DNA of 64,000 nucleotides from positions 62,001 to 126,000 of the forward strand of contig PLZB01000029.1 of assembly GCA_003151955.1 (NCBI GenBank), written 5' to 3'. The DNA comes from Acidimicrobiaceae bacterium (GTDB lineage: Bacteria > Actinomycetota > Acidimicrobiia > Acidimicrobiales > UBA8190). The notes beneath the pieces are model-generated. The model worked only from the letters and a program-made list of their open reading frames with translations. It did no database searches and was not told the origin of the DNA. How positions within the stretch are numbered: the stretch's first letter is position 1; each line of letters opens with the position of its first letter. Below are positions 1-64,000 of this stretch, in pieces. The position numbers and the translations under genes are program-made.

Positions 1-840
1 GCCAACCTGGCCGACGCCCGGGCCCATCCCGACCACGAGCTGACCGTCCACCAGATCGACGTTCGCTCGGCCGACATGGTCGAGGTCATGGTCCACCGTC
101 GCCCCGAGGTGGTCTTCCACCTGGCCGCCCAGGCCGATGTCCGGGTGTCGGTCGACCGTCCCGTCTTCGACGCCGAGGTGAACATCCTCGGGACGGTGAG
201 GGTGCTCGAGGGAGCGAAGGCCGCCGGCACCGGCCGGGTCGTCTTCGCCGCCAGCGGGGGGACCCTCTACGGCGAGCCCGACCCGGCCGACCTTCCGGTG
301 CGCGAGTCGCACCCCCACCGTCCTCTCTCCCCCTACGGGGTCTCGAAGAAGTCGGCCCTCGACTACCTGGTCTGCTACCGGGAGCTCCACGCCGTGGAGT
401 TCTGCGCCCTGGCCCTGGCCAACGTCTACGGACCCAGGCAGGATCCCCACGGGGAGGCCGGGGTGGTGGCCATCTTCGCCGATCGGCTCCGCCGGGGCGA
501 GGCCCTCACCGTCTACGGCGACGGTGAGCAGACCCGGGACTTCGTCTACGTCGACGACGTCGTGGACGCCTTCGTCCGAGCCGGGAGCCGGGGCGGCGGC
601 CTCGTCCTGAACGTCGGCACGGGGCGGGAGGTCTCGGTCAACGAGCTGGCCCGGGAGATGGCCGTGGCGGCCGGGGTGTCGCTCCCGGCCGTCCACGCCC
701 CCCTCCGACCCGGTGAGCTCCTCCGCAGCGCCCTCGATCCGGGCCGGGCCCAGATCCATCTCGGCTGGCGGTCCTGGACAGCACTCTCCGACGGGGTCGT
801 GGCCGTCCTCGACCAGGGAGGGAGCCGGGGCGGCTCCTGA
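1..840 (+). CDS. NAD-dependent sugar-nucleotide epimerase/dehydratase, 5'-truncated
   Basis: Extended short-chain dehydrogenase of the sugar-nucleotide epimerase family, probably acting on a UDP- or dTDP-hexose for surface glycan synthesis. The reading frame is open from the first base, so the gene begins outside the window; about 30 residues with the Rossmann glycine motif are missing. Visible signatures are the LAAQADV segment, the YGVSK catalytic Tyr/Lys pair (YxxxK), and the RDFVYVDDVVDAF segment typical of GalE-like epimerases. It converges on the lipase gene with a 48-bp gap. Substrate specificity cannot be read from the sequence; a 4-epimerase or 4,6-dehydratase is possible. Confidence 0.85.
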   Translation, partial: ANLADARAHPDHELTVHQIDVRSADMVEVMVHRRPEVVFHLAAQADVRVSVDRPVFDAEVNILGTVRVLEGAKAAGTGRVVFAASGGTLYGEPDPADLPVRESHPHRPLSPYGVSKKSALDYLVCYRELHAVEFCALALANVYGPRQDPHGEAGVVAIFADRLRRGEALTVYGDGEQTRDFVYVDDVVDAFVRAGSRGGGLVLNVGTGREVSVNELAREMAVAAGVSLPAVHAPLRPGELLRSALDPGRAQIHLGWRSWTALSDGVVAVLDQGGSRGGS

Positions 841-888
841 CACCCGGGCCCGTCGGTGGGGAACCGTCGCCGGCGCCCCCCGCCGCCC

Positions 889-2121
889 TCAGGAGCAGGT
901 GTCGGTCGAGGGGATTCCCAGGAAGCGGGCTTCGGCCCACAGCAACGAGCTGGGGATCTGGGCCAGGTCGTTCACGACGTGCTCGGGCACGTACGACAGG
1001 CTGAAGTCGATCTGGGCCCCCTCGTTGCACCACTGCTGATTGAGGATCTCCCCCTGGGTCGAGGGGATGATCTCGTCGAGGACGCCGTCCTGGAGGAGAA
1101 CCGGCGCCGAGGGTGGGACGGCCCCCAGGCTGTCCGCGGCGAAAACGGCCTTGGCGGCCGGACTCGTGAAGACGTCAGTCGTCGTGAACGAGTTCAGGTT
1201 CTCGAAGGCGTTGCTGAAGACCAGGGTGAGCTGACACTCCTGACCGATCTGCCCCATCAGGGCCTGACCCTTGGCATTGAGGAGCGAGTCGAGCTGGGGG
1301 TAGGCCCGCATCACCCCGATGGCTCCGGCCAGGACGAAGCCGCTGAAGGGGCCGCCGTTCAGGGAGGGCAACAAGGTGTTGATCTGAGCGGGGAAGTCCC
1401 CGGCGATGTAGCCGACCACCTGCAGCCCCGGCGCGTACGACGGCTGGAGCTGGGCCGCCCAGGCCGTGGCCTGGCCCCCGCCGGAGTAGCCCCAGGCCAC
1501 CACCTTGCTGGTAGTGGCGAGTCCGCCCTGGGGGAGGCTCTCGGCGGCCCGGATACCGTCGAGCACGGCGTGACCGGCCATCGGTCCCACCGCGAACTCC
1601 ATGTCCTCGCCCTCGAAGTCGGTGATCACGGTGTCCCACCCGAAGGCCAGGTCGGCGAGCTCGCCGGTGACGTCGAGCTCGGACCCCGTCCGCATCTCGT
1701 AGGACGGGTCACACGCCGGGCCCAGGCTGTCGATGGCGATCTGGTAGGACATCAGGTTCCGGGGCCCCGACGCCGGGGTCAGTGGCACGAAGAGCGTGCT
1801 GACGGTCGCCACCGGGTTCCCCAGGGCGTCGGTGGTCCGGATCAGCATCTGGTAGACGTTGGCCGGGACGGGGAGGACATAGGCCGTGGCCGAGACCTTT
1901 CGGGAGCGCAGGATCGTCCCCGGCGCCGAGCGCTGGAACCCGGTCGGCGGCTGGTAGAAGGGATCGTCCTGGGGGAGCAGGACGGTGGTCGACGACGACG
2001 ACGTCGCTGCTGCGGCAGGGACGTCGGCTGCGACACCCACCCCCATCGCTGCGACTGCCGTGACGACCGCCACCACGATCGGCGTGCTGACGAGCCGGTA
2101 CTGCTTCCCGGTCCAACCCAC
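889..2121 (-). CDS. Secreted lipase of the LIP (secretory lipase) family
   Basis: Predicted extracellular triacylglycerol or ester hydrolase of about 410 residues. The N-terminus is a signal peptide (basic TGKQYR, hydrophobic core, alanine-rich AAAA cleavage region). The mature part has the GYSGGG nucleophile elbow (Ser), an LLQDGVLDEIIP segment carrying the likely catalytic Asp, and PEHV near the end for His, as in the secretory lipase family. I chose the GTG at 2121: it follows a G-rich Shine-Dalgarno and gives a clean signal peptide. The frame stays open to 2238, but that would run through the tetR operator. It is divergent from the TetR gene, which probably represses it. Confidence 0.8.
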   Translation of the reverse strand: MGWTGKQYRLVSTPIVVAVVTAVAAMGVGVAADVPAAAATSSSSTTVLLPQDDPFYQPPTGFQRSAPGTILRSRKVSATAYVLPVPANVYQMLIRTTDALGNPVATVSTLFVPLTPASGPRNLMSYQIAIDSLGPACDPSYEMRTGSELDVTGELADLAFGWDTVITDFEGEDMEFAVGPMAGHAVLDGIRAAESLPQGGLATTSKVVAWGYSGGGQATAWAAQLQPSYAPGLQVVGYIAGDFPAQINTLLPSLNGGPFSGFVLAGAIGVMRAYPQLDSLLNAKGQALMGQIGQECQLTLVFSNAFENLNSFTTTDVFTSPAAKAVFAADSLGAVPPSAPVLLQDGVLDEIIPSTQGEILNQQWCNEGAQIDFSLSYVPEHVVNDLAQIPSSLLWAEARFLGIPSTDTCS

Positions 2122-2189
2122 GGTGCCCCCCTGTCCCTTCGAGCCCCCCCCAGCGGGGCGGTCCCCCCTGGAGTACGATTCGAGACGAA

Positions 2190-2218
2190 TGTATCGATTA
2201 GTTGATACAGATGTATCA
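2190..2218. promoter_or_regulatory. TetR-type operator in the lipase/tetR divergent region
   Basis: The perfect inverted repeat TGATACA-N2-TGTATCA (2203-2218) has a third half-site, TGTATC, at 2190-2195, giving TGTATC-N8-GATACA-N2-TGTATC. It lies in an AT-rich island 20 bp before the tetR start and about 70 bp before the lipase start. Both position and size suit a TetR operator controlling both genes. Confidence 0.7.
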
Positions 2219-2237
2219 GTCATGGAGGGGCTTGTCA

Positions 2238-2891
2238 ATGGTCACCGGACGTGGAGCCAGCCAGGAGCGCAGTCGGGAGCGTCGTGAGCGGTTGCTCCGG
2301 GCCGCGGTCGAGCTGATCGCGCAGCGGGGTGTGAAGGCCGCCACCCACCGGGCCGTCGCCGCCCATGCCGGTCTTCCGGCCCCGACGACCGGGTACTACT
2401 TCTCGACCACCGCCCAGTTGATCGAGGAGGCGCTGAAGTACCACGTCGAACGTCGGGTCGGCGAGTTGGGGCTCCTTCTCGACGGCGCCACCGCTGGTGC
2501 CACCAGCCTGGAGGATCTGGGCCAGTCGGTGGCCCGGGCCCTGATCACGGGGGCCTCGACGACCGGGCTGGCCCAGTACGAGGTCTACCTCGAGGCAGCT
2601 CGGAATCCCGCCCTGAGGGCGGCGGTGGCGGCCTCCACCGCCGCCTTCGAGCAGGTCGCCTCGGTCCGGCTCGCCGCCCTCGGCATCCGGGACCATCGCC
2701 GCGCCGCCCAGGCCTTCGTGGCCCTGGCCGACGGTTTCGCCCTCCACCGCTTCGCCTTTCCCCAGACCTTCGACGAGGAGCTCGAGCTCCTGCGCAACGG
2801 ACTCCGGGGACTGTTCCTGAGCTACGCCCTGGAGGAGTCGGAGGTCAGCTCGCTGATCGCCTCCATCACGCCGTCGCTCCCCGGGAGGTGA
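2238..2891 (+). CDS. TetR/AcrR family transcriptional regulator
   Basis: One-component repressor of 217 residues. The N-terminal helix-turn-helix is typical of TetR proteins (RERLLRAAVELIAQRG, then GVKAATHRAVAAHAG and the TTGYYFST turn). The C-terminal half is a helical ligand-binding domain of unknown specificity. The ATG at 2238 was chosen because GGAGGGG (2224-2230) precedes it by 7 nt; an in-frame ATG at 2202 lies inside the operator and has no ribosome site. Being divergent from the secreted lipase with a palindrome between them, it is probably the local repressor of lipase and itself, perhaps sensing a lipid or fatty acyl ligand (inference). Confidence 0.88.
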   Translation: MVTGRGASQERSRERRERLLRAAVELIAQRGVKAATHRAVAAHAGLPAPTTGYYFSTTAQLIEEALKYHVERRVGELGLLLDGATAGATSLEDLGQSVARALITGASTTGLAQYEVYLEAARNPALRAAVAASTAAFEQVASVRLAALGIRDHRRAAQAFVALADGFALHRFAFPQTFDEELELLRNGLRGLFLSYALEESEVSSLIASITPSLPGR

Positions 2892-2898
2892 ACGAGCG

Positions 2899-3612
2899 TC
2901 AGCGGAAGAGGTCCTCCGCCGGGGACCGGACGATCTCGCCGGCCACCGAGCCCCGCCGGAGCCAGCTCGGGTCGACACCCCGGACGATGGCGGCCGGGAT
3001 GCCCGACGCCTTCCCCATCACGAGCTCGGCGGCGGCGGCCAGCTCGTCGGCCACGCACACCTCGGTGGCGACCAGCTCCCGGCCCAGGGCGTCCCTGGTG
3101 CCCCGGAGGTCCACCACGGCGGCCACCCCGGCGCAACCGATGGCGACATCGGTCACGCCCTGGCGCCAGGGCCGGCCGAAGGTGTCCGAGATGACCACAC
3201 CGATCTCGACCCCGGCGGCGGCCCGGACACCGTCACGGATCCGCCGGGCCGACCGGTCGGGGTCGACCGGCAGGAGGGCGACCCAGCCCTCCTCCACGTT
3301 GGAGAGGTCGACGCCGGCATTGGCGCAGACGAAGCCGTGGTGGGTCTCGGTGATGAGCAGCTCGTCCCGACGCCGCAGGATCCGGGTCGACTCCCCCTCG
3401 ATGAGCCGGCGCCGCCCCTCGGGATCGGATGGACCGACCGCCACCAGGCGGTCCTCGGCCTTCGACACCACCTTCTGGGTGACGACCAGCACGTCTCCCT
3501 CGAGGAGCTCGGCCTGGCGGGCCAGGAGGCCGGCCAGGTCGTCCCCGGCCCTGACCTCGCCGACGCCGGTGACCGGGAGGATCAGGAGGGCCCCCACCGG
3601 CGTCCCCGTCAC
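2899..3612 (-). CDS. cofE: Coenzyme F420-0:L-glutamate ligase (CofE)
   Basis: Adds glutamate residues to F420-0, the last step of coenzyme F420 synthesis, in the cytoplasm. The 237 residues cover the whole CofE fold: a DVLVVTQKVVSKAEDR N-terminal segment, the FVCANAGVD motif and VISDTFGRPWRQG, all hallmarks of the family. The GTG at 3612 overlaps the cofD stop as GTGA, so the two are translationally coupled; the frame is open upstream but lies inside cofD. Unlike mycobacterial FbiB, there is no C-terminal nitroreductase-like FMN domain, so the enzyme that reduces dehydro-F420-0 must be encoded elsewhere. It converges on tetR with a 7-bp gap. Confidence 0.93.
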   Translation of the reverse strand: MTGTPVGALLILPVTGVGEVRAGDDLAGLLARQAELLEGDVLVVTQKVVSKAEDRLVAVGPSDPEGRRRLIEGESTRILRRRDELLITETHHGFVCANAGVDLSNVEEGWVALLPVDPDRSARRIRDGVRAAAGVEIGVVISDTFGRPWRQGVTDVAIGCAGVAAVVDLRGTRDALGRELVATEVCVADELAAAAELVMGKASGIPAAIVRGVDPSWLRRGSVAGEIVRSPAEDLFR

Positions 3613-4535
3613 CGGTCCCCGCCCAGCACCACCCTGGCCAGTGCCGTGGCCCGTTCCGGGGTGGACATCACGGTCTCGGTGACTACACACGCCGTGCCCA
3701 CGTCCTCGACCTGGCCGGCCAGGTCGGCATCGGCCTCGTCGATGACCAGGGTCCCGGCCACCGCGGCGTAGGCCCGGGCCACGCCCACCACCGACACCTC
3801 GAGGCCGAGCTCGCCCATGAGCCGGTCCGCAGGTCCCTTGAGGGCCGAGCCGGCCACGATGGGGGAGACGGCCACCACGTCGGCCCGACGGGCCGCCAGC
3901 GCCTCGGTCACGCCCGGGAGGGCCAGGATGGGGCCGATGGAGAGGATGGGGTTCGAGGGACAGATCACGACCCGGTCGGCCCCGGCCAGGGCCTCGAGCA
4001 CCCCCGGCCCCGGTCGGGCCGAGCCGGCCCCCTCGAAGTGGACCGAGGCCACGGCCACCTCGTGGCGGAGCCGGACGAAGTAGTCCTGGAAGGCCACCTC
4101 CCCGCCCTCGACCAGCCGGAGCCGGGTCCGGACCGGGTCGTCCGACATGGGCAGGAGTCGTACGGCGAGACCGAGGGCGGCCGAGAGCTCGGCCGTCACC
4201 TCCGAGAGGGTGGCCCCGGCCCGGAGACGACCGGTCCGCAGGAGATGGGTGGCCAGATCACGGTCCCCGAGTCGGAACCAGGCCTCCCCACCGAGCTCCT
4301 CGAGGGCGGTCATGACTGCCCAGGACTCCCCGGCCAGGCCCCATCCCCGCTCCTCGTCGGACCGGCCGGACAGGGTGTACGCGACGGTGTCGAGGTCGGG
4401 GCTGATGTGGAGACCGTGGAGCTCGGTGTCGTCCCCGGTGTTGACGACGGCCGTGACCTGGTCGGCCGGTACGGCCCGGATCATCCCCCGCAGGAGCCGG
4501 GCGGCGCCGACACCTCCGGCCAGAGCAGTGATCAC
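3609..4535 (-). CDS. cofD: 2-phospho-L-lactate (or phosphoenolpyruvate) transferase CofD/FbiA
   Basis: Transfers the phospholactyl or phosphoenolpyruvyl group from a GPPL/EPPG-type intermediate to Fo, making F420-0 or dehydro-F420-0 (actinobacterial FbiA uses the PEP-derived form). The 308 residues start ITALAGGVGAARLLRG, the CofD nucleotide-binding N-terminus, followed by VVNTGDD and ICPSNPILSIGPIL, strongly conserved in the family. The GTG at 4535 fits both the family N-terminus and a TAGCCT hexamer 7 nt upstream (leaderless); a TTG at 4565 is the frame limit and less likely. It forms an operon with cofE. Confidence 0.93.
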   Translation of the reverse strand: MITALAGGVGAARLLRGMIRAVPADQVTAVVNTGDDTELHGLHISPDLDTVAYTLSGRSDEERGWGLAGESWAVMTALEELGGEAWFRLGDRDLATHLLRTGRLRAGATLSEVTAELSAALGLAVRLLPMSDDPVRTRLRLVEGGEVAFQDYFVRLRHEVAVASVHFEGAGSARPGPGVLEALAGADRVVICPSNPILSIGPILALPGVTEALAARRADVVAVSPIVAGSALKGPADRLMGELGLEVSVVGVARAYAAVAGTLVIDEADADLAGQVEDVGTACVVTETVMSTPERATALARVVLGGDR

Positions 4536-4542
4536 GTCGGCC

Positions 4543-4548
4543 AGGCTA
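4543..4548 (-). promoter_or_regulatory. -10 element of the cofD-cofE operon (leaderless)
   Basis: TAGCCT on the minus strand ends 7 nt before the cofD GTG at 4535, so transcription should begin at or next to the start codon. Confidence 0.55.
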
Positions 4549-4575
4549 CCGGTCCCGGTGTGCAAGGCTCCCCGG

Positions 4576-5721
4576 GTGCCCCATGACCGTCCCGGCCCTG
4601 GTCACCGCCTTGCCGTGGCCCTCGATGCCACACCCCTCCTGGGGGTTCGCACCGGCGTGGGTCGGTTCTGCCTCGGCGCCCTCGAAGCCCTCGGCCGCCG
4701 CCCCGATCTCGAGACCTCGGCCTTCGCCGTCAGCTGGCGCCGCCGGGACCGGCTCGGTCCCCTCCTTCCCCCCGGGATCGACCTCCACCAACGGGCCATG
4801 CCGGCCAGGCCCCTCCAGTGGGCCTGGCGCCATGGCGGCCGGCCCCCGGCGGAATGGTTCGTCGGTGCCGTCGACGTCGTCCACGGCACCAACTTCGTCG
4901 TCCCCCCGACCCGACGGGCCGCCCGGGTCGTGACCGTCCACGACCTCACCGTCGTCCGCTTTCCGGAACTGTGTGACGCCGCCAGCCTGGCCTTCCCCGA
5001 TCTCGTCCGTCGAGCCGTCCGGGACGGGGCCTGGGTCCACACCCCGTCCCGGTTCGTGGCCGGGGAGGTGGTCGAAGCCTTCGACGCCGATCCCGAACGG
5101 GTCCGGGCCGTCCACCACGGGATCGCGGGGGTCCCGGCCCTCTCCGGTCCCGTCCCCCTCCGGTTGCCCCCCGGGACCGACCGGTACATCCTGGCCCTGG
5201 GAACGGTCGAGCCCAGGAAGGACTACCCCGGGTTGGTCCGGGCCTTCGAGCTCGTGGCCGCCGACCGACCCGACCTGGCCTTGGTCATCGTGGGAGCCGA
5301 CGGCTGGGGTGCCGGGGCGCTGACGTCGGTGCTGGCACGGTCCCCGGTCCGGGGCCGGATCGTCCGGGCCGGGTACCTGGCCGAGACCGACCTGGCCGCC
5401 GTCCTGTCCGGCTCCGCCCTGCTGGCCTACCCCTCCATCTACGAGGGCTTCGGCTTCCCTCCCCTCGAGGCCATGGCCGCCGGGGTGCCGGTGGTGGCCA
5501 CTGCGGCCGGAGCCGTGGCCGAGGTGGCAGGGGACGCCGCCGTGCTGGTCGCCCCGGGCGACCACGACGCCCTGGCCACGGCCCTGGCCGATGTCCTCGA
5601 CAACGGGGACCACCGCCGTCGGCTCGTCGACGCCGGCCGCCGGCATGCCGCCACCTACACCTGGGAGGCCGCCGCCGCCGGGCTCGCCTCCCTCTACGCC
5701 GACGCCGGGGCGGCCCGGTGA
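4576..5721 (+). CDS. GT4-family glycosyltransferase 1
   Basis: GT-B fold retaining glycosyltransferase of about 381 residues, cytoplasmic, predicted to add a sugar to a lipid-linked or nascent surface glycan. An N-terminal VALDATPLLG...RTGVGRF segment is typical of the mannosyl/rhamnosyl transferase branch; the C-terminal GT1 domain has LGTVEPRKDY and the EX7E motif EGFGFPPLE. It is the first of three GT4 genes joined by 4-nt overlaps and is divergent from cofD. The start is uncertain: GTG 4576 is used here, and GTG 4615 would begin directly at VALDATPLL. Donor and acceptor are not predictable. Confidence 0.88.
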   Translation: MPHDRPGPGHRLAVALDATPLLGVRTGVGRFCLGALEALGRRPDLETSAFAVSWRRRDRLGPLLPPGIDLHQRAMPARPLQWAWRHGGRPPAEWFVGAVDVVHGTNFVVPPTRRAARVVTVHDLTVVRFPELCDAASLAFPDLVRRAVRDGAWVHTPSRFVAGEVVEAFDADPERVRAVHHGIAGVPALSGPVPLRLPPGTDRYILALGTVEPRKDYPGLVRAFELVAADRPDLALVIVGADGWGAGALTSVLARSPVRGRIVRAGYLAETDLAAVLSGSALLAYPSIYEGFGFPPLEAMAAGVPVVATAAGAVAEVAGDAAVLVAPGDHDALATALADVLDNGDHRRRLVDAGRRHAATYTWEAAAAGLASLYADAGAAR

Positions 5722-6827
5722 CCGCATCGGGCTCCGACGACCTCCGGGTCCTCCTGGTGGTCCAACAGCTCCGACGGAGCGTCCCCGGCGGCATCGGGAC
5801 CTACGCCGAGGGCATCCTGGCCGGACTCTCGACGCTCGGTGCCGGCCGCCTCGCCGGCCCCGGGCTCCCGGGCCTGGGTCTCTACGCCAGCCGCCCCCCG
5901 GGTCGGGAGGACCCACTCGAGCGCTACGGACTTCCCCTCCATACCTCGGTCCTGCCCGGCCCGGCCCTGACCCGGGCCTGGGACCGGGGCCTCCTCCGGG
6001 CCCCGGGGGGCTTCGACGTGATCCACGCCGTCTCCCTGGCCGCCCCCCAGGTCCAGGCCGGGTCCCTGGTGGTCGTGGTCCACGATCTCCTGTGGCGGAC
6101 CAACCCCGAGGCCTACCCCTCCCGGGGCCGCCGCTGGCACGAGGCCGCCCTCGGGCGGGCCCTTCGTCGGGCCCGCCGCCTGGTGGTCCCCTCGGACGAG
6201 GTGGCCACCCAGCTCATCGGGGCCGGTGCCGATCCCGGCCGGGTGGTGACGGTGGCGCCGGGATGCGACCACCTCCCCCCGCCCGACCTCCGGGGGGCCG
6301 AGCGCCTGCTCCACCAGCTCGGGGTGCCGGGCGACTTCCTCCTCTCCGTCGGCACCCTCGAGCCCCGGAAGAACCTGCCGCGGCTCCTGGCCGCCTACGC
6401 CGCCGTCCGGACCCGGCTGCCCGGACCCCTGGTGGTGGTGGGCCCGACGGGCTGGGGGAGCGATCTCGATCTCGGGCACGCCGAAGGGGTCGTCCCCGCC
6501 GGCCGGGTCGAGGCCCCCATCCTGGCTGCCCTCTACGCCAAGGCCCGCCTCCTGGCCTACGTGCCCCTGGCCGAGGGCTTCGGGCTCCCGCCGGTCGAGG
6601 CCATGTGGGCCGGCATCCCGGTGGTGGCCAGCGCGCTCCCGAGCACCGGGGGGGCCGCCTTCGAGGTCGATCCCCTCGACGTCGACGCCATCGCCGCCGG
6701 CCTCGAGACCGTGGCCGGCGACGAGGAGCTCCGGGATCGGTTGGTCCGGGCGGGCCGGGACCATACGACCGGGCTGACCTGGGAGGCAGCGGCCCGGCGG
6801 CACCTCGACCTCTGGGCTGCGATATGA
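5718..6827 (+). CDS. GT4-family glycosyltransferase 2
   Basis: Second enzyme of the coupled glycosyltransferase set, 369 residues, GT-B fold. The N-terminal domain contains GGIGTYAEGI, common in this family; the C-terminal donor-binding domain contains VGTLEPRKN and the EX7E motif EGFGLPPVE. The GTG start overlaps the previous stop as GTGA. The three transferases are more like one another than like the later GT2 protein, so they probably arose by duplication and act on successive residues of one oligosaccharide (inference). Confidence 0.88.
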   Translation: MTASGSDDLRVLLVVQQLRRSVPGGIGTYAEGILAGLSTLGAGRLAGPGLPGLGLYASRPPGREDPLERYGLPLHTSVLPGPALTRAWDRGLLRAPGGFDVIHAVSLAAPQVQAGSLVVVVHDLLWRTNPEAYPSRGRRWHEAALGRALRRARRLVVPSDEVATQLIGAGADPGRVVTVAPGCDHLPPPDLRGAERLLHQLGVPGDFLLSVGTLEPRKNLPRLLAAYAAVRTRLPGPLVVVGPTGWGSDLDLGHAEGVVPAGRVEAPILAALYAKARLLAYVPLAEGFGLPPVEAMWAGIPVVASALPSTGGAAFEVDPLDVDAIAAGLETVAGDEELRDRLVRAGRDHTTGLTWEAAARRHLDLWAAI

Positions 6828-7981
6828 CGGGCGCCTCCCTCCGCCTCTCCCTCGACGTCACCGCCGTTCCGGCCGACCCGGTCGGCGCCGGGCGGTACAC
6901 CGTCGACCTGGTCACGGCCCTGGCCGCCCGACCGGACGTCGACCTGACGCTTTGGAGCCGGACCGGGGACGTGGCACGGTGGGAGGGCTGGGCCGGCCCG
7001 TCCGGATCGGTCCGGGCCGCCGCCCCCGAGCGGCGGCCGCTCCGTCTCGTCTGGGAGCAGGTCCGCCTGCCCGGGCTACTCCGGGGAGCCGGCGTCGACG
7101 TCCACCACGGGCCCCACTACACCATGCCCGAACGGGGTCGGGTGCCGGCGGTGGTGACCATCCACGACCTCACCTTCCTCGACCATCCCGAATGGCACGA
7201 GCGGAGCAAGGTCCCCGTCTTCCGCCGGGCCATCAAGGTGGCCGCCCGCCGGGCCACCGCTCTCGTCTGCGTCAGCGACCAGACCGCCTGGCGGTTCGAG
7301 GAGCTCTGTCGACCCCTGGGCCGGGTCTTCGTCGTGCCCCACGGTGTGGACCACGGACGATTCCGACCCGAGGAGCCCGATGCCGGCTCGGACCGGCGAC
7401 TCCTCGACGGGCTCGGGGTGCGGTCCCCCTACATCCTCTTCCTCGGAACCCTCGAGCCGAGGAAGGCCGTGCCCGAGCTGGTGGCGGCCTTCGACCGGAT
7501 CGCCGGGGAGGAGGCAGAACTGACCCTGGTCCTGGCCGGCCGTCCGGGCTGGGGCCGGGCCGAGGTGGAGCGGGCCGTCGGCGTGGCCCGCCACCGCGAT
7601 CGGGTCATCGCCACCGGGTACGTCCCCGACGCCGCCGTGCCGGCCCTCCTCCGGGGAGCCGTCGTGGTCGCCTACCCGGCCCTGGAGGAGGGGTTCGGGC
7701 TCCCCGCCCTCGAAGCGCTGGCCTGCGGGGCCCCGCTCGTCACCACGGCCGGCACCGTCATGGCCGACCTGGCCGGCTCCGCCGCCCTCCTGGCCGCCCC
7801 CGGGTCCGTCGACGGGCTCGTCACCGCCCTCCGCTCCGCCCTGGCCGGGAGCCCCGGGGCCGACGACCGGCGCCGGGAGGGTCTGGCCGTGGCGGCCCGA
7901 CACAGCTGGGAGGCCAGCGCCGAGGGACATCTGGCCGCCTACCGCTGGGCTGCCGAAGCGGCCCGCGCCGCCCCACCCTGA
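6824..7981 (+). CDS. GT4-family glycosyltransferase 3
   Basis: Third GT4 transferase, 385 residues. It shows SLDVTAVPADPVGAGRYTVD at the N-terminus, VVTIHDLTFLDHPEWH in the first domain, then LGTLEPRKA and the EX7E motif EGFGLPALE in the donor-binding domain. The ATG at 6824 overlaps the previous stop as ATGA; the same frame is open far upstream but that part is the shadow of transferase 2. A GC-rich hairpin (7985-7998) follows the stop and may end the operon before the Rmd-like gene. Confidence 0.88.
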   Translation: MTGASLRLSLDVTAVPADPVGAGRYTVDLVTALAARPDVDLTLWSRTGDVARWEGWAGPSGSVRAAAPERRPLRLVWEQVRLPGLLRGAGVDVHHGPHYTMPERGRVPAVVTIHDLTFLDHPEWHERSKVPVFRRAIKVAARRATALVCVSDQTAWRFEELCRPLGRVFVVPHGVDHGRFRPEEPDAGSDRRLLDGLGVRSPYILFLGTLEPRKAVPELVAAFDRIAGEEAELTLVLAGRPGWGRAEVERAVGVARHRDRVIATGYVPDAAVPALLRGAVVVAYPALEEGFGLPALEALACGAPLVTTAGTVMADLAGSAALLAAPGSVDGLVTALRSALAGSPGADDRRREGLAVAARHSWEASAEGHLAAYRWAAEAARAAPP

Positions 7982-8009
7982 CCGGGCCGGCCCCGGCCGG
8001 CGTCCAGGG

Positions 8010-8039
8010 TTCGACGCCCCGGACGGTGACCCCTAAGGT
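8010..8039 (+). promoter_or_regulatory. Promoter of the Rmd-like gene (leaderless)
   Basis: TTCGAC (8010-8015), an 18-bp spacer and TAAGGT (8034-8039), ending 8 nt before the GTG start at 8048. It is one of the few leaderless-type promoters here with a recognisable -35 box. Confidence 0.55.
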
Positions 8040-8047
8040 TCGCCGAC

Positions 8048-8944
8048 GTGCGTGCACTCGTCACCGGCGGCCGTGGATTCGTGGGTACCTGGCTCAGCTC
8101 CTTCCTCGCCGAGGCCGGTGACGAGGTCGTCGCCATCGACCACGAGGTCGATGTGACCGACGGGAAGGCCATGCTCGACGCCGTGGTCGGCGCCGCCCCT
8201 GACGCCATCTACCACCTGGCCGCCCTCTCCCATGTCGGCCGCTCCTGGGAGGATCCCGGAGACGTTCTCCGGGTCAACGCCCTGGGCACCCTCTACCTCC
8301 TGGAGGCGGCCCGGGCCTGTTCGAGGACCCCCACCGTGCTCCTGACCAGCTCCGCCGAGGTCTACGGGGCGGTGGCCCCCGAGGACCTCCCAGTCACCGA
8401 GGTCCAGCCCCTGGCTCCGGTCACCCCGTACGCGGCCAGCAAGGTCTCAGCCGAGTACCTCGGGGTCCAGGCCGGCCTGGCCCACGGCCTTCCCGTGATC
8501 CGGGTCCGGCCCTTCAACCACGTCGGGCCCGGGCAGTCGGACGCCTTCGTGGTCCCGGCCCTGGCCGCCCGGATCGTCGAGGCCCAACGGACCGGGACGG
8601 CCACCATCCCCATCGGGAACCTCAGTGCCCGCCGGGACCTCACCGACGTCCGGGACGTGGTCCGGGCCTACCGGCTCCTGATCGAGCGGGGACGGCCCGG
8701 CGAGATCTACAACGTCTGCACAGGCCGGGACGTCGCCATCTCCGAGGTAGCCGAGACCCTGCTGGCCCTGGCCGGGGCCGAGCTCGAGCTCGTTGCAGAC
8801 CCCGAGCTGTTCCGACCGGTGGACGTCCCGGTCGTCCGGGGCGATCCCACCCGGCTCCGGGAGGCCACGGGCTGGGAGCCCGAGATCGACCTCGGGACGA
8901 CCCTCCGTGACGTCCTTACCTTCTGGCAGGATCGCCGACCCTGA
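8048..8944 (+). CDS. NAD(P)-dependent sugar reductase, GDP-4-dehydro-6-deoxy-D-mannose reductase type
   Basis: Extended SDR enzyme of 298 residues, predicted to reduce GDP-4-keto-6-deoxymannose to GDP-D-rhamnose (Rmd) or a related product, supplying donors to the neighbouring glycosyltransferases. It shows an N-terminal TGGRGFVG nucleotide-binding motif, SSAEVYG with the catalytic Ser, PYAASK with the Tyr/Lys pair, and RPFNHVGPGQ, which is characteristic of the Rmd/GMD group, followed by RRDLTDVRDVVRAY. Start GTG 8048 agrees with a TAAGGT box 8 nt upstream. No GDP-mannose 4,6-dehydratase partner lies in this window, so the exact substrate is inferred. A strong hairpin follows the stop. Confidence 0.8.
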   Translation: MRALVTGGRGFVGTWLSSFLAEAGDEVVAIDHEVDVTDGKAMLDAVVGAAPDAIYHLAALSHVGRSWEDPGDVLRVNALGTLYLLEAARACSRTPTVLLTSSAEVYGAVAPEDLPVTEVQPLAPVTPYAASKVSAEYLGVQAGLAHGLPVIRVRPFNHVGPGQSDAFVVPALAARIVEAQRTGTATIPIGNLSARRDLTDVRDVVRAYRLLIERGRPGEIYNVCTGRDVAISEVAETLLALAGAELELVADPELFRPVDVPVVRGDPTRLREATGWEPEIDLGTTLRDVLTFWQDRRP

Positions 8945-8953
8945 CCGGGGACG

Positions 8954-8988
8954 CGGAACGGCCCGCCGCGTGGCGGCGGGCCGTTCCG
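8954..8988 (+). terminator. Hairpin terminator after the Rmd-like gene
   Basis: A perfect 16-bp stem (8954-8969 with 8973-8988) and a 3-nt loop, starting about 10 nt after the stop codon. There is no T-tract, as is usual for GC-rich actinobacterial terminators. Confidence 0.7.
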
Positions 8989-9066
8989 TGCAACCGGTCG
9001 ATGACCGGCGTTGGACCGTCCCCAGGGGGAATGGGGTCGGTCCCATCCGAGGGGGGCTTTGGGGGG

Positions 9067-9118
9067 AAAGCCCGACCCCTCGGGCCGACGATCCGGACGG
9101 GGGGCGGCCGGATCGTCG
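9067..9118 (-). terminator. Double hairpin after the small helical protein gene
   Basis: Read on the minus strand, an 11-bp perfect stem (9108-9118 with 9086-9096, 11-nt loop) is followed by a 6-bp GC stem (9080-9085 with 9070-9075) and TTT. Both lie directly downstream of the gene ending at 9129. Confidence 0.6.
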
Positions 9119-9128
9119 AAGAGGGCCG

Positions 9129-9497
9129 TCAGGCGGCGGCGGACAGCAGCAGGTTCCGGAGCTGCTGGCGGGCCTCACGGGCCTGGGCCTGGGCCTGCTT
9201 GACCAGATCACGGGCCTGGGTCGGCAGCCGCTCCTCGAGGGGCTCGAAGGTCGACTCGACGCGGCCGATCACGTTCTCCACGGCCTCGTCCACCGACTTC
9301 ACGCTCTTGGTGAACTCGCCCCGGACGTCGCCGAGACGGCTCTCGATGAGGGTGCGGGGCTGGGCGAAGCGCTTCACGAGCTCCTGGCGACGGACCTGGG
9401 CCCGCTGGAACCCCATCACGCCGAGTCCGACGGCCACGTAGGCGGCGTCCCGGGCGGTCTTCGTGATTCCGGTGGTGATGTCCTTGATCTCAGGCAT
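9129..9497 (-). CDS. Small helical protein of unknown function
   Basis: Conserved-looking hypothetical of 122 residues. The N-terminus has a short hydrophobic helix (AAYVAVGLGVMGF), followed by a charged, Gln/Arg/Glu-rich, probably coiled-coil segment with many heptad-like repeats (QARDLVKQAQAQAREARQQL near the end), somewhat like phasin or heparin-binding-haemagglutinin-type proteins. No catalytic motif is visible. GAGGAAGGA precedes the ATG by 7 nt, and a good promoter lies further upstream, so it is a monocistronic gene with a real leader, unlike most neighbours. The name-giving resemblance is weak. Confidence 0.75.
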   Translation of the reverse strand: MPEIKDITTGITKTARDAAYVAVGLGVMGFQRAQVRRQELVKRFAQPRTLIESRLGDVRGEFTKSVKSVDEAVENVIGRVESTFEPLEERLPTQARDLVKQAQAQAREARQQLRNLLLSAAA

Positions 9498-9556
9498 CTT
9501 CGGTGTCCTTCCTCTGGTTCTGCGGTCGGGGGGCGACCTCTGTTGCTAGCTACTGT

Positions 9557-9580
9557 ACGGGATAGTGCTAACAGTTGCAA
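9557..9580 (-). promoter_or_regulatory. Near-consensus promoter of the helical-protein gene
   Basis: On the minus strand TTGCAA, a 17-bp spacer and TACAGT precede the gene by roughly 60 nt, leaving a leader with a Shine-Dalgarno. It is one of the best -35/-10 pairs in the window and lies in an AT-rich patch. Confidence 0.65.
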
Positions 9581-9638
9581 GCACCTTCTGAACGGTCCCC
9601 GTCGCCGGGCGTCTCCCGGGCCCCAAACCTGCACGAAG

Positions 9639-9644
9639 TAGCCT
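9639..9644 (+). promoter_or_regulatory. -10 element of the GT2-membrane gene (leaderless)
   Basis: TAGCCT ends 10 nt before ATG 9655 but only 1 nt before the in-frame GTG at 9646. The spacing seen at other genes therefore favours ATG 9655 as the true start. Confidence 0.55.
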
Positions 9645-9654
9645 CGTGACCTTG

Positions 9655-12600
9655 ATGGAGACCCTGGTTCCCCCGGTTGTTGTCGTCGTCGTCACGAACG
9701 ACCCCGGGCCCTGGTTCGATGAGGTCCTGGCCGCCCTGGCCGGCCAGGACTACCCGGAGATGTCGGTCCTCGTCCTCGACGCCGCCAGCACCGTCGACCC
9801 CACCCCGACGGTGGCGGCCTCGCTCCCGTCCGCCTACGTGCGGCGGCTCCCGGAGAACCGTGGCTTCGGGGCCACCGCCAACGAGGTCCTCACGATGGTG
9901 GAGGGAGCCGCCTACTTCCTCTTCTGCCATGACGACGTGGCCCCCGATCCCGACGCCGTCCACCTCCTGGTGGAGGAGGCCTTCCGATCCAACGCCGGCA
10001 TCGTCGCCCCCAAGCTGGTCAGCTGGGACGACCCCGGGTGCCTCCTCCAGGTCGGGATGGCCGTCGACAAGAGTGGGGCCGTCGTCAACAGGGTCGAGAC
10101 CGGCGAGGTCGACCACGGCCAGCACGATGCCGTCCGGGACGTCTTCCTTGCCCCCGGGGGCTGCACCCTGGTCCGGTCCGACCTGTTCGTGGAGCTGGGC
10201 GGCTTCGACCCCACCATCTTCGCCATGGGCGAGGACCTGGATCTCTGCTGGCGGGCCCAGGTCCTCGGGGCCCGGGTCGTGGTGGCCCCCGACGCCAGGG
10301 TCCGTCATCGGGAGATGCTGTCCAGTGGCCGCCGGCCCCTCCCCCAGGGCGTCACCGAGCCGGCCGGGGCGGTGGGTCTCCAGGCGCTCCAGCGCCGCCA
10401 CGAGCTCAGGGCCGTCCTGAGCTCGACCAGCTGGTTCCACCTCCTGCGGATCCTCCCCCAGCTGGTCCTCCTCTCGCTCGGCGAGCTGGTCGTGGCGCTG
10501 CTGGCCCGTCGACGGGACCGGGCCACCGCCGTGCTCCTGGCCTGGCGTTGGAACCTCGGCCACCGACGGGAGATCTCGGCGGTCAGGGCCCGGATCAGGA
10601 CAACCCGACGGATGCCCGACCACGAGGTCCGGCGGCTCCAGCTTCGGGGCAGTGCCCGGCTCAACGCCTACCTCCGCCGGGCCGTCACCTACGGCCTCCA
10701 CGTGGCCCACCTCGATGCCGTCACCCTGGAGGCCCGGGCCTGGGCCGAGGAGGACGCGGCCCCGCCGGCCGCCGGCGTCGGGGCCTCCCCGGCGGGGCGG
10801 GAGCCGGCGGGGGAGACCGGGGCCGCTTTCCCCGACGGCCCGGCCCGATCGGGATCGTTCGCCGACGGGAGGCGGTCGGCCACCCAGCGGATCGTCCTCT
10901 GGGCCGCCGTCATCCTGGTCCTGGTCTTCGGGAGCCGCCAGATCCTGGGGTCCGGGCTTCCCTCGGTGGGCCAGCTCCTCCCCCTGCCGTCGGCGGGAAC
11001 GATGATCCACCGCTTCCTGTCCGGCTGGCAGCCCACCGGGGTGGGGGTGACCGGTCCCACTACCCCGGGACTCGGCCTGCTAGGCCTCGCCGGCTTCCTC
11101 CTCGTCGGTGCCGTGGGACTCCTCGGCAAGATCCTCGTCCTGGGTTGCCTGCCCCTGGGGGCACTCGGCGTGGCCCGGTTGACCCGACCCATCGGATCGT
11201 GGAGGGCCCGGGCCGCCGCCACGGTCGTCTACCTGGCCGTGCCGCTGCCCTACGACTCCCTGGCCACCGGGCGCTGGGACGGACTCCTGGCCTACGTCGC
11301 CACCCCGTGGATCCTGGCCATCCTGGCCCGGGCCGGTCGGATCGAGCCCTTCAGCACCGCGGAGACCGCCACCGCCCCGGCCCCCACCGTCCCGCTCGGC
11401 GCCGTGGCCACCCGCCGGGACCTGGTCCGGGGCCGGTCGACCTGGTGGCGGCGTCGGCCGTCGGCCGCCGTCCTGGCCCTGGGGCTCCTCGAGGCGGTCC
11501 TCAGCAGCCTGGCCACGACCGGGATCCTCCTCACCCTGGTGGTGGCGATCGGTCTGGCTGCCGGGACCCTGGCCGTGGGGGGTGGCCGGGCCTGGGCCTC
11601 GGCCCGGCAGGTGCTCGGCACCGCGGCCGGGGCCACCGTCCTGGCCGCCGTCCTCCTCGCCCCCTGGTCGATGGCGGTGCTGGTCGGCCCGGCCCGTCTC
11701 CAGACCCTGGTCGGGACCGCCCCGGTCCCCTCCGCGGCCCCGGGCTGGACCGCCCTCCTGCGACTGGCCGTGGGCCCCATCGGCGACACCCCCATGGCGA
11801 CGGCCTTCCTGGTGGCTGCCCTTCTCCCGCTCGTGATCGGGGCCGGCTGGCGGCTGGCCTGGGCCGGGCGGGCCTGGGTGCTCGCCCTTCTGTCCTGGGT
11901 GCTGGTCTGGGTGTCGGGTCGAGGCTGGCTGGGTCCGGTCGGGCTGCCCGCCCCAGTGCTCCTGGCCCCGGCCGCCCTGGGGCTGGCCCTGGCCGTGGGC
12001 CTCGGGGTCGCCGCCTTCGAGAGCGATCTCCGGGGCCACCGGTTCGGCTGGCGGCAGGTCGTCACCGTGCTGGCCGCGGCCGCCGCCCTGGTGGGGACGG
12101 TTCCCGTGGCCACTGCCGCCTTGGGCGGTCGCTGGGATCTCCCGACCGCCGGGTACGGGCAGGCCGTGGGCTGGATGGGGGGACCACCCGGATCAGCGGC
12201 CTTCCGGGTCCTCTGGCTCGGTGACCCCTCCCTCCTGCCCGGGGGGAGCTGGACCCTGACCCCGGGCCTCGGCTACACCCTGAGCGAGGGGGGGCTCCCC
12301 GACGCCACCAGCCTCTGGCCCGGCTCCGACCCCGGCGCGGCCGACCAGGTGGCCCGGGACGTCGAGCTGGCCCGGACCGACGACACCGTCCGGCTGGGGG
12401 CGCTCCTCGCTCCCTACGCCATCCGGTATGTGGTGGTGGTCGAAGCGCTGGCCCCCGGACCCGCAACCTCCCCGCCGGCCGGCGGCGGTGCCGGCCAGGC
12501 TGACCTCCTGACCGCCCTCACCCACCAGAACGATCTCCGGGTGGTGCCCGGTCAGGGCGGCTACGCCGTCTTCGACAACGCAGCCGCCCTGCCCCTGCGG

Positions 12601-13050
12601 GGCGAAGGCCCGTCGACCGCCCTGACGGCTCCGGCCACCGGAGCCGTCGGAGGGCCACCGCCCCTCAGCCCCCTCACCCCGGTCCTGCCCGGGCCGGTGG
12701 GGGGGACGGCCTTCTCGGGCCGGGTGGCCCCGGGGACCGTCGTCGCAGCCCTGGCCCCCGCCTCGGGCTGGCGCCTGGTCGACAGCCAGGGCCGGGCCCT
12801 TCCGGCGTCGACCGTCTTCGGCTACGCCCCCCGGTTCACGGTGGCCTCGGGCGGAGCGGTGACGCTCGGGGAGCGGGGATCGTGGGCCCACGGGCTCGAG
12901 GTGTCCGCCGAGGTGTTGCTGTGGCTGGCAGTGGCCGAGGTCCTGCGGCGTGAGCGTCGACGGACCCGGGGTCAGGGTCCGTGGCCCCGCCGCGGTGCCG
13001 GCCGGGCCCGGCCCGACGGGCCCGGCCGTCCCGTCCCGGTGTCGGCGTGA
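9655..13050 (+). CDS. Giant GT2 glycosyltransferase fused to a polytopic membrane region
   Basis: A 1131-residue protein. Residues 7-235 form a GT2 (GT-A fold) domain: PENRGFGATAN near 66-76, an HDD metal-binding motif near 92-94 and GEDLDLCWRA near 192-201. After a linker come many hydrophobic helices from about 255 onward, then a C-terminal Gly/Pro/Ala-rich, probably extracytoplasmic, beta-type region. It should transfer a sugar onto a membrane-bound acceptor, and the multi-helix part may help move or receive the glycan outside the membrane (inference). It overlaps the DUF5719-like gene by 4 nt, an arrangement I recall from other actinobacteria near cofD and manB. Start discussed under the promoter entry. 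Confidence 0.82.
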   Translation: METLVPPVVVVVVTNDPGPWFDEVLAALAGQDYPEMSVLVLDAASTVDPTPTVAASLPSAYVRRLPENRGFGATANEVLTMVEGAAYFLFCHDDVAPDPDAVHLLVEEAFRSNAGIVAPKLVSWDDPGCLLQVGMAVDKSGAVVNRVETGEVDHGQHDAVRDVFLAPGGCTLVRSDLFVELGGFDPTIFAMGEDLDLCWRAQVLGARVVVAPDARVRHREMLSSGRRPLPQGVTEPAGAVGLQALQRRHELRAVLSSTSWFHLLRILPQLVLLSLGELVVALLARRRDRATAVLLAWRWNLGHRREISAVRARIRTTRRMPDHEVRRLQLRGSARLNAYLRRAVTYGLHVAHLDAVTLEARAWAEEDAAPPAAGVGASPAGREPAGETGAAFPDGPARSGSFADGRRSATQRIVLWAAVILVLVFGSRQILGSGLPSVGQLLPLPSAGTMIHRFLSGWQPTGVGVTGPTTPGLGLLGLAGFLLVGAVGLLGKILVLGCLPLGALGVARLTRPIGSWRARAAATVVYLAVPLPYDSLATGRWDGLLAYVATPWILAILARAGRIEPFSTAETATAPAPTVPLGAVATRRDLVRGRSTWWRRRPSAAVLALGLLEAVLSSLATTGILLTLVVAIGLAAGTLAVGGGRAWASARQVLGTAAGATVLAAVLLAPWSMAVLVGPARLQTLVGTAPVPSAAPGWTALLRLAVGPIGDTPMATAFLVAALLPLVIGAGWRLAWAGRAWVLALLSWVLVWVSGRGWLGPVGLPAPVLLAPAALGLALAVGLGVAAFESDLRGHRFGWRQVVTVLAAAAALVGTVPVATAALGGRWDLPTAGYGQAVGWMGGPPGSAAFRVLWLGDPSLLPGGSWTLTPGLGYTLSEGGLPDATSLWPGSDPGAADQVARDVELARTDDTVRLGALLAPYAIRYVVVVEALAPGPATSPPAGGGAGQADLLTALTHQNDLRVVPGQGGYAVFDNAAALPLRGEGPSTALTAPATGAVGGPPPLSPLTPVLPGPVGGTAFSGRVAPGTVVAALAPASGWRLVDSQGRALPASTVFGYAPRFTVASGGAVTLGERGSWAHGLEVSAEVLLWLAVAEVLRRERRRTRGQGPWPRRGAGRARPDGPGRPVPVSA

Positions 13051-14471
13051 CCGAGATCGCCCGCCGGGCCTCCGTCCTCATTGCCGTGGCCGCCCTGGTC
13101 GCCATCGGGGGCATGGTCGACACCCTCGTCGGTCGACCCGTCCCGGCCCACCCGGCGCCGCCGCCGGCAGCGGCCGGCGACCTGATCGCCCCGGTCGGGG
13201 CGGAGTCCTCGGCGTGGTACTGCGTCGGGGGCACCGATGCCGGTGGGGGAGCGGTCGCCACCATCTCCTTGACCAATCCGACCTCCCGGCCGGTGACCGG
13301 AACGGTCCGGGCCGTGGCGTCCAACGGGCATGTCGGCATGGCCGCCGTCACCGTCCCGGCCGGCTCCACCACCTCGGTGGTGCCGACCCAGGTGGCCGGC
13401 GCCGGCCCGGCGGCGGCCACCGTCGAGCTCGACGGTGGCGGCGTGGCGGTGACCCAGACCGTCTCGGGACCACTCGGCTGGAGCTCGGCCCCCTGCGCCT
13501 CGACCACTTCGGACCACTGGTACTTCGCCCATGCCTCGACGGCATCTGGTGACACCGCCGTGCTGACGCTCTACAACCCCGGGGCGACCGTCGCCATCGC
13601 CGACGTCACCCTCGTCACCTCCACGGCCGGTACTCTCCAACCGGCCGGATACCAGGAGGTCGACCTCCCCCCCGGGGCCTTCGTGAGCGAGAACCTCGGC
13701 GATCACGCCCAGAACGACCCGTCCGTCGCCACCGAGGTCGAGACCCTGTCGGGGACGGTGGTGGCGGCCCAGCTGCAGACCTTCGGCCAGCCCGCCCACG
13801 GGGGCCTTGCCCTCGTCTCCGGATCGGGAGCGGCCCCGTCCTGGTCGTTTCCCCAGTCCACGGTCGTCGATGGCGGCTCGGTCGTCTTCCGCGTCCTGAA
13901 CCCCTCGGCCACCACCGCCCGGGTCACCGTCAGCCTCGGGCTCCAGAGCGGCCGGGCCGAGCCCGTCTCCCTGACCGTCCCGCCCGGGTCGGTCGCCTCC
14001 CTCGACGGGTCGACCATGGCCCGGATCCCCGCCAACGTGGCCTTCGGCATCACCTTCACCGCGGCGGGGGGGATCGGGATCGTGGTGTCCCGGGAGGTGG
14101 TGGCCCCGGCCGCCGCTCCCGTGCCCCAGGTCGGCGAGGTTCCGGGGGTGGCCGGATCCAGCCCGGGTTGGCTGGTGGTGGCCGTGGCTCCCCCCGGGAC
14201 CGGGAACTACAGCCTGGCCGTCCTGGACCTGTCCGGTGCCCCGGTCTCCCTGACCGTCCGGGCCTGGACCGGAGGCGCGGCCCGACCGGTCCGTGGGCTG
14301 GACGGGGTGACGGTCGAACCCGGTGTCCCCCTCGTCCTCGGCCCGACGCCGGCGGTCCCGGCCGGCATGCTGGAGATCTCGGCCGAAGGTCCCGTCTCCG
14401 TGGAATTCGACCCCGTCCCGGTCGGCAGCCCCGGGGTCGAGGTCACGCCGGCGCTTCCCTGGACCGGGTGA
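13047..14471 (+). CDS. Exported DUF5719-like protein
   Basis: A 474-residue protein with one N-terminal membrane helix or signal anchor (about residues 8-30) and a long extracytoplasmic part rich in Val, Thr, Ser, Gly and Pro. The pattern looks like repeated beta-sandwich domains, with recurring segments such as SVVFRVLNPSATTARVTVSL. It begins with GTG overlapping the GT2 stop as GTGA. Similarity and position (directly after the giant GT2 gene) suggest the DUF5719 family, whose function is unknown; a role with the GT2 protein in surface glycan export or attachment is inferred. It converges on ftsH. Confidence 0.72.
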   Translation: MTEIARRASVLIAVAALVAIGGMVDTLVGRPVPAHPAPPPAAAGDLIAPVGAESSAWYCVGGTDAGGGAVATISLTNPTSRPVTGTVRAVASNGHVGMAAVTVPAGSTTSVVPTQVAGAGPAAATVELDGGGVAVTQTVSGPLGWSSAPCASTTSDHWYFAHASTASGDTAVLTLYNPGATVAIADVTLVTSTAGTLQPAGYQEVDLPPGAFVSENLGDHAQNDPSVATEVETLSGTVVAAQLQTFGQPAHGGLALVSGSGAAPSWSFPQSTVVDGGSVVFRVLNPSATTARVTVSLGLQSGRAEPVSLTVPPGSVASLDGSTMARIPANVAFGITFTAAGGIGIVVSREVVAPAAAPVPQVGEVPGVAGSSPGWLVVAVAPPGTGNYSLAVLDLSGAPVSLTVRAWTGGAARPVRGLDGVTVEPGVPLVLGPTPAVPAGMLEISAEGPVSVEFDPVPVGSPGVEVTPALPWTG

Positions 14472-14481
14472 CGGCCGCTGA

Positions 14482-16602
14482 TCAGTCCGCCGGGGTGGAC
14501 GCAGCCGAACCCGACGCCTCGGAGCTGCCCAACGGTGCGGCGGCGCTGAGATCGAACGGGTCGGCCGGCTCCCCGCCGTCCTCCCCCTCCGATTCGGCCA
14601 GGCCCAGTGACTCGATCGCGGGCAGCGACCCATGGTCGGAGCCGTTGCTGGGGGCGAACCGCTCCACCGTGGCGGCGCCGTTCTCGTGGACCGGACGGCC
14701 GTAGGCGGCGTCGACCAACCGGCCGACCTCCTCGCCGTCGAGCGTCTCGCGCTCGAGGAGGGCCCGGGCCACGGCATCGAGCCCGCCCCGGTGGCGGCCC
14801 AGGATCTCGATGGCCCGCTCCTCCTGGTGCCGCAGGATCCGGGACACCTCGGCGTCGACGACCCGGGCCGTGTCCTCCGAGTAGTCACGGGAGTGCATGA
14901 GGTCCTCCCCGAGGAAGACCATGCCCTGGGAGCCCCACGCCATCGGGCCCAGCTCCTCGCTCATCCCCCACTCCCGCACCATCTTCCGAGCCAGCTCGGT
15001 GTTGCCCACCAGGTCGTTGCTGGCCCCGGTGGAGAGGTCGCCGTAGACGAGGAGCTCGGCGGCCCGGCCGCCCATCCGGACGGCCAGTGAGTCCTCGATG
15101 ACGTCCCGGGGGTAGATGTGGCGCTCCTCCAGCGGAAGCTGCTGGGTGACGCCCAGCGCCATCCCGGTGGGGAGGATCGTCACCTTGTGGACGGGGTCGG
15201 CGTGCTCGAGGGCGTAGGCCAGGACGGCATGACCCCCCTCGTGGAAGGCCACCCGCTCCTTCTCCTTGTCGGACAGGACCAGGCTCTCACGGCGCTGACC
15301 CATGAGGACCCGGTCCCGGGCCGCCTCGAAGTCACGCATCTCCACCTGGCGTGACCCCCGGCGCACGGCGTGGAGGGCGGCCTCGTTGACGAGGTTGGAG
15401 AGGTCGGCCCCGCTCATGCCGGGAGTACCACGGGCCACGATCTCGAGGTCGACGTCGGGGCCGATCCGCTTGTCCTTGCAGTGGACCTGCAGGATGGGGA
15501 GCCGCTCCTCGAGGTCGGGGAGGGGTACCACGATCTGGCGGTCGAACCGCCCGGGGCGCAACAGGGCCGGATCCAGGATGTCAGGCCGGTTGGTGGCGGC
15601 CATGATGACGACACCCTCGGCCGGGTCGAAGCCGTCCATCTCGTTGAGCATCTGGTTGAGGGTCTGCTCCCGCTCGTCGTGCCCCCCGCCCAGGCCGGCG
15701 CCCCGTTTCCGGCCGATGGAGTCGATCTCGTCCACGAAGATGATGGCCGGGGCCTGCTTCCTGGCTGTCTGGAAGAGGTCACGCACCCGGCTGGCCCCGA
15801 CGCCGACGAACATCTCCATGAAGTCCGAACCGCTGACCGACAGGAAGGGCACTCCCGCCTCGCCAGCGACGGCCCTGGCCAGCAGGGTCTTCCCGGTGCC
15901 GGGCGGGCCGACCAGGAGGATGCCCTTCGGGATCCTGGCCCCGACCTCCCGGAACCGGTTCGGGAACTTCAGGAAGTCGACGACCTCGCTGATCTCCACC
16001 TTGACGCCCTGGTAGCCGGCCACGTCGGCGAAGGTGGTCCGGGGTCGTTCGGTCGTGTAGAGCTGGGCCCGGGACCGGCCGATCGACATGATGCCCGACA
16101 TCTGACCCTGGGCCCGACGGGAGATCCAGAAGAAGAACCCGCCGAACAGGAGGAGGATGAGGATGGTCGGCAGCCACTGTCCCCAGGCACTCGCCGTGGG
16201 GGTCTTGTAGCTGACGTTGTTGGCGCCGATCCCGGCCTGGAGGGCGGCCTGCTCGGTATCGCCCACCGTGCCGGGACCGTCCACGCTGTAGGGCGTCTTG
16301 TTCTTCAGGGTTCCCGTGATGATGCCGGTGACGTTGTCGACGTTGGCGTTCTGGACCTTGTGCTCGGACACGTACTGGCTGATGAAGGTGTCGTAGCCGA
16401 TCTTCTTCACGGTGGAGGTCTGGAAGAAGGTCGGGACGATGACGACGGCGAGGGCGGCCACGATGATGAAGGCGAACACCCACCGCCAGCTCTGGTCGGT
16501 GGGGGGCTGCCCGCCCGGGCCTTTCGGTGGGGAGCCGGGGGAACCCCCGGAGCCTCCGGGGGCGTTGCGGCCCGACCGACGGTCGGACAGGGGCGAGGCC
16601 AT
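14482..16602 (-). CDS. ftsH: ATP-dependent zinc metalloprotease FtsH
   Basis: Membrane-anchored AAA+ protease that degrades unstable membrane and cytosolic proteins. The 706 residues hold a Gly/Pro-rich N-terminal tail, a first membrane helix near 40-60, an extracytoplasmic domain, a second helix ([17 protein letters not shown]), the AAA domain with Walker A GPPGTGKT and Walker B IIFVDEID, the second-region-of-homology [20 protein letters not shown], and a C-terminal M41 peptidase domain. The zinc motif reads HEGGH instead of the usual HEAGH; both histidines and the Glu are kept, so it should be active. The acidic, Ser-rich C-terminal tail is long. ATG 16602 is 6 nt after a TACCAT box. Confidence 0.96.
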
Positions 16603-16608
16603 TTCCCC

Positions 16609-16614
16609 ATGGTA
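16609..16614 (-). promoter_or_regulatory. -10 element of ftsH (leaderless)
   Basis: TACCAT on the minus strand ends 6 nt before the ftsH ATG at 16602, favouring that start over the upstream open frame. Confidence 0.5.
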
Positions 16615-16671
16615 TGCGCCCGGCGGCACCCACGATGCCGCGGCCGTCGTCGGCCCCGGTCGGAGCACCGG

Positions 16672-16677
16672 TAGCCT
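16672..16677 (+). promoter_or_regulatory. -10 element of the CPBP protease gene (leaderless)
   Basis: TAGCCT ends 7 nt before ATG 16685. It is divergent from the ftsH promoter, with 57 bp between the two hexamers. Confidence 0.55.
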
Positions 16678-16684
16678 GGGCCCG

Positions 16685-17584
16685 ATGAGCGTCGGAGGGG
16701 CCGCCGAGGGCAGCGGCCGGGTCGGGGACGGGCCCGAGCACGGCTGGCCAGCGGATCCCTACCCCGCCACCGACCCTGGTCCCGACCTGGATGCCGACGA
16801 GGCTCTCGCCGGCCAGGCCCTCGACCTGCCGCCCGACACCTCCTCCGCCGCCCGGTCCTGGCTCCTGATCGGGGTGGTCGGGTTCCTGGTCGGGCAGTTG
16901 GCCGGGGTGATCATGCTGGCGGCGGTGGCGGCGGCCAATGGCCACACCCATGACTACCTGCGGCTGTCCACCCAGGCCATCCCCCCGGGGTGGATCGTGG
17001 TCTGCGAGCTGGTGGGGCTCTGGATCGGGTTCATCGGGGCCGTGGTGCTGGCCAGCCGGACCAGGGGAACGGGGCATCCGGCCCGGGACATGGGCCTGGC
17101 CGTGCGGGGATCGGATCTCGTCGTCGGGCCCCTGGTCGGACTGGCCGGCCAGTTCCTGCTGCTCCCCCTCCTCTACCTGCCCCTTCGGCCCTTCATCCCC
17201 CATCTGAACCAGCGCCTGGCCGGACCCTCCCACCACCTCACGGGGGGATTCCCGGGCGCCGACCTGGTCATCATCGGAGCGCTGACCGTCCTGGTCGTCC
17301 CGGTGGTGGAGGAGCTCCTCTTCCGGGGGCTCCTCCTGCGGGCCCTGCTCCGACTCCTCGGTCGGGCCGGCCGGATCCTCGGGCCCGCCCTGGCCTGTCT
17401 GTGCACCGGAATCCTCTTCGGATTGGCCCACTTCCAGGCGCTCCAGCTCCTGGGCCTGGCCACCTTCGGGGTGGTGCTGTCCTACCTGGCCTACCGCCAG
17501 CGGCGCCTGGGCCCCTCGATCCTGGCCCATGCCACCTTCAACCTGGTGGCCATCGTGGCCGTGGCCCGGGGAACGGTCCACTGA
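16685..17584 (+). CDS. CPBP-family intramembrane metalloprotease (CAAX/Abi type)
   Basis: Integral membrane protein of 299 residues. An acidic, Pro-rich cytosolic N-tail (about 55 residues) precedes about seven hydrophobic helices. The family's catalytic motifs are visible: VEELLFRG (EExxxR) in the fourth third, LFGLAHF, and a C-terminal HATFN. Members of this family cleave prenylated or other membrane peptides, or act in bacteriocin immunity; the substrate here is unknown. The ATG follows a TAGCCT box at leaderless spacing and is divergent from ftsH, so a shared role in membrane protein quality control is possible but only inferred. Confidence 0.88.
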   Translation: MSVGGAAEGSGRVGDGPEHGWPADPYPATDPGPDLDADEALAGQALDLPPDTSSAARSWLLIGVVGFLVGQLAGVIMLAAVAAANGHTHDYLRLSTQAIPPGWIVVCELVGLWIGFIGAVVLASRTRGTGHPARDMGLAVRGSDLVVGPLVGLAGQFLLLPLLYLPLRPFIPHLNQRLAGPSHHLTGGFPGADLVIIGALTVLVVPVVEELLFRGLLLRALLRLLGRAGRILGPALACLCTGILFGLAHFQALQLLGLATFGVVLSYLAYRQRRLGPSILAHATFNLVAIVAVARGTVH

Positions 17585-17627
17585 GGCGACATATCCATGG
17601 ACCGTCTGTCGGGCACGATGTGAGCCC

Positions 17628-20306
17628 ATGCGATCGCTGATCCCCACCTTCCGTCGGCCGAGCCTTCCCGCCGCGTTGACGTTCCTGACGGTGGCGCTGG
17701 CCGTGGGATTCGTCTTCTGGGAGTTCAACCCGGCGCTGCTGTTCACCAACAGCACGACCACCGGAGGGGACACCGGGGCCCATGTGGCGACCGCCGCCTA
17801 CCTCAAGTCCAGTCTCCTGCCCCACCTCCACCTGACGGGCTGGGACCCCCAGTGGTACGACGGCTTTCCCCTCTACACCTTCTACTTCCCCCTTCCCGAC
17901 GCCCTCGCCGCCGTGGCCGGCTACGTCATCCCCTTCAACATCGCCTTCAAGCTGATGACGGCCCTGGGGTCGCTGTCGCTGCCCGTGGCGGCCTGGGCCT
18001 TCGGCCGGCTCTCCGGCCTGGAACGACCGGCGCCGGCCGTCCTCGCCGTCTCCACCCTGCCGTTCCTCTTCGACCAGTCCTTCACCATCTACGGGGGGAA
18101 CATCTACTCCACCATGGCGGGGGAGTACGCCTACTCCCTCGGCCTCTCGGTGGCCCTGCTCTTCCTGGGGGTGGTGGCCCGGGGACTGCGAACCGGTCGG
18201 CTCCGGGCCACCGGCGCCGTCCTTCTGGCGGCCTGCATGCTCTGCCACCTGGTGGCCGGGATGTTCGCCCTGGTCGGGGCCTTCGTCGTCTACCTGCTCG
18301 CCGATCCCCGCCGGGAGCGTGGCTCCGACGCCAGTACCGACCGGCAGCCCTCGGCCTGGATCCCGTCGCGCCGACAGCTGTGGTGGATGATCACCACGAT
18401 CGGGGTCGGACTCCTCCTCGTGTCCTGGTGGCTCGTCCCCTTCGGGCTCGAGGAGGCCTGGACCACCAACATGGGCTGGGTCAACGTCCGCTCCTTCAAG
18501 GCGTTGTTCATGCCGGGCGGGGCCCATCCGATCCTGGGCAGCCACCTGCTCGGGATCCTGATCGGCGGGGACCGATGGGTCCTGGTCCTGGCCGCCGGGG
18601 CCACCGTGATCGGCCTGGCGCTGCGCCGGCGCCCCCTGATCCTGCTGTCGACCCTCGCCGCCGTCGCCTACCTGGCCACGGTCTACGACCCCCAGGGGAA
18701 GCTCTACAACACCCGCTTCGTGCCCCTGTGGTGGTTGTGCGCCTACCTCCTGGCCGGCGCCTGCGTGAGCGAGGCCGGTGTCGGTGTGGCCCGCCTCTGG
18801 CGCCGGCTCCGGACCGCGCTGTGGTGGAACGCGGTCCTGGCCCCGACCAGTGCTCTCCCACCGGGCGCGTTCCCGGGCGGGGCCCTCCCAGTCGGGCCGG
18901 TGCTGGCCGGGGCCGCACCGGGCGTGACGGGCGGCCCGATGTCAGGCCTGGTCGGCTCGCCGGGGGTCCTGGCCGGTCCCCCGGGGGTCCTGGTCGTGCC
19001 CCCGGGGGTCCTGGTCGTGCCCCCGGGGGTCGTGGTCGTGCCCGTCGTTCCGTTGGCGGAGCCCATTTCCCGGGCCCCCCGACCCGACGACGTCCCGGGG
19101 GGGGACACGGGCACTCCCACCTCGCTCCGCCCGCCCGCCCCCTGGCTCTCTCGGCCACGGTTCGCACCCTGGAGTCCAGGCGCCGCCGCCATGCCCGTCG
19201 TCGGCCTGCTCCTGGCCCTGGCTGTCGTCATTCCCCCCCTCAACCCCCAGCTGGCCGAGCACCTCGGGATCTCGCAGAGCTCCGTCCCGTCCTGGGTGCA
19301 GTGGAACTACTCGGGGGCCGAGGCCAAGCCGGGGTGGCCGGAATTCCAGGCCGTCGTGGACCTGACCCGCCGGGGGGCGGCCGAGTACGGGTGCGGCCGG
19401 GCCTTCTGGGAGTACAGCAGCAACCTCGACCGGTTCGGGACACCGATGTCCCTGATGCTCCTCCCCTCCGAGACCAACGGGTGCGTCGACACCCAGGAGG
19501 GGCTCCTCTTCGAGTCGTCGACGTCCACCCCCTTCCATTTCCTGGACCAGTCCGAGCTCTCGGCCGGACCCTCCGACGCCATGGTGGCCTCGAAGGCCAC
19601 CGGACTCCCGAACGACTACTCGCCCACCCCCAACGTGATCCTCGGCGTCCAGCACCTGCAGCTCCTCGGGGTCAAGTTCCTCCTGGCCTCCTCACCCGAG
19701 GTGGAGGCGCAGGCCGACGTCGATCCCGACCTGACCCTGGTCGGGACCACCGGGCCCTGGAACACCCAGTACCAGGGCACGGTGACCACCACCTGGAAGC
19801 TGTACCACGTCCGGGACGCCCCTCTGGTGGCGCCGGTGGTGAACCAACCCGAGGTCCTCACCGGGGTGGGGCAGTCCCAGACGTCCTGGCTCCCGCCGGC
19901 GGTCAGTTGGTACATGAACCCCGCCGACTGGTCGACGGAGCTGGTCGAAGGTGGGCCCCCGCAGTGGGCCCGGACGGTGTCGAGTGTCACCGGGGTCCCG
20001 AGGCCGGAGGCCCCGGTGACGGTCAGCCGGATCCGGAGCGGCCCGGACCAGATCAGCTTCCACGTCGACCGCATCGGGGTCCCGGTGGTGGTCCGGGTCT
20101 CGTACTTCCCGGCCTGGCAGGCGACCGGGGCCCAGGGTCCCTGGCGGGCCGAGCCCAACCTGATGGTGGTGGTCCCCACCTCCCACGACGTGACGCTCCG
20201 CTACGGCACCACCGGGCCGGCCCGGGCCGGGGGGATCGTGACGCTGGTGGGTGCCGTCGGGCTCGTCGCCCTCTTCCGCCGCCGGATGCTCCTCACGATT
20301 CCCTAA
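17628..20306 (+). CDS. Large polytopic membrane protein, GT-C/YfhO-like
   Basis: An 892-residue protein. The first half has about ten hydrophobic helices and, in the first outside loop, a GGDTGAHVATAAYLK segment resembling the acidic loop motif of GT-C glycosyltransferases and related 6-pyruvoyl-tetrahydropterin-synthase-related membrane proteins. A Pro/Gly/Val-rich insert (about residues 415-510) holds four PPGVLVV-type repeats. The last 350 residues form an extracytoplasmic domain ending with one more helix. A polyprenyl-sugar-dependent transferase is plausible, but no catalytic residue can be proven. No ribosome site is evident before ATG 17628. Confidence 0.72.
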   Translation: MRSLIPTFRRPSLPAALTFLTVALAVGFVFWEFNPALLFTNSTTTGGDTGAHVATAAYLKSSLLPHLHLTGWDPQWYDGFPLYTFYFPLPDALAAVAGYVIPFNIAFKLMTALGSLSLPVAAWAFGRLSGLERPAPAVLAVSTLPFLFDQSFTIYGGNIYSTMAGEYAYSLGLSVALLFLGVVARGLRTGRLRATGAVLLAACMLCHLVAGMFALVGAFVVYLLADPRRERGSDASTDRQPSAWIPSRRQLWWMITTIGVGLLLVSWWLVPFGLEEAWTTNMGWVNVRSFKALFMPGGAHPILGSHLLGILIGGDRWVLVLAAGATVIGLALRRRPLILLSTLAAVAYLATVYDPQGKLYNTRFVPLWWLCAYLLAGACVSEAGVGVARLWRRLRTALWWNAVLAPTSALPPGAFPGGALPVGPVLAGAAPGVTGGPMSGLVGSPGVLAGPPGVLVVPPGVLVVPPGVVVVPVVPLAEPISRAPRPDDVPGGDTGTPTSLRPPAPWLSRPRFAPWSPGAAAMPVVGLLLALAVVIPPLNPQLAEHLGISQSSVPSWVQWNYSGAEAKPGWPEFQAVVDLTRRGAAEYGCGRAFWEYSSNLDRFGTPMSLMLLPSETNGCVDTQEGLLFESSTSTPFHFLDQSELSAGPSDAMVASKATGLPNDYSPTPNVILGVQHLQLLGVKFLLASSPEVEAQADVDPDLTLVGTTGPWNTQYQGTVTTTWKLYHVRDAPLVAPVVNQPEVLTGVGQSQTSWLPPAVSWYMNPADWSTELVEGGPPQWARTVSSVTGVPRPEAPVTVSRIRSGPDQISFHVDRIGVPVVVRVSYFPAWQATGAQGPWRAEPNLMVVVPTSHDVTLRYGTTGPARAGGIVTLVGAVGLVALFRRRMLLTIP
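18960..19043 (+). repeat. Four tandem 21-bp repeats coding PPGVLVV
   Basis: Units at 18960-18980, 18981-19001, 19002-19022 and 19023-19043. Units 2 and 3 are identical; units 1 and 4 differ from them by a few bases. Each adds seven residues in frame inside the loop of the GT-C-like protein, so copy-number change would not break the gene. Confidence 0.9.
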
Positions 20307-20310
20307 CATC
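20305..20310 (+). promoter_or_regulatory. Possible -10 element of the lipoprotein gene
   Basis: TAACAT overlaps the stop codon of the preceding gene and would give a leader of about 85 nt with a Shine-Dalgarno before ATG 20401. No clear -35 box is seen. Confidence 0.35.
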
Positions 20311-20400
20311 GGGCTCATCAGACCCACACCCGGGGCGTCGACCATCATGGTGAGCCGGGACGTGAGACCCGTTGTCGAGGACGAGGAGCGAGGGGGGAAC

Positions 20401-20742
20401 ATGAGGCGAACGGTACCCAGACTGGTGTTGGGGTTCGTCGGTGGGGGACTGGCCCTGGCGGCCTGCGGCGGGGGCAGCGGGTCCCACGTGGTCCAGGGCA
20501 CCACCGTCACCACGGCGGCGTCGCCGGTGAGCACGTCCGTGTCCACCGTCCCGACCACCTTGCCGACCACGCCCACCACGGCCGGGTCGGCCTCGACCGT
20601 CCCCGCCGGTCCCTCCGCCACGACCACGGCCCCGGCCCTCAACACCCAGACGCTGGACCAGCTCAACTCCGAGCTCGGCGCCCTCGACAACAGCCTGAAC
20701 CAGGCCAACGGCGATCTGAACAACCCCCAGGGCGACTCCTGA
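20401..20742 (+). CDS. Small Thr/Ser-rich lipoprotein
   Basis: A 113-residue exported lipoprotein. A basic start (MRRTVPR), a hydrophobic core and the lipobox LAAC predict cleavage before Cys and lipid anchoring. A linker of about 55 residues, mostly Thr, Ser, Pro and Ala, is followed by a short helical C-terminus (QTLDQLNSELGALDNSL). GAGGGGGG precedes the ATG by 3-4 nt. The next gene begins 2 nt after its stop, so the two exported proteins probably work together at the cell surface. Function unknown. Confidence 0.82.
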   Translation: MRRTVPRLVLGFVGGGLALAACGGGSGSHVVQGTTVTTAASPVSTSVSTVPTTLPTTPTTAGSASTVPAGPSATTTAPALNTQTLDQLNSELGALDNSLNQANGDLNNPQGDS

Positions 20743-20744
20743 GC

Positions 20745-21531
20745 GTGTCCGGAGCCCCGGACCACCGTCGTGGCCGGCCCCGGCTCGGCCAGCTCCTGGG
20801 AGCATTGACAGTGGCCGGCTCGGTCACGGGGGCCGTCCTCGTCCCGGTGGCGGGTGCGGCCGCATCCCCGACGCCCACGACGGCTCCCGCCCCCACCGCC
20901 GCCGGCTGCCGGAGCGGCTTCGCCGCCGTACAGGTCCTGGTGGAGCAGCGGATCAGCGCCGTGGTCGGCCAGCTCGACGCCCGGGTGGCCGGCGTCGACG
21001 CGGCGGCGGACCTGACCCCAGCGGACCGGGCCGGGCTCCTCCAGCGGTTGGGCGTGGTCCAGGCCGCTGCGGCCGCCGACGGGACCAAGGTGTCGGCCGA
21101 CACCACCTTGCAGCGCCCTGCTCCTCGATGCGCGGGCGGCCCAGAGCCAGGGGCCCATGGTCCCCGTGGTCGAGGCCCAGTCCCTGCTCGTGACGGCGGC
21201 CGACACCGAGAGCGCGATCATCAGCCAGGTCCGGGGGCTCGAACCGGTGGCGTCAGCTGTCATCGCCGCGGCCGGCCAGGCCGGGATGGACGTCAGCTGG
21301 GCCAGGACCGCCCTCGCCGACCTGGAGAACCAGGTGGGGGCAGCCGACCTGGCCGTCTCGGGGGTGTCGGTCGGCGTCCTGGCCCAGAGCGCGGCCGGGT
21401 GGCCTGGCAACCGGGCCGTCTTCCTGGGGGCCCGGAACAGCCTGGTCACCGGCCAGGCCGATCTCCGCGCCGCCTACGCCGACGGACGGGCCATCGTGGG
21501 CGGGCTCGGATCCCGGTCCCCGGCCGGCTGA
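20745..21531 (+). pseudogene. Exported helical protein gene with a -1 nt frameshift
   Basis: Two overlapping frames together encode one alanine-rich exported protein. Frame A (from GTG 20745) gives a signal peptide and a helical domain to about KVSADTTL near 21110. The sequence then continues sensibly only in the +1 frame, from SALLLDARAAQ to the stop at 21529-21531, while frame A turns into Arg/Gly/Pro nonsense. The joined product (about 260 residues) resembles actinobacterial secreted proteins whose helical repeats read LTPADRAGLLQRL...ADTTL. Loss of one base near 21108-21113 explains the break. It could be a true mutation or a sequencing error. Confidence 0.7.
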
Positions 21532-21575
21532 TCCCTCCGGCCCCCGTCGGCCTCGGGCGCCTGCAGGCGACGGGA

Positions 21576-21581
21576 TAGGCT
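21576..21581 (+). promoter_or_regulatory. -10 element of manB (leaderless)
   Basis: TAGGCT ends 10 nt before ATG 21592. Confidence 0.5.
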
Positions 21582-21591
21582 CAGGCCCGCC

Positions 21592-22974
21592 ATGAGCTCC
21601 CTCGACGCCATCTTCAAGGCCTACGACATCCGCGGTCTCGCTCCCGGTCAGCTCGACGGCCGGCAGTGTCGGGCCATCGGTCGGGCCTTCGCCCAGTTCG
21701 CCGGGACCGACCGCATCATCGTCGCCCGGGATATGCGGGAGACGGGGGTCGAGCTGGCCGGCGAGTTCTCGGCCGGGGCCCGCACGGCGGGAGCCACCGT
21801 GGTCGACATCGGGCTGGCCTCGACGGACCTGCTCTACTTCGCCTCGGGGCGGCTCGACGCCCCCGGGGCGATGTTCACCGCCTCCCACAACCCTGCCGCC
21901 TACAACGGGATCAAGCTCTGCCTGTCCGGTGCCCGTCCGGTGGGCCAGGAGACGGGTCTGGCCGAGATCAAGGCTTCGGCCGAGAAGGTGCTGGCCGGCG
22001 ACGATGCCGCCGGGGTCGAGTCCGGGGGGACCGAGCAGCTCGACCTGCTCGCCGAGTACGCCCGCCATGTCCACTCGTTCGTCGACGTCGGCATCCTCCG
22101 ACCTCTGAAGGTGGTGGCCGACACCGCCAACGGGATGGGTGGCCTGGTGGCTCCGGCGGTCTTCGAGAGGCTTCCCTTCGAGGTCGAGATCCTCTTCCCC
22201 GAGCTCGACGGCAGCTTCCCCAACCACCCGGCCGACCCCATCCAACCGGAGAACCTGGCGGCGCTGAAGGCGGCCGTGCTGGCTCGGGGGGCCGACATCG
22301 GTCTGGCCTTCGACGGCGACGCCGACCGGGTCTTCCTCGTCGACGAGCGGGCCGAGCCGGTGTCGGGCTCGCTTACCACAGCCCTGGTGGCCAAGGCCCT
22401 GTTGGAGAAGTACCCGGGGGCGACGGTCCTCTACAACCTGATCTGCTCCAGGGTGGTCCCCGAGACGATCCTCGAGTGCGGGGGGAACCCCGTCCGCACC
22501 CGGGTGGGCCACTCCTACATCAAGCAGGTCATGGCCGAGACCGACGCCGTCTTCGGCGGCGAGCACTCGGGCCACTACTACTTCCGGGCCAACTACCGGG
22601 CCGATTCCGGGATCATCGCCGCCATGGTCGTCCTCGAGCTGCTGTCGAAGGCCACCGAGTCCCTGTCGACGTTGCTGGCCCCCTACCGTCGCTACGCCGA
22701 CTCGGGTGAGCTCAACACCGAGGTGGCCGACGCCGCCACCGCCGTGGAGGAGGTGGCCGAGCGCCTGGTGGCATCGGGGACGACCGTCGACCGGACCGAC
22801 GGTCTGACCGTCGACCGGGGGGACTGGTGGTTCAACCTCCGTCCCTCCAACACCGAGCCCCTGCTCCGCCTGAACGTCGAGGCCGCCAGCCCCGAGGCAT
22901 GCGAGCGGCACGTGCAGGAAGTGCTGGACCTGGTGGCGGCGGTGCCGGGCGGCACCCCACGCCAGGACCGCTGA
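21592..22974 (+). CDS. manB: Phosphomannomutase/phosphoglucomutase
   Basis: Interconverts hexose 6- and 1-phosphates (mannose and probably glucose), feeding GDP-mannose and other sugar nucleotides to the glycosyltransferases. The 460 residues show the four alpha-D-phosphohexomutase domains: phosphoserine loop TASHNP, metal loop DGDADR, sugar-binding loop GEHSGH and phosphate-binding RPSNTEP. The ATG lies 10 nt after TAGGCT. The next two genes (Trm112-like, then SIS isomerase) form the conserved actinobacterial manB neighbourhood and lie close downstream on the same strand. Confidence 0.95.
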   Translation: MSSLDAIFKAYDIRGLAPGQLDGRQCRAIGRAFAQFAGTDRIIVARDMRETGVELAGEFSAGARTAGATVVDIGLASTDLLYFASGRLDAPGAMFTASHNPAAYNGIKLCLSGARPVGQETGLAEIKASAEKVLAGDDAAGVESGGTEQLDLLAEYARHVHSFVDVGILRPLKVVADTANGMGGLVAPAVFERLPFEVEILFPELDGSFPNHPADPIQPENLAALKAAVLARGADIGLAFDGDADRVFLVDERAEPVSGSLTTALVAKALLEKYPGATVLYNLICSRVVPETILECGGNPVRTRVGHSYIKQVMAETDAVFGGEHSGHYYFRANYRADSGIIAAMVVLELLSKATESLSTLLAPYRRYADSGELNTEVADAATAVEEVAERLVASGTTVDRTDGLTVDRGDWWFNLRPSNTEPLLRLNVEAASPEACERHVQEVLDLVAAVPGGTPRQDR

Positions 22975-23009
22975 CCGAGAGAGCCCGCGAGGGAGAAAGG
23001 ACGGCCACG

Positions 23010-23261
23010 ATGGCCCTCGACCCCCTGCTGTTGGAGGTCCTGGCATGTCCCGAGGACAAGGGACCACTGCTGTACTTCGCCGACGAGGATCGCCTCTACA
23101 ACCCTCGGCTCCATCGGAGCTACGCGGTGCGGGAGGGGATCCCGGTGATGCTCATCGACGAGGCCGTCACCGTCGATGCCGCCGAGCACGAGCGCCTCAT
23201 GGCCAAGGCCGGGACCGAGTCCGTCGCCTCCACCCTGTCCCCGCCCCAGGGGACCCCGTGA
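23010..23261 (+). CDS. Trm112-like (UPF0434) small protein
   Basis: An 83-residue protein whose N-terminus LLEVLACPEDKGPL matches Trm112-type zinc-ribbon proteins, which often activate methyltransferases. Only one of the usual cysteines is present (CPED instead of CPxC), so zinc may not be bound, as in many bacterial members. GGGAGAAAGG precedes the ATG by 9 nt. Its stop overlaps the GTG of the SIS isomerase by 4 nt. In other actinobacteria the same small gene sits between manB and the isomerase, so a role in sugar metabolism is possible but unproven. Confidence 0.82.
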   Translation: MALDPLLLEVLACPEDKGPLLYFADEDRLYNPRLHRSYAVREGIPVMLIDEAVTVDAAEHERLMAKAGTESVASTLSPPQGTP

Positions 23262-24307
23262 GCGCCGGCCCGACCACCCCCGTCGTCGACTCCCTGGGCA
23301 TGTTCGAGGCCGCCGCCGGCCTCCCCGAGCAGGTGGCACTGGCCGTCGACGCCGCCGCGGACCTGGCCGGGCTCCCGGATCACGACTATGTGGAGAACGT
23401 CGTGGTCCTGGGGATGGGCGGCAGCGGGATCTCCGGTGACGTGATGGTGGCGGTGGCCGGACCCTTCCTGCCTGTTCCGGTGACAGTGGTCAAGGCCTAT
23501 GAGCTCCCCGACTTCGTGGGCCGGGGCTCACTCGTGTTCGCCATGTCCTTCTCCGGGGACACCGAGGAGACCGTCGAGGCCGCCGGGGAGGCGTTCGAGT
23601 CGGGTGCCCACCTGGTGGCCGTGACGTCGGGCGGACAGCTGGGCCAACTGGCCCGGGAATGGGGGGCGCCGACGGTGGCGGTCCCCGCCGACATCCCCCA
23701 GCCCAGGGCCGCCATCGGCGCCATGGCCATTCCGCCCCTCATCGTCCTGGAGCAGATCGGGCTCTTCCGGGGAGCGCGGGAATGGGTCCAGCTCGCGGTC
23801 GAACAGCTGAAGGTCCGTCGGGACCAGCTCGTGACGCCAGGGAACCTGGCCGAGGCGGTGGCGGCTCGGATCGGGCGGACCATGCCGCTCGTCCACGGGG
23901 CCGAGGCGCTGGGCGCCGCCGCCGTGACCAGGTGGAAGGCGCAGATCAACGAGAACGCCAAGTGCCCGGCCTTCGCCAACGTCTACCCCGAGCTCTGCCA
24001 CAACGAGATCGCCGGCTGGGGCCAGCACGGCGACGTGACCCGGCAGGTCTTCACGATGGTGAACCTCCGTCACGACGCTGAGCACCCGCAGATCGTCCGC
24101 CGATTCGACCTCGTCACCGAGCTGCTCCGGGAAGTGGTCTCCGACGTGGTCGAGGTCCGGGCCGAGGGAGAGGGCGATCTGGCCCAACTCCTCGACCTGG
24201 TGCTGATCGGCGACTTCGTCTCGCTGCATCTCGCCGCCGCCGAGGGCATCGACCCGGGCCCGATCCCGGTCCTGGGCGAGCTCAAGCGGCGCCTGCGCGA
24301 CGGCTGA
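23258..24307 (+). CDS. Bifunctional phosphoglucose/phosphomannose isomerase (SIS domain)
   Basis: Interconverts fructose 6-phosphate with glucose 6- and/or mannose 6-phosphate in the cytoplasm, the step before ManB. The 349 residues contain an N-terminal SIS domain (VVVLGMGGSGISGDV; SFSGDTEETV) and a C-terminal isomerase domain with KAQINENAK and ELCHNEIAGW, both conserved in the archaeal/actinobacterial bifunctional family. GTG 23258 overlaps the previous stop (GTGA). It converges on the DUF2510 gene with a 6-bp gap, and the two stop codons lie in the arms of one hairpin. Confidence 0.9.
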   Translation: MSAGPTTPVVDSLGMFEAAAGLPEQVALAVDAAADLAGLPDHDYVENVVVLGMGGSGISGDVMVAVAGPFLPVPVTVVKAYELPDFVGRGSLVFAMSFSGDTEETVEAAGEAFESGAHLVAVTSGGQLGQLAREWGAPTVAVPADIPQPRAAIGAMAIPPLIVLEQIGLFRGAREWVQLAVEQLKVRRDQLVTPGNLAEAVAARIGRTMPLVHGAEALGAAAVTRWKAQINENAKCPAFANVYPELCHNEIAGWGQHGDVTRQVFTMVNLRHDAEHPQIVRRFDLVTELLREVVSDVVEVRAEGEGDLAQLLDLVLIGDFVSLHLAAAEGIDPGPIPVLGELKRRLRDG

Positions 24308-24320
24308 CCCGGCTCAGCCG
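24301..24320. terminator. Inverted repeat containing both convergent stop codons
   Basis: CGGCTGA (24301-24307) and TCAGCCG (24314-24320) form a perfect 7-bp stem with a 6-nt loop. One arm ends in the isomerase TGA and the other begins with the complement of the DUF2510 stop. It is a likely minimal bidirectional terminator. Confidence 0.5.
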
Positions 24321-24889
24321 GTCACCCACGCCGAGCCGTCCCAGCGGGTCGTCCCGGTCCAGGCGGCCCCGTCCCAGTAGCGCCGGCGGGCCGGGTCGTC
24401 GTCGACCGGGTACCAACCCGGCTCGGTCTCGGTCGCGGTCTCGGTCGCGGTCGCGGTCGCGGTCAGCACCAGCGTGACGGAGCTGACGGTGCCCTCGGCG
24501 GCGGGGTCCGCCACCATCGGCAGGGGGGTCCCGGTGAAGGCGAGGCCCGCTTCCGCCGGGTTGGGGTCGCCGGCGAGGGCGCTGGCCAGGAGGTCGTCCA
24601 GGTCGTAGCCGGCCGGGCCCGGCGCCGGATCCGGGTCGAACCCGAACCTGGGGAGCCCGTCGGCTCCCTTCGGTGCGGACTCCTCGACGATGGCATCGGG
24701 CTCCTCTGCCGCCTCGGGCCGGGTGTAGACGCCGGCGGGCGGAGGAAGGGTCACGACCGCCTTCTCCTCCGTCTCAGGAGCATCCCGGACCAGCTCCCCG
24801 GCTCCACTGGACGCATAGCCCCCCTCGTCGAAGATGACGACGCCGCCTCGGTGCTTCGAGCTTCCGATCTCACGGTTCCATTGGACCAC
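24314..24889 (-). CDS. DUF2510-domain protein
   Basis: A 191-residue acidic protein. The last 37 residues are a DUF2510 module (PGWYPVDDDPARRRYWDG...W), usually found fused to membrane or signalling proteins in actinobacteria. The rest is low-complexity Pro/Ala/Glu-rich, including a Thr/Ala/Glu stretch coded by hexanucleotide repeats. No signal peptide or membrane helix is visible. GTG 24889 follows GGGAGG (24897-24902) by 7 nt. Function unknown; a protein-interaction adaptor is the most one can suggest. Confidence 0.8.
   Translation of the reverse strand: MVQWNREIGSSKHRGGVVIFDEGGYASSGAGELVRDAPETEEKAVVTLPPPAGVYTRPEAAEEPDAIVEESAPKGADGLPRFGFDPDPAPGPAGYDLDDLLASALAGDPNPAEAGLAFTGTPLPMVADPAAEGTVSSVTLVLTATATATETATETEPGWYPVDDDPARRRYWDGAAWTGTTRWDGSAWVTG
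24424..24465. repeat. Hexanucleotide repeat in the DUF2510 gene
   Basis: Seven tandem CGGTCT/CGGTCG/CGGTCA units code alternating Thr-Ala/Glu residues. Units in frame could vary in number without disrupting the protein. Confidence 0.8.
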
Positions 24890-24939
24890 GGGTCAACCTC
24901 CCGGGTCACCGGCCCCGAGCCAGGTGACCACAAGGGGAG

Positions 24940-24945
24940 AGGCTA
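24940..24945 (-). promoter_or_regulatory. -10 element of the DUF2510 gene
   Basis: TAGCCT on the minus strand lies about 50 nt before GTG 24889, leaving a leader that contains the GGGAGG ribosome site. No convincing -35 box is seen. Confidence 0.4.
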
Positions 24946-25000
24946 TCGCCACGACACGTGTTTTTCCATTGTTGGTCGAAGGGGGACCGAAACCAACGCC

Positions 25001-25006
25001 TACCAT
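25001..25006 (+). promoter_or_regulatory. -10 element of the structured RNA
   Basis: TACCAT ends 6 nt before 25013, exactly where the outermost helix of the predicted RNA begins. A transcription start at 25012-25013 is expected. No clear -35 box is present at 16-18 bp. Confidence 0.5.
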
Positions 25007-25012
25007 CTGCCC

Positions 25013-25286
25013 GTGGACCGTGTCCGGGTCTGTGGTTGAAAGTCGAAGCCAGTCGCAGGCGAAACGACCCACGTAAGGCAACTCGTGGTTGCTGAGCATG
25101 GTGCGGCTTAGAGGTAAGTCCTGCCCACCGCGGCACCGACAGTCGGTGCCCGGGGGAGAAGGAGGGAAGCAGGTCCGCCAGGTGCTGCCGGGTCGCCCGT
25201 CCATCGGGTGGCCGCCGGCGCCGGATCCCCAACTCCTCAGCAGGCGGGTGTGGGGCCAAAGACCAGGTCAGCCGGACACGGTTCAC
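25013..25286 (+). ncRNA. Structured non-coding RNA candidate upstream of secA
   Basis: The 467-bp gap between the DUF2510 gene and secA has no plausible ORF but strong RNA structure. The ends pair in a 15-bp helix (25013-25027 with 25272-25286, one G-U pair). Inside are hairpins 25042-25050/25058-25068, 25077-25082/25088-25093 (its loop can pair with 25070-25073 as a pseudoknot), 25094-25097/25106-25109, an 11-bp bulged stem 25128-25139/25143-25153 capped outside by 25120-25124/25169-25173, a three-part arm 25174-25177, 25187-25199 with 25205-25225, and 25227-25231/25251-25255. The unpaired patches are purine-rich. A -10 hexamer ends 6 nt before its first base. The 3' flank (25287-25341) holds only the secA promoter region. 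In other actinobacteria hpf/raiA usually sits before secA, so a raiA-motif RNA is one candidate; I cannot confirm the family. Confidence 0.6.
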
Positions 25287-25341
25287 CCTCACGCCGGTTG
25301 GGACAGGTGCCGCCGCCCCCAGGGCTCCTGTGGTGGGGCAG

Positions 25342-25347
25342 TAAGCT
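25342..25347 (+). promoter_or_regulatory. -10 element of secA (leaderless)
   Basis: TAAGCT ends 9 nt before ATG 25357, separating secA transcription from the upstream structured RNA. Confidence 0.5.
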
Positions 25348-25356
25348 CGTCTCCCC

Positions 25357-28087
<2,731 letters not shown>

Positions 28088-28101
<14 letters not shown>

Positions 28102-29227
28102 GGGGGCCCATCCCGGGGAGTCCCGGGACCTCCGCGGTGAGCTGGCCGGGCTGCGGACCCGGGTGGAGGACGCCGAGCAGTACCTGGGCCTCGAGGGGCT
28201 CCGGGCCCGGCGGGCCGAGCTCGAGAAGGAGGTGTCCCGTCCCGACCTCTGGGATGACGCCGACCGCGCCCGACAGGTCACCTCGGAATTCGGTCGGGTG
28301 GGGGACGACATCGGCGTCCTCGAGGACCTGGACTCCCGCCTGTCGGACGGGGAGGTCCTCTACCAGCTGATGGTCGAGGAGGGCGACGACTCGGTGGCCG
28401 ACGAGCTGGCCGGAGCCGTCGACGACGTGACCCGCCGGGTAGGTGCCCTCGAGATGCGCTCGCTGTTCACCGGGGAGTACGACGAGGGCGATGCCATCGC
28501 CGAGCTCCACGGTGGCGCCGGGGGCACCGACGCCCAGGACTGGTGCGAGATGATGCTCCGGATGTACCTCCGGTGGGCGGAGCGGAGGGGGTTCGACGTC
28601 GAGGTGGACGAGACGACCGAGGGCCAGGAGGCCGGCCTGCTGTCGGCCACGTTCATCGTGAAGGGCCGATTCGCCTACGGTCTCCTGGCCGCCGAGCGGG
28701 GAGTCCACCGTCTGGTCCGGATGTCCCCGTTCGACTCCCAGCGCCGCCGCCAGACGAGCTTCGCCTCCATGGACGTGACCCCGTTCCTGGAGGACCTGAG
28801 CGACGAGGTGGCCATCGACGAGAAGGACCTGCGCATCGACACCTACCGTTCGTCGGGGGCCGGCGGCCAGCATGTCAACAAGACCGACTCGGCCGTCCGG
28901 CTCACCCACCTCCCGACGGGCCTGGTGGTCTCCTGTCAGAACGAGCGGAGCCAGCATCAGAACAAGGCCCGGGCCATGCAGATCCTGGCGGCGAAACTGG
29001 CCCAGCTGCAGCGCGACGAACGGCGGTCCGAGATGGACTCGCTGTCCGGACCCCAGTCCAAGGTGGAGTGGGGCAGCCAGATCCGCTCCTACGTCCTCGC
29101 CCCCTACCAGCTGGTCAAGGACCTCCGGACCTCGGTGGAGACGGGCAACGTCGAGGCCGTCCTCGACGGCGATCTCGACGCCTTCATCGAGGCCGAGCTC
29201 CGGCGCCAACGGGGGGCGGCGGGCTGA
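28088..29227 (+). CDS. prfB: Peptide chain release factor 2
   Basis: Terminates translation at UGA and UAA. The 379 residues hold the N-terminal helical domain (LRARRAELEKEV...PDLWDD), the SPF tripeptide at 213-215 that reads the stop codon, and the GGQ catalytic loop at 259-261. The ATG lies inside the secA end (14-nt overlap), implying coupling. No internal stop or slippery CTTTGA is present, so the classic autoregulatory +1 frameshift is absent. ftsE and ftsX follow, as in many actinobacteria. Confidence 0.97.
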
Positions 29228-29471
29228 GTCCGCCACCGGTGGCGTCGGAGGGACAACAGCCGTCCAATTCGGCCGGGCCGGGCCGACCCGGTGACCAGGA
29301 CGGACGTCGAGGGACGGGCGGGTGGCAGTCCACGCGACCTCCCCCGAGGGCCGATCGGGGCCCCGGGGGTCACCGGACCCCCGTTTCCGGGCTGGTAGCC
29401 TCATCGGAGCCTCGTGCCCCCCACCTGCCAATCGGTGGCCGTCGGGGAAGACTCGCCGAGGGGTCCACTCG
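29228..29471. other. Gap between prfB and ftsE
   Basis: No coding capacity is credible in these 244 bp. Its distal part holds the ftsE promoter and leader; the proximal part is GC-rich without a long inverted repeat, so no terminator for prfB could be recognised. Confidence 0.5.
29396..29401 (+). promoter_or_regulatory. -10 element of the ftsEX operon
   Basis: TAGCCT lies 70 nt before the ftsE ATG, so this mRNA should have a leader of about 65 nt, with GAGGGG (29458-29463) as ribosome site. Confidence 0.45.
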
Positions 29472-30158
29472 ATGATCCGTTTCGAGAACGTCAACAAGAC
29501 CTACAAGGCCGATGCCGTCGCTCTGTCGGACATGACGGTGGAGATCGACAAGGGCGAGTTCGTCTTCATCGTCGGTCCATCGGGTTCCGGCAAGACGACC
29601 TTCATCCGCCTGCTGTTGCGCGAGGAGGCCCCGGACTCCGGGCACATCTGGGTGGCGGGCCGGGACATCGGTGCCCTCAACCACTGGAAGATCCCCTACC
29701 TCCGGCGCAACATCGGCTGCGTCTTCCAGGACTTCCGGCTCCTGCCCAACAAGACGGTGTTCGAGAACGTCGCCTTCGCCCTCGAGGTGATCGGCCGCTC
29801 CAAGCACCAGATCGCCTCCCAGGTTCCCCAGGTCCTCGACCTGGTGGGCCTGTCGAAGAAGCGTGAGAACCTCCCCGGTGAGCTCTCCGGTGGTGAGCAA
29901 CAGCGGGTGGCCGTGGCCCGGGCCTTCGTCAACCGCCCCCTCATCCTCCTGGCCGACGAGCCCACCGGGAACCTGGACCCCAAGACGAGCCAGGGGATCA
30001 TGACCCTCCTGGAACGGATCAACCGGACCGGAACCACTGTGCTGGTCGCCACCCACGACGCCGGCATCGTCGACCAGATGCGTCGCCGGGTCATCGAGCT
30101 GGACCACGGGATCCTCGTCCGGGACCAGGCCCGGGGGGTGTACGGCTATGGCACCTGA
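29472..30158 (+). CDS. ftsE: Cell division ATP-binding protein FtsE
   Basis: ATPase of the FtsEX complex, which controls periplasmic cell-wall hydrolases during division. The 228 residues are a single ABC domain: Walker [10 protein letters not shown]-loop [12 protein letters not shown], signature LSGGEQQR, Walker [12 protein letters not shown] and the switch THD. ATG 29472 follows GAGGGG by 8 nt. ftsX begins 69 nt downstream; the gap contains a repeated GGTCCCGGGC motif but no gene. Confidence 0.96.
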
Positions 30159-30227
30159 GCTGGCCGGACGGGAACGGTCCCGGGCATCGCATCCGGTCCC
30201 GGGCCGTCCTCGGGGAGCCCGCTGACC

Positions 30228-31214
30228 ATGGCCGTGTCGATCGACTACGTGGCCCGCGAGACGGCGTCGAACCTGTGGCGGAACCTCTTCATGACCATCG
30301 CCGCCGTGCTGACCGTGGCCGTGTCTCTGTCGCTGGCCGGAGCGGTCCTGCTGCTCAAGCAGGAGGCGGCCCAGGCCACGACCAAGTGGCAGCACAACGT
30401 GAATGTCATCGTCTTCCTGTGCCCGAGCGGGGGGACCGGGGTCCCGGCCACGTCGTCGGGGAGCGCGAACGGCTCCTGCACCACCGGTGACACCACCGGG
30501 AGCACCACCTCCGCCTCGGCGCCGGTCCCGACGTCGATGACCCCCCAGCAGGCCGCCATCAACACCCAGCTCGAGCAGCTCCCCTACGTCAAGACCTGCA
30601 CCTTCAGGAATCAGGCGTACGACTACAACGAGGCCATCCACTCCCTGGGGAGTGACATCGGCCAGGGCCTGTCGGTGGCGTCGACCCCGGCCTCCCTGCG
30701 CTGCGCCCTCACCGACCCCAACCAGATCCAGTCCATCCAGCGCGAGTTCAAGGGCTTTCCCGAGGTCGAGGCCGTCGAAGGGCCCACCGCCCAGGTGAAG
30801 ACGATGGAGCGGGTCATCGGGATCGTGGGTGTCGTCTTCCTGACCCTGGCCATCGTCCTGCTCCTGTCGGCCTCGGTGCTGATCCTGAACACCATCCGGC
30901 TGGCCATCTTCGCCCGCCGACGGGAGGTCTCGGTCATGAAGCTGGTGGGCGCCACCAACTGGTTCATCCGGATCCCCTTCATGTGCGAGGGCCTCGTCCA
31001 GGGGCTCATGGGGGGCATCGTGGCCGTCCTGGCCGTCCTCCTGCTGCACTGGGTCCTCAACAACGCGGCCGGGAACGACCCGGGCAGCTTCTTCTTCCAG
31101 GCCCGGACCCCGATGCCAGAGGTGCTCGTGACCTGCGGCGTCGTCATGCTCGTGGGCCTCGTCATCGGAGCCCTGGGCTCGGCCCTCGGCATCAGGCGGT
31201 TCCTCGACACCTGA
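30228..31214 (+). CDS. ftsX: Cell division protein FtsX
   Basis: Membrane partner of FtsE, 328 residues, with four membrane helices: one near residue 20-42 and three in the C-terminal third (VVFLTLAIVLLLSASVLIL; a second after REVSVMKLVGAT; a last one before ALGIRRFLDT). The extracytoplasmic domain carries an unusual insert of about 40 Ser/Thr/Gly residues between NVIVFLCP and the TPQQAA helix, and four cysteines in all. In many actinobacteria smpB follows ftsX, but here the next genes are a convergent ABC exporter. Confidence 0.95.
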   Translation: MAVSIDYVARETASNLWRNLFMTIAAVLTVAVSLSLAGAVLLLKQEAAQATTKWQHNVNVIVFLCPSGGTGVPATSSGSANGSCTTGDTTGSTTSASAPVPTSMTPQQAAINTQLEQLPYVKTCTFRNQAYDYNEAIHSLGSDIGQGLSVASTPASLRCALTDPNQIQSIQREFKGFPEVEAVEGPTAQVKTMERVIGIVGVVFLTLAIVLLLSASVLILNTIRLAIFARRREVSVMKLVGATNWFIRIPFMCEGLVQGLMGGIVAVLAVLLLHWVLNNAAGNDPGSFFFQARTPMPEVLVTCGVVMLVGLVIGALGSALGIRRFLDT

Positions 31215-31229
31215 CGGACCGGACCCTGG

Positions 31230-32453
31230 TCAGCTCAGGACGTCCTTGCGGTTGAACCACCACCGGGCCAGGCCGCAGCAGACCACGACGTAGGGGATCT
31301 GGATCAGGATCCCCCGGACCATCCCCCCGAGCTGGACCGGCTCGGTGAGGAGCCCCCCCCAGGCGAAGAGGAAGTGGGTGGGCAGGATGTCCCGGGCCGG
31401 TCCCAGGGTGGGGATGCCGTCGAGGATCTCCGAGAGCAGGGACAGGCCGAGCCCGCCCGCGACGGCACCGATGACGGAGTCGGTGAGGGTCGACAGGAGC
31501 AGGGCGAACGCCCCCACCGCGGCCAGGGACAGGGCCACGAAGCCGGCGGCGACCGCCACCCGGAGCAGGGCCTGGCCCTGGCCGATGTGGACCCCGGTGG
31601 GGGTGACGATGGGATGCCAGCCGAACGCCAGCAGTCCGGCCACCAGGGCCACGATGGTGGCGGCCACGCAGGCGACCGCGCTCAGCGCCGTTCCCACCGT
31701 GGCCTTGGCCACGAGCAGCCGGCTCCGGGTCACGGGTCGGGTGAGCAGGGCCCGGAGCGTGCCCCAGCCGGCCTCGCTGGTCAGGGACTCCCCGAGGAAG
31801 ATGGCCGCCACCACCATGAGGAGGTAGGGGCCGAGGTAGCTGAGGGCGGCCAGTGGCATGTCGAACCCGGACTCGGTGGCCAGGGTGATGTACTGGGCCT
31901 GGCCGATGCCCTGGCCCAGGTGGGGTGTGCCCCCGACGGCGTAGGCCACGGTGACCAGGATGGGGACGAAGGAGGTGGCGGCCAGGGTGATCCAGGTCCG
32001 GGGCCGGGGGATCTGGATTCTGGCCTCGAGGACGATGAGCCTCCGCACCTCGGCCCACCAGTCCGCCGCCGCGCTCCCGGACCAGACCGGAGGCCGGGTC
32101 CTGGTCGGCAAGGGTGGTAGTGGGGCCGGCCGGGCGGGCCGGGCCGGGCCCGGCCCGAGGGTGGGAACCGCGGCTGGAGCCTCTCCTGGCGCGGGAGCCA
32201 ACTCCTGCGCCGGGGTCCGGGTCGGGGTCACCGCCGCCGCCGGGGTGACTGCTGTGGCCAGGGCGGGCCCGGAGGTGGCTGGACCCGGGGGGACGGCCTG
32301 TCCGAGGGGCGGAGCGGTGGTCGGGGCGGGCTCCGGGGCCGGGACCGTGGTCGGGACCGGGACGAGGCCGCCGATCCGGCGGGCCCCCCAACTGGTCCGG
32401 GGGGCGCCGTAGGGGCGGGGGGCTCCCCCCCGTCCTCCTCGGGCCGCGCTCAT
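31230..32453 (-). CDS. ABC-2 type transporter permease with Pro/Ala-rich N-tail
   Basis: Membrane half of an ABC exporter, 407 residues. Residues 1-120 are a low-complexity Pro/Ala/Thr tail with no predicted fold. The remainder has about six helices in ABC-2 order, with a conserved ESLTSEAGWGTLRALLTRPVTRSRLL segment split over the second cytoplasmic loop. The ATG overlaps the stop of the ATPase gene as ATGA. The substrate is unknown; similar pairs export drugs, lipids or peptides. It converges on ftsX with a 15-bp gap. Confidence 0.87.
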   Translation of the reverse strand: MSAARGGRGGAPRPYGAPRTSWGARRIGGLVPVPTTVPAPEPAPTTAPPLGQAVPPGPATSGPALATAVTPAAAVTPTRTPAQELAPAPGEAPAAVPTLGPGPARPARPAPLPPLPTRTRPPVWSGSAAADWWAEVRRLIVLEARIQIPRPRTWITLAATSFVPILVTVAYAVGGTPHLGQGIGQAQYITLATESGFDMPLAALSYLGPYLLMVVAAIFLGESLTSEAGWGTLRALLTRPVTRSRLLVAKATVGTALSAVACVAATIVALVAGLLAFGWHPIVTPTGVHIGQGQALLRVAVAAGFVALSLAAVGAFALLLSTLTDSVIGAVAGGLGLSLLSEILDGIPTLGPARDILPTHFLFAWGGLLTEPVQLGGMVRGILIQIPYVVVCCGLARWWFNRKDVLS

Positions 32454-33409
32454 CCCCGCTCCTCGTGGAGGATCCCCAGAAATGCGTCTTCGAGGCGGTG
32501 GCGGCCCATGATGGTCTCGACCCCGATACGAGCCCGGACCAGCGCCGAGACCAGCTCGGGACGGCTCAGGCCGGCCAGTTCGACCAGGAGCCCTTTCCCG
32601 TCCAGGCGGAGACCGATGACCTGGGTCATGGCCCCGAGGAGGAGCATGGCCGCCGGGACCTCGTCTACCTCGAGGTAGACGGTGTCGGCGGCGCCGGTCA
32701 GCTCGGCCACGGTGCCGGCCGTCACGAGGTGTCCCCGGTCGATGACGGCCACGTGGGTGCAGACCTGTTCGACCTCGGCCAGGAGGTGGGAGGAGAGGAG
32801 GACGGTCGTGCCCCGGGCCGCCACCGACCGGATCAGGCTCCGGACCTCCCGGACCTGACGGGGGTCGAGCCCGCTGGTGGGCTCGTCCAGGATGAGGAGG
32901 GGGGGGCGGCCCAGGAGGGCCCGGGCCAGGCCCAGACGTTGGCGCATGCCCACCGAGTAGCTCCGGACCCCCCGGTCGGCATCCTCGCCGAGGTCGGCGA
33001 TGGCGAGGCCCCGGTCGACGGCCCCGTCCCCGGGGTCGTTCCCGCCGGCGGCCCAGTAGAGCTCGAGGTTGGCCCGACCCGAGAGGTGGGGGGCGAAGCC
33101 GGGGGTGTCGACCATCGAGCCGACCTGGCGGAGGACCTCTGCGTCGGGGGTCATCGGCCGGCCGAAGACCAGGATCTCACCTTCGGTCGGACGGGCCAGG
33201 CCGACCAGCATGCGGAGGGTGGTCGTCTTCCCGGCCCCGTTCAGCCCGAGGAGGCCCCAGATCTCGCCGGCACCGACGGTCAGGCTGAGGTCGTCGACGG
33301 CGGTGACGCCGTTTCGGAACCGCTTGGTCAGCCCGTTCAGCACGATCGGGGGGAGGGGGGGAGCGGGGGTCGGCGGCGCCGCCACCGTCCCCGCCTGGAA
33401 AGTAGGCAC
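32450..33409 (-). CDS. ABC transporter ATP-binding protein (ABC-2 exporter)
   Basis: ATPase of the exporter, 319 residues. Its ABC domain (from about residue 22) shows Walker A GLNGAGKTT, signature YSVGMRQR, Walker B LLILDEPTSGLD and the switch SSHLL, as in the CcmA/NatA-like group. The C-terminal 80 residues are a regulatory extension. GTG 33409 was chosen because a TAGCCT box lies 7 nt upstream; the frame continues into the divergent serine hydrolase and is not real there. Confidence 0.92.
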   Translation of the reverse strand: MPTFQAGTVAAPPTPAPPLPPIVLNGLTKRFRNGVTAVDDLSLTVGAGEIWGLLGLNGAGKTTTLRMLVGLARPTEGEILVFGRPMTPDAEVLRQVGSMVDTPGFAPHLSGRANLELYWAAGGNDPGDGAVDRGLAIADLGEDADRGVRSYSVGMRQRLGLARALLGRPPLLILDEPTSGLDPRQVREVRSLIRSVAARGTTVLLSSHLLAEVEQVCTHVAVIDRGHLVTAGTVAELTGAADTVYLEVDEVPAAMLLLGAMTQVIGLRLDGKGLLVELAGLSRPELVSALVRARIGVETIMGRHRLEDAFLGILHEERG

Positions 33410-33416
33410 GGGGACG

Positions 33417-33426
33417 AGGCTACGCT
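33417..33426. promoter_or_regulatory. Overlapping divergent -10 elements (ABC exporter / serine hydrolase)
   Basis: The ten bases AGGCTACGCT hold TAGCCT on the minus strand (33422-33417, 7 nt before GTG 33409) and TACGCT on the plus strand (33421-33426, 10 nt before ATG 33437). They share the central TA, so polymerase can occupy only one direction at a time. Confidence 0.6.
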
Positions 33427-33436
33427 TCGCGGCGCC

Positions 33437-34303
33437 ATGGCCGCGCTGGATCAGGTGGGGAGCTGGCCGGTGGCGAACGCGTCGGCCGTCGTGCTCGGGC
33501 CACTCCCGGCGGGAGCCGGAGCTGGGCGCAGCGCGGTGCTGGCCTCGGCGGGGAATCCGGAACGGCCTTTTGCGTGGGCCTCGATCACGAAGGTCCTGGT
33601 GGCGCTGGTCGCCCTGGTCGCGGTGGAGGAGGGCAGCCTCGACCTCGATGAGCCGGCGGGGCCGCCGGGGAGCACGGTCCGGCACCTGCTGGCCCACGCC
33701 TCAGGTCTCGACGCCCAGCGGCCGGTGGTGCGGACCGAGCCCGGCCGCCGCCGGATCTACTCCAACGCCGGTTTCGAGGCCCTGGCCACGGTGGTAGCGG
33801 ACCGGACCGGGATGCCGATGCGGCGGTATCTCGTCGAGGGGGTGCTCGAGCCCCTGGGGATGACGGGGACGGACCTTCCCGAGGGTTCGTCAGCTGCATC
33901 GGGGGCGGTCGGCCCGGCGGCGGACCTGGGTCGGCTGGCCGGGGAGCTGCTCCAACCGAGGCTGGTGGCGGCCTCGACCCTGGCCCTGGCCTCGGCGGTC
34001 GCCTTCCCCGGTCTGGCCGGGGTGCTCCCCGGCTACGGGTGGTTCGATCCCTGTGACTGGGGTCTCGGGCTGGAGGTCAAGGGCGGGAAGGACCGGCATT
34101 GGACGGGACCGGGGAACTCGGCCCGGACCTTCGGGCACTTCGGGCAGTCGGGCGGCTTCATCTGGGTCGACCCCGGGGTGGGGGTGGCCTGCGTGGCGCT
34201 GACCGACCGTGCCTTCGGGCCGTGGGCGGTCGAGGCGTGGCCGCTCCTCTCCCAGGCGGTGCTGGAGGAGGTCGGCTGGGGCCTCGGGGCCGGGATGTCC
34301 TAG
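33437..34303 (+). CDS. Serine hydrolase, beta-lactamase class C / PBP4 family
   Basis: A 288-residue penicillin-binding-type serine hydrolase. Motif 1 SITK (SxxK) lies near residue 50, motif 2 YSN follows in RRIYSNAGFE, and a C-terminal HFGQSGG takes the place of the KTG/HTG strand. There is no signal peptide, so it is cytoplasmic, and an esterase or peptidase acting on small substrates is more likely than a beta-lactamase. Leaderless start at ATG 33437. Its TAG stop is also the first part of the next gene's -10 box. Confidence 0.85.
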   Translation: MAALDQVGSWPVANASAVVLGPLPAGAGAGRSAVLASAGNPERPFAWASITKVLVALVALVAVEEGSLDLDEPAGPPGSTVRHLLAHASGLDAQRPVVRTEPGRRRIYSNAGFEALATVVADRTGMPMRRYLVEGVLEPLGMTGTDLPEGSSAASGAVGPAADLGRLAGELLQPRLVAASTLALASAVAFPGLAGVLPGYGWFDPCDWGLGLEVKGGKDRHWTGPGNSARTFGHFGQSGGFIWVDPGVGVACVALTDRAFGPWAVEAWPLLSQAVLEEVGWGLGAGMS

Positions 34304-34306
34304 AGT
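34301..34306 (+). promoter_or_regulatory. -10 element overlapping the serine hydrolase stop codon
   Basis: TAGAGT includes the TAG stop (34301-34303) and ends 7 nt before GTG 34314, the usual leaderless spacing here. Confidence 0.45.
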
Positions 34307-34313
34307 CCCCCGG

Positions 34314-35057
34314 GTGAAAGGCGTCATTCTGGCCGGCGGGAGCGGAACCCGGCTCCATCCGCTCACCCGGATCACCAACAAGCACCTCCTCCCCATCTAC
34401 GACCGGCCGATGATCAGCTACGCCATCGAGTCGTTGGTGATCTCGGGGATCACGGAGATCATGCTGGTGACGGGGGGGACCCATGCCGGAGAATTCCTGC
34501 GGCTGCTCGGCAACGGCGACGAGTACGGGATCGACCGGCTCCTCTACGCCTATCAGGAACGGGCCGGGGGGATCGCCGAGGCGCTGGGCCTGGCCATGCG
34601 GTTCGTCGGGGAGGACGACGTCCTCGTCATGTTGGCCGACAACATCGTGGAGCAGACGTTCCTACCCACGGTGGAGCGGTTCGCCGAGCAGGGGAAGGGG
34701 GCCCGGATCCTGTTGAGCGAGCAGGAGAACCCGGAGCACCTCCGCCATCTGGGCGTCCCCGAGTTCGATGCCGACGGGAAGATCGTCAGGATCATCGAGA
34801 AGCCGGAGCATCCGCCCAGCCCCTACGCCGTGACCGGGATCTACTGCTACGACGCCTCGGTGTTCGAGATCATCGGAGGCCTGGTCCCCTCCGGAAGAGG
34901 CGAGCTCGAGATCACCGATGTGAACAACTGGTACGTCGACCAGGGGTCGATGGCCTACGACGTGCTCGAGGGGTTCTGGGGTGATGCCGGGGAGTCGATC
35001 CAGGCGTACTACGAGGTCAACGACTTCGTCCGCCGCAACGGCGTCAACAAGACCTGA
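34314..35057 (+). CDS. Sugar-1-phosphate nucleotidyltransferase (RmlA-like, short form)
   Basis: A 247-residue nucleotidyltransferase that should couple a hexose 1-phosphate to a nucleoside triphosphate. It opens with [12 protein letters not shown], the nucleotide-binding signature, followed by [13 protein letters not shown], and has [16 protein letters not shown] and ITDVNNWYV further on, typical of the glucose-1-phosphate thymidylyltransferase group. It lacks the left-handed helix domain. Substrate and product are uncertain. Start GTG 34314 agrees with the TAGAGT box. Confidence 0.88.
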
Positions 35058-35067
35058 GAGCACCCGT

Positions 35068-35091
35068 CCCGCCGGGGGTCCCGCCGGCGGG
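35068..35091. terminator. Bidirectional hairpin between convergent genes
   Basis: CCCGCCGG (35068-35075) pairs with CCGGCGGG (35084-35091) across an 8-nt loop, between the nucleotidyltransferase stop and the convergent ABC ATPase stop. Confidence 0.6.
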
Positions 35092-35094
35092 TCC

Positions 35095-35859
35095 TCAGAG
35101 GACCTTCGACAGGAAGGCGCGGGTCCGCTCGTGGCTGGGGTGGGTCAGGACGGCGTCAGGGGGGCCCGACTCGACGACGAGCCCCGAGTCCATGAAGACG
35201 ACGGTGTCGGCCACCTCCCGGGCGAAGCCCATCTCGTGGGTCACGACGATCATGGTCATGCCGTCGTCGGCCAGGCCCCGCATGACGTCGAGGACGTCGC
35301 CGACGAGCTCGGGATCGAGGGCCGAGGTGGGCTCGTCGAAGAGCATGAGCTTGGGGGACATGGCCAGGGCCCGGGCGATGGCGACCCGCTGCTGCTGGCC
35401 GCCGGAGAGCTGATTGGGGTAGGCGTCGGCCTTGTCGGCCAGCCCGACCCGGGCCAGGAGCCCGCCGGCCCGCTCCCGGGCGGTGGTGGGCGACTCGTGG
35501 CGGACCCGGAGGGGGCCCGTCATGACGTTGTCGACGGCGGTCATGTGGGGGAACAGGTTGAACCGCTGGAAGACCATCCCGATCTCGGCCCGCTTGCGGC
35601 ACACCTCCCGGTCCCGGAGCTCGTAGAGCTTGCCGCCGCTCTCCCGGTAGCCGACCAGCTCGCCGGCCACGGAGAGCCGGCCGGAGTCGACCTTCTCCAG
35701 GTGGTTGACGCAGCGCAGGAAGGTGCTCTTCCCGGATCCGGACGGGCCGATCAGGCAGAGGACCTCCCCGGTCCTGACGGTGAGGTCGATACCCCGGAGG
35801 ACCTCGAGGCGGCCGAAGCGCTTGCCGACCTGCTCGGCCTGGACCATCGCGTCGGTCAT
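35095..35859 (-). CDS. Polar amino acid ABC transporter ATP-binding protein (GlnQ type)
   Basis: ATPase of an amino acid importer, 254 residues: Walker [23 protein letters not shown]-loop typical of the polar amino acid family, signature LSGGQQQR, Walker [13 protein letters not shown] and switch THEM. The ATG overlaps the permease stop as ATGA. A feature of this family, the insert [14 protein letters not shown], is present. It is the last gene of a binding protein-permease-ATPase operon. Confidence 0.93.
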
Positions 35860-36842
35860 GACCCGGTCGGCCCCGCCCCGGCCACGGTCGGGTTCCGGGG
35901 TCGGATGGCCAGATTGCGGCGGAGGCGGGTCCAGAACCCCGGCGGGGGCTCCCGGGTCGACCCCCGGCCGAAGTAGCGCTCCAGGAAGGTCTGGCCCACG
36001 GTGAAGACCGAGGTGACGGCCAGGTACCAGAGACTGGCCACCATCAGCAGGGGGATGGTCTGGTAGGTCCGGGAGTAGACGTTCTGGACGGCGAGGAGGA
36101 GCTCGCCGACGGTGATGACCGAGGCCAGGGACGAGGTCTTGAGCATCGAGATCGTCTCGTTGCCGGTCGGGGGGATGATGACCCGCATGGCCTGGGGCAG
36201 GACGATGCGCCGCAGGGTCGCCCCCCGGGTCATCCCCAGAGAGGAGGCCGCCTCGGCCTGACCCTCGTCGACCGAGAGGATCCCGGCCCGGACGATCTCG
36301 GCCATGTAGGCCCCTTCGTTGAGGCTGAGGCCGAGGGCGGCGGCCAGGAAGGGGGTGATGGAATTAGCCGAGAAATGGACGAACCCGGGGCCGAAGGGGA
36401 CGCCCACGGTGAAGGTCGGGTAAAGGTAGGAGAGGTTGTACCAGAAGAGCAGCTGGACCAGGACCGGGGTGCCCCGGAAGAACCAGAGGTAGAGCCAGCT
36501 CGTCCCGGCCATGAGCGGGTTGGGGGACAGTCGCATGACGGCCAGGAGGACCCCGAGGATGATCCCGACGACCATGGCCAGGACGGAGAGCTCAAGGGTG
36601 ACGAGAAGTCCCCGGAGAACTGGGCCGGTGGTGAGGTACTGACCGACGACGCCCCACTCGAAGCGGGGCACGCGCTTGCCGCCCCGGAGCACCGTCGAGA
36701 AGCCCAGGGTGTGGACGAGCATGGCCCCCAGGACGACGAGGACGGCGGCCGAGGCCCACCGGCCCGGGTGACGGACGGGAACGGCCCGCACCGGGACGGC
36801 CCCTGACGGACCGGGATCCTCGTCGGGTGGGCCGATGGACAT
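35856..36842 (-). CDS. Polar amino acid ABC transporter permease
   Basis: Inner-membrane permease, 328 residues, with about six helices. The HisMQ-type coupling loop [22 protein letters not shown] contacts the ATPase. The N-terminal 30 residues are Pro-rich and cytosolic, longer than in typical HisM/GlnP proteins, and the C-tail is basic. ATG 36842 follows AGGGAGGG by 6 nt; the in-frame GTG at 36860 lacks a ribosome site. It lies 24 nt after the binding-protein gene, and ATGA joins it to the ATPase. Confidence 0.92.
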
Positions 36843-36866
36843 CCCGGGCCCTCCCTGCACCCCCGG

Positions 36867-37808
36867 CTAGCTGGCGGCGCCGTTGATATGGGGCGTGGTG
36901 ATGGCCCCGGCCTGGACGCCCCAGTGTTGGAGGATGGCGGTGTAGGTGCCGTCGGCCATCAGGCTCTTCAGGGCGTCGAGGACCGGCGTGGCCAGCCCGC
37001 CGCCCTTGGGAAGGGCGAGGCCGTAGGGGGCGACCGAGAAGGCCTGGCCCACGGTGGCGAACTGGCCGTTGGACTGGGCCACGACGTAGCCGGCGACCTG
37101 GGAGTCGAGGAATCCGACGTCGGCCCGGCCGCTCGAAACGGCCAGGTTGGCGTCGTTCTGGCTCTGGTAGGAAAGCACCTTGACGGTGGTCTTGCCTGCG
37201 GTGGTGCAGGTCTTGGCCTGGGTCTGGGCGTCGGTCTCCTCGGTGGTGCCGGTCTCCACGGCCACCGAGTGGCCGCAGAGTGACCCCAGGCCGTCGAGCG
37301 TGAGCGAGCTCCCGGATTTCACGTAGAAGCCTTCACCGGCCTGGAAGTACTGGACGAAGTCGACCTGGGCCTCCCGGGCCAACGTGTCGGTTAACGACGA
37401 GGCGCCCATGTCGAAGCGGCCCGAGCCGAGGGCCGGGATGATGGTGTCGAAGGTGGCGTTGGTAAGGGTGACCCGGAGGCCGAGGACCTTGCCGATGGCG
37501 GTGGCGAGGTCGGCATCCATGCCGATGACGGTCTTGCCGTCGGAGGCCACGAACTCGTCGGGGGCGTAGGTGGCGTCGAGGGCGACCGTCAGGGTGCCCT
37601 TCTGGAGCGTGGCCGCGGGCAACTCGGCGGCGACGGTGGCCACTTTGGTCACCTTGGACAGGTCGGCGCCGCTGGTGGGACCGGGAGGGGTGGTGGTGGT
37701 GGTGCCGCTCGAGCTGCTCGAGCTGGCAGAGCTGCAGGCCGCGGTGCCCAGGGCGAGGGTGGCCGCCAGAAGAGCGGCGACGGCATGGCGTCGAAGGGTG
37801 GTGGGCAC
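36867..37808 (-). CDS. Polar amino acid ABC transporter substrate-binding lipoprotein
   Basis: A 313-residue extracytoplasmic binding protein (SBP family 3). The signal peptide ends in a TAAC lipobox, followed by a Ser/Thr/Pro linker. The mature part contains TLTVALDATYAPDEF, IGMDADLATAIGKVLG and RFDMGASSLTDTLAREAQVDF, which define the polar amino acid binding group; the ligand is not predictable. GTG 37808 follows GGAGG by about 6 nt. First gene of the importer operon. Confidence 0.92.
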   Translation of the reverse strand: MPTTLRRHAVAALLAATLALGTAACSSASSSSSSGTTTTTPPGPTSGADLSKVTKVATVAAELPAATLQKGTLTVALDATYAPDEFVASDGKTVIGMDADLATAIGKVLGLRVTLTNATFDTIIPALGSGRFDMGASSLTDTLAREAQVDFVQYFQAGEGFYVKSGSSLTLDGLGSLCGHSVAVETGTTEETDAQTQAKTCTTAGKTTVKVLSYQSQNDANLAVSSGRADVGFLDSQVAGYVVAQSNGQFATVGQAFSVAPYGLALPKGGGLATPVLDALKSLMADGTYTAILQHWGVQAGAITTPHINGAAS

Positions 37809-37878
37809 GGCAGACCTCCAGGGGTGGGGGGAATGTCGGCGCCAGTGTGGCACGGATGGGCGGGCTCGGCCCGACCGT

Positions 37879-39492
37879 TCAGCCGGCGGTGGCCCAGGCC
37901 TCGGTCTCGGCCCGGTGGCGGGCGTAGTCCACCTTGCCGGTCGGGGCCCGTCCGATGGTCTCGACGAAGCGGACGGCCCGGGGAGCCTTGTACGCGGCCA
38001 GGTGGGCCTTCACGTGATCGATGAGCTCGCGTTCTGTGGCTTCGCCATGGGGACGGAGCTCGACAACGGCGGCGATGGCCTCGCCGAACCGGTTGTCGGG
38101 AATGCCCACGGCCACGGCGTCGCGGACCGCCGGGTGGCGCTTCAGGACCTCTTCCACCTCCTCGGGGAAGACCTTCTCGCCCCCGGTGTTGATGCAGACC
38201 GATCCCCGACCCAGCAGGGAGATCGATCCGTCCCCGTCGACGGTGGCCCAGTCCCCGGGGATCGAGTAGCGGACGCCGTCGATGACCTTGAAGGTGGAGT
38301 CCGTCTTCTCCTGGTCCTTGTAGTAGCCGAGGGGGTTGCGGCCCCCGAGGGCGAGGACGCCCCGGTCGCCCGAGCCGGCCACGATGTCCCGGCCCGAATC
38401 CGGGTCGACGACCCGCACCTCCGGCCCCAGGGTGAAGTGGGCGGTGTGTTCGGCGGCCGTCCCGCTCGAGATGGAGAGGCCCATCCCGATGGCCTCGGAG
38501 GAGGAGAAGGCGTCGATGAGCATGGTGGTGGGATGGTGGCGGAGGATGCCGCGCTTGGTCTCCTCGCTCCACATGACGCCGGAGGAGATGATGGCGATGA
38601 GGGTGGAAAGCCGCCACCGCCCGGGGTTGTCGTCCAGGGTGGCCAGGATCGGCTTGGCGAAGGCGTCCCCCACGATGGCGAGGGCGTTGACGTTGTGGGC
38701 GTCGACGGTGTCGAGGAGCTCCACCGGATCGAACTTGCGGTTGGTCAGGGTCACGACGGACCCGCCGCCGATGAGGACACCCATGGCGGTAAAGGCGCCG
38801 GTGCCGTGCATCAGGGGACAGGCGGGGAGCAGGACAGGGCCCGGACCCACCAGGGTCTTGCGGACGCCGTCGAGGCCACCTCCCTCGGGGACCTTGATCA
38901 TGTTGGAGCCGTTGATCCGACTGAAGAGGTCGTCCTGGCGCCACATCACGCCCTTGGGCATGCCGGTGGTGCCGCCGGTGTAGAGCAGGTAGAGGTCGTC
39001 CCCGCTGCGACCCCAGGGTGGGACGACCCGGTCGGTGGGGTGGTTGGCCGCCGCCTCGTAGTCGAGGGCCCACTGCGGACGGTCCCCGGTGCCGTCGTCG
39101 ACCCAGAGCCAGGTCTGGACCTTGGGAACCCGGGCCCGGAGGGCCTCGATCCGGGCCGTGAAGGCGCCGTGGAAGACGACGGCCACGGCGTCGGCGTTGT
39201 CCCAGAGGTAGACGAGCTCGTCGTCGGCGTAGCGGTAATTGGTGTTGACCGGGGCGAGGCCGGCCTTCAGGGTGGCGAAGGTGGACTCGAGGTACTCGTT
39301 CCCGTTGTAGAGGTACTGGGCCACCTTGTCCTGGTGGGCCACACCCCGGTCGAGGAGGGTGCGGGCCACCCCGTCGGCTCGACGGTCGAGCTCCTCGTAG
39401 GTCAGATGCCTGGTCCCGTGGATGAGGGCGGTGGCATGGGGGAGCGTGTCGGCCACGGCTTCCCAGACGTCGGCGAAGTTCCATTCGGTCAC
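37879..39492 (-). CDS. Acyl-CoA synthetase (ANL superfamily)
   Basis: Activates a fatty or other carboxylic acid as its CoA thioester through an acyl-AMP intermediate. The 537 residues show the P-loop YTGGTTGMPKG, the A5-type FSSSEAIGMG, the GDWATVDGDG hinge-region motif and the C-terminal Lys in RAPTGKVDY. GTG 39492 lies 6 nt after TAGGCT (leaderless). It is divergent from an acyl-CoA dehydrogenase, and the pair probably starts beta-oxidation of one particular acid, whose identity is unknown. Confidence 0.92.
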   Translation of the reverse strand: MTEWNFADVWEAVADTLPHATALIHGTRHLTYEELDRRADGVARTLLDRGVAHQDKVAQYLYNGNEYLESTFATLKAGLAPVNTNYRYADDELVYLWDNADAVAVVFHGAFTARIEALRARVPKVQTWLWVDDGTGDRPQWALDYEAAANHPTDRVVPPWGRSGDDLYLLYTGGTTGMPKGVMWRQDDLFSRINGSNMIKVPEGGGLDGVRKTLVGPGPVLLPACPLMHGTGAFTAMGVLIGGGSVVTLTNRKFDPVELLDTVDAHNVNALAIVGDAFAKPILATLDDNPGRWRLSTLIAIISSGVMWSEETKRGILRHHPTTMLIDAFSSSEAIGMGLSISSGTAAEHTAHFTLGPEVRVVDPDSGRDIVAGSGDRGVLALGGRNPLGYYKDQEKTDSTFKVIDGVRYSIPGDWATVDGDGSISLLGRGSVCINTGGEKVFPEEVEEVLKRHPAVRDAVAVGIPDNRFGEAIAAVVELRPHGEATERELIDHVKAHLAAYKAPRAVRFVETIGRAPTGKVDYARHRAETEAWATAG

Positions 39493-39498
39493 GGCGGC

Positions 39499-39508
39499 AG
39501 CCTACGCT
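39499..39508. promoter_or_regulatory. Overlapping divergent -10 elements (acyl-CoA synthetase / dehydrogenase)
   Basis: The ten bases AGCCTACGCT hold TAGGCT on the minus strand (6 nt before GTG 39492) and TACGCT on the plus strand (39503-39508, 7 nt before ATG 39516), sharing the central TA. The design is the same as at 33417-33426. Confidence 0.6.
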
Positions 39509-39515
39509 CCGGTCC

Positions 39516-40697
39516 ATGGACCTCGCCCTTCCTGGAGACGACCACCCGGCTCGGATCACGGTGAGGGCCTGGTTGGCGGAGCACCCGAAGCCCACGCCCC
39601 GGCAGCTGGCCGAGGCGGGATACGTGGCTCCCCACTGGCCGGTCCCCTGGGGCCTGGGGGCCGACCCCGTGTCCCAGCTGGTGATCGACGAGGAACTCCG
39701 CGAGGCCGGAGTGAGACGACCGTTCAACCAGATCGGGATCGGATGGGCCGGACCCACGATCATCCACTCCGGCACCGAGGAGCAGAAGGCCCGCTACCTG
39801 GTCCCGCTGCTGGCCGGCGAGGAGGTCTGGTGCCAGCTCTTCAGCGAGCCGGGGGCCGGCTCGGACCTGGCCGGCCTCGGCACCCGTGCGGTCCGGGACG
39901 GGGAGGAATGGGTCGTCAGTGGGCAGAAGGTCTGGACGAGCTACGCCCATCTCTCGAAGTTCGGGATCCTGCTGGCCCGGACCGACTCCGACGCCCCCAA
40001 GCACCAGGGGGTGTCCTACTTCATCTGCCCCATGGACGCTCCCGGGGTCACGGTCCGCCCCATCGTCGACATGACGGGCGACCACGCCTTCAACGAGGTC
40101 TTCCTGGACGAGGTCCGTCTGCCGGCGGCGAACATGGTCGGAGAGGTCAACGGGGGTTGGTCCCTGGCCAAGGTGACGCTCGGCAACGAGCGGGTCTCCC
40201 TGTCCGGCGAGGGGGCGCTCTGGGGGCAGGGACCCACCGTGGGGGATCTGGTCGAGGTCGTCCGTCGCCGGGGAGGGGTGGCCGACCCGATCATGCGGCA
40301 GCGACTGGCCGGCGCCTTCATCGAGGGGGAGATCCTCCGGCTGATCCGGCTCCGGACGATCAGCGCGGCCGTGGCCGGCCGGTCCCCGGGACCGGAGGCC
40401 TCGGTGCGCAAGGCCCTCGCCGACGAGCACGGCCAGCACGTCATGGAACTGGCCAAGGACCTCACCGGCACCCTCGGGATGCTGGCCGATCGTGGTCCTG
40501 CCGACGGTGGAGGCGCCGGAGGCGGCGAGGTGGGATGGCCGGCGTCGATCTGGGCCAAGGGCTACCTGTTCTCCCGGGCCCTCACCGTGGGTGGGGGAAC
40601 CTCGGAAGTCCAGCGGAACATCATCGCCGAACGGGTGCTGGGGCTCCCCCACGATGTCGACGTCGAGGCCGGCCGGAGCTGGGCCGAGAGCCGCTGA
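39516..40697 (+). CDS. Acyl-CoA dehydrogenase
   Basis: FAD-dependent dehydrogenase of 393 residues that introduces an alpha-beta double bond into an acyl-CoA. It has the N-terminal helical domain, the FAD-contact segment CQLFSEPGAGSDLAGL, the VVSGQKVWTSYAH strand region, and the C-terminal helical bundle ending GGGTSEVQRNIIAERVLGLP, typical of the family. The catalytic glutamate cannot be placed with certainty. Leaderless ATG, divergent from the acyl-CoA synthetase with 23 bp between the start codons. Confidence 0.92.
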   Translation: MDLALPGDDHPARITVRAWLAEHPKPTPRQLAEAGYVAPHWPVPWGLGADPVSQLVIDEELREAGVRRPFNQIGIGWAGPTIIHSGTEEQKARYLVPLLAGEEVWCQLFSEPGAGSDLAGLGTRAVRDGEEWVVSGQKVWTSYAHLSKFGILLARTDSDAPKHQGVSYFICPMDAPGVTVRPIVDMTGDHAFNEVFLDEVRLPAANMVGEVNGGWSLAKVTLGNERVSLSGEGALWGQGPTVGDLVEVVRRRGGVADPIMRQRLAGAFIEGEILRLIRLRTISAAVAGRSPGPEASVRKALADEHGQHVMELAKDLTGTLGMLADRGPADGGGAGGGEVGWPASIWAKGYLFSRALTVGGGTSEVQRNIIAERVLGLPHDVDVEAGRSWAESR

Positions 40698-40753
40698 GGG
40701 GGTTGCCGCCGTCCTGACCGCAAGGTCCGGGCCTCTCCGACGTTTCAACTACG

Positions 40754-40798
40754 GAGGGTGATGACGCAAACGTCTCAGGTGGTCGGGGCGTCACCCTC
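40754..40798 (+). promoter_or_regulatory. Stem-loop in the leader of the GGDEF gene
   Basis: GAGGGTGA (40754-40761) pairs perfectly with TCACCCTC (40791-40798), and a nested GACG-CAAA-CGTC hairpin sits at 40763-40774. It may end acyl-CoA dehydrogenase transcription or be a leader element of the GGDEF gene 15 nt downstream. It does not match a c-di-GMP riboswitch consensus I know. Confidence 0.45.
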
Positions 40799-40812
40799 AG
40801 GCTAGAGGAGCG

Positions 40813-42201
40813 GTGGTTCACGGTGAGCCCCCCAGGGGGCCGAGGATCGGGACCTTGGAGGACTGGCAGGAGAGGCTTGGCGGGGACCTCCCCAGCCGGC
40901 TGCCCAAAGCCGAGGCGCGGCTGGTCCTGGAGGCGGTCGGTGCCTTCCTCCGGGATCGATCGACCGGAGGTCTGGACCGGGCCGGTGTGGCATGGGGGCG
41001 GGCCCACGCCGGTGTGGAGGAGATGGTGGGCCCCATCCCGGCCCTCCGGGACCTGGCCCAGGGTCGGCCGGAGAGCGACCGGCGGGAGCTGTCGCACGCC
41101 CTGGACCGGATCATCGTGGCGGCCACCGGGGAGATGGTGAGCCAGCGGGAGCAGGATTCCCACGTCGACGTCCTGACCGGGATCGGCAACCGGTGGGCCC
41201 TCGACCGCATGCTCCGGGCCGTCCTGTCGGCCTCGATCCGTCAGGGCCATCCCCTCTCGGTGGCCGTCGTCGATCTCGACGGCCTGAAGTCGATCAACGA
41301 CCGGCTGGGACACCCGGCCGGCGACGGCGCCCTGGTGGCCCTGGTCGGGGCGATCGTGGGGGAGCTGCGCGGCGCTGACGGCATCTTCCGGATCGGTGGG
41401 GACGAGTTCGTCGTGGTGCTGCCGTTCACGGCATCGGGAGAAGCCGAGGTGGTCATGGGGAGGGTGGCCGCCGGCGACGGCCCGGCCTTCAGCTGGGGTG
41501 TGGCGGGCTGTCCCGGCGACGGGGTCGAAGCGCCCGTCCTGATCGGGGTGGCCGACGCCGACCTCTACCGACGCCGCCAGGAGCGCCGGGGCCTCCCGGC
41601 CCAGGTCCCGCCGGCCGTTCGTCCCACCCGTCGATCCTCCATCGGGGGAGCCCTCGCCGGCGCCGCCGCGGTGCTGGCCGTGGCGGTGGCCGTGACGTTC
41701 GTCGGCGTGGGCGGGCTCGGCCGCGGGGACGCTCCGAGCCTCCTGGGCCGGTCGGCACCCCCCACGTCGGTCACCCCGCCACCGTCGACGGCGGCGCCGG
41801 GTGGGGCCACGCCGCCCACCACGGCCCGGACCTCGCCCGCGCCACCTTCACCGGGACCGTCGTTCTCCGGCTCCGCCGCCCCGGCGACGCACTCCGGCCC
41901 CCTGGCGGTCCCGACAAACCCGGGGCCCACGGGAGCGGAGACGACGACACCTCCGAGCCGGACCCCGGCCCCCTCCTCCGCTCCGACCCTGACCACCGGC
42001 CCCGGCTCCACCCCGTCGACCGCTCCCGCCCCCCCGACCTCCCTCCCGACCACGGTGCCGGGGGGTGGGAGGGGGCTGCCGTCGCCTCCAGCCACGGTCC
42101 CGCCGGGGGGCTCGGGAATCGGGAGTGTCATCTCGACGATCGGCCGGATCCTGGGGTCGACACCGCTGGTGGGCCCACTCCTGGGAGGCCTGCTCAAGTA
42201 G
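40813..42201 (+). CDS. GGDEF diguanylate cyclase with exported Pro/Thr-rich C-tail
   Basis: A 462-residue protein. Residues 1-115 are a helical region of unknown fold. Residues 118-260 are a GGDEF domain (DVLTGIGNRWAL, VVDLDGLKSIND, RIGGDEF), probably making cyclic di-GMP; an RGAD sequence five residues before GGDEF fits the inhibitory I-site (RxxD). A single membrane helix (AAVLAVAVAVTFVGVGG) follows, then about 160 residues of Pro/Thr/Ser repeats, ending in a short hydrophobic segment. The enzyme end should be cytosolic and the tail outside. Start GTG 40813 is uncertain: AGAGGAG lies unusually close to it. Confidence 0.82.
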   Translation: MVHGEPPRGPRIGTLEDWQERLGGDLPSRLPKAEARLVLEAVGAFLRDRSTGGLDRAGVAWGRAHAGVEEMVGPIPALRDLAQGRPESDRRELSHALDRIIVAATGEMVSQREQDSHVDVLTGIGNRWALDRMLRAVLSASIRQGHPLSVAVVDLDGLKSINDRLGHPAGDGALVALVGAIVGELRGADGIFRIGGDEFVVVLPFTASGEAEVVMGRVAAGDGPAFSWGVAGCPGDGVEAPVLIGVADADLYRRRQERRGLPAQVPPAVRPTRRSSIGGALAGAAAVLAVAVAVTFVGVGGLGRGDAPSLLGRSAPPTSVTPPPSTAAPGGATPPTTARTSPAPPSPGPSFSGSAAPATHSGPLAVPTNPGPTGAETTTPPSRTPAPSSAPTLTTGPGSTPSTAPAPPTSLPTTVPGGGRGLPSPPATVPPGGSGIGSVISTIGRILGSTPLVGPLLGGLLK

Positions 42202-42243
42202 GGCTCCCCAACCGGGTCGGGAGCCCGGGGCCTCAGGCCCCGG
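42201..42243. terminator. Tandem hairpins between convergent genes
   Basis: Stem 1: GGGCTCCC (42201-42208) with GGGAGCCC (42219-42226). Stem 2: CCGGGGCC (42225-42232) with GGCCCCGG (42236-42243), whose 3-nt loop is the complement of the hydrolase stop codon. Likely bidirectional terminators. Confidence 0.6.
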
Positions 42244-43021
42244 CGCCGAGGGCGAGGACCCGACGGACGAATTCGGCAAAGGTGTCGGGGTGGCTGAGGT
42301 GGGCGCCGTGGGCGGCACCGGTGATCTCGAAGGGCTCGGCGCCGGGGACGAGGCCCACGAGGGCCTCGACGCCGCGGCGGTGGTGCTCGAGGGTGCGGGA
42401 CCCGAAGCCGAAGACAGCGGGGACCCGGAGGCGGCCCAGGTCGAACGGGGGATCCTCGCCCCGGATGGCCATCAGCTCGGCCAGGAGGGCGGGGCCGTCG
42501 GCCCGGCGGGCGGCCCGGAATGCCTCGGGGAGGCGGTCCCAGGAGTCCGGGCCCACCATGCGCCGGAAGAAGCTCTCGGCGTACTCGGCCGGGTCGAGAC
42601 CGGCCAGGCCGGCCCGCCCCCGCCGCGGCCACCAGTCCAACCAGGGCATGGGAGGTTCGAAGGCGCCGACAGCGGTGACCGGACCGGGAGCCTCGATGGC
42701 GGCTCCCAACGCCACATCGCCGCCCAGGGAATGGCCGACCACCACGGCCGGCCCCGTCCCCACCAGGGCCAGGAGGTCGTCGACGTGGCGGTCGAGGTCG
42801 AGGGCCGGTGGAGAGACGGACCGGGAGCCGGCATAGCCCCGCCGGTCGTAGGTGACGACCTCGAGGTCGTCGAGCCGGCGGACGACCCGGGCGAAGCTAC
42901 TGGCCCGATCGAGGGATCCGTGGACCAGGATGACCCGGGGCAGTGCGGCGGTGGGGTTGCCGTGCCGGGGCCGGTGCTCGAGGACGTGGAACCCGACGGG
43001 GAGGGAGGTGGCGGCGGGCAT
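42233..43021 (-). CDS. Alpha/beta hydrolase 1
   Basis: Alpha/beta-hydrolase-fold protein of 262 residues. The oxyanion segment LVHGSLDR, the nucleophile elbow GHSLGG (Ser) and a late GAAHGAHLSHP segment with the catalytic His are visible. An acid residue is likely in the strand before it. No signal peptide, so cytosolic; the substrate (ester, epoxide or amide) is unknown. ATG 43021 lies 9 nt after TAACCT on the minus strand and is divergent from kgd. Confidence 0.87.
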   Translation of the reverse strand: MPAATSLPVGFHVLEHRPRHGNPTAALPRVILVHGSLDRASSFARVVRRLDDLEVVTYDRRGYAGSRSVSPPALDLDRHVDDLLALVGTGPAVVVGHSLGGDVALGAAIEAPGPVTAVGAFEPPMPWLDWWPRRGRAGLAGLDPAEYAESFFRRMVGPDSWDRLPEAFRAARRADGPALLAELMAIRGEDPPFDLGRLRVPAVFGFGSRTLEHHRRGVEALVGLVPGAEPFEITGAAHGAHLSHPDTFAEFVRRVLALGAGA

Positions 43022-43030
43022 CTGGCGCGG

Positions 43031-43036
43031 AGGTTA
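43031..43036 (-). promoter_or_regulatory. -10 element of alpha/beta hydrolase 1 (leaderless)
   Basis: TAACCT on the minus strand ends 9 nt before ATG 43021. Confidence 0.45.
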
Positions 43037-43088
43037 CCAACGTTCCCGGGGAGTTCCCGGGGCCGGGTCCGGGCCGGGACCGCCCAGG

Positions 43089-43094
43089 TAGGAT
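43089..43094 (+). promoter_or_regulatory. -10 element of kgd (leaderless)
   Basis: TAGGAT ends 7 nt before ATG 43102, fixing the start at MSEPSEP rather than at the upstream open frame. Confidence 0.55.
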
Positions 43095-43101
43095 CGGAGC
43101 G

Positions 43102-46100
43102 ATGAGCGAACCGTCGGAGCCACCCCCAGCAAGGATCCCGGGCGGGGCCTTCGGTCCGAACGCCTGGCTGGTCGACGACATGTACGAGCAGTTCAGCGTC
43201 GACCCCTCCTCGGTCGCCGAGAGCTGGCGGGAGTTCTTCGCCGACTACGTGCCACCCCGGGTGGCGGCCCCCGCCGCCGCCGTTGCCGCCGTGGCCACCC
43301 CGGTTGCCCCGGCTCCTGCCACCCCCGGTGCTTCCCGGCCCGCTGCCGCCCCCGATGCCGAGGTGTCCGTCCTGCGGGGGGCGGGGGCCAGGATCGTGGC
43401 CAACATGGAGGCCTCACTGGGGGTGCCCACCGCCACCAGCGTCCGGGTCGTTCCGGCCAAGCTCCTGGAGGTCAACCGGGGTCTCGTCAACCAGCACCTG
43501 GCCCGGGCCTCGGGGACGAAGATCAGCTTCACCCACCTCATCGGGTTCGCCGTGGTCAGGGCCATCGCCGCCGTGCCCGCCCTGAACGGGTCCTACGTCG
43601 CCGATGCGGACGGGAAGGGAGCCCCGGGCGTGGTCCGCCACCGGCACGTCGGGCTGGGCCTCGCCGTCGACGTGGCCAAGGCCGACGGGTCCCGGACCCT
43701 GCTCGTCCCGGTCATCGGTGACGCCGACACCCTGGACTTCCGGGCCTTCGTGATCGCCTACGAGGACCTGGTCCGGAAGGTCCATACCGGGAAGATCTCA
43801 CCCGACGACTTCGCCGGGGCCACGGTGACGCTGACCAATCCCGGCACCCTGGGGACGGCCCAGTCCGTGCCCAGGCTCATGCCCGGCCAGGGGGCCATCA
43901 TCGGGGTGGGGTCGCTGGGCTACCCGGCCGAGTACCAGGGCGCCGATCGCCGCAGCCTGGCCGACCTCGGGGTCGGGCCAGTCGTCACCCTGACGTCGAC
44001 CTACGACCACCGGATCATCCAGGGAGCCGAGTCCGGTCTGTTCCTGACCCGGCTGGCCGAGAACCTGAGGGGAGGGCACGGTTTCTACGACGAGATCTTC
44101 GCCGCCCTCGACGTGCCGGTCGAGCCGGTGCGGTGGCAGGTGGATGACAACCCCGTCGACAACGAGCAGCGGCACCTGGTGAAGCAGGTCCATGTCCAGA
44201 GCCTGGTGAACATGTACCGGGTCCGGGGGCACCTGCTTGCCGACCTGGACCCCCTGGCCGCCGCCCCACCCCCGCTCCACCCGGAGCTCGACCCCACCAC
44301 CTACGGGCTGACCCTCTGGGACCTGGACAGGGAATGGGTGGTCGACGGCCTGGCCGGTCGGAAGTCGATGACCCTCGGCGGGGCCCTGGAGGTCCTGCGG
44401 GACGCCTACTGCCGGACGCTCGGGATCGAGTACATGCACATCCAGGACCCCGGCCAGAAGCGGTGGATCCAGGACCACGTCGAGGGGGTGGCCCTGGGCC
44501 TCCCGGTCGAGGAGCAACGCCACATCCTCGACCGGCTGAACGCCGCCGAGGCCTTCGAGCGGTTCCTCCACACCCGGTACGTGGGCCAGAAGCGGTTCGG
44601 TCTGGAGGGGGCGGAGTCGACGATCGTGCTCCTCGACACCATCCTGGAGGAGGCCGGGGGTGCCGGCCTGGCCGGCGCGGTGATCGGGATGGCCCATCGG
44701 GGCCGCCTGAACGTCCTGGCCAACATCGTGGGGAAGTCCTACGGAGAGATCTTCCGGGAGTTCGAGGGCGATCTCGACCCCGAGACCGTCCAGGGCTCGG
44801 GGGACGTGAAGTACCACAAGGGGGCCCACGGGAAGTTCGTGGGTCGTTCCGGTCGGGAGCTGGCCCTGACCCTGGCTTCGAACCCGTCCCATCTCGAGGC
44901 GGTCGACCCGGTCGTGGAGGGGATGGTGCGGGCCAAGCAGGACAGCCTCGGGCCCGGCCACCCCTTCGGGTTCCTGTCGGTCCTCGTCCACGGCGATGCT
45001 GCCTTCGCCGGGCAGGGTGTGGTGGCCGAGACCCTCAACCTGTCCCAGTTGGCCGGCTACCGGACCGGCGGGACGGTGCACGTCGTCATCAACAACCAGT
45101 TGGGCTTCACCACCCTGCCCGAGTCGGCCCGGTCCTCGGTCTACTCGACCGACGTGGCCAAGATGGTCCAGGCCCCGATCTTCCACGTCAACGGGGACGA
45201 CCCCGAGGCCTGCGCCCGGGCGGCCCGGCTCGCCTTCGGGTTCCGGTCGGCCTTCCACAAGGACGTGGTCATCGACATGGTCTGCTACCGACGCCACGGC
45301 CACAACGAGGGGGACGATCCGAGCTACACCCAGCCCCGGATGTACGCCATCATCGATGCCAAGCGGTCGGTGAGGAAGCTCTACACCGAGACCCTGGTCC
45401 GGCGGGGGGACATCACCCTCGCCGAGGCCGAGCGGGCCCTGACCGACTTCCAGGACCGGCTCCAGGTTGCCCTGGACGAGACCCGCCAAGCCTCGCCGCC
45501 GGCCCCGACGGAGCTCCCCGTTCCCGTCGCCGACGAGCCCCGGCCGGCGATCGACACCGGGGTGGAGCGGTCCGTCCTGGAGGGTCTGGTGGAGGCCGTC
45601 AGCCGGGTTCCCGAGAGGTTCACCGTCCATCCCAAGTTGGCCCGGCAGTTCGAGCAGCGGGCGGCCGTGGTGGCCGGGGGCGAGGTCGACTGGTCGCTCG
45701 GGGAGGCCCTGGCTCTGGGATCGGTGCTCCTGGAGGGGACCGATGTCAGGGTGGCCGGCCAGGACACCCGACGGGGAACCTTCAGCCAGCGCCACGCCGT
45801 GCTGGTCGACTACGCCACCGGTGCGGAGTGGATCCCCCTGGCCCATCTCGAGGGTGAGGGGCTGGGACGGCTCGGGATCTACGACTCGCTCCTCTCGGAG
45901 TACGCCGCGGTCGGGTTCGAGTACGGGTACACGGTGGAGGCTCCCGACGCGCTGGTGGCGTGGGAGGCCCAATTCGGGGACTTCGGGAACGGGGCCCAGA
46001 TCATCATCGACAACTTCCTGGCCACGGCCGAGGACAAGTGGGGCCAGCACTCCGGCCTCGTCCTCTTGCTGCCCCACGGCTATGAGGGCCAGGGACCCGA

Positions 46101-46764
46101 GCACTCGTCGGCCCGGATCGAGCGGTACCTCACGCTGTGCGCCCGGGACAACATGCGGGTCACCCAGCCGAGCACCTCGGCCCAGTACTTCCACCTGCTG
46201 CGCTCCCAGGTCCGGGGCCTCGGGCGTCGGCCCCTGGTGGTCTTCACCCCCAAGTCGCAGCTCCGGGCCAAGTCGTCGCGCTCCCCGTTCGAGGAGTTCA
46301 CCGGGGGCACCTTCGCCGAGGTACTCGACGATCCGGCCACGGCCTCGGGGGGCACCCTCGATGCCGGGTCGGTCCGCCGGGTGGTGCTCTGCTCCGGGAA
46401 GGTCGCCTTCGAGGCCGTGACCCGGAGGGACCGGCTCCGGGCCGGGGTGGAGGGACTCCCCACACCCGGGGTCGACCCCTCCACCGTGGCGGTTGTCCGG
46501 GTGGAGCAGCTCTACCCCTGGCCCGAGTCGGCGCTGGCTGCGGTTCTGGCCCGGTATCCGGCCGCCGACGAGGTGGTGTGGCTCCAGGAGGAGCCGGAGA
46601 ACATGGGGGCCTGGAACTTCGTCCACGGGCGGCTGCACCGGCTCCTGCGGGACCGCTACGCCCTGACCCACGTCACCCGGGGGGAGTCGGCCAGCCCGGC
46701 CACCGGTAGCGCCGCGCTCCACCAGCTCGAGCTCGAGGACCTGCTCGAGCGCTCCTACGGCTGA
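43102..46764 (+). CDS. kgd: Multifunctional 2-oxoglutarate decarboxylase/dehydrogenase (Kgd)
   Basis: TCA-cycle enzyme of 1220 residues that joins an acyltransferase (E2-like) domain to the thiamine-diphosphate E1 domain, an arrangement typical of actinobacteria. An N-terminal segment (WLVDDMYEQFSVDPSSV) and an Ala/Pro linker lead to the E2 catalytic domain (TYDHRIIQG with the catalytic His at 303). The E1 part follows from about 340: GMAHRGRLNVLAN, FTTLPESARSSVYSTDVAKM, CYRRHGHNEGDDPSYTQP and LQEEPENMGAWNFV. There is no lipoyl domain, so the E2 part must use a lipoylated partner coded elsewhere, as in mycobacteria. Leaderless start after TAGGAT. Confidence 0.96.
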   Translation: MSEPSEPPPARIPGGAFGPNAWLVDDMYEQFSVDPSSVAESWREFFADYVPPRVAAPAAAVAAVATPVAPAPATPGASRPAAAPDAEVSVLRGAGARIVANMEASLGVPTATSVRVVPAKLLEVNRGLVNQHLARASGTKISFTHLIGFAVVRAIAAVPALNGSYVADADGKGAPGVVRHRHVGLGLAVDVAKADGSRTLLVPVIGDADTLDFRAFVIAYEDLVRKVHTGKISPDDFAGATVTLTNPGTLGTAQSVPRLMPGQGAIIGVGSLGYPAEYQGADRRSLADLGVGPVVTLTSTYDHRIIQGAESGLFLTRLAENLRGGHGFYDEIFAALDVPVEPVRWQVDDNPVDNEQRHLVKQVHVQSLVNMYRVRGHLLADLDPLAAAPPPLHPELDPTTYGLTLWDLDREWVVDGLAGRKSMTLGGALEVLRDAYCRTLGIEYMHIQDPGQKRWIQDHVEGVALGLPVEEQRHILDRLNAAEAFERFLHTRYVGQKRFGLEGAESTIVLLDTILEEAGGAGLAGAVIGMAHRGRLNVLANIVGKSYGEIFREFEGDLDPETVQGSGDVKYHKGAHGKFVGRSGRELALTLASNPSHLEAVDPVVEGMVRAKQDSLGPGHPFGFLSVLVHGDAAFAGQGVVAETLNLSQLAGYRTGGTVHVVINNQLGFTTLPESARSSVYSTDVAKMVQAPIFHVNGDDPEACARAARLAFGFRSAFHKDVVIDMVCYRRHGHNEGDDPSYTQPRMYAIIDAKRSVRKLYTETLVRRGDITLAEAERALTDFQDRLQVALDETRQASPPAPTELPVPVADEPRPAIDTGVERSVLEGLVEAVSRVPERFTVHPKLARQFEQRAAVVAGGEVDWSLGEALALGSVLLEGTDVRVAGQDTRRGTFSQRHAVLVDYATGAEWIPLAHLEGEGLGRLGIYDSLLSEYAAVGFEYGYTVEAPDALVAWEAQFGDFGNGAQIIIDNFLATAEDKWGQHSGLVLLLPHGYEGQGPEHSSARIERYLTLCARDNMRVTQPSTSAQYFHLLRSQVRGLGRRPLVVFTPKSQLRAKSSRSPFEEFTGGTFAEVLDDPATASGGTLDAGSVRRVVLCSGKVAFEAVTRRDRLRAGVEGLPTPGVDPSTVAVVRVEQLYPWPESALAAVLARYPAADEVVWLQEEPENMGAWNFVHGRLHRLLRDRYALTHVTRGESASPATGSAALHQLELEDLLERSYG

Positions 46765-46874
46765 ATCCATCGCCCTGCATCTGGGGAGGCTTCACCCGGC
46801 CCGGAGCCGTCCCGGAAACCAACGGATCAACAATCACTCTGTGTGGCAGTGTTGTTTCAAGTACCTCACGGATC
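46765..46874. other. AT-richer leader before the prepilin operon
   Basis: These 110 bp drop markedly in GC. They hold a short inverted repeat (CACT/AGTG around 46835-46850) and TACCTC (46862-46867), 7 nt before GTG 46875, but no Shine-Dalgarno and no ORF. A promoter for the pilin operon is expected here; the exact position is uncertain. Confidence 0.35.
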
Positions 46875-48176
46875 GTGCCGGTAATGGGATCGGTGGCGCA
46901 CAATCCGATCCCAGAGCCCGGAGAGGAACAAGGTTCGGCCCTCGTCGAGGCCGCCTTCGCCTTGGCCATCCTCCTCCTGGTCCTGGCCCCGGTCACCACC
47001 ATGCTCTCGAACGTGTTCCGGGTCGGTGGCGACGCCAGGACCCGGGTCGTGGCCGCCGGCATCGCCGCCAGTGACCTCGACGCGACCTCGGCCGAGCCGT
47101 TCAGCTCGATCCCCCTGGGTCGGACGGTCTCGACCCAGGTGGTGGGCGGGGTCACCTTCACGATCGATCAGGACGTCGAGCTGGTGGGGATCCGATCCGC
47201 CACCGGCTGTGCCTCCGGGGCCGGTCAGCAGATCCTCCGGGTCAGCGCGTCGGTCACCTGGCGCGAGGTGGTCGCCCCGTCGCCGCTCGTGGAGACCACC
47301 ACGGTCAGTCCTCCGGTGGCGGCCTTCAACCCGGCCACGGGCTCGATCGCGGTGACGGTCCTGGGCGCCACCAACCAGGCCCAGGCCGGGATGACCGTCT
47401 CGGTCACCGGCCCCAGCTCGGCCACCGAGATGACGACGGCCGACGGCTGCGCCTTCTTCGACACCCTCAACCCGGGGAGCTACACCGTCAGGGTCACGGG
47501 CAGCGGAGACGTGAGCGACCAGGAGCTGGCTTCCCCGACGAGTCCCGTCCAGGTGGTGGCGGGAGGCACGGCCGGGGTCCAATTCGCCTACGACCAGGCC
47601 GCGGTGTTGAACGTCGCCTTCACCGCCGCCGGCGGGCTGCCCGCCGGGGGGGTGGCCATCGCCGCCGGCAATCCCCACATCCAGCCGTCGGGTTGGACCT
47701 CGACGGTGCTCGGGGCCGGGAGCACCAGCCCGATCTACCCCTTCCCGAGCGGGTACACCCTCTGGGCCGGTGACTGCGAGGAGAACGACCCCCAGGGCGT
47801 CGACAGCTCGGGGGTGGCCCTCTACCCGGGAGCGCCCTCGCTGACCCCGGTCGCCGTCTCGCCGGGGGGCTCGTCCACGGTGTCGGTGGCACTCCCGCCC
47901 ATCACCGTCTCGGTCACCTCGTCGGGCACGCCAGTCTCGGGTGCGACGCTGACCGCCGGGGCCGACGGGAGCGGCTGTCCCAGCGACACCCTCACCATGA
48001 CGACCACCACGGGAGCCGGGACCAGCGTGACGGGCATGCCCTACGGGCACTTCGCCATCACCGCCACAGCCGGGTCCAAGCACGGGACGGTCACCGTCTG
48101 GATCAAGCCGTCCGGGGTCGTGAACGCCTCCACCGGAGCAACCATCAGCGGGGCCATCCCCGTGCCGGTCGAATGA
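46875..48176 (+). CDS. Prepilin-like protein 1 with carboxypeptidase-regulatory-type repeats
   Basis: A 433-residue exported protein with a type IV prepilin N-terminus: a short leader ending EEQG, then SALVE with Glu at +5 and a long hydrophobic helix (AAFALAILLLVLAP). The peptidase should cut after the Gly. The mature part contains beta-rich modules: GSIAVTVLGATNQAQAGM resembles carboxypeptidase-regulatory-like or Ig-type domains, and later cysteines could pair. It is probably a minor pilin or pseudopilin. The start is GTG 46875 or ATG 46884. It overlaps the next gene as ATGA. Confidence 0.78.
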   Translation: MPVMGSVAHNPIPEPGEEQGSALVEAAFALAILLLVLAPVTTMLSNVFRVGGDARTRVVAAGIAASDLDATSAEPFSSIPLGRTVSTQVVGGVTFTIDQDVELVGIRSATGCASGAGQQILRVSASVTWREVVAPSPLVETTTVSPPVAAFNPATGSIAVTVLGATNQAQAGMTVSVTGPSSATEMTTADGCAFFDTLNPGSYTVRVTGSGDVSDQELASPTSPVQVVAGGTAGVQFAYDQAAVLNVAFTAAGGLPAGGVAIAAGNPHIQPSGWTSTVLGAGSTSPIYPFPSGYTLWAGDCEENDPQGVDSSGVALYPGAPSLTPVAVSPGGSSTVSVALPPITVSVTSSGTPVSGATLTAGADGSGCPSDTLTMTTTTGAGTSVTGMPYGHFAITATAGSKHGTVTVWIKPSGVVNASTGATISGAIPVPVE

Positions 48177-48814
48177 GGGGCCGTCGGGACCGCTCGGGGA
48201 ACGCCCCCGCCCGGGAGGAGGGGGGCTGGTCCCTGGTCGAGCTCATGCTGGCCATGGCCCTCCTCGCCGTCGCCATCACCGCCGTCGAGGTGACGATCAA
48301 CGCCGTCTCCAACGAGCAGGTCGTCGTCAACGGGGAGTTCTCGGCCCTGGACTCGGCCCAGGTGGCCGAGGAGACGGTGTCCCGTGACGCCCACGCCGCG
48401 ATGGCCCCGAGCGCCACGGCAACGGCCTTCACGGTGGCCACCTCCACCCATGCCACCTTCACCGCCTCCCTGGGAGATGTCAACGGGCCCACCCAGGTGG
48501 ACATCCTCGTCACCCCGGTGGGCTCGCTGGCCACCCTGACGGTGACGGTCACGCCGGCCACGGCGGGGACCTCTCCCAACTACACGTACACGGGGAAGCC
48601 CGAGGTCCACGTCACGACCAGCCTGGATCTGAGCAAGGGGCCCGTCCTCAGCTACTTCGACTCGAGCGGATCGGCGCTGACGGCGCCGGTGGCTACCCTG
48701 TCGTCGATCGAGTCGATGGGTCTCCAGCTGGTGGTCCGCGACGGGAAGGGCTCGGTCACCCTCACCCAGCGGATCGCCCTCTTGAACGTCTCCTACGCCC
48801 AGGCCAGCAACTGA
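48173..48814 (+). CDS. Prepilin-like protein 2 (minor pilin)
   Basis: A 213-residue prepilin. The leader ends EEGG, followed by WSLVE with Glu at +5 and a hydrophobic helix (LMLAMALLAVAIT), the standard G/X4E processing site. The Thr/Ser/Val-rich remainder looks beta-structured, as in PilW-like minor pilins. ATGA overlap with the previous gene and TGATG overlap with the next give tight coupling. No pilus ATPase, platform or prepilin peptidase is encoded in this window. Confidence 0.8.
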   Translation: MRGRRDRSGNAPAREEGGWSLVELMLAMALLAVAITAVEVTINAVSNEQVVVNGEFSALDSAQVAEETVSRDAHAAMAPSATATAFTVATSTHATFTASLGDVNGPTQVDILVTPVGSLATLTVTVTPATAGTSPNYTYTGKPEVHVTTSLDLSKGPVLSYFDSSGSALTAPVATLSSIESMGLQLVVRDGKGSVTLTQRIALLNVSYAQASN

Positions 48815-50433
48815 TGGGCCGGACCCCCACCCCGGTCGATCCCACCGCCGGCCCGGCCGAGGCCGGGCAGTCTCTGGCCATCGTCCTGGTGGCCCTGGCC
48901 CTGCTGGCCACCATCCCGTTGGCCATCGTCTCGTCCACCATGAAGCAACTGCCCCTCACCAGCCAGAACATCGACTACAACGCCGCCTTCGAGGCCGCCC
49001 AGGCCGGCCTCAACGACTACATCGAGCACCTCAACAGCGACCAGAACTACATCGTCTACAGCGCCTCGAACCCACCGCCGGACGGGAACCAGGCCTTCGC
49101 ATCCTGGGTGCCCGTCCCGGGACCTCCGACCAACCCCTCGGAGTACTTCCGGTACAGCCCCGACATCACCACGGCCACCCAGACGGGGATCGTGACCCTG
49201 TCGATCAGCGGGAAGGCCGGACCAGTCAGCTCGGGTCTGGTCCGGACGTTCCAGGTCGGGCTCCGCCGGGAGGGATTCCTGGACTTCATCTACTTCACCG
49301 ACTACGAGACGGTGGATCCGGCCAGCTACGGGAACCAGTCGGCCCAGGCCCAGGCCCAGTGCCAGTTCCACATGTACGACCCCAACCCGGTCACGGGCGG
49401 GACGGGACCGGCCTCGCCCTTCTGCAACAACCCCGAGTTCATCACCGCCGACGTCCTCCACGGCCCGGTCCACTCCAACGACGGGTTCAACATCTGCGGC
49501 AACCCGACGTTCACGGCGTCGGTGACCTCCAGCGACCCCAAGGCGCCGCGCTGGGTCAACGACGGCTGCTCCAGCACCCCCAGCTTCGCCCGGGCCGGCG
49601 ACCCCGCCTACCAGGCCACCATGGCCATCCCGCCCACCGACTCCACCTTGAAGGCGCAGGTCACGATCGGCCAGGCCGGGGCGGGATGCCTCTACACCGG
49701 GCCGACCTCCGTCGCCCTCCACACCAACGGCACCATGGACGTCACCAGTCCGGAGACCAAGTCGACCAACGTCGGCTGCGGGCCCGGCAACGGCCTGGCC
49801 CTGCCGGCCAACGGGCTGATCTACGTCCAGAACGTCCCGGCCTCGAGCGCCGACCCGAACTACTCGGCCTCCTGCGTGGCCGCCAACAACCCCATCGCCA
49901 ACCACAGCTGCTCGAACGGCGACGCCATCGTCCAGAACGCCGCCTCCACCGGCGGGCTCAAGGGTCGGCTGACCATCGCCACCGACGACGACATCATCAT
50001 CACCGGGAACCTGACCTATGCCGGAGGCCTGGCCGGCTCCGACGTCCTGGGCCTCATCGCCGACCAGTTCATCGAGGTCAATCACCCGGTGTCGGGCAGC
50101 AGCAACGCCTCTACCTGCGGATCGGGGGGCGGGACGGGGTGTGACCTCTCGAGCCCGACCATCGACGCGGCGATGTTGACCCTGGGCCACTCCTACCAGA
50201 CCGACAACTACGCGATCGGGTCGCCCCTCGGGACCATCACCGTCAACGGGTCGATCGCCCAGAAGTTCCGGGGTGCCGTCGGGACCCACAGCGGCGGCAC
50301 CATTGTGTCCGGCTACGCCAAGAACTACGTCTACGACCCCCGGCTCATGTACCTTTCGCCGCCGTTCTACCTGAGCCCGGTGGCCTCAGCCTGGCATCCC
50401 CTGAGCTTCGCCGAGGTCAAGCGGGCCTTCTGA
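48814..50433 (+). CDS. PilX-like pilus assembly protein
   Basis: A 539-residue protein starting with a prepilin-like helix (EAGQ, then SLAIVLVALALLATIPLAIV), lacking the canonical Glu at +5, as in PilX-type pilins. An AAFEAAQAGLNDYIEHL segment follows, a conserved feature of PilX proteins. The large remainder has several cysteines and repeats of the kind found in surface adhesins (HSNDGFNICGNPTFT; DIIITGNLTYAGG). It is the third gene of the prepilin operon and probably forms the tip or an adhesive part of a type IV pilus-like structure. Its 3' end overlaps the convergent membrane-protein gene by 48 bp. Confidence 0.78.
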   Translation: MGRTPTPVDPTAGPAEAGQSLAIVLVALALLATIPLAIVSSTMKQLPLTSQNIDYNAAFEAAQAGLNDYIEHLNSDQNYIVYSASNPPPDGNQAFASWVPVPGPPTNPSEYFRYSPDITTATQTGIVTLSISGKAGPVSSGLVRTFQVGLRREGFLDFIYFTDYETVDPASYGNQSAQAQAQCQFHMYDPNPVTGGTGPASPFCNNPEFITADVLHGPVHSNDGFNICGNPTFTASVTSSDPKAPRWVNDGCSSTPSFARAGDPAYQATMAIPPTDSTLKAQVTIGQAGAGCLYTGPTSVALHTNGTMDVTSPETKSTNVGCGPGNGLALPANGLIYVQNVPASSADPNYSASCVAANNPIANHSCSNGDAIVQNAASTGGLKGRLTIATDDDIIITGNLTYAGGLAGSDVLGLIADQFIEVNHPVSGSSNASTCGSGGGTGCDLSSPTIDAAMLTLGHSYQTDNYAIGSPLGTITVNGSIAQKFRGAVGTHSGGTIVSGYAKNYVYDPRLMYLSPPFYLSPVASAWHPLSFAEVKRAF

Positions 50434-51141
50434 GCCCGTCTCGGCCGGCTCCCCCGAGTCGGGGTCCACCCACCACCCGTCGAGCCGCTCGCGACAGATG
50501 GCCCGCAGCGTCCGGACGGCGATGAGCCCCGCCCCCACCAGGGCCAGGGTGAGCAGGGTGGCCCCGGCCAGAAAGAGGTACGTGGCCCAGGGGCTGGGGA
50601 CGCCCGGATCGGACGGGAAGCCCGTGGTGGAGAGGACCTCGCCCACCAGGTAGGTCACCGCCCCCACCCCGGTGAGGGCCAGGGCCACGGCCACGAGCCC
50701 GAGGAGTCGCCGGGCCCGGGCCATTCGGCGGAGGCCCTCGGCCAGGAGGTCGGCGTCCACGGCCTCCTCCTCCGAGTCGAGCTCCTGGTCGGGGTCGTCG
50801 AGAGCCGTGACCGCGAACCAGCGGTAGATCTGCCAGGCCGCCATGCCGATCGCCAGGTAGAAGGTCAGCACCGTGACCGTCCCGGCCCAGCGGGTGGCGT
50901 TGGACAGGACCTCTCCGACGTGGAGGCCGGTCGGACCCTCCGGGGAGCTGCTCGGGGTGCCGGCGGCCAACTCGGCGCCGACGATGAGGGCCTGTCCGCC
51001 GAGGATCCCCCAGATCAGGACCTCGGCGGCCTCCCAACGCAGCCGGGGAGCCCGGGGGCGGTCACCGGCGCCCGGGTCGCCGTCACCGGCACCGCCGTCG
51101 TCCTCGGGTCGATCGTCGTCGCTCGCGGCGGCCGGGTCCAT
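50386..51141 (-). CDS. Hypothetical membrane protein with four helices
   Basis: A 251-residue protein: an acidic, disordered N-tail (about 35 residues), then four hydrophobic helices (about 40-60, 85-107, 145-168 and 185-210) and an acidic C-tail. A charged segment between helices 2 and 3 (DPDQELDSEEEAVDADLL) is likely cytosolic. No family recognised. The stop lies 48 bp inside the convergent PilX-like gene, a real antisense overlap. ATG 51141 lies 9 nt after TAGTGT on the minus strand. Confidence 0.75.
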   Translation of the reverse strand: MDPAAASDDDRPEDDGGAGDGDPGAGDRPRAPRLRWEAAEVLIWGILGGQALIVGAELAAGTPSSSPEGPTGLHVGEVLSNATRWAGTVTVLTFYLAIGMAAWQIYRWFAVTALDDPDQELDSEEEAVDADLLAEGLRRMARARRLLGLVAVALALTGVGAVTYLVGEVLSTTGFPSDPGVPSPWATYLFLAGATLLTLALVGAGLIAVRTLRAICRERLDGWWVDPDSGEPAETGSEGPLDLGEAQGMPG

Positions 51142-51150
51142 GCCGGACCG

Positions 51151-51156
51151 ACACTA
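51151..51156 (-). promoter_or_regulatory. -10 element of the four-helix membrane protein (leaderless)
   Basis: TAGTGT on the minus strand ends 9 nt before ATG 51141. Confidence 0.4.
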
Positions 51157-51191
51157 CGACGGGGGCCGACCACCGAGGTGGACGTCCGGTC

Positions 51192-51830
51192 TCAGGCCCG
51201 GAGGCTCATCCCGACGACGGCCTCGAGCTCGGTGAGGGCGGTGTCGACGTCGGCAACCTTGATGGTGGTCATGCCGAGGGCCCGGGCCGGCTTCAGGTTG
51301 ACGCCGAGGTCGTCGAGGAAGACGGCGGCGGTGGGGTCGATGGCGAGCTGGTCGCAGGCCAGGAGGTAGAAGGCGGGGTCGGGCTTGCGGACGCCGACGA
51401 CCGCCGATTCGACCACCACGTCGAAGAGGTGGAGGAGGTCGGCATGGGTCGATCCCCGGAGGGGGGTCACGAAGTTGTTGGTGAGGAGGCCGGTCCGGAA
51501 GTGGCGGTGGCAACGCTCGACGGCCTCCACCATGGCCGGGCGGAGCTCCCCGGACAGGGAGGAGAAGAGGTGGGCGGCGTCCACCCGTCCGCCGGCGGCC
51601 TCGGTCTCGGCCCCGAAGACGTCGCAGAATGCGGTGAAGTCGAGCTCGTTGCGCTCGAGGCGGGCCCAGGCGTTGTCGTGGGGATTGGTGGCGTTGACCG
51701 AGCGGATGAACCCTCGGGGCAGGTCGTGGTCCCGCTCGTAGCGGTCGAAGGCCTCGAAGGGGCTGTCGATGAGGACACCCCCGAAGTCGAAGAGGACGGC
51801 CTCGACGGGAGCCGGGGTGCTCCCGGTCAC
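51192..51830 (-). CDS. HAD-superfamily hydrolase
   Basis: A 212-residue phosphatase-type HAD protein. Motif I is DFGGVLID; the second catalytic Asp position is Gly, as in the epoxide-hydrolase-N-terminal-like group, so phosphatase activity may be altered. Motif II is LLTNN, motif III lies around VGVRKPDPAFY, and motif IV is FLDDLGVN. The substrate is unknown. GTG 51830 overlaps the M20 peptidase stop as GTGA; the much longer open frame upstream is the shadow of that gene. Confidence 0.85.
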   Translation of the reverse strand: MTGSTPAPVEAVLFDFGGVLIDSPFEAFDRYERDHDLPRGFIRSVNATNPHDNAWARLERNELDFTAFCDVFGAETEAAGGRVDAAHLFSSLSGELRPAMVEAVERCHRHFRTGLLTNNFVTPLRGSTHADLLHLFDVVVESAVVGVRKPDPAFYLLACDQLAIDPTAAVFLDDLGVNLKPARALGMTTIKVADVDTALTELEAVVGMSLRA

Positions 51831-53170
51831 GAGACGAGGAGGTCGCGGGCCAGGCCGTCCCAGAGATCGGTGGAGAGCCCCAGGGAGGCCACGTCGACCC
51901 GCTCGTCGATGCCGTGGAACATGGTCGAGTAGTCCTCGAAGGTCATGGTCTCGCTGAAGAGGCCGAAGCCGTAGGCGACGGTGCCGAGGCGGCGGAAGAA
52001 GCGGGCGTCGGTGGCCCCGACGGTCAGGAAGGGGATGCAGCGGGCCCCGGGGTAATGGTGGCCGGCCACCCGCTCGAGGGCGTCCCAGAGGGGGGTGTCG
52101 GTGGGGGAGGAGGTGGACGGGTCGGTGCTGGTCCAGGCCACCTCGACGTCGCCGGCCAGGTCCCCGAGGGCCTCGTCCAGCATGGCCTCCACGTCGGGGC
52201 GGTCCCAGCCCGGCAGGGTCCTGATGTCGAGTTCGAGCTCGACCCGGTCGGGGATGACGTTGATCTTGGTGCCGGCCCGCATCATGGTGGGGGCCATGGT
52301 GGTGTGGGTGCAGGCGTGGGCCTGGCGGGCCAGGCCCAGGAACGGGAGCTCCCGGCAGAAGGGGCCGATCCGGTCGGGGTCGAGGAGCGGGCCGGCGAGC
52401 TCCTCGGGGAAGCCGATCCCCTCGATGAACCGTCGCCAGGCCCCGTGGATATCGGCCGGGGTCTCGTGCTCGGCCAGGCGCCTGACCACCTCGGCCGCCT
52501 TGACCAGGGCGTTGTCGGTGCGCAGCGGCTGGGAGCCGTGGCCGGGGGTGCCCCGGACGGTGAGGGTGCACCAGAAGGTCCCCTTCTCGCCGGTGATCAC
52601 CGGGAGCCGGAGACCCCCGTCCCCACCGCGCATGGGGAAGCCTCCGGCCTCGGTCACGCAGTAGTCGACCCTGATGTCGTCGGGGACGTGCTCGGCCAGC
52701 CAGCCCGCCCCGTGACTACCGAGGGCCTCCTCGTCGGCGACGGCCAGGAAGACGAGGTCGCCGTCGGGACGGAAGCCGGTGTCGGCGAGCAGCCGCACGG
52801 CCACGGCCATCGACGCGGTCAGGTTGAGCATGTCGACCGCCCCCCGGCCCCAGATCTCCCCGTCGACGAGCTCGCCCCCGAAGGGATCGTGGCGCCAGCC
52901 CTCGGGGTCGGCCGGGACGACGTCGGTGTGGCCCATGAGGCAGAGGGAGGGGGCGCCCGGTCGACGACCGGCCATCCGGGCCACCAGCGAGGTCCGACCC
53001 GGGAGGGGCTCGTAGAGCTGGAGATCGAGACCGGGTCCGTCGAGGACGGCCCGGAGGGTCTCTGCGTTGCGCTGCTCCTGACCGGACCCGGCCCGGCCGT
53101 CGTTGACGCAGGCGTTGCGGATCAGCTGCTGGAGGAGCTCGGCGGTCCGGCCGGCCCGATCGGTTGGCAC
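51827..53170 (-). CDS. M20-family metallopeptidase/deacylase
   Basis: Dinuclear zinc hydrolase of 447 residues, cytosolic, of the ArgE/DapE/carboxypeptidase G2 family. The metal and catalytic residues sit in GHTDVVP, GRGAVDM, AVADEEALGSHG and a late FHGIDERV; a dimerisation domain (GTPGHGSQPL) lies between. The substrate could be a dipeptide or an N-acyl amino acid. GTG 53170 lies 6 nt after TAGGAT on the minus strand. It is coupled to the HAD gene. Confidence 0.9.
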   Translation of the reverse strand: MPTDRAGRTAELLQQLIRNACVNDGRAGSGQEQRNAETLRAVLDGPGLDLQLYEPLPGRTSLVARMAGRRPGAPSLCLMGHTDVVPADPEGWRHDPFGGELVDGEIWGRGAVDMLNLTASMAVAVRLLADTGFRPDGDLVFLAVADEEALGSHGAGWLAEHVPDDIRVDYCVTEAGGFPMRGGDGGLRLPVITGEKGTFWCTLTVRGTPGHGSQPLRTDNALVKAAEVVRRLAEHETPADIHGAWRRFIEGIGFPEELAGPLLDPDRIGPFCRELPFLGLARQAHACTHTTMAPTMMRAGTKINVIPDRVELELDIRTLPGWDRPDVEAMLDEALGDLAGDVEVAWTSTDPSTSSPTDTPLWDALERVAGHHYPGARCIPFLTVGATDARFFRRLGTVAYGFGLFSETMTFEDYSTMFHGIDERVDVASLGLSTDLWDGLARDLLVS

Positions 53171-53176
53171 CGGCCC

Positions 53177-53182
53177 ATCCTA
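53177..53182 (-). promoter_or_regulatory. -10 element of the M20/HAD operon (leaderless)
   Basis: TAGGAT on the minus strand ends 6 nt before GTG 53170. Confidence 0.5.
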
Positions 53183-53254
53183 CGGCGGGTCTCCTCCGGT
53201 GCCCGGGGGGGATGGGCCAGGTGACGGTCCAGGGATGGTTGACTGTGCAAAGTC

Positions 53255-54727
53255 ATGTCCCCCGCCTACGTCGTCGTCGACGGCTCCAACATCGCCACCG
53301 AGGGCCGGTCCCTGCCCAGCCTGGAGCAGCTCGACCAGGCTGTCCGGCAGTACCAGGAGGAGTTCCCCGACCGCGAGGTGATCGTGGTCGTCGACGCCAC
53401 CTTCGGGCACCGGATCGACCTCGGGGAGCGGCCCGCCTTCGACGAGGCGGTGGCCCACGGAGAGATGACCTCGCCTCCGGCCGGGGCCATCGGGCGGGGG
53501 GATGCCTTCCTCCTCCGGGTGGCCGAGCGGACCGGGGCGGTCGTCCTCTCCAACGACTCCTTCCAGGAGTTCCATGCCGACCATCCCTGGCTCTTCGACG
53601 AGGGCCGGTTGATCGGGGGGAAGCCGATCCCGGGGGTGGGCTGGATCTTCACGCCCCGGACCCCGGTCCGGGGCCCCCGGAGTCGTGCCGTCACCGGAGT
53701 TCGGCGCTCCCGGCGGTCGTCGGCCGAGGTCCGGTCGGACGTCGAGCCGATTCCCTCCGAAGGTCCCGATGCCTGGGAGCCGCCGCCGGCAGAACCGCCC
53801 GTCATCGGGGCCCGGCGGGCCCGGGTGGTCGCAGCCGGTCCCTCGGCGGCCGTCAGTGAGGCGCTGTCCTCGGCCCGTGAGGAGGCCGAGGCCACGGTCC
53901 GCCCGGCGGTGTCCCCGACCAAGAAGGCGGCCAAGAAGGCCCCCGTCGCCAAGGCGGCCAAGAAGGAAGCGGTGACGAAGAAGGCGGCGGCGGCCAAGAA
54001 GGCGGCGCCGGCGTCCAAGGTCCCGGTGGACAAGCGCCTCCCGGCCAAGGCGGCCAAGAAGCCCGCCGCCGCTCCCGTCAAGGTGGCCAAGAAGGCGGCC
54101 AAGGCCAAGGCGGCGGGAAAGAAGGCCCCGATCGCTCAGGTGGTTCCGGCCAGGGAGGCAGCTCCGGCCAAGGCGGCCAAGAAGAAGTTGGCCACGGTCG
54201 TCAAGAAGTCGGCCGCGGTCGTCAAGAAGTCGGCCAAGGCGGCGGTCCCGGCCAAGGTGGCGGCGATCGGCCGGACGGCCAGGAAGGCGGCTCCCCCCGT
54301 CGAACCGGTGGCGGAGGGGAAGAGGAGGCCGGCCGGGAAGGCGAGGGCCGGGAAGACGGTCGGGACGAGCCCCGGGGCGACCTCGCCCGAGCCGGAGGGG
54401 GGGAGCGGGGGCGGAGGATCCCGGCGCCGGGGACGGCAGGCCGCCGATCCGATCGCCGTCAACGATCCCCTCACCTTCGTGACCTTCGTGGCCGAGCATC
54501 CCCTCCGGAGCGTGGTCGAGGGGACGGTGGAGTCGTTCGTCTCCCACGGGGCCATGGTCGAGGTGGCGGGGATGCGCTGCTACGCCCCTTTGCGGGGTCT
54601 GGGGTCACCTCCGCCCACGAAGGCCCGCGAGGTGCTCGAGCGGGGGGAGCGACGACGCTTCGTGGTGGTCGCGCTCGACGCGCCCCGGCGGGGGGCCGAG
54701 CTGGCGCTGGCCCCCGACCCCGCCTGA
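53255..54727 (+). CDS. Zc3h12a-like NYN ribonuclease fused to a Lys/Ala tail and an S1 domain
   Basis: A 490-residue fusion. Residues 4-130 are a NYN/PIN-like RNase domain of the Zc3h12a (Regnase) type: VVVDGSNIA with the first acidic residue, VVVDATFG, GRGDAFLLRVAERTG and VLSNDSFQEF. Residues 170-390 are a disordered, histone-H1-like tail of KKAAKK-type repeats, strongly basic. Residues 415-480 form an S1-type RNA-binding fold (VVEGTVESFVSHGAMVEVAG). It should cut or process RNA, with the tail binding nucleic acid nonspecifically. Each part is known on its own; the combination is unusual. It is divergent from the M20 gene; the start lacks an obvious ribosome site. Confidence 0.82.
   Translation: MSPAYVVVDGSNIATEGRSLPSLEQLDQAVRQYQEEFPDREVIVVVDATFGHRIDLGERPAFDEAVAHGEMTSPPAGAIGRGDAFLLRVAERTGAVVLSNDSFQEFHADHPWLFDEGRLIGGKPIPGVGWIFTPRTPVRGPRSRAVTGVRRSRRSSAEVRSDVEPIPSEGPDAWEPPPAEPPVIGARRARVVAAGPSAAVSEALSSAREEAEATVRPAVSPTKKAAKKAPVAKAAKKEAVTKKAAAAKKAAPASKVPVDKRLPAKAAKKPAAAPVKVAKKAAKAKAAGKKAPIAQVVPAREAAPAKAAKKKLATVVKKSAAVVKKSAKAAVPAKVAAIGRTARKAAPPVEPVAEGKRRPAGKARAGKTVGTSPGATSPEPEGGSGGGGSRRRGRQAADPIAVNDPLTFVTFVAEHPLRSVVEGTVESFVSHGAMVEVAGMRCYAPLRGLGSPPPTKAREVLERGERRRFVVVALDAPRRGAELALAPDPA
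53918..54260 (+). repeat. Degenerate AAGAAGGCGGCC-type repeats coding KKAA
   Basis: A low-complexity stretch in which AAG AAG and GCG GCC codon pairs alternate, giving the basic tail of the NYN-S1 protein. Units are imperfect and of uneven length. Confidence 0.7.
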
Positions 54728-54730
54728 CCT

Positions 54731-54856
54731 GGTCTCTCGTCACCACTGTCGCCCAACGGGGGGGCCACCTATTGTGAGTTTCCTGGGTGCAATTCATCAC
54801 CCTCTGTGTCGACAATGTACGTATGAGTGGTGACCGAGACCCAGAGGTTCCTCTGG
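54731..54856 (+). promoter_or_regulatory. Leader region with inverted repeats before the 54-aa gene
   Basis: A long imperfect inverted repeat (54731-54747 against 54826-54841, 15 of 16-17 positions matching with one bulge) brackets an AT-rich stretch. A perfect CCAGAGG-TT-CCTCTGG palindrome (54841-54856) follows. The region may hold a promoter (TACGTAT at 54818-54824) and an operator or structured leader. Confidence 0.4.
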
Positions 54857-54892
54857 TCGAGACCCTCGCACCATCCCAGAGAAGGAGCTGAC

Positions 54893-55057
54893 ATGCACCG
54901 GATCTCGAGCACCCTGAGCCACTTGAACAGGCACCGGCGGGGCGGCGGGGTCGTCCTCCTCGAGTCCCCCCGGACCGAGGTCGTGGAGTCCTGGCGCTAC
55001 AGCCAGGCCCGGTGGCAGGAGTCCGAGTTCCGCGATCCGTGGCCGGTGCGCGGCTAG
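54893..55057 (+). CDS. 54-residue basic small protein, unknown
   Basis: A short ORF reading MHRISSTLSHLNRHRRGGG and ending DPWPVRG. GAAGGAG (54881-54887) precedes the ATG by 5 nt, one of the cleanest Shine-Dalgarno sites here. The protein is basic at the N-terminus and Trp/Glu/Arg-rich afterwards (ESWRYSQARWQESEF), with no membrane helix or known motif. The AT-rich upstream region with inverted repeats suggests its own, regulated promoter. A longer frame from 54827 lacks a ribosome site. Confidence 0.6.
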   Translation: MHRISSTLSHLNRHRRGGGVVLLESPRTEVVESWRYSQARWQESEFRDPWPVRG

Positions 55058-55174
55058 CCCACCCCGCGTCCCGCCACGTTGTCGGCGGGGAGTGCAGCGC
55101 ACGTCCCTCGCCCCCGAGGCATGCAGCCCCCCCCGGCCGCTGCCCTCCCCGCCGGCAGTCTTCCCCCTGCTTGG

Positions 55175-55180
55175 TAACCT
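55175..55180 (+). promoter_or_regulatory. -10 element of the FabZ-like gene (leaderless)
   Basis: TAACCT, preceded by TGG (extended -10-like), ends 8 nt before GTG 55189. Confidence 0.5.
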
Positions 55181-55188
55181 CCGGGTCC

Positions 55189-55608
55189 GTGCCCCGACCC
55201 GCCGATCTCCTGCCCCACCGTGCCCCGTTCCTCTTCGTCGACGAGGTCCTCGAGTTGGACCCGGGGGTCTCGGCCCGGGGTTCCTGGCGGCTCACCGGGG
55301 AGGAGGCCTTCTTTGCCGGGCACTTCCCGGGGCGGCCCACCCTGCCGGGGGTCCTCATGGTGGAGTCCCTGGCCCAGCTGGGGGGGATCGCCGTCCTGGC
55401 CGACGAACGGTTCTCCGGGAAGCTCCCCCTCTTCGGGGGGATCGACCGGGCCCGGTTCCGCCGGCAGGTCCTCCCCGGGGAGACCCTCGAGCTCGAGGTC
55501 ACCCTGGGCCGGCTCTCGGCCCGGGCCGGGACGGGGCTGGGCCGGGCCACCGTGGACGGCCAGCTGGCCTGCGAGGCCCACCTCCTGTTCGTGATCGTCG
55601 ACGGTTGA
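55189..55608 (+). CDS. FabZ-like 3-hydroxyacyl-ACP dehydratase
   Basis: Hotdog-fold dehydratase of 139 residues. LLPHRAPFLFVDEV holds the catalytic His, and GHFPGRPTLPGVLMVESLAQ (split over the central helix) the catalytic Glu, matching FabZ/FabA. It should remove water from 3-hydroxyacyl-ACP in fatty acid synthesis, though CoA esters are possible. GTG 55189 agrees with the TAACCT box. The exonuclease gene begins 6 nt after its stop, so the two may be cotranscribed. Confidence 0.88.
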   Translation: MPRPADLLPHRAPFLFVDEVLELDPGVSARGSWRLTGEEAFFAGHFPGRPTLPGVLMVESLAQLGGIAVLADERFSGKLPLFGGIDRARFRRQVLPGETLELEVTLGRLSARAGTGLGRATVDGQLACEAHLLFVIVDG

Positions 55609-55614
55609 CCAGCG

Positions 55615-56388
55615 GTGCGGATCGCCACCTGGAACGTGAATTCGCTGAAGGCCCGGCTGCCCCGGGTGGAGGAGTGGCTGGAGTACGCCCGGCCCGACGT
55701 CCTCTGCATCCAGGAGACGAAGCTGGCCGACAGCGCGTTCCCGGCCATGGCCTTCTCGGCCCTGGGCTACGAGTCGGCCCACCACGGGGACGGGCGGTGG
55801 AACGGGGTGGCCGTCCTGAGCAGGGTCGGGCTCGAGGACGTCGCCGCCGGGTTCGGGGGTCCGGCCGACAGCGAGGGTCCCCGGCTGGTCGCCGCCACCT
55901 GCGGGGGGGTCCGGGTCCACAGCGTCTACGTCCCCAACGGCCGGAGTGTCGACAGCGAGCACTACGTGGCCAAGCTGGCCTGGCTCGGTGAGCTCCGGGG
56001 GCTCCTGGAGGCGACCTGCTCGGCGGGGGACCCGGTGGCGGTGTGCGGGGACTTCAACGTGGCCCCCGAGGACCGGGACGTCTGGGACCCGGCCGCCCTG
56101 GTGGGGGAGACCCACGTGACCGAGGCCGAGCGGGTCGCCCTGGCCGCGCTGCAGGGGTGGGGCCTCGTCGACGCGTTCCGGCTCCGGTACCAGGAGGACC
56201 GGCTCTTCACCTGGTGGGACTACCGGGCCGGGAACTTCCACAAGGGGATCGGGATGCGGATCGACCTGGTGCTCGTGACCGAGGTCCTGGCCCAGCGTTG
56301 CGTCGGGGCCCTGATCGACCGGAACGCCCGGAAGGGCCAGCAGCCCTCGGACCACGCCCCCGTCCTCGTCGACTTCGAGGTCGGCTAG
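55615..56388 (+). CDS. xth: Exodeoxyribonuclease III / AP endonuclease
   Basis: Mg-dependent 3'-5' exonuclease and abasic-site endonuclease for base-excision repair, 257 residues. The family motifs run in order: WNVNSLKARL, IQETKL with the metal-binding Glu, SVYVPNG, CGDFNVAPEDRDV, and a terminal PSDHAPV with the catalytic His. The GTG start follows the dehydratase stop by 6 nt. It converges on the helicase gene. Confidence 0.93.
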   Translation: MRIATWNVNSLKARLPRVEEWLEYARPDVLCIQETKLADSAFPAMAFSALGYESAHHGDGRWNGVAVLSRVGLEDVAAGFGGPADSEGPRLVAATCGGVRVHSVYVPNGRSVDSEHYVAKLAWLGELRGLLEATCSAGDPVAVCGDFNVAPEDRDVWDPAALVGETHVTEAERVALAALQGWGLVDAFRLRYQEDRLFTWWDYRAGNFHKGIGMRIDLVLVTEVLAQRCVGALIDRNARKGQQPSDHAPVLVDFEVG

Positions 56389-56403
56389 GGTCACCGCCCC
56401 GTT

Positions 56404-58167
56404 TCAGGTGGTGGGGGAGGGGAGCCGTCGGCGGAGCTCGGCGATCCGGGCCGCGGTCTGGCCGGGCGGGGGAGCGGCGGGCCGGGCGGCCCGGGACAGG
56501 GCCTCGAGGGGGCCGAGGAAGGGGGAGGGCCCCGACCGGCGCCCGCCGGCGTCGGTCCCCCGGACGGCGGCCCAGGAGCACCAGAGCTCCTCCTCGGTCC
56601 GGGTCAGGGCCACGTAGAGGAGGCGGCGCTCCTCGGCTTCGGCCCCGGGGGTGGAGGCGTAGGAGATGGGGACCAGGCCGTCCTCCAGGCCGACCACGGC
56701 CACGACCGGCCATTCGAGGCCCTTGGCCCGGTGGAAGGTGGCGACCTCGACCCGGTCGGAGCGCCAGGGCCCCTCCCCGGTCTCGGTGGGGTCCCCGACG
56801 GTGGCGGCCAGCCAACCCAGGAAGGCCCCGACGGTGGGGTCGGGCTCGTCGAGGGCCAGCTCGTCGGCCAAGGCGGCGAGGCCCCGGGTCGGGTCGGGGG
56901 TCGCCGTGTCGGGGTCCGTCCCGGGGGCCTCGGCCAGATCGGCCAGGGCGCTGCGGAGGGGGCGGTCGGGCGGCATCTTGCGCAGGGCCCGGAGGGATTC
57001 GGCCAGGTCGGCCTGACCGGGGCCGGACCGGACGTGGAAGGGGACGCCGGCCCGGCGCAGCGCGTCGACGACCGGCTCGAGGCGGGCGTTGGTGCGGGCC
57101 AGGACGGCCAGGTGGGACCAGGGTCGTCCGGGGCGGTGGGCCAGGCGGAGCCAGCGGACGACGGCGGCGGCTTCGACCCCGTCGTCCTCGAAGCCCTGGA
57201 TCAGGGGGGCCGGTCCGTCGGGCCGGCCCTCGGCGCTGCGGAGGTCGGCGGCTCCCTCGGACCCGGCCAGGACGGCCCCGGCCGCGGCGAGGATCTGGGG
57301 GGAGGAGCGGTGGTTGGCGTCGAGCCGGAGGACCCGGGTCCCGGGGAGGAGCTCGGGGAGGCGGCCCAGCAGGGAGGGGTCGGCCCCGTTCCAGGAGTAG
57401 ACGGCCTGGAGGGGGTCCCCCACCACGAAGAGATCGGTCCCGCTCCCGAGCCAGGCCCGCAGGAGCTGCCACTGGGCCGGGTTGACGTCCTGGAACTCGT
57501 CGACGAAGAGATGGCGGACCCGCCAGCGCAGGGCGGCGGCGTGGGTCGGGTCGGCGAAGAGGCCGGCGGCCCTGGTCAGGAGATCGGTGAGGTCGAGGAG
57601 TCCCCGTCGGCGCTTGGCCTCGAGGTAGGCGCCGTAGGCGTCGGCCACCAGCTCCGGGCTCACCCCGGGGCGGCGGCCGGCGACCCGGGCCGAGGCCCCG
57701 TAGCCGGCGGGGCTGAGGAGGGTGGCCTGGGCCCAGTCGATCTCGGCGGCGATGGCGGGGACGGTCCCGGGCCGGCGGAGGGCCTCCTCCCCGAGGAGCT
57801 CCCGGAGGAGGCGGGTGGGCTGGTCGAGGAGGGTGAGGGGGGCGATACCCCGGTCGGCCCAGTGCCGGCGGAGCTGGGCGAAGGCGGCGGCATGGAAGGT
57901 CCCGGTCGAGACCCCGGCCACCCCGAGGTGGCCGAGGCGCTGGCGGAGCTCGCTCCCAGCCTTCCGGGTGAAGGTGACGACGAGGGCGTGGTCGGGTTGG
58001 ACGGAGCCGTCGAGGACCCGGCGGGCCACCCGGCGGGTCAGGACCCGGGTCTTCCCGGAGCCGGCCCCGGCCAGGACGCAGAGGGGAGCCTCCTCGCACG
58101 TCACGGCGAGCCGCTGGGGCTCGGTGAGGCCCAAGAGGAGCGACTGGAGGCGGTCGGCGGTGTCCAC
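56404..58167 (-). CDS. UvrD/PcrA-like superfamily 1 DNA helicase, compact
   Basis: ATP-dependent 3'-5' helicase of 587 residues, shorter than typical UvrD (about 720). Visible motifs are the Q motif LTEPQRLAV, Walker A AGAGSGKT, Ia VTFTRKAG, Walker B VDEFQDVNPAQ, III VGDPLQAVYSWNGA, IV LDANHRSSPQ, V ATFHRAKGLEWPVV and VI VALTRTEEEL. The 2A/2B subdomains are compact and there is no C-terminal HRDC or UvrB-binding tail. Start GTG 58167 lies 9 nt after TACCCT on the minus strand; the open frame continues upstream into the divergent hydrolase promoter. Confidence 0.9.
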   Translation of the reverse strand: MDTADRLQSLLLGLTEPQRLAVTCEEAPLCVLAGAGSGKTRVLTRRVARRVLDGSVQPDHALVVTFTRKAGSELRQRLGHLGVAGVSTGTFHAAAFAQLRRHWADRGIAPLTLLDQPTRLLRELLGEEALRRPGTVPAIAAEIDWAQATLLSPAGYGASARVAGRRPGVSPELVADAYGAYLEAKRRRGLLDLTDLLTRAAGLFADPTHAAALRWRVRHLFVDEFQDVNPAQWQLLRAWLGSGTDLFVVGDPLQAVYSWNGADPSLLGRLPELLPGTRVLRLDANHRSSPQILAAAGAVLAGSEGAADLRSAEGRPDGPAPLIQGFEDDGVEAAAVVRWLRLAHRPGRPWSHLAVLARTNARLEPVVDALRRAGVPFHVRSGPGQADLAESLRALRKMPPDRPLRSALADLAEAPGTDPDTATPDPTRGLAALADELALDEPDPTVGAFLGWLAATVGDPTETGEGPWRSDRVEVATFHRAKGLEWPVVAVVGLEDGLVPISYASTPGAEAEERRLLYVALTRTEEELWCSWAAVRGTDAGGRRSGPSPFLGPLEALSRAARPAAPPPGQTAARIAELRRRLPSPTT

Positions 58168-58176
58168 GCAGCTTGG

Positions 58177-58182
58177 AGGGTA
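58177..58182 (-). promoter_or_regulatory. -10 element of the helicase gene (leaderless)
   Basis: TACCCT on the minus strand ends 9 nt before GTG 58167. Confidence 0.45.
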
Positions 58183-58242
58183 TCGGGGAAGCCGGCCCCG
58201 GCCGGCGGACCCGGGCCACCGGGAGCGGGGAGCCAAGGCAGG

Positions 58243-58248
58243 TAGCCT
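58243..58248 (+). promoter_or_regulatory. -10 element of the hydrolase-murF operon (leaderless)
   Basis: TAGCCT ends 7 nt before ATG 58256. Confidence 0.55.
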
Positions 58249-58255
58249 CGGCGCC

Positions 58256-59044
58256 ATGCTGCGGGCACTGGCCGGAGGCGAGCTGTTCGGAGAGGTCTGG
58301 GGGCCGGAGCCGGCCCGGGTGGTGGCCCTCCACGGGTGGCGTCGGACCCATACCGACTTCGCCGGGGTCCTCGGTCCTGACTCTCCCGGGGGGGCGCTCG
58401 GGACCCTGGCCGTGGACCTCCCCGGCTTCGGGGCCACCCCGGCCCCGGCCGAAGGGTGGGGATCGGGGGACTACGCCGAGGTGGTCGTCCGGCTGCTCGA
58501 GGGTCCCGAGGGGCCGGGGGTCCCGGCCGTCCTCGTCGGGCACTCCTTCGGGGGTCGGGTGGCGGTCGAGGTGGCGGCCCGGCGTCCCGACCTGGTCGGG
58601 GGGCTCGTCCTCACAGGGGTTCCCCTGGTCCTGGCCGGCCCAGGGAGCGGCCGGAAGCCGGCGGCCGGCTACCGGGTCGTCCGGACCCTCCGGCGGTTCG
58701 GGCTGGTGGGGGAGGACCGCCTGGAGCGGGCCCGGCAGCGGCACGGGTCGGAGGACTACCGGCAGGCCCAGGGGGTCATGCGGGAGGTCCTGGTCCGGGT
58801 CCTGGCCGAGCGCTACGACGAGGCGCTGGCTGCCACGACCTGCCCGGTCGAACTGGTCTGGGGGGACGACGACACGGCCGCCCCCCTCCGGCTGGCCGAG
58901 GCGGCCCGGAACCGGCTGGCCGAGGCCACCCTGACCGTTTGCCCCGGCGCCGGTCACCTGACCCCGCTCACGGAGGCTCCGGCCCTCCGGGAGGCGGTGG
59001 CCCGGGCCCTGGGGCGGTCCCCGGCGTCCGGGGTGGCCCCGTGA
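58256..59044 (+). CDS. Alpha/beta hydrolase 2
   Basis: A 262-residue alpha/beta-fold hydrolase: oxyanion region VALHGWRRTH, nucleophile elbow GHSFGG, acid in LVWGDDDTAAP and the late His in CPGAGHLTPL. No signal peptide. The stop overlaps the GTG of the MurF-like gene (GTGA), and ddl follows, so it may act in cell-wall precursor metabolism; the substrate is unknown. ATG 58256 follows TAGCCT at leaderless spacing. Confidence 0.87.
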   Translation: MLRALAGGELFGEVWGPEPARVVALHGWRRTHTDFAGVLGPDSPGGALGTLAVDLPGFGATPAPAEGWGSGDYAEVVVRLLEGPEGPGVPAVLVGHSFGGRVAVEVAARRPDLVGGLVLTGVPLVLAGPGSGRKPAAGYRVVRTLRRFGLVGEDRLERARQRHGSEDYRQAQGVMREVLVRVLAERYDEALAATTCPVELVWGDDDTAAPLRLAEAARNRLAEATLTVCPGAGHLTPLTEAPALREAVARALGRSPASGVAP

Positions 59045-60576
59045 CCTGGGTCCTGCTCGGGGTCTGCCTCGCCGGGCTGGTCCCGGGGGCGCTCCGCTGG
59101 CTACGGGTGGCCCAGCGGGAGCACTACCTGGCCGGGTCGGTGTTCCGGTTCGCGGGCCGGTGGTGGCGGTGTGGGCTCAACCCGGCTCTGGCCCTCCCCG
59201 GGGCGGCCGGGGTCGTGGTCGCGGCCTGGTGGCCACCGGCCGTGCTGGTCACGGTGGCGGCCGGGGTGGTGGGTCCGGTCGGGCTGGGGCTGCGGGGCCG
59301 GACGTCCAAGCTGGCCTGGACCCGACGGCTCCGGACCCTGGCCGGGGTCGTCGGCGGCCTGGAGGTGGTGGCGGTGGGAGCCGGGCTCCTCGGGGGGGTC
59401 CGGATGGGGTTGGTGGTGGCGGCCTGGACGATCCTGGCCCTCCCCCTGGTCGTCGATCTGGCCTGCGCCGTGACCGCTCCCCTGGAGGAGCGGCTGGCGG
59501 CCGGCTACGTGGCGCGGGCCGCCGACCGGCTCCGGCGGGTGGTGCCCCAGGTGGTGGCCATCACCGGGTCCTACGGGAAGACGAGCACGAAGGGGTACGT
59601 GGCCCATCTCCTCGGGGGGAGCCGGGCCGTGGTGGCCAGCCCGGCCAGCTTCAACAACCGGGCCGGACTGGCCCGGGCCGTCAACGAGCACCTGGCCGAC
59701 TCCACCGAGGTCTTCGTGGCCGAGATGGGGACCTACGGGCCCGGGGAGATCGCCGAGCTCTGCCGGTGGATCACCCCCGATGTGGCCGTCATCACGGCCA
59801 TCGGTCCCGTCCACCTGGAGCGGTTCCGAACCGAGGAGCGGATCGTCGAGGCCAAGTCCGAGATCCTGGCCTCGGCCCCGGCCGTGGTCCTCGTCGTCGA
59901 CGACGGCCGGCTGGCCGCCCTGGCCGACCGGGCCGCGACCGAGGGCCGGCGGGTCCACCGGGTCTCGGCTCTCGACCCCTCGGCCGACGTCTCGGCCCTG
60001 GTGGAGGAGGACGGGACCCTCACCGTCCGGGCCGGGGGGGAGGAGCTGGCCCGGGGCGTCCCCGGCCACGCCCAACCCGGGAACGTGGCCTGTGCGGTGG
60101 CCGTGGCCCTGGAGCTCGGGGTCGACCGGGCCGAGATCGGCCGGCGGCTCGGGACGCTCCCCACCGTCGCCCACCGGCTCGAGCCGGTGGCCGGGTCAGG
60201 GGGGGCCGTCGTCCTCGACGACACCTACAACGCCAACCCGGCCGGGGCCCGGGCCGGTCTCGATCGGCTGGCCAGCCTGGACTCGCCCGGGGGCCGGCGG
60301 GTGGTCGTGACCCCGGGGATGGTCGAGCTTGGCCCCCGCCAGGAGGAGGAGAACGCCCGGTTCGCCGAGGCCGCCGCCGGTGTGGCCACCGACCTGGTGG
60401 TGGTGGGCCGGACGAACCGACGGGCCCTGCTCGGGGGGGCGGCCCGGGCCGGGGTGGGGGCGGCCCGCGTCGAGGAGGTTGCCGGCCGGTCCGAGGCGGT
60501 GGCCTGGGTCCGGGCCCAGCTCGGGCCCGGGGACGTCGTCCTCTACGAGAACGACCTCCCGGACCACTACCCTTAG
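59041..60576 (+). CDS. MurF-like Mur ligase with membrane-spanning N-terminus
   Basis: A 511-residue protein predicted to join D-Ala-D-Ala to the UDP-MurNAc-tripeptide, or a similar ligation. Residues 1-135 contain about four hydrophobic helices (VLLGVCLAGLVPGAL; GAAGVVVAAWWPPAVLVTVA; and two more to 130), replacing the usual MurF N-terminal domain. From 150 come the ATP motif GSYGKTSTK, FNNRAGL, EMGTYGPGEIAEL, HLERF and the C-terminal LDDTYNANPAGARAGLD, which is diagnostic of MurF. Membrane anchoring is unusual for this step. It overlaps the hydrolase by 4 nt; ddl begins 33 nt downstream. Confidence 0.85.
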   Translation: MTWVLLGVCLAGLVPGALRWLRVAQREHYLAGSVFRFAGRWWRCGLNPALALPGAAGVVVAAWWPPAVLVTVAAGVVGPVGLGLRGRTSKLAWTRRLRTLAGVVGGLEVVAVGAGLLGGVRMGLVVAAWTILALPLVVDLACAVTAPLEERLAAGYVARAADRLRRVVPQVVAITGSYGKTSTKGYVAHLLGGSRAVVASPASFNNRAGLARAVNEHLADSTEVFVAEMGTYGPGEIAELCRWITPDVAVITAIGPVHLERFRTEERIVEAKSEILASAPAVVLVVDDGRLAALADRAATEGRRVHRVSALDPSADVSALVEEDGTLTVRAGGEELARGVPGHAQPGNVACAVAVALELGVDRAEIGRRLGTLPTVAHRLEPVAGSGGAVVLDDTYNANPAGARAGLDRLASLDSPGGRRVVVTPGMVELGPRQEEENARFAEAAAGVATDLVVVGRTNRRALLGGAARAGVGAARVEEVAGRSEAVAWVRAQLGPGDVVLYENDLPDHYP

Positions 60577-60609
60577 CGCCGACCGCCGCCGAGCCAGGGA
60601 GTCCCCAGG

Positions 60610-61731
60610 TTGACCGCCAGCCCCGCCGCCATCGCCGTCGCCTTCGGAGGACCCTCGCCCGAGCACGACGTCAGCGTCCTCACCGGCCTCCAGGCCGCCC
60701 GGGAGCTGGGCCGGGTCGGGCGGAGCGTGACCGGTCTCTACTGGTCGAAGACGGGGGACTGGTACCAGGTCGACCCGGCCCTGGAGGCCACCGCCTTCGT
60801 CGAGGGGGTGCCCCGGGGGGCCGAGCCGGTCCGGCTCACCGTCGGCCCCGGTGGGGGGTTCGCCTCGGCCGGGGGCCGGTTCGGGAAGGCCAGGCCGCTC
60901 GCCGCCGCCGTCGTCGTCAACTGCTGCCACGGGGGACCGGGCGAGGACGGCTCCCTCCAGGGGGCCCTCGACCTGGCCGGGATGGCCTACACCGGCCCCA
61001 CCGTGGCCGGGGCGGCCGTCGGGATGGACAAGCTGGCCTTCGCCGGGGTGGTCGAGGCGGCCGGGCTCCCGGCCCTGCCCCGGCGGCTCCTCGAGGCCGG
61101 ATCCCCCGACCCCGGCTTTCCGGGGCCCTACATCCTGAAGCCCCGGTTCGGGGGGTCCTCGATCGGGGTCGAGGTGGTCGAGGACCTGGCCACGGCCCGG
61201 GCCCGCCTCGGGGCCAACCCCCATCTCCGGCAGGGGGCCGTCCTCGAGCCCTACCGGCCCGACCTCCACGACCTGAACGTCGGGGTCCGGTCCTGGCCCG
61301 GCCTGGCCCTCTCCGCCATCGAGAAGCCGGTCCGGGCCACGGCCTCGGCCGAGATCCTCGGCTACCAGGACAAGTACGGGGGAGGGGAGGGAATGGCCTC
61401 GGCCCCCCGGGAGCTCCCTGCCGCCCTGTCCGAGGCCCTGGCCGGGACCCTCCGGGACTGTGCGATGACCGTGGCCGAGCTCTGCGCCGTCCGGGGCGTG
61501 GCCCGGATCGACTTCCTGGCCGACGGGGAGACCCTCTTCGTGAACGAGATCAACACCGTCCCGGGGTCCCTGGCCCGATACCTCTGGGTCGACCCCGTCG
61601 TCCCGTTCGGGCAGCTCCTCGACGACATGGTGACCGAGGCCCTGGAGCGTCCCGCCGCCCGGTTCAGTGCCGTCGGGGCCGACGGGGCCGTCCTCCGGGC
61701 GGCCGGATCCATCGCCGGCAAGCTGGGCTGA
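60610..61731 (+). CDS. ddl: D-alanine--D-alanine ligase
   Basis: Makes D-Ala-D-Ala, the substrate of MurF. The 373 residues have the ATP-grasp fold: N-terminal VAFGGPSPEHDVSVLTG, central VNCCHGGPGEDGSLQG, YILKPRFGGSSIGV and the metal-binding end FVNEINTVPGS. A TTG start at 60610 follows AGGGAG by about 7 nt; an initiating TTG is inferred because no ATG or GTG fits the family N-terminus better. Its position directly after murF gives a compact D-Ala-D-Ala cassette. Confidence 0.92.
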   Translation: MTASPAAIAVAFGGPSPEHDVSVLTGLQAARELGRVGRSVTGLYWSKTGDWYQVDPALEATAFVEGVPRGAEPVRLTVGPGGGFASAGGRFGKARPLAAAVVVNCCHGGPGEDGSLQGALDLAGMAYTGPTVAGAAVGMDKLAFAGVVEAAGLPALPRRLLEAGSPDPGFPGPYILKPRFGGSSIGVEVVEDLATARARLGANPHLRQGAVLEPYRPDLHDLNVGVRSWPGLALSAIEKPVRATASAEILGYQDKYGGGEGMASAPRELPAALSEALAGTLRDCAMTVAELCAVRGVARIDFLADGETLFVNEINTVPGSLARYLWVDPVVPFGQLLDDMVTEALERPAARFSAVGADGAVLRAAGSIAGKLG

Positions 61732-61759
61732 GTTCCCCCGGGCCGGCCCGGCCTAGCAC

Positions 61760-61765
61760 TACGCT
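61760..61765 (+). promoter_or_regulatory. -10 element of the PH-domain gene (leaderless)
   Basis: TACGCT ends 8 nt before ATG 61774. A perfect 14-bp palindrome (61738-61751) lies just upstream. Confidence 0.5.
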
Positions 61766-61773
61766 CCGGTGCC

Positions 61774-62490
61774 ATGGCCTACAACAGACGCCTCCTGACC
61801 CAGGGTGAAGAGATCGTCGTCGAGATGCGCCCCAACTGGGCCTTCCTCGGCTGGCCCCTCGTCGCCGCCGTGGCCGCCGCCGCCCTGGCCGTCGTGGTCC
61901 AGGTCCTCCTCCCCTCCAACCCGCCCAAGTGGGAGGAGGTCCTGGGCTGGATCAGCCTGGGCCCCCTCGTCGTGGCCGTTCTCTGGTTGGCCGGCCGGCT
62001 CCTGCGGTGGTTCACGACCAGCCTGGTCCTCACCACCACCCGGGTCATCCAGCGGTCCGGGGTCTTCTCCCGGACCGGCCACGAGATCCGCCTGGAGCGG
62101 ATCAACGAGCTCTCCTACCACCAGTCCATCTTCGGCCGGCTGGCCGGCTACGGGGACGTCCTGGTCGAGACGGGCGGGGAGACAGGCCTCGAGACCTTTC
62201 ACTACATCCGCCGTCCCGCCGCCGTCCAGAGCCTCATCACCCAGCAGCTCGACACCTTCCGGCGCCAGTCCATGGGGATGGGCTCCGGAGGATACGGCCC
62301 CGGAGGTCCGCCCCCGGCCGCCTACGTCCCCCCCGCCTCCCCTGCCACCCCGCCGGGCGGGACGCCGGCCGCCGGGGGTCCGGGATCGGCCGCCGACCGG
62401 CTCGTCCAGCTCGACGAGCTCCGGAAGCGGGGGATCCTCTCCGACGAGGAGTACGAGGCCAAGAAGGCGGAGCTCCTGGGCCAACTCTGA
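61774..62490 (+). CDS. Bacterial PH (YdbS/DUF304-like) and SHOCT domain membrane protein
   Basis: A 238-residue protein. Two hydrophobic helices (about 25-45 and 58-78) precede a bacterial PH-type domain (TTTRVIQRSGVFSRTGHEIRLERINELSY). A Gly/Pro/Ala-rich linker leads to a C-terminal SHOCT module (LVQLDELRKRGILSDEEYEAKKAELL), which in other proteins mediates oligomerisation. The function is likely in membrane or envelope organisation. Leaderless ATG; the next gene starts 13 nt after its stop. Confidence 0.88.
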   Translation: MAYNRRLLTQGEEIVVEMRPNWAFLGWPLVAAVAAAALAVVVQVLLPSNPPKWEEVLGWISLGPLVVAVLWLAGRLLRWFTTSLVLTTTRVIQRSGVFSRTGHEIRLERINELSYHQSIFGRLAGYGDVLVETGGETGLETFHYIRRPAAVQSLITQQLDTFRRQSMGMGSGGYGPGGPPPAAYVPPASPATPPGGTPAAGGPGSAADRLVQLDELRKRGILSDEEYEAKKAELLGQL

Positions 62491-62503
62491 ATGGGGGGCT
62501 GCC

Positions 62504-63088
62504 ATGAGGGTCTTCGGCCGGAAGGCGAAGCCTGACAACCAGGAAGACTTCTTTGTCAGAGCGTTCGGTGCCAACCCGGAAGAGCTCCGTCGTCGGGGCC
62601 TCGACCCCCAGGCCATGGCCCTGGCCCACATCAGGGAGGGCCTCGAGAAGGAGGGTCGTTCCAGCGTCAGATTCGGTGTCCTCCTGGCGGCGTTCGGTCT
62701 GGCTGTATCCGTGGCGACGCTCGTCGGTGGACTCCACGAGCGGGCCCTCACGGGGCCTCTCAGCGGAGGGCGAAACACAACCGGACGCATCGTCAGCGCC
62801 GACCTGCTCGGATGCCGTGGCGGCTGTGAATGGCAGATCGTCGTCTCCTTCGCTGTGCCCGGTCGGGGCTCCTTCTCTTTCGAGCCTCCCCACACGACGA
62901 GGCAGCCTGTCGTCGACTCGACGGTCAACGTCTCCTACCTCCCTTCCCATCCGTCGACCGCCCGCGACACGAGCGACGTGGCCAACGACGGGACAACCCT
63001 TCTCTGGATCAGTCCTCTGGGTGTGGCCCTGGGCGTCCTCTGCGGCTTGCCGATGATCCTCTTGGACCGGAAGCAGGCGAGATCCTGA
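62504..63088 (+). CDS. DUF3592-like membrane protein
   Basis: A 194-residue protein with a cytosolic N-part, a helix near 57-75, an outside beta-rich domain and a second helix near 168-186. VDSTVNVSYLPSHPSTA resembles the conserved segment of DUF3592 proteins. The ATG follows GGGGGG by 6-7 nt, 13 nt after the PH-SHOCT stop. Base composition is less extreme than upstream (more A and T), as in the following gene. Function unknown. Confidence 0.75.
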   Translation: MRVFGRKAKPDNQEDFFVRAFGANPEELRRRGLDPQAMALAHIREGLEKEGRSSVRFGVLLAAFGLAVSVATLVGGLHERALTGPLSGGRNTTGRIVSADLLGCRGGCEWQIVVSFAVPGRGSFSFEPPHTTRQPVVDSTVNVSYLPSHPSTARDTSDVANDGTTLLWISPLGVALGVLCGLPMILLDRKQARS

Positions 63089-63089
63089 C

Positions 63090-64000
63090 TCAGCCGAGGA
63101 GGAGGGCCACGACCGGCGCCGGGATGGCCCAGGCCTGGTGGTCGAAGTCCGTGATTCGCTTGGTGGCGAGGATGCCCCGGTGGTACCGGGCCTCAATACC
63201 CCTCGCCTCTCCCCGCCAGCCGTGGTCCACCCACTTCGACTCCACGGGAGTTGTGAACTCATCGCCGCTCGGGCCTGGAACGGGCACCGGCCCGAGGTCG
63301 ACTTCGTTCCCCTTCCCGGTTCGGACATGGCCGATCGCGTCGCCGGCCGCCCATCGCCCGGGTTGAGCCTCGTTCACCGCCGTTGCCATGGCAACGGCGA
63401 GTGCCGCCTCACTCAAATGAGGGTGTTCCGGCTGACGGAGCCCAGCCCGTCGCCGTTGACCGAGCCAGGCGAGCAGGGGGTCGGCCAGGTAGAGCTTGGG
63501 CTGGGAACCTGCGACGGGTAGTCCCCGGTCGTCGACCTGGGGGCACCAGAGGGCGGCGAAGCACCGGACCAGACGTGAGATTCGCACATCGAAGGCAGCG
63601 CGGTTGGCGTAGCCCAGCGCTTCCGATGTCGCTGTCCGGTTCAGGGGAGAGGAAGAACGGGACGCCAGTTCGGCGAGGAGTCGAGGGACGGAGTCATCAT
63701 CAGCGCCGGAATCGACATCCCGGTGCACCCAGGACTCGAGGTCGGCAAGGAAGGCGTCGCTGACCGCTCCTGCTTGCGAGTATTCAGCCACCGCTCGGGG
63801 AAAGCCCCCCGACTCCAGGTAGGACTGCCAGGCCAGATCCAGATCATCGACGTAGAGGTCCAGCCGGGCCGCCACCCGCCTCGCTTCAGGGCTCTGGAGC
63901 GCCCAGGGCGGGACGGGACCCGGCCGAGGGATGTCCGGGCGGGTGGCGGCCAGCACATCTCGAAACCGCATGGGGAAGAGCAGACGGGACCGGTGCAGGT
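63090..64000 (-). CDS. DUF4143-type ATPase (AAA_14-like), N-terminus outside the window
   Basis: Only the C-terminal part is present: the frame stays open to the window edge (LHRSRLLFP before MRFRDVLAA), so ATG 63971 is not the start. The visible 300 residues resemble the DUF4143 part of AAA ATPases of unknown function (SYLESGGFPRAV; LADPLLAW; ESKWVDHGW near a PD-(D/E)XK-like nuclease fold, where the E-x-K pair might be catalytic). Such genes are often accessory and spread horizontally; the less biased codon use here agrees. It converges on the DUF3592 gene with a 1-bp gap. Confidence 0.7.
   Translation of the reverse strand, partial: LHRSRLLFPMRFRDVLAATRPDIPRPGPVPPWALQSPEARRVAARLDLYVDDLDLAWQSYLESGGFPRAVAEYSQAGAVSDAFLADLESWVHRDVDSGADDDSVPRLLAELASRSSSPLNRTATSEALGYANRAAFDVRISRLVRCFAALWCPQVDDRGLPVAGSQPKLYLADPLLAWLGQRRRAGLRQPEHPHLSEAALAVAMATAVNEAQPGRWAAGDAIGHVRTGKGNEVDLGPVPVPGPSGDEFTTPVESKWVDHGWRGEARGIEARYHRGILATKRITDFDHQAWAIPAPVVALLLG

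Follow-up and report, generated by a model that had tools for sequence, protein, structure and literature searches.

The closest described system is the raiA motif RNA (Rfam RF03072, also called ModT), for which abundance, stability and trans action in vivo are known from clostridial members only. The C. difficile RNA is an abundant, stable, trans-acting molecule expressed from a housekeeping promoter; strains in which it is deleted enter stationary phase late and have raised c-di-GMP (PMC11706538). The C. acetobutylicum raiA RNA, of ~210 nt, is known from cryo-EM (PDB 9CXF, 9ELY; described in PMC11751092), and raiA RNA is reported to be a monomer by the same technique (PMC12286853). The genomic neighbour is raiA/hpf in 66% of cases, a figure that PMC11706538 quotes from Soares 2024. 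The same paper presents an ortholog from Acetohalobium arabaticum as actinomycetal (Actinomycetota); this species belongs to the Bacillota, Halanaerobiales (NCBI taxonomy), and the study is therefore without a test of an actinomycete member. Other ornate bacterial RNAs, including OLE, ROOL and GOLLD, are likewise conserved, structured and free-standing.

The actinomycete copy described here lies in a stretch of 64,000 nucleotides, referred to as the window, from an Acidimicrobiales-like MAG. Comparison of the window with all of Rfam 15 discloses a single family above threshold, RF03072, matched at 25019-25280 (+) over the full length of the model (positions 1-209 of 209) with 149.4 bits versus a gathering score of 101.3, and the genome contains this one copy only. 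The segment 25013-25286 is a bona fide raiA/ModT copy, belonging to a known family and not to a new class (Table 1). The first-pass annotation, made from the letters of the window, had proposed an independent structured RNA of 274 nt upstream of secA, either raiA-motif-like or of a new class, to be checked by an Rfam covariance-model search and by covariation in relatives; the RNA and the first of the two guesses stand, whereas the new class is ruled out by the RF03072 match. The same annotation had set aside tmRNA, SRP RNA and RNase P, in agreement with ARAGORN, which finds no tRNA or tmRNA gene within the window, and with Rfam, where 6S, OLE, ROOL and GOLLD are also without a match. The MFE fold of 25013-25286 reaches -138.8 kcal/mol, compared with an average of -119.95 for shuffled sequences (z -3.57), with 0 of 200 shuffles equally stable, and the structure stops at the terminal helix, since the next 70 nt, between the RNA and secA, display no excess structure (z +1.37). 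As a whole, the locus is very probably a single-copy raiA/ModT gene with its own -10 box and the raiA fold, the product of which would act in trans without HPF.

Table 1. Coordinates of the RNA gene, its structural elements and the adjoining secA gene within the window
Feature	Position	Strand	Remarks
Predicted -10 box of the RNA gene, TACCAT	25001..25006	+	direct reading; ends 6 nt before 25013
raiA (ModT) noncoding RNA, 274 nt	25013..25286	+	RF03072 match 25019-25280; covariation
Terminal helix P1, 5' strand	25013..25027	+	GTGGACCGTGTCCGG, pairs with 25272-25286; 25013-25018 extend beyond the Rfam model; pairs kept in homologues
P1b and P1c, 5' strands	25030..25037	+	partners 25269-25271 and 25261-25265; 100% paired in 71 homologues, nearly invariant
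P3 hairpin	25042..25068	+	P3a 25042-25045/25065-25068, P3b 25048-25050/25058-25060; pairs 100% kept
P5 hairpin	25078..25092	+	98.3% paired; double changes at 4/5 pairs
pk-2 half	25099..25100	+	pairs with 25257-25258; 2 bp; 95.1% paired
pk-1 partner, UGCGGCU	25102..25108	+	7 bp with P3 loop 25051-25057, AGUCGCA
P6, 5' strand	25120..25124	+	partner 25240-25244; 100% paired in 71 sequences
P7 hairpin (variable region)	25133..25149	+	86.1% paired; double changes at 6/7 pairs
P8 arm	25160..25237	+	25160-25164/25233-25237; inner helix 25182-25186/25217-25221
Terminal helix P1, 3' strand	25272..25286	+	CCGGACACGGTTCAC; covariation, same basis as 5' strand
secA -10 box, TAAGCT	25342..25347	+	near-leaderless secA transcript predicted
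secA (914 aa), predicted separate transcription unit	25357..28101	+	Pfam SecA domains, E 1e-122

A leaderless small open reading frame starting from an ATG/GTG at the 5' end of the RNA was also considered and rejected, because (i) the frame in the window, which reads GTG GAC CGT GTC CGG GTC TGT GGT TGA, stops after 8 codons, and (ii) the length of the P5 loop shifts by 1-2 nt in the homologous loci L008 and L011. Mechanically called open reading frames also overlap the RNA on either strand. Further upstream, a tandem CGGTCG/CGGTCTCGGTCG hexamer array of 6.8 copies (window 24424-24464) forms part of the minus-strand gene for a DUF2510 protein (24314-24889), where it codes for a short Ala/Thr/Glu-rich repeat.

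The structural analysis relies on homologues from (i) the whole-genome sets for the family and the order and (ii) a set of 80 secA loci taken from named Acidimicrobiales-like MAGs, where the RNA was gathered by profile search because a strict regular expression missed most homologues. The two ends of the RNA form a helix of 15 bp, one of them a G-U (25016/25283), exactly as first read, and this terminal helix goes far beyond chance and covaries in relatives: across 71 homologues P1a is 97.0% paired with double changes at 8 of 9 pairs, and the 6-bp extension past the Rfam model is 83.1% paired with double changes at 6 of 6, compared with 23-48% for slid versions used as a control (29-48% for the extension). 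When every pair of columns is ranked without reference to the model, P1, the P1 extension, P5, P7, P8 and one pk-1 pair come near the top, with 25160/25237 in P8 as the top covarying pair. In a 30-sequence alignment, the 56 pairs including both pseudoknots comprise 96.4% standard pairs versus 88.5% for shuffled and 31-48% for slid controls, and their covariation score is 0.267 versus 0.114, no shuffle matching any of five measures; such shuffle and slide controls on alignments model phylogeny only in part.

The P3 loop (25051-25057) forms one half of pk-1, which links it to the P5-P6 junction in a layout that matches the cryo-EM structure described in PMC11751092. This pseudoknot is 99.6% paired in 71 sequences, with one pair occurring as UG/CG/UA and the pair 25057/25102 as AU/GC. 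One nucleotide separates it from pk-2, as in PMC11751092; the latter varies little among the 71 sequences, and its covariation support is accordingly weak. A possible pseudoknot had been anticipated in the first reading of the fold, correctly as to its presence but not as to its number, which is two. In the Rfam consensus for RF03072, P3 is missing and pk-1 is drawn as if it were nested; the published cryo-EM structure and the pairs conserved in the present homologues show otherwise.

Compared to RF03072 members, the window copy preserves P1, P3, P5, P6, P7 and P8 together with a pk-1 of 7 bp and a pk-2 of 2 bp, carries invariant blocks such as CTGTGGTTG, GTAAG, GTGTGGGG and CCAGGTCAG, and has a predicted promoter of its own. 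Its predicted secondary structure, pseudoknots included, agrees with that of the C. acetobutylicum RNA, as judged by sequence against the description in PMC11751092, the RNA being 274 nt long in the window versus ~210 nt. Differences from the Rfam model include (i) the terminal helix, which at 15 bp is 6 bp longer, and (ii) the long P7/P8 arm, with a match of 262 nt versus 209 model positions. The window copy is thus a well-supported addition to an RNA family already known, and its genomic surroundings are informative.

The TACCAT hexamer that the first-pass annotation had placed 6 nt before the first paired base is where it was said to be, with a predicted transcription start at ~25013, and 67 of 70 homologous loci have a TANNNT hexamer in the matching interval before the RNA, versus 2 of 70 in a control interval; a consensus -35 element was not found upstream of the RNA gene. 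For secA, a TANNNT starts 15-17 nt before the ATG in 18/18 loci in which the RNA lies directly before secA without hpf, and a near-leaderless secA mRNA is predicted on that account. In the window itself, 9 nt lie between TAAGCT and the ATG of secA, and no Shine-Dalgarno sequence is present (25342-25359). Because the RNA and secA each have a conserved -10 box, the RNA is very probably a separate gene with its own predicted promoter and not a secA leader, as had been suspected from the two boxes in the window. A search for an intrinsic terminator in the interval that separates the two found none, so read-through into secA is possible.

This arrangement bears on the classification of RF03072 in Rfam as Cis-reg; riboswitch, according to which the RNA would be a cis-acting leader or riboswitch controlling secA here and hpf in relatives. 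The position of the RNA, which shares the strand of secA and precedes it by 70 nt, and of hpf, directly downstream of the RNA in most relatives, is compatible with such a role, which is nevertheless highly improbable: secA's own -10 box, conserved in 18/18 loci, leads to rejection of a secA leader on promoter evidence; the downstream gene differs among loci, being hpf, secA, or secA after >800 nt without hpf; the RNA is retained after hpf loss; the spacer is unstructured, with neither a terminator nor another expression platform found in it; and clostridial members complement in trans (PMC11706538).

An hpf neighbour is common in the RF03072 family and not a defining feature of it; at the window copy the neighbour is secA, and PF02482 and PF16321 are without a match in the whole assembly, which is 94.67% complete, so that absence of hpf before secA, as first noticed, is certain and its absence elsewhere likely. 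The RNA is present in 17/17 genomes of the window's family, and a PF02482 (HPF) gene occurs in 15 same-family genomes, directly downstream of the RNA and on the same strand in 14 of them. The further suggestion of an RNA standing in for hpf is ruled out by synteny, since RNA-hpf-secA is the usual order (14/15 family genomes with an HPF gene): the RNA did not replace hpf, and the best reading is that hpf was later lost next to a retained RNA in the window lineage. One family member, G006, is also devoid of hpf and shows the same RNA-secA order and the same TAAGCT box. The RNA is kept without hpf alongside in the window, in G006, in a 15-locus clade and in locus L148, and at the order level 7 of 34 RNA-bearing genomes are without any PF02482 gene. 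On the SecA tree, a quick tree for which the direction of change was not inferred by method, the RNA-directly-before-secA order needs three changes (window lineage, 15-locus clade and L148), and all other classified members of the window's closest 10-row clade have hpf. Some relatives (G007:C68, G009:C308, G013:C273 and G015:C374) contain a second open frame with two tandem S30AE C-terminal domains, apart from the short, RNA-adjoining hpf, possibly a divergent double-domain hibernation-like protein.

A survey of 218 actinomycete genomes (completeness >=95% requested; window genome itself 94.67%) found the RNA in 72, always as one copy. Among these 72, an HPF gene is present in 66 and a GGDEF gene in 59; the occurrence of RNA-bearing actinomycete genomes without any HPF (6/72) or any GGDEF gene (13/72, including the one-contig genomes G084 and G253) is new here. 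Three RNA-bearing genomes, G038, G220 and G231, have neither, and may represent one evolutionary event because all share one family code. In the 60-genome order set, in which RNA-lacking genomes too were surveyed for HPF and GGDEF, no clear association of the RNA with HPF or GGDEF was found. The window genome (G000) has at least 43-50 GGDEF matches, the most in the 60-genome relatives set. Given the 6 genomes without HPF and the 13 without GGDEF, neither HPF nor c-di-GMP is a universal partner of the RNA, and the survey indicates that both are excluded as universal requirements.

These counts weigh on two proposals for the action of the RNA. According to the first, it acts through the ribosome-hibernation factor HPF, the raiA gene product, for instance as a partner or regulator, as the neighbourhood in most family members, that in 66% of published cases (PMC11706538, citing Soares 2024) and the 66 HPF-containing genomes of the phylum sample might suggest. 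A genome that lost hpf yet kept the RNA speaks against an action through hpf; S30AE domains are entirely absent from ten RNA-bearing genomes (the window genome, G006, G029, G030, G031, G038, G052, G220, G231 and G237), and the RNA-hpf association at the secA loci sampled is not significant (Fisher p 0.19), which renders the proposal very unlikely. According to the second, the main effect of the RNA is on the level of c-di-GMP, as put forward for C. difficile, where modT deletion raises c-di-GMP, tied to a sporulation defect (PMC11706538); the >=43 GGDEF matches of the window genome are in line with it. The absence of a GGDEF domain from 13/72 RNA-bearing actinomycete genomes that are ~95% complete or more, G084 and G253 among them as single contigs, and the absence of HPF as well from G038, G220 and G231, make this proposal very unlikely too.

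The preferred account is that of an RNA acting in trans. Transcription would start near 25013 from the predicted -10 box, and the product is predicted to adopt the raiA architecture, with the terminal P1, variable P7/P8 arms, and a P3 loop that pk-1 and pk-2 hold against the P5-P6 junction; a separate, predicted secA promoter follows the RNA gene. By analogy with the clostridial members, the RNA would accumulate in growing cells as an abundant, stable and free-standing molecule and would help the cell to move from growth to stationary phase. We infer from the same members that the window copy is trans-acting: it may work as a compact molecule with a bound protein or ligand, or possibly as a catalyst, presumably without action on whichever gene adjoins downstream and, in the window lineage, without HPF, the gene for which would have been lost.

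raiA RNA is a widely conserved structured bacterial RNA, and the locus and the survey together narrow the hypotheses on its function. The window locus and its relatives decouple the RNA from its namesake gene, the phylum survey decouples it from c-di-GMP, and the results argue for revising the cis-regulatory label of RF03072 in Rfam. There is, in our judgement, an even chance that raiA RNA provides a housekeeping activity needing neither HPF nor c-di-GMP, such as RNA processing, catalysis or the sensing of a common metabolite. The survey names genomes where a simpler raiA RNA function could be sought and, if such an activity exists, the lineages that keep the RNA after losing HPF and GGDEF would be the place to find it.
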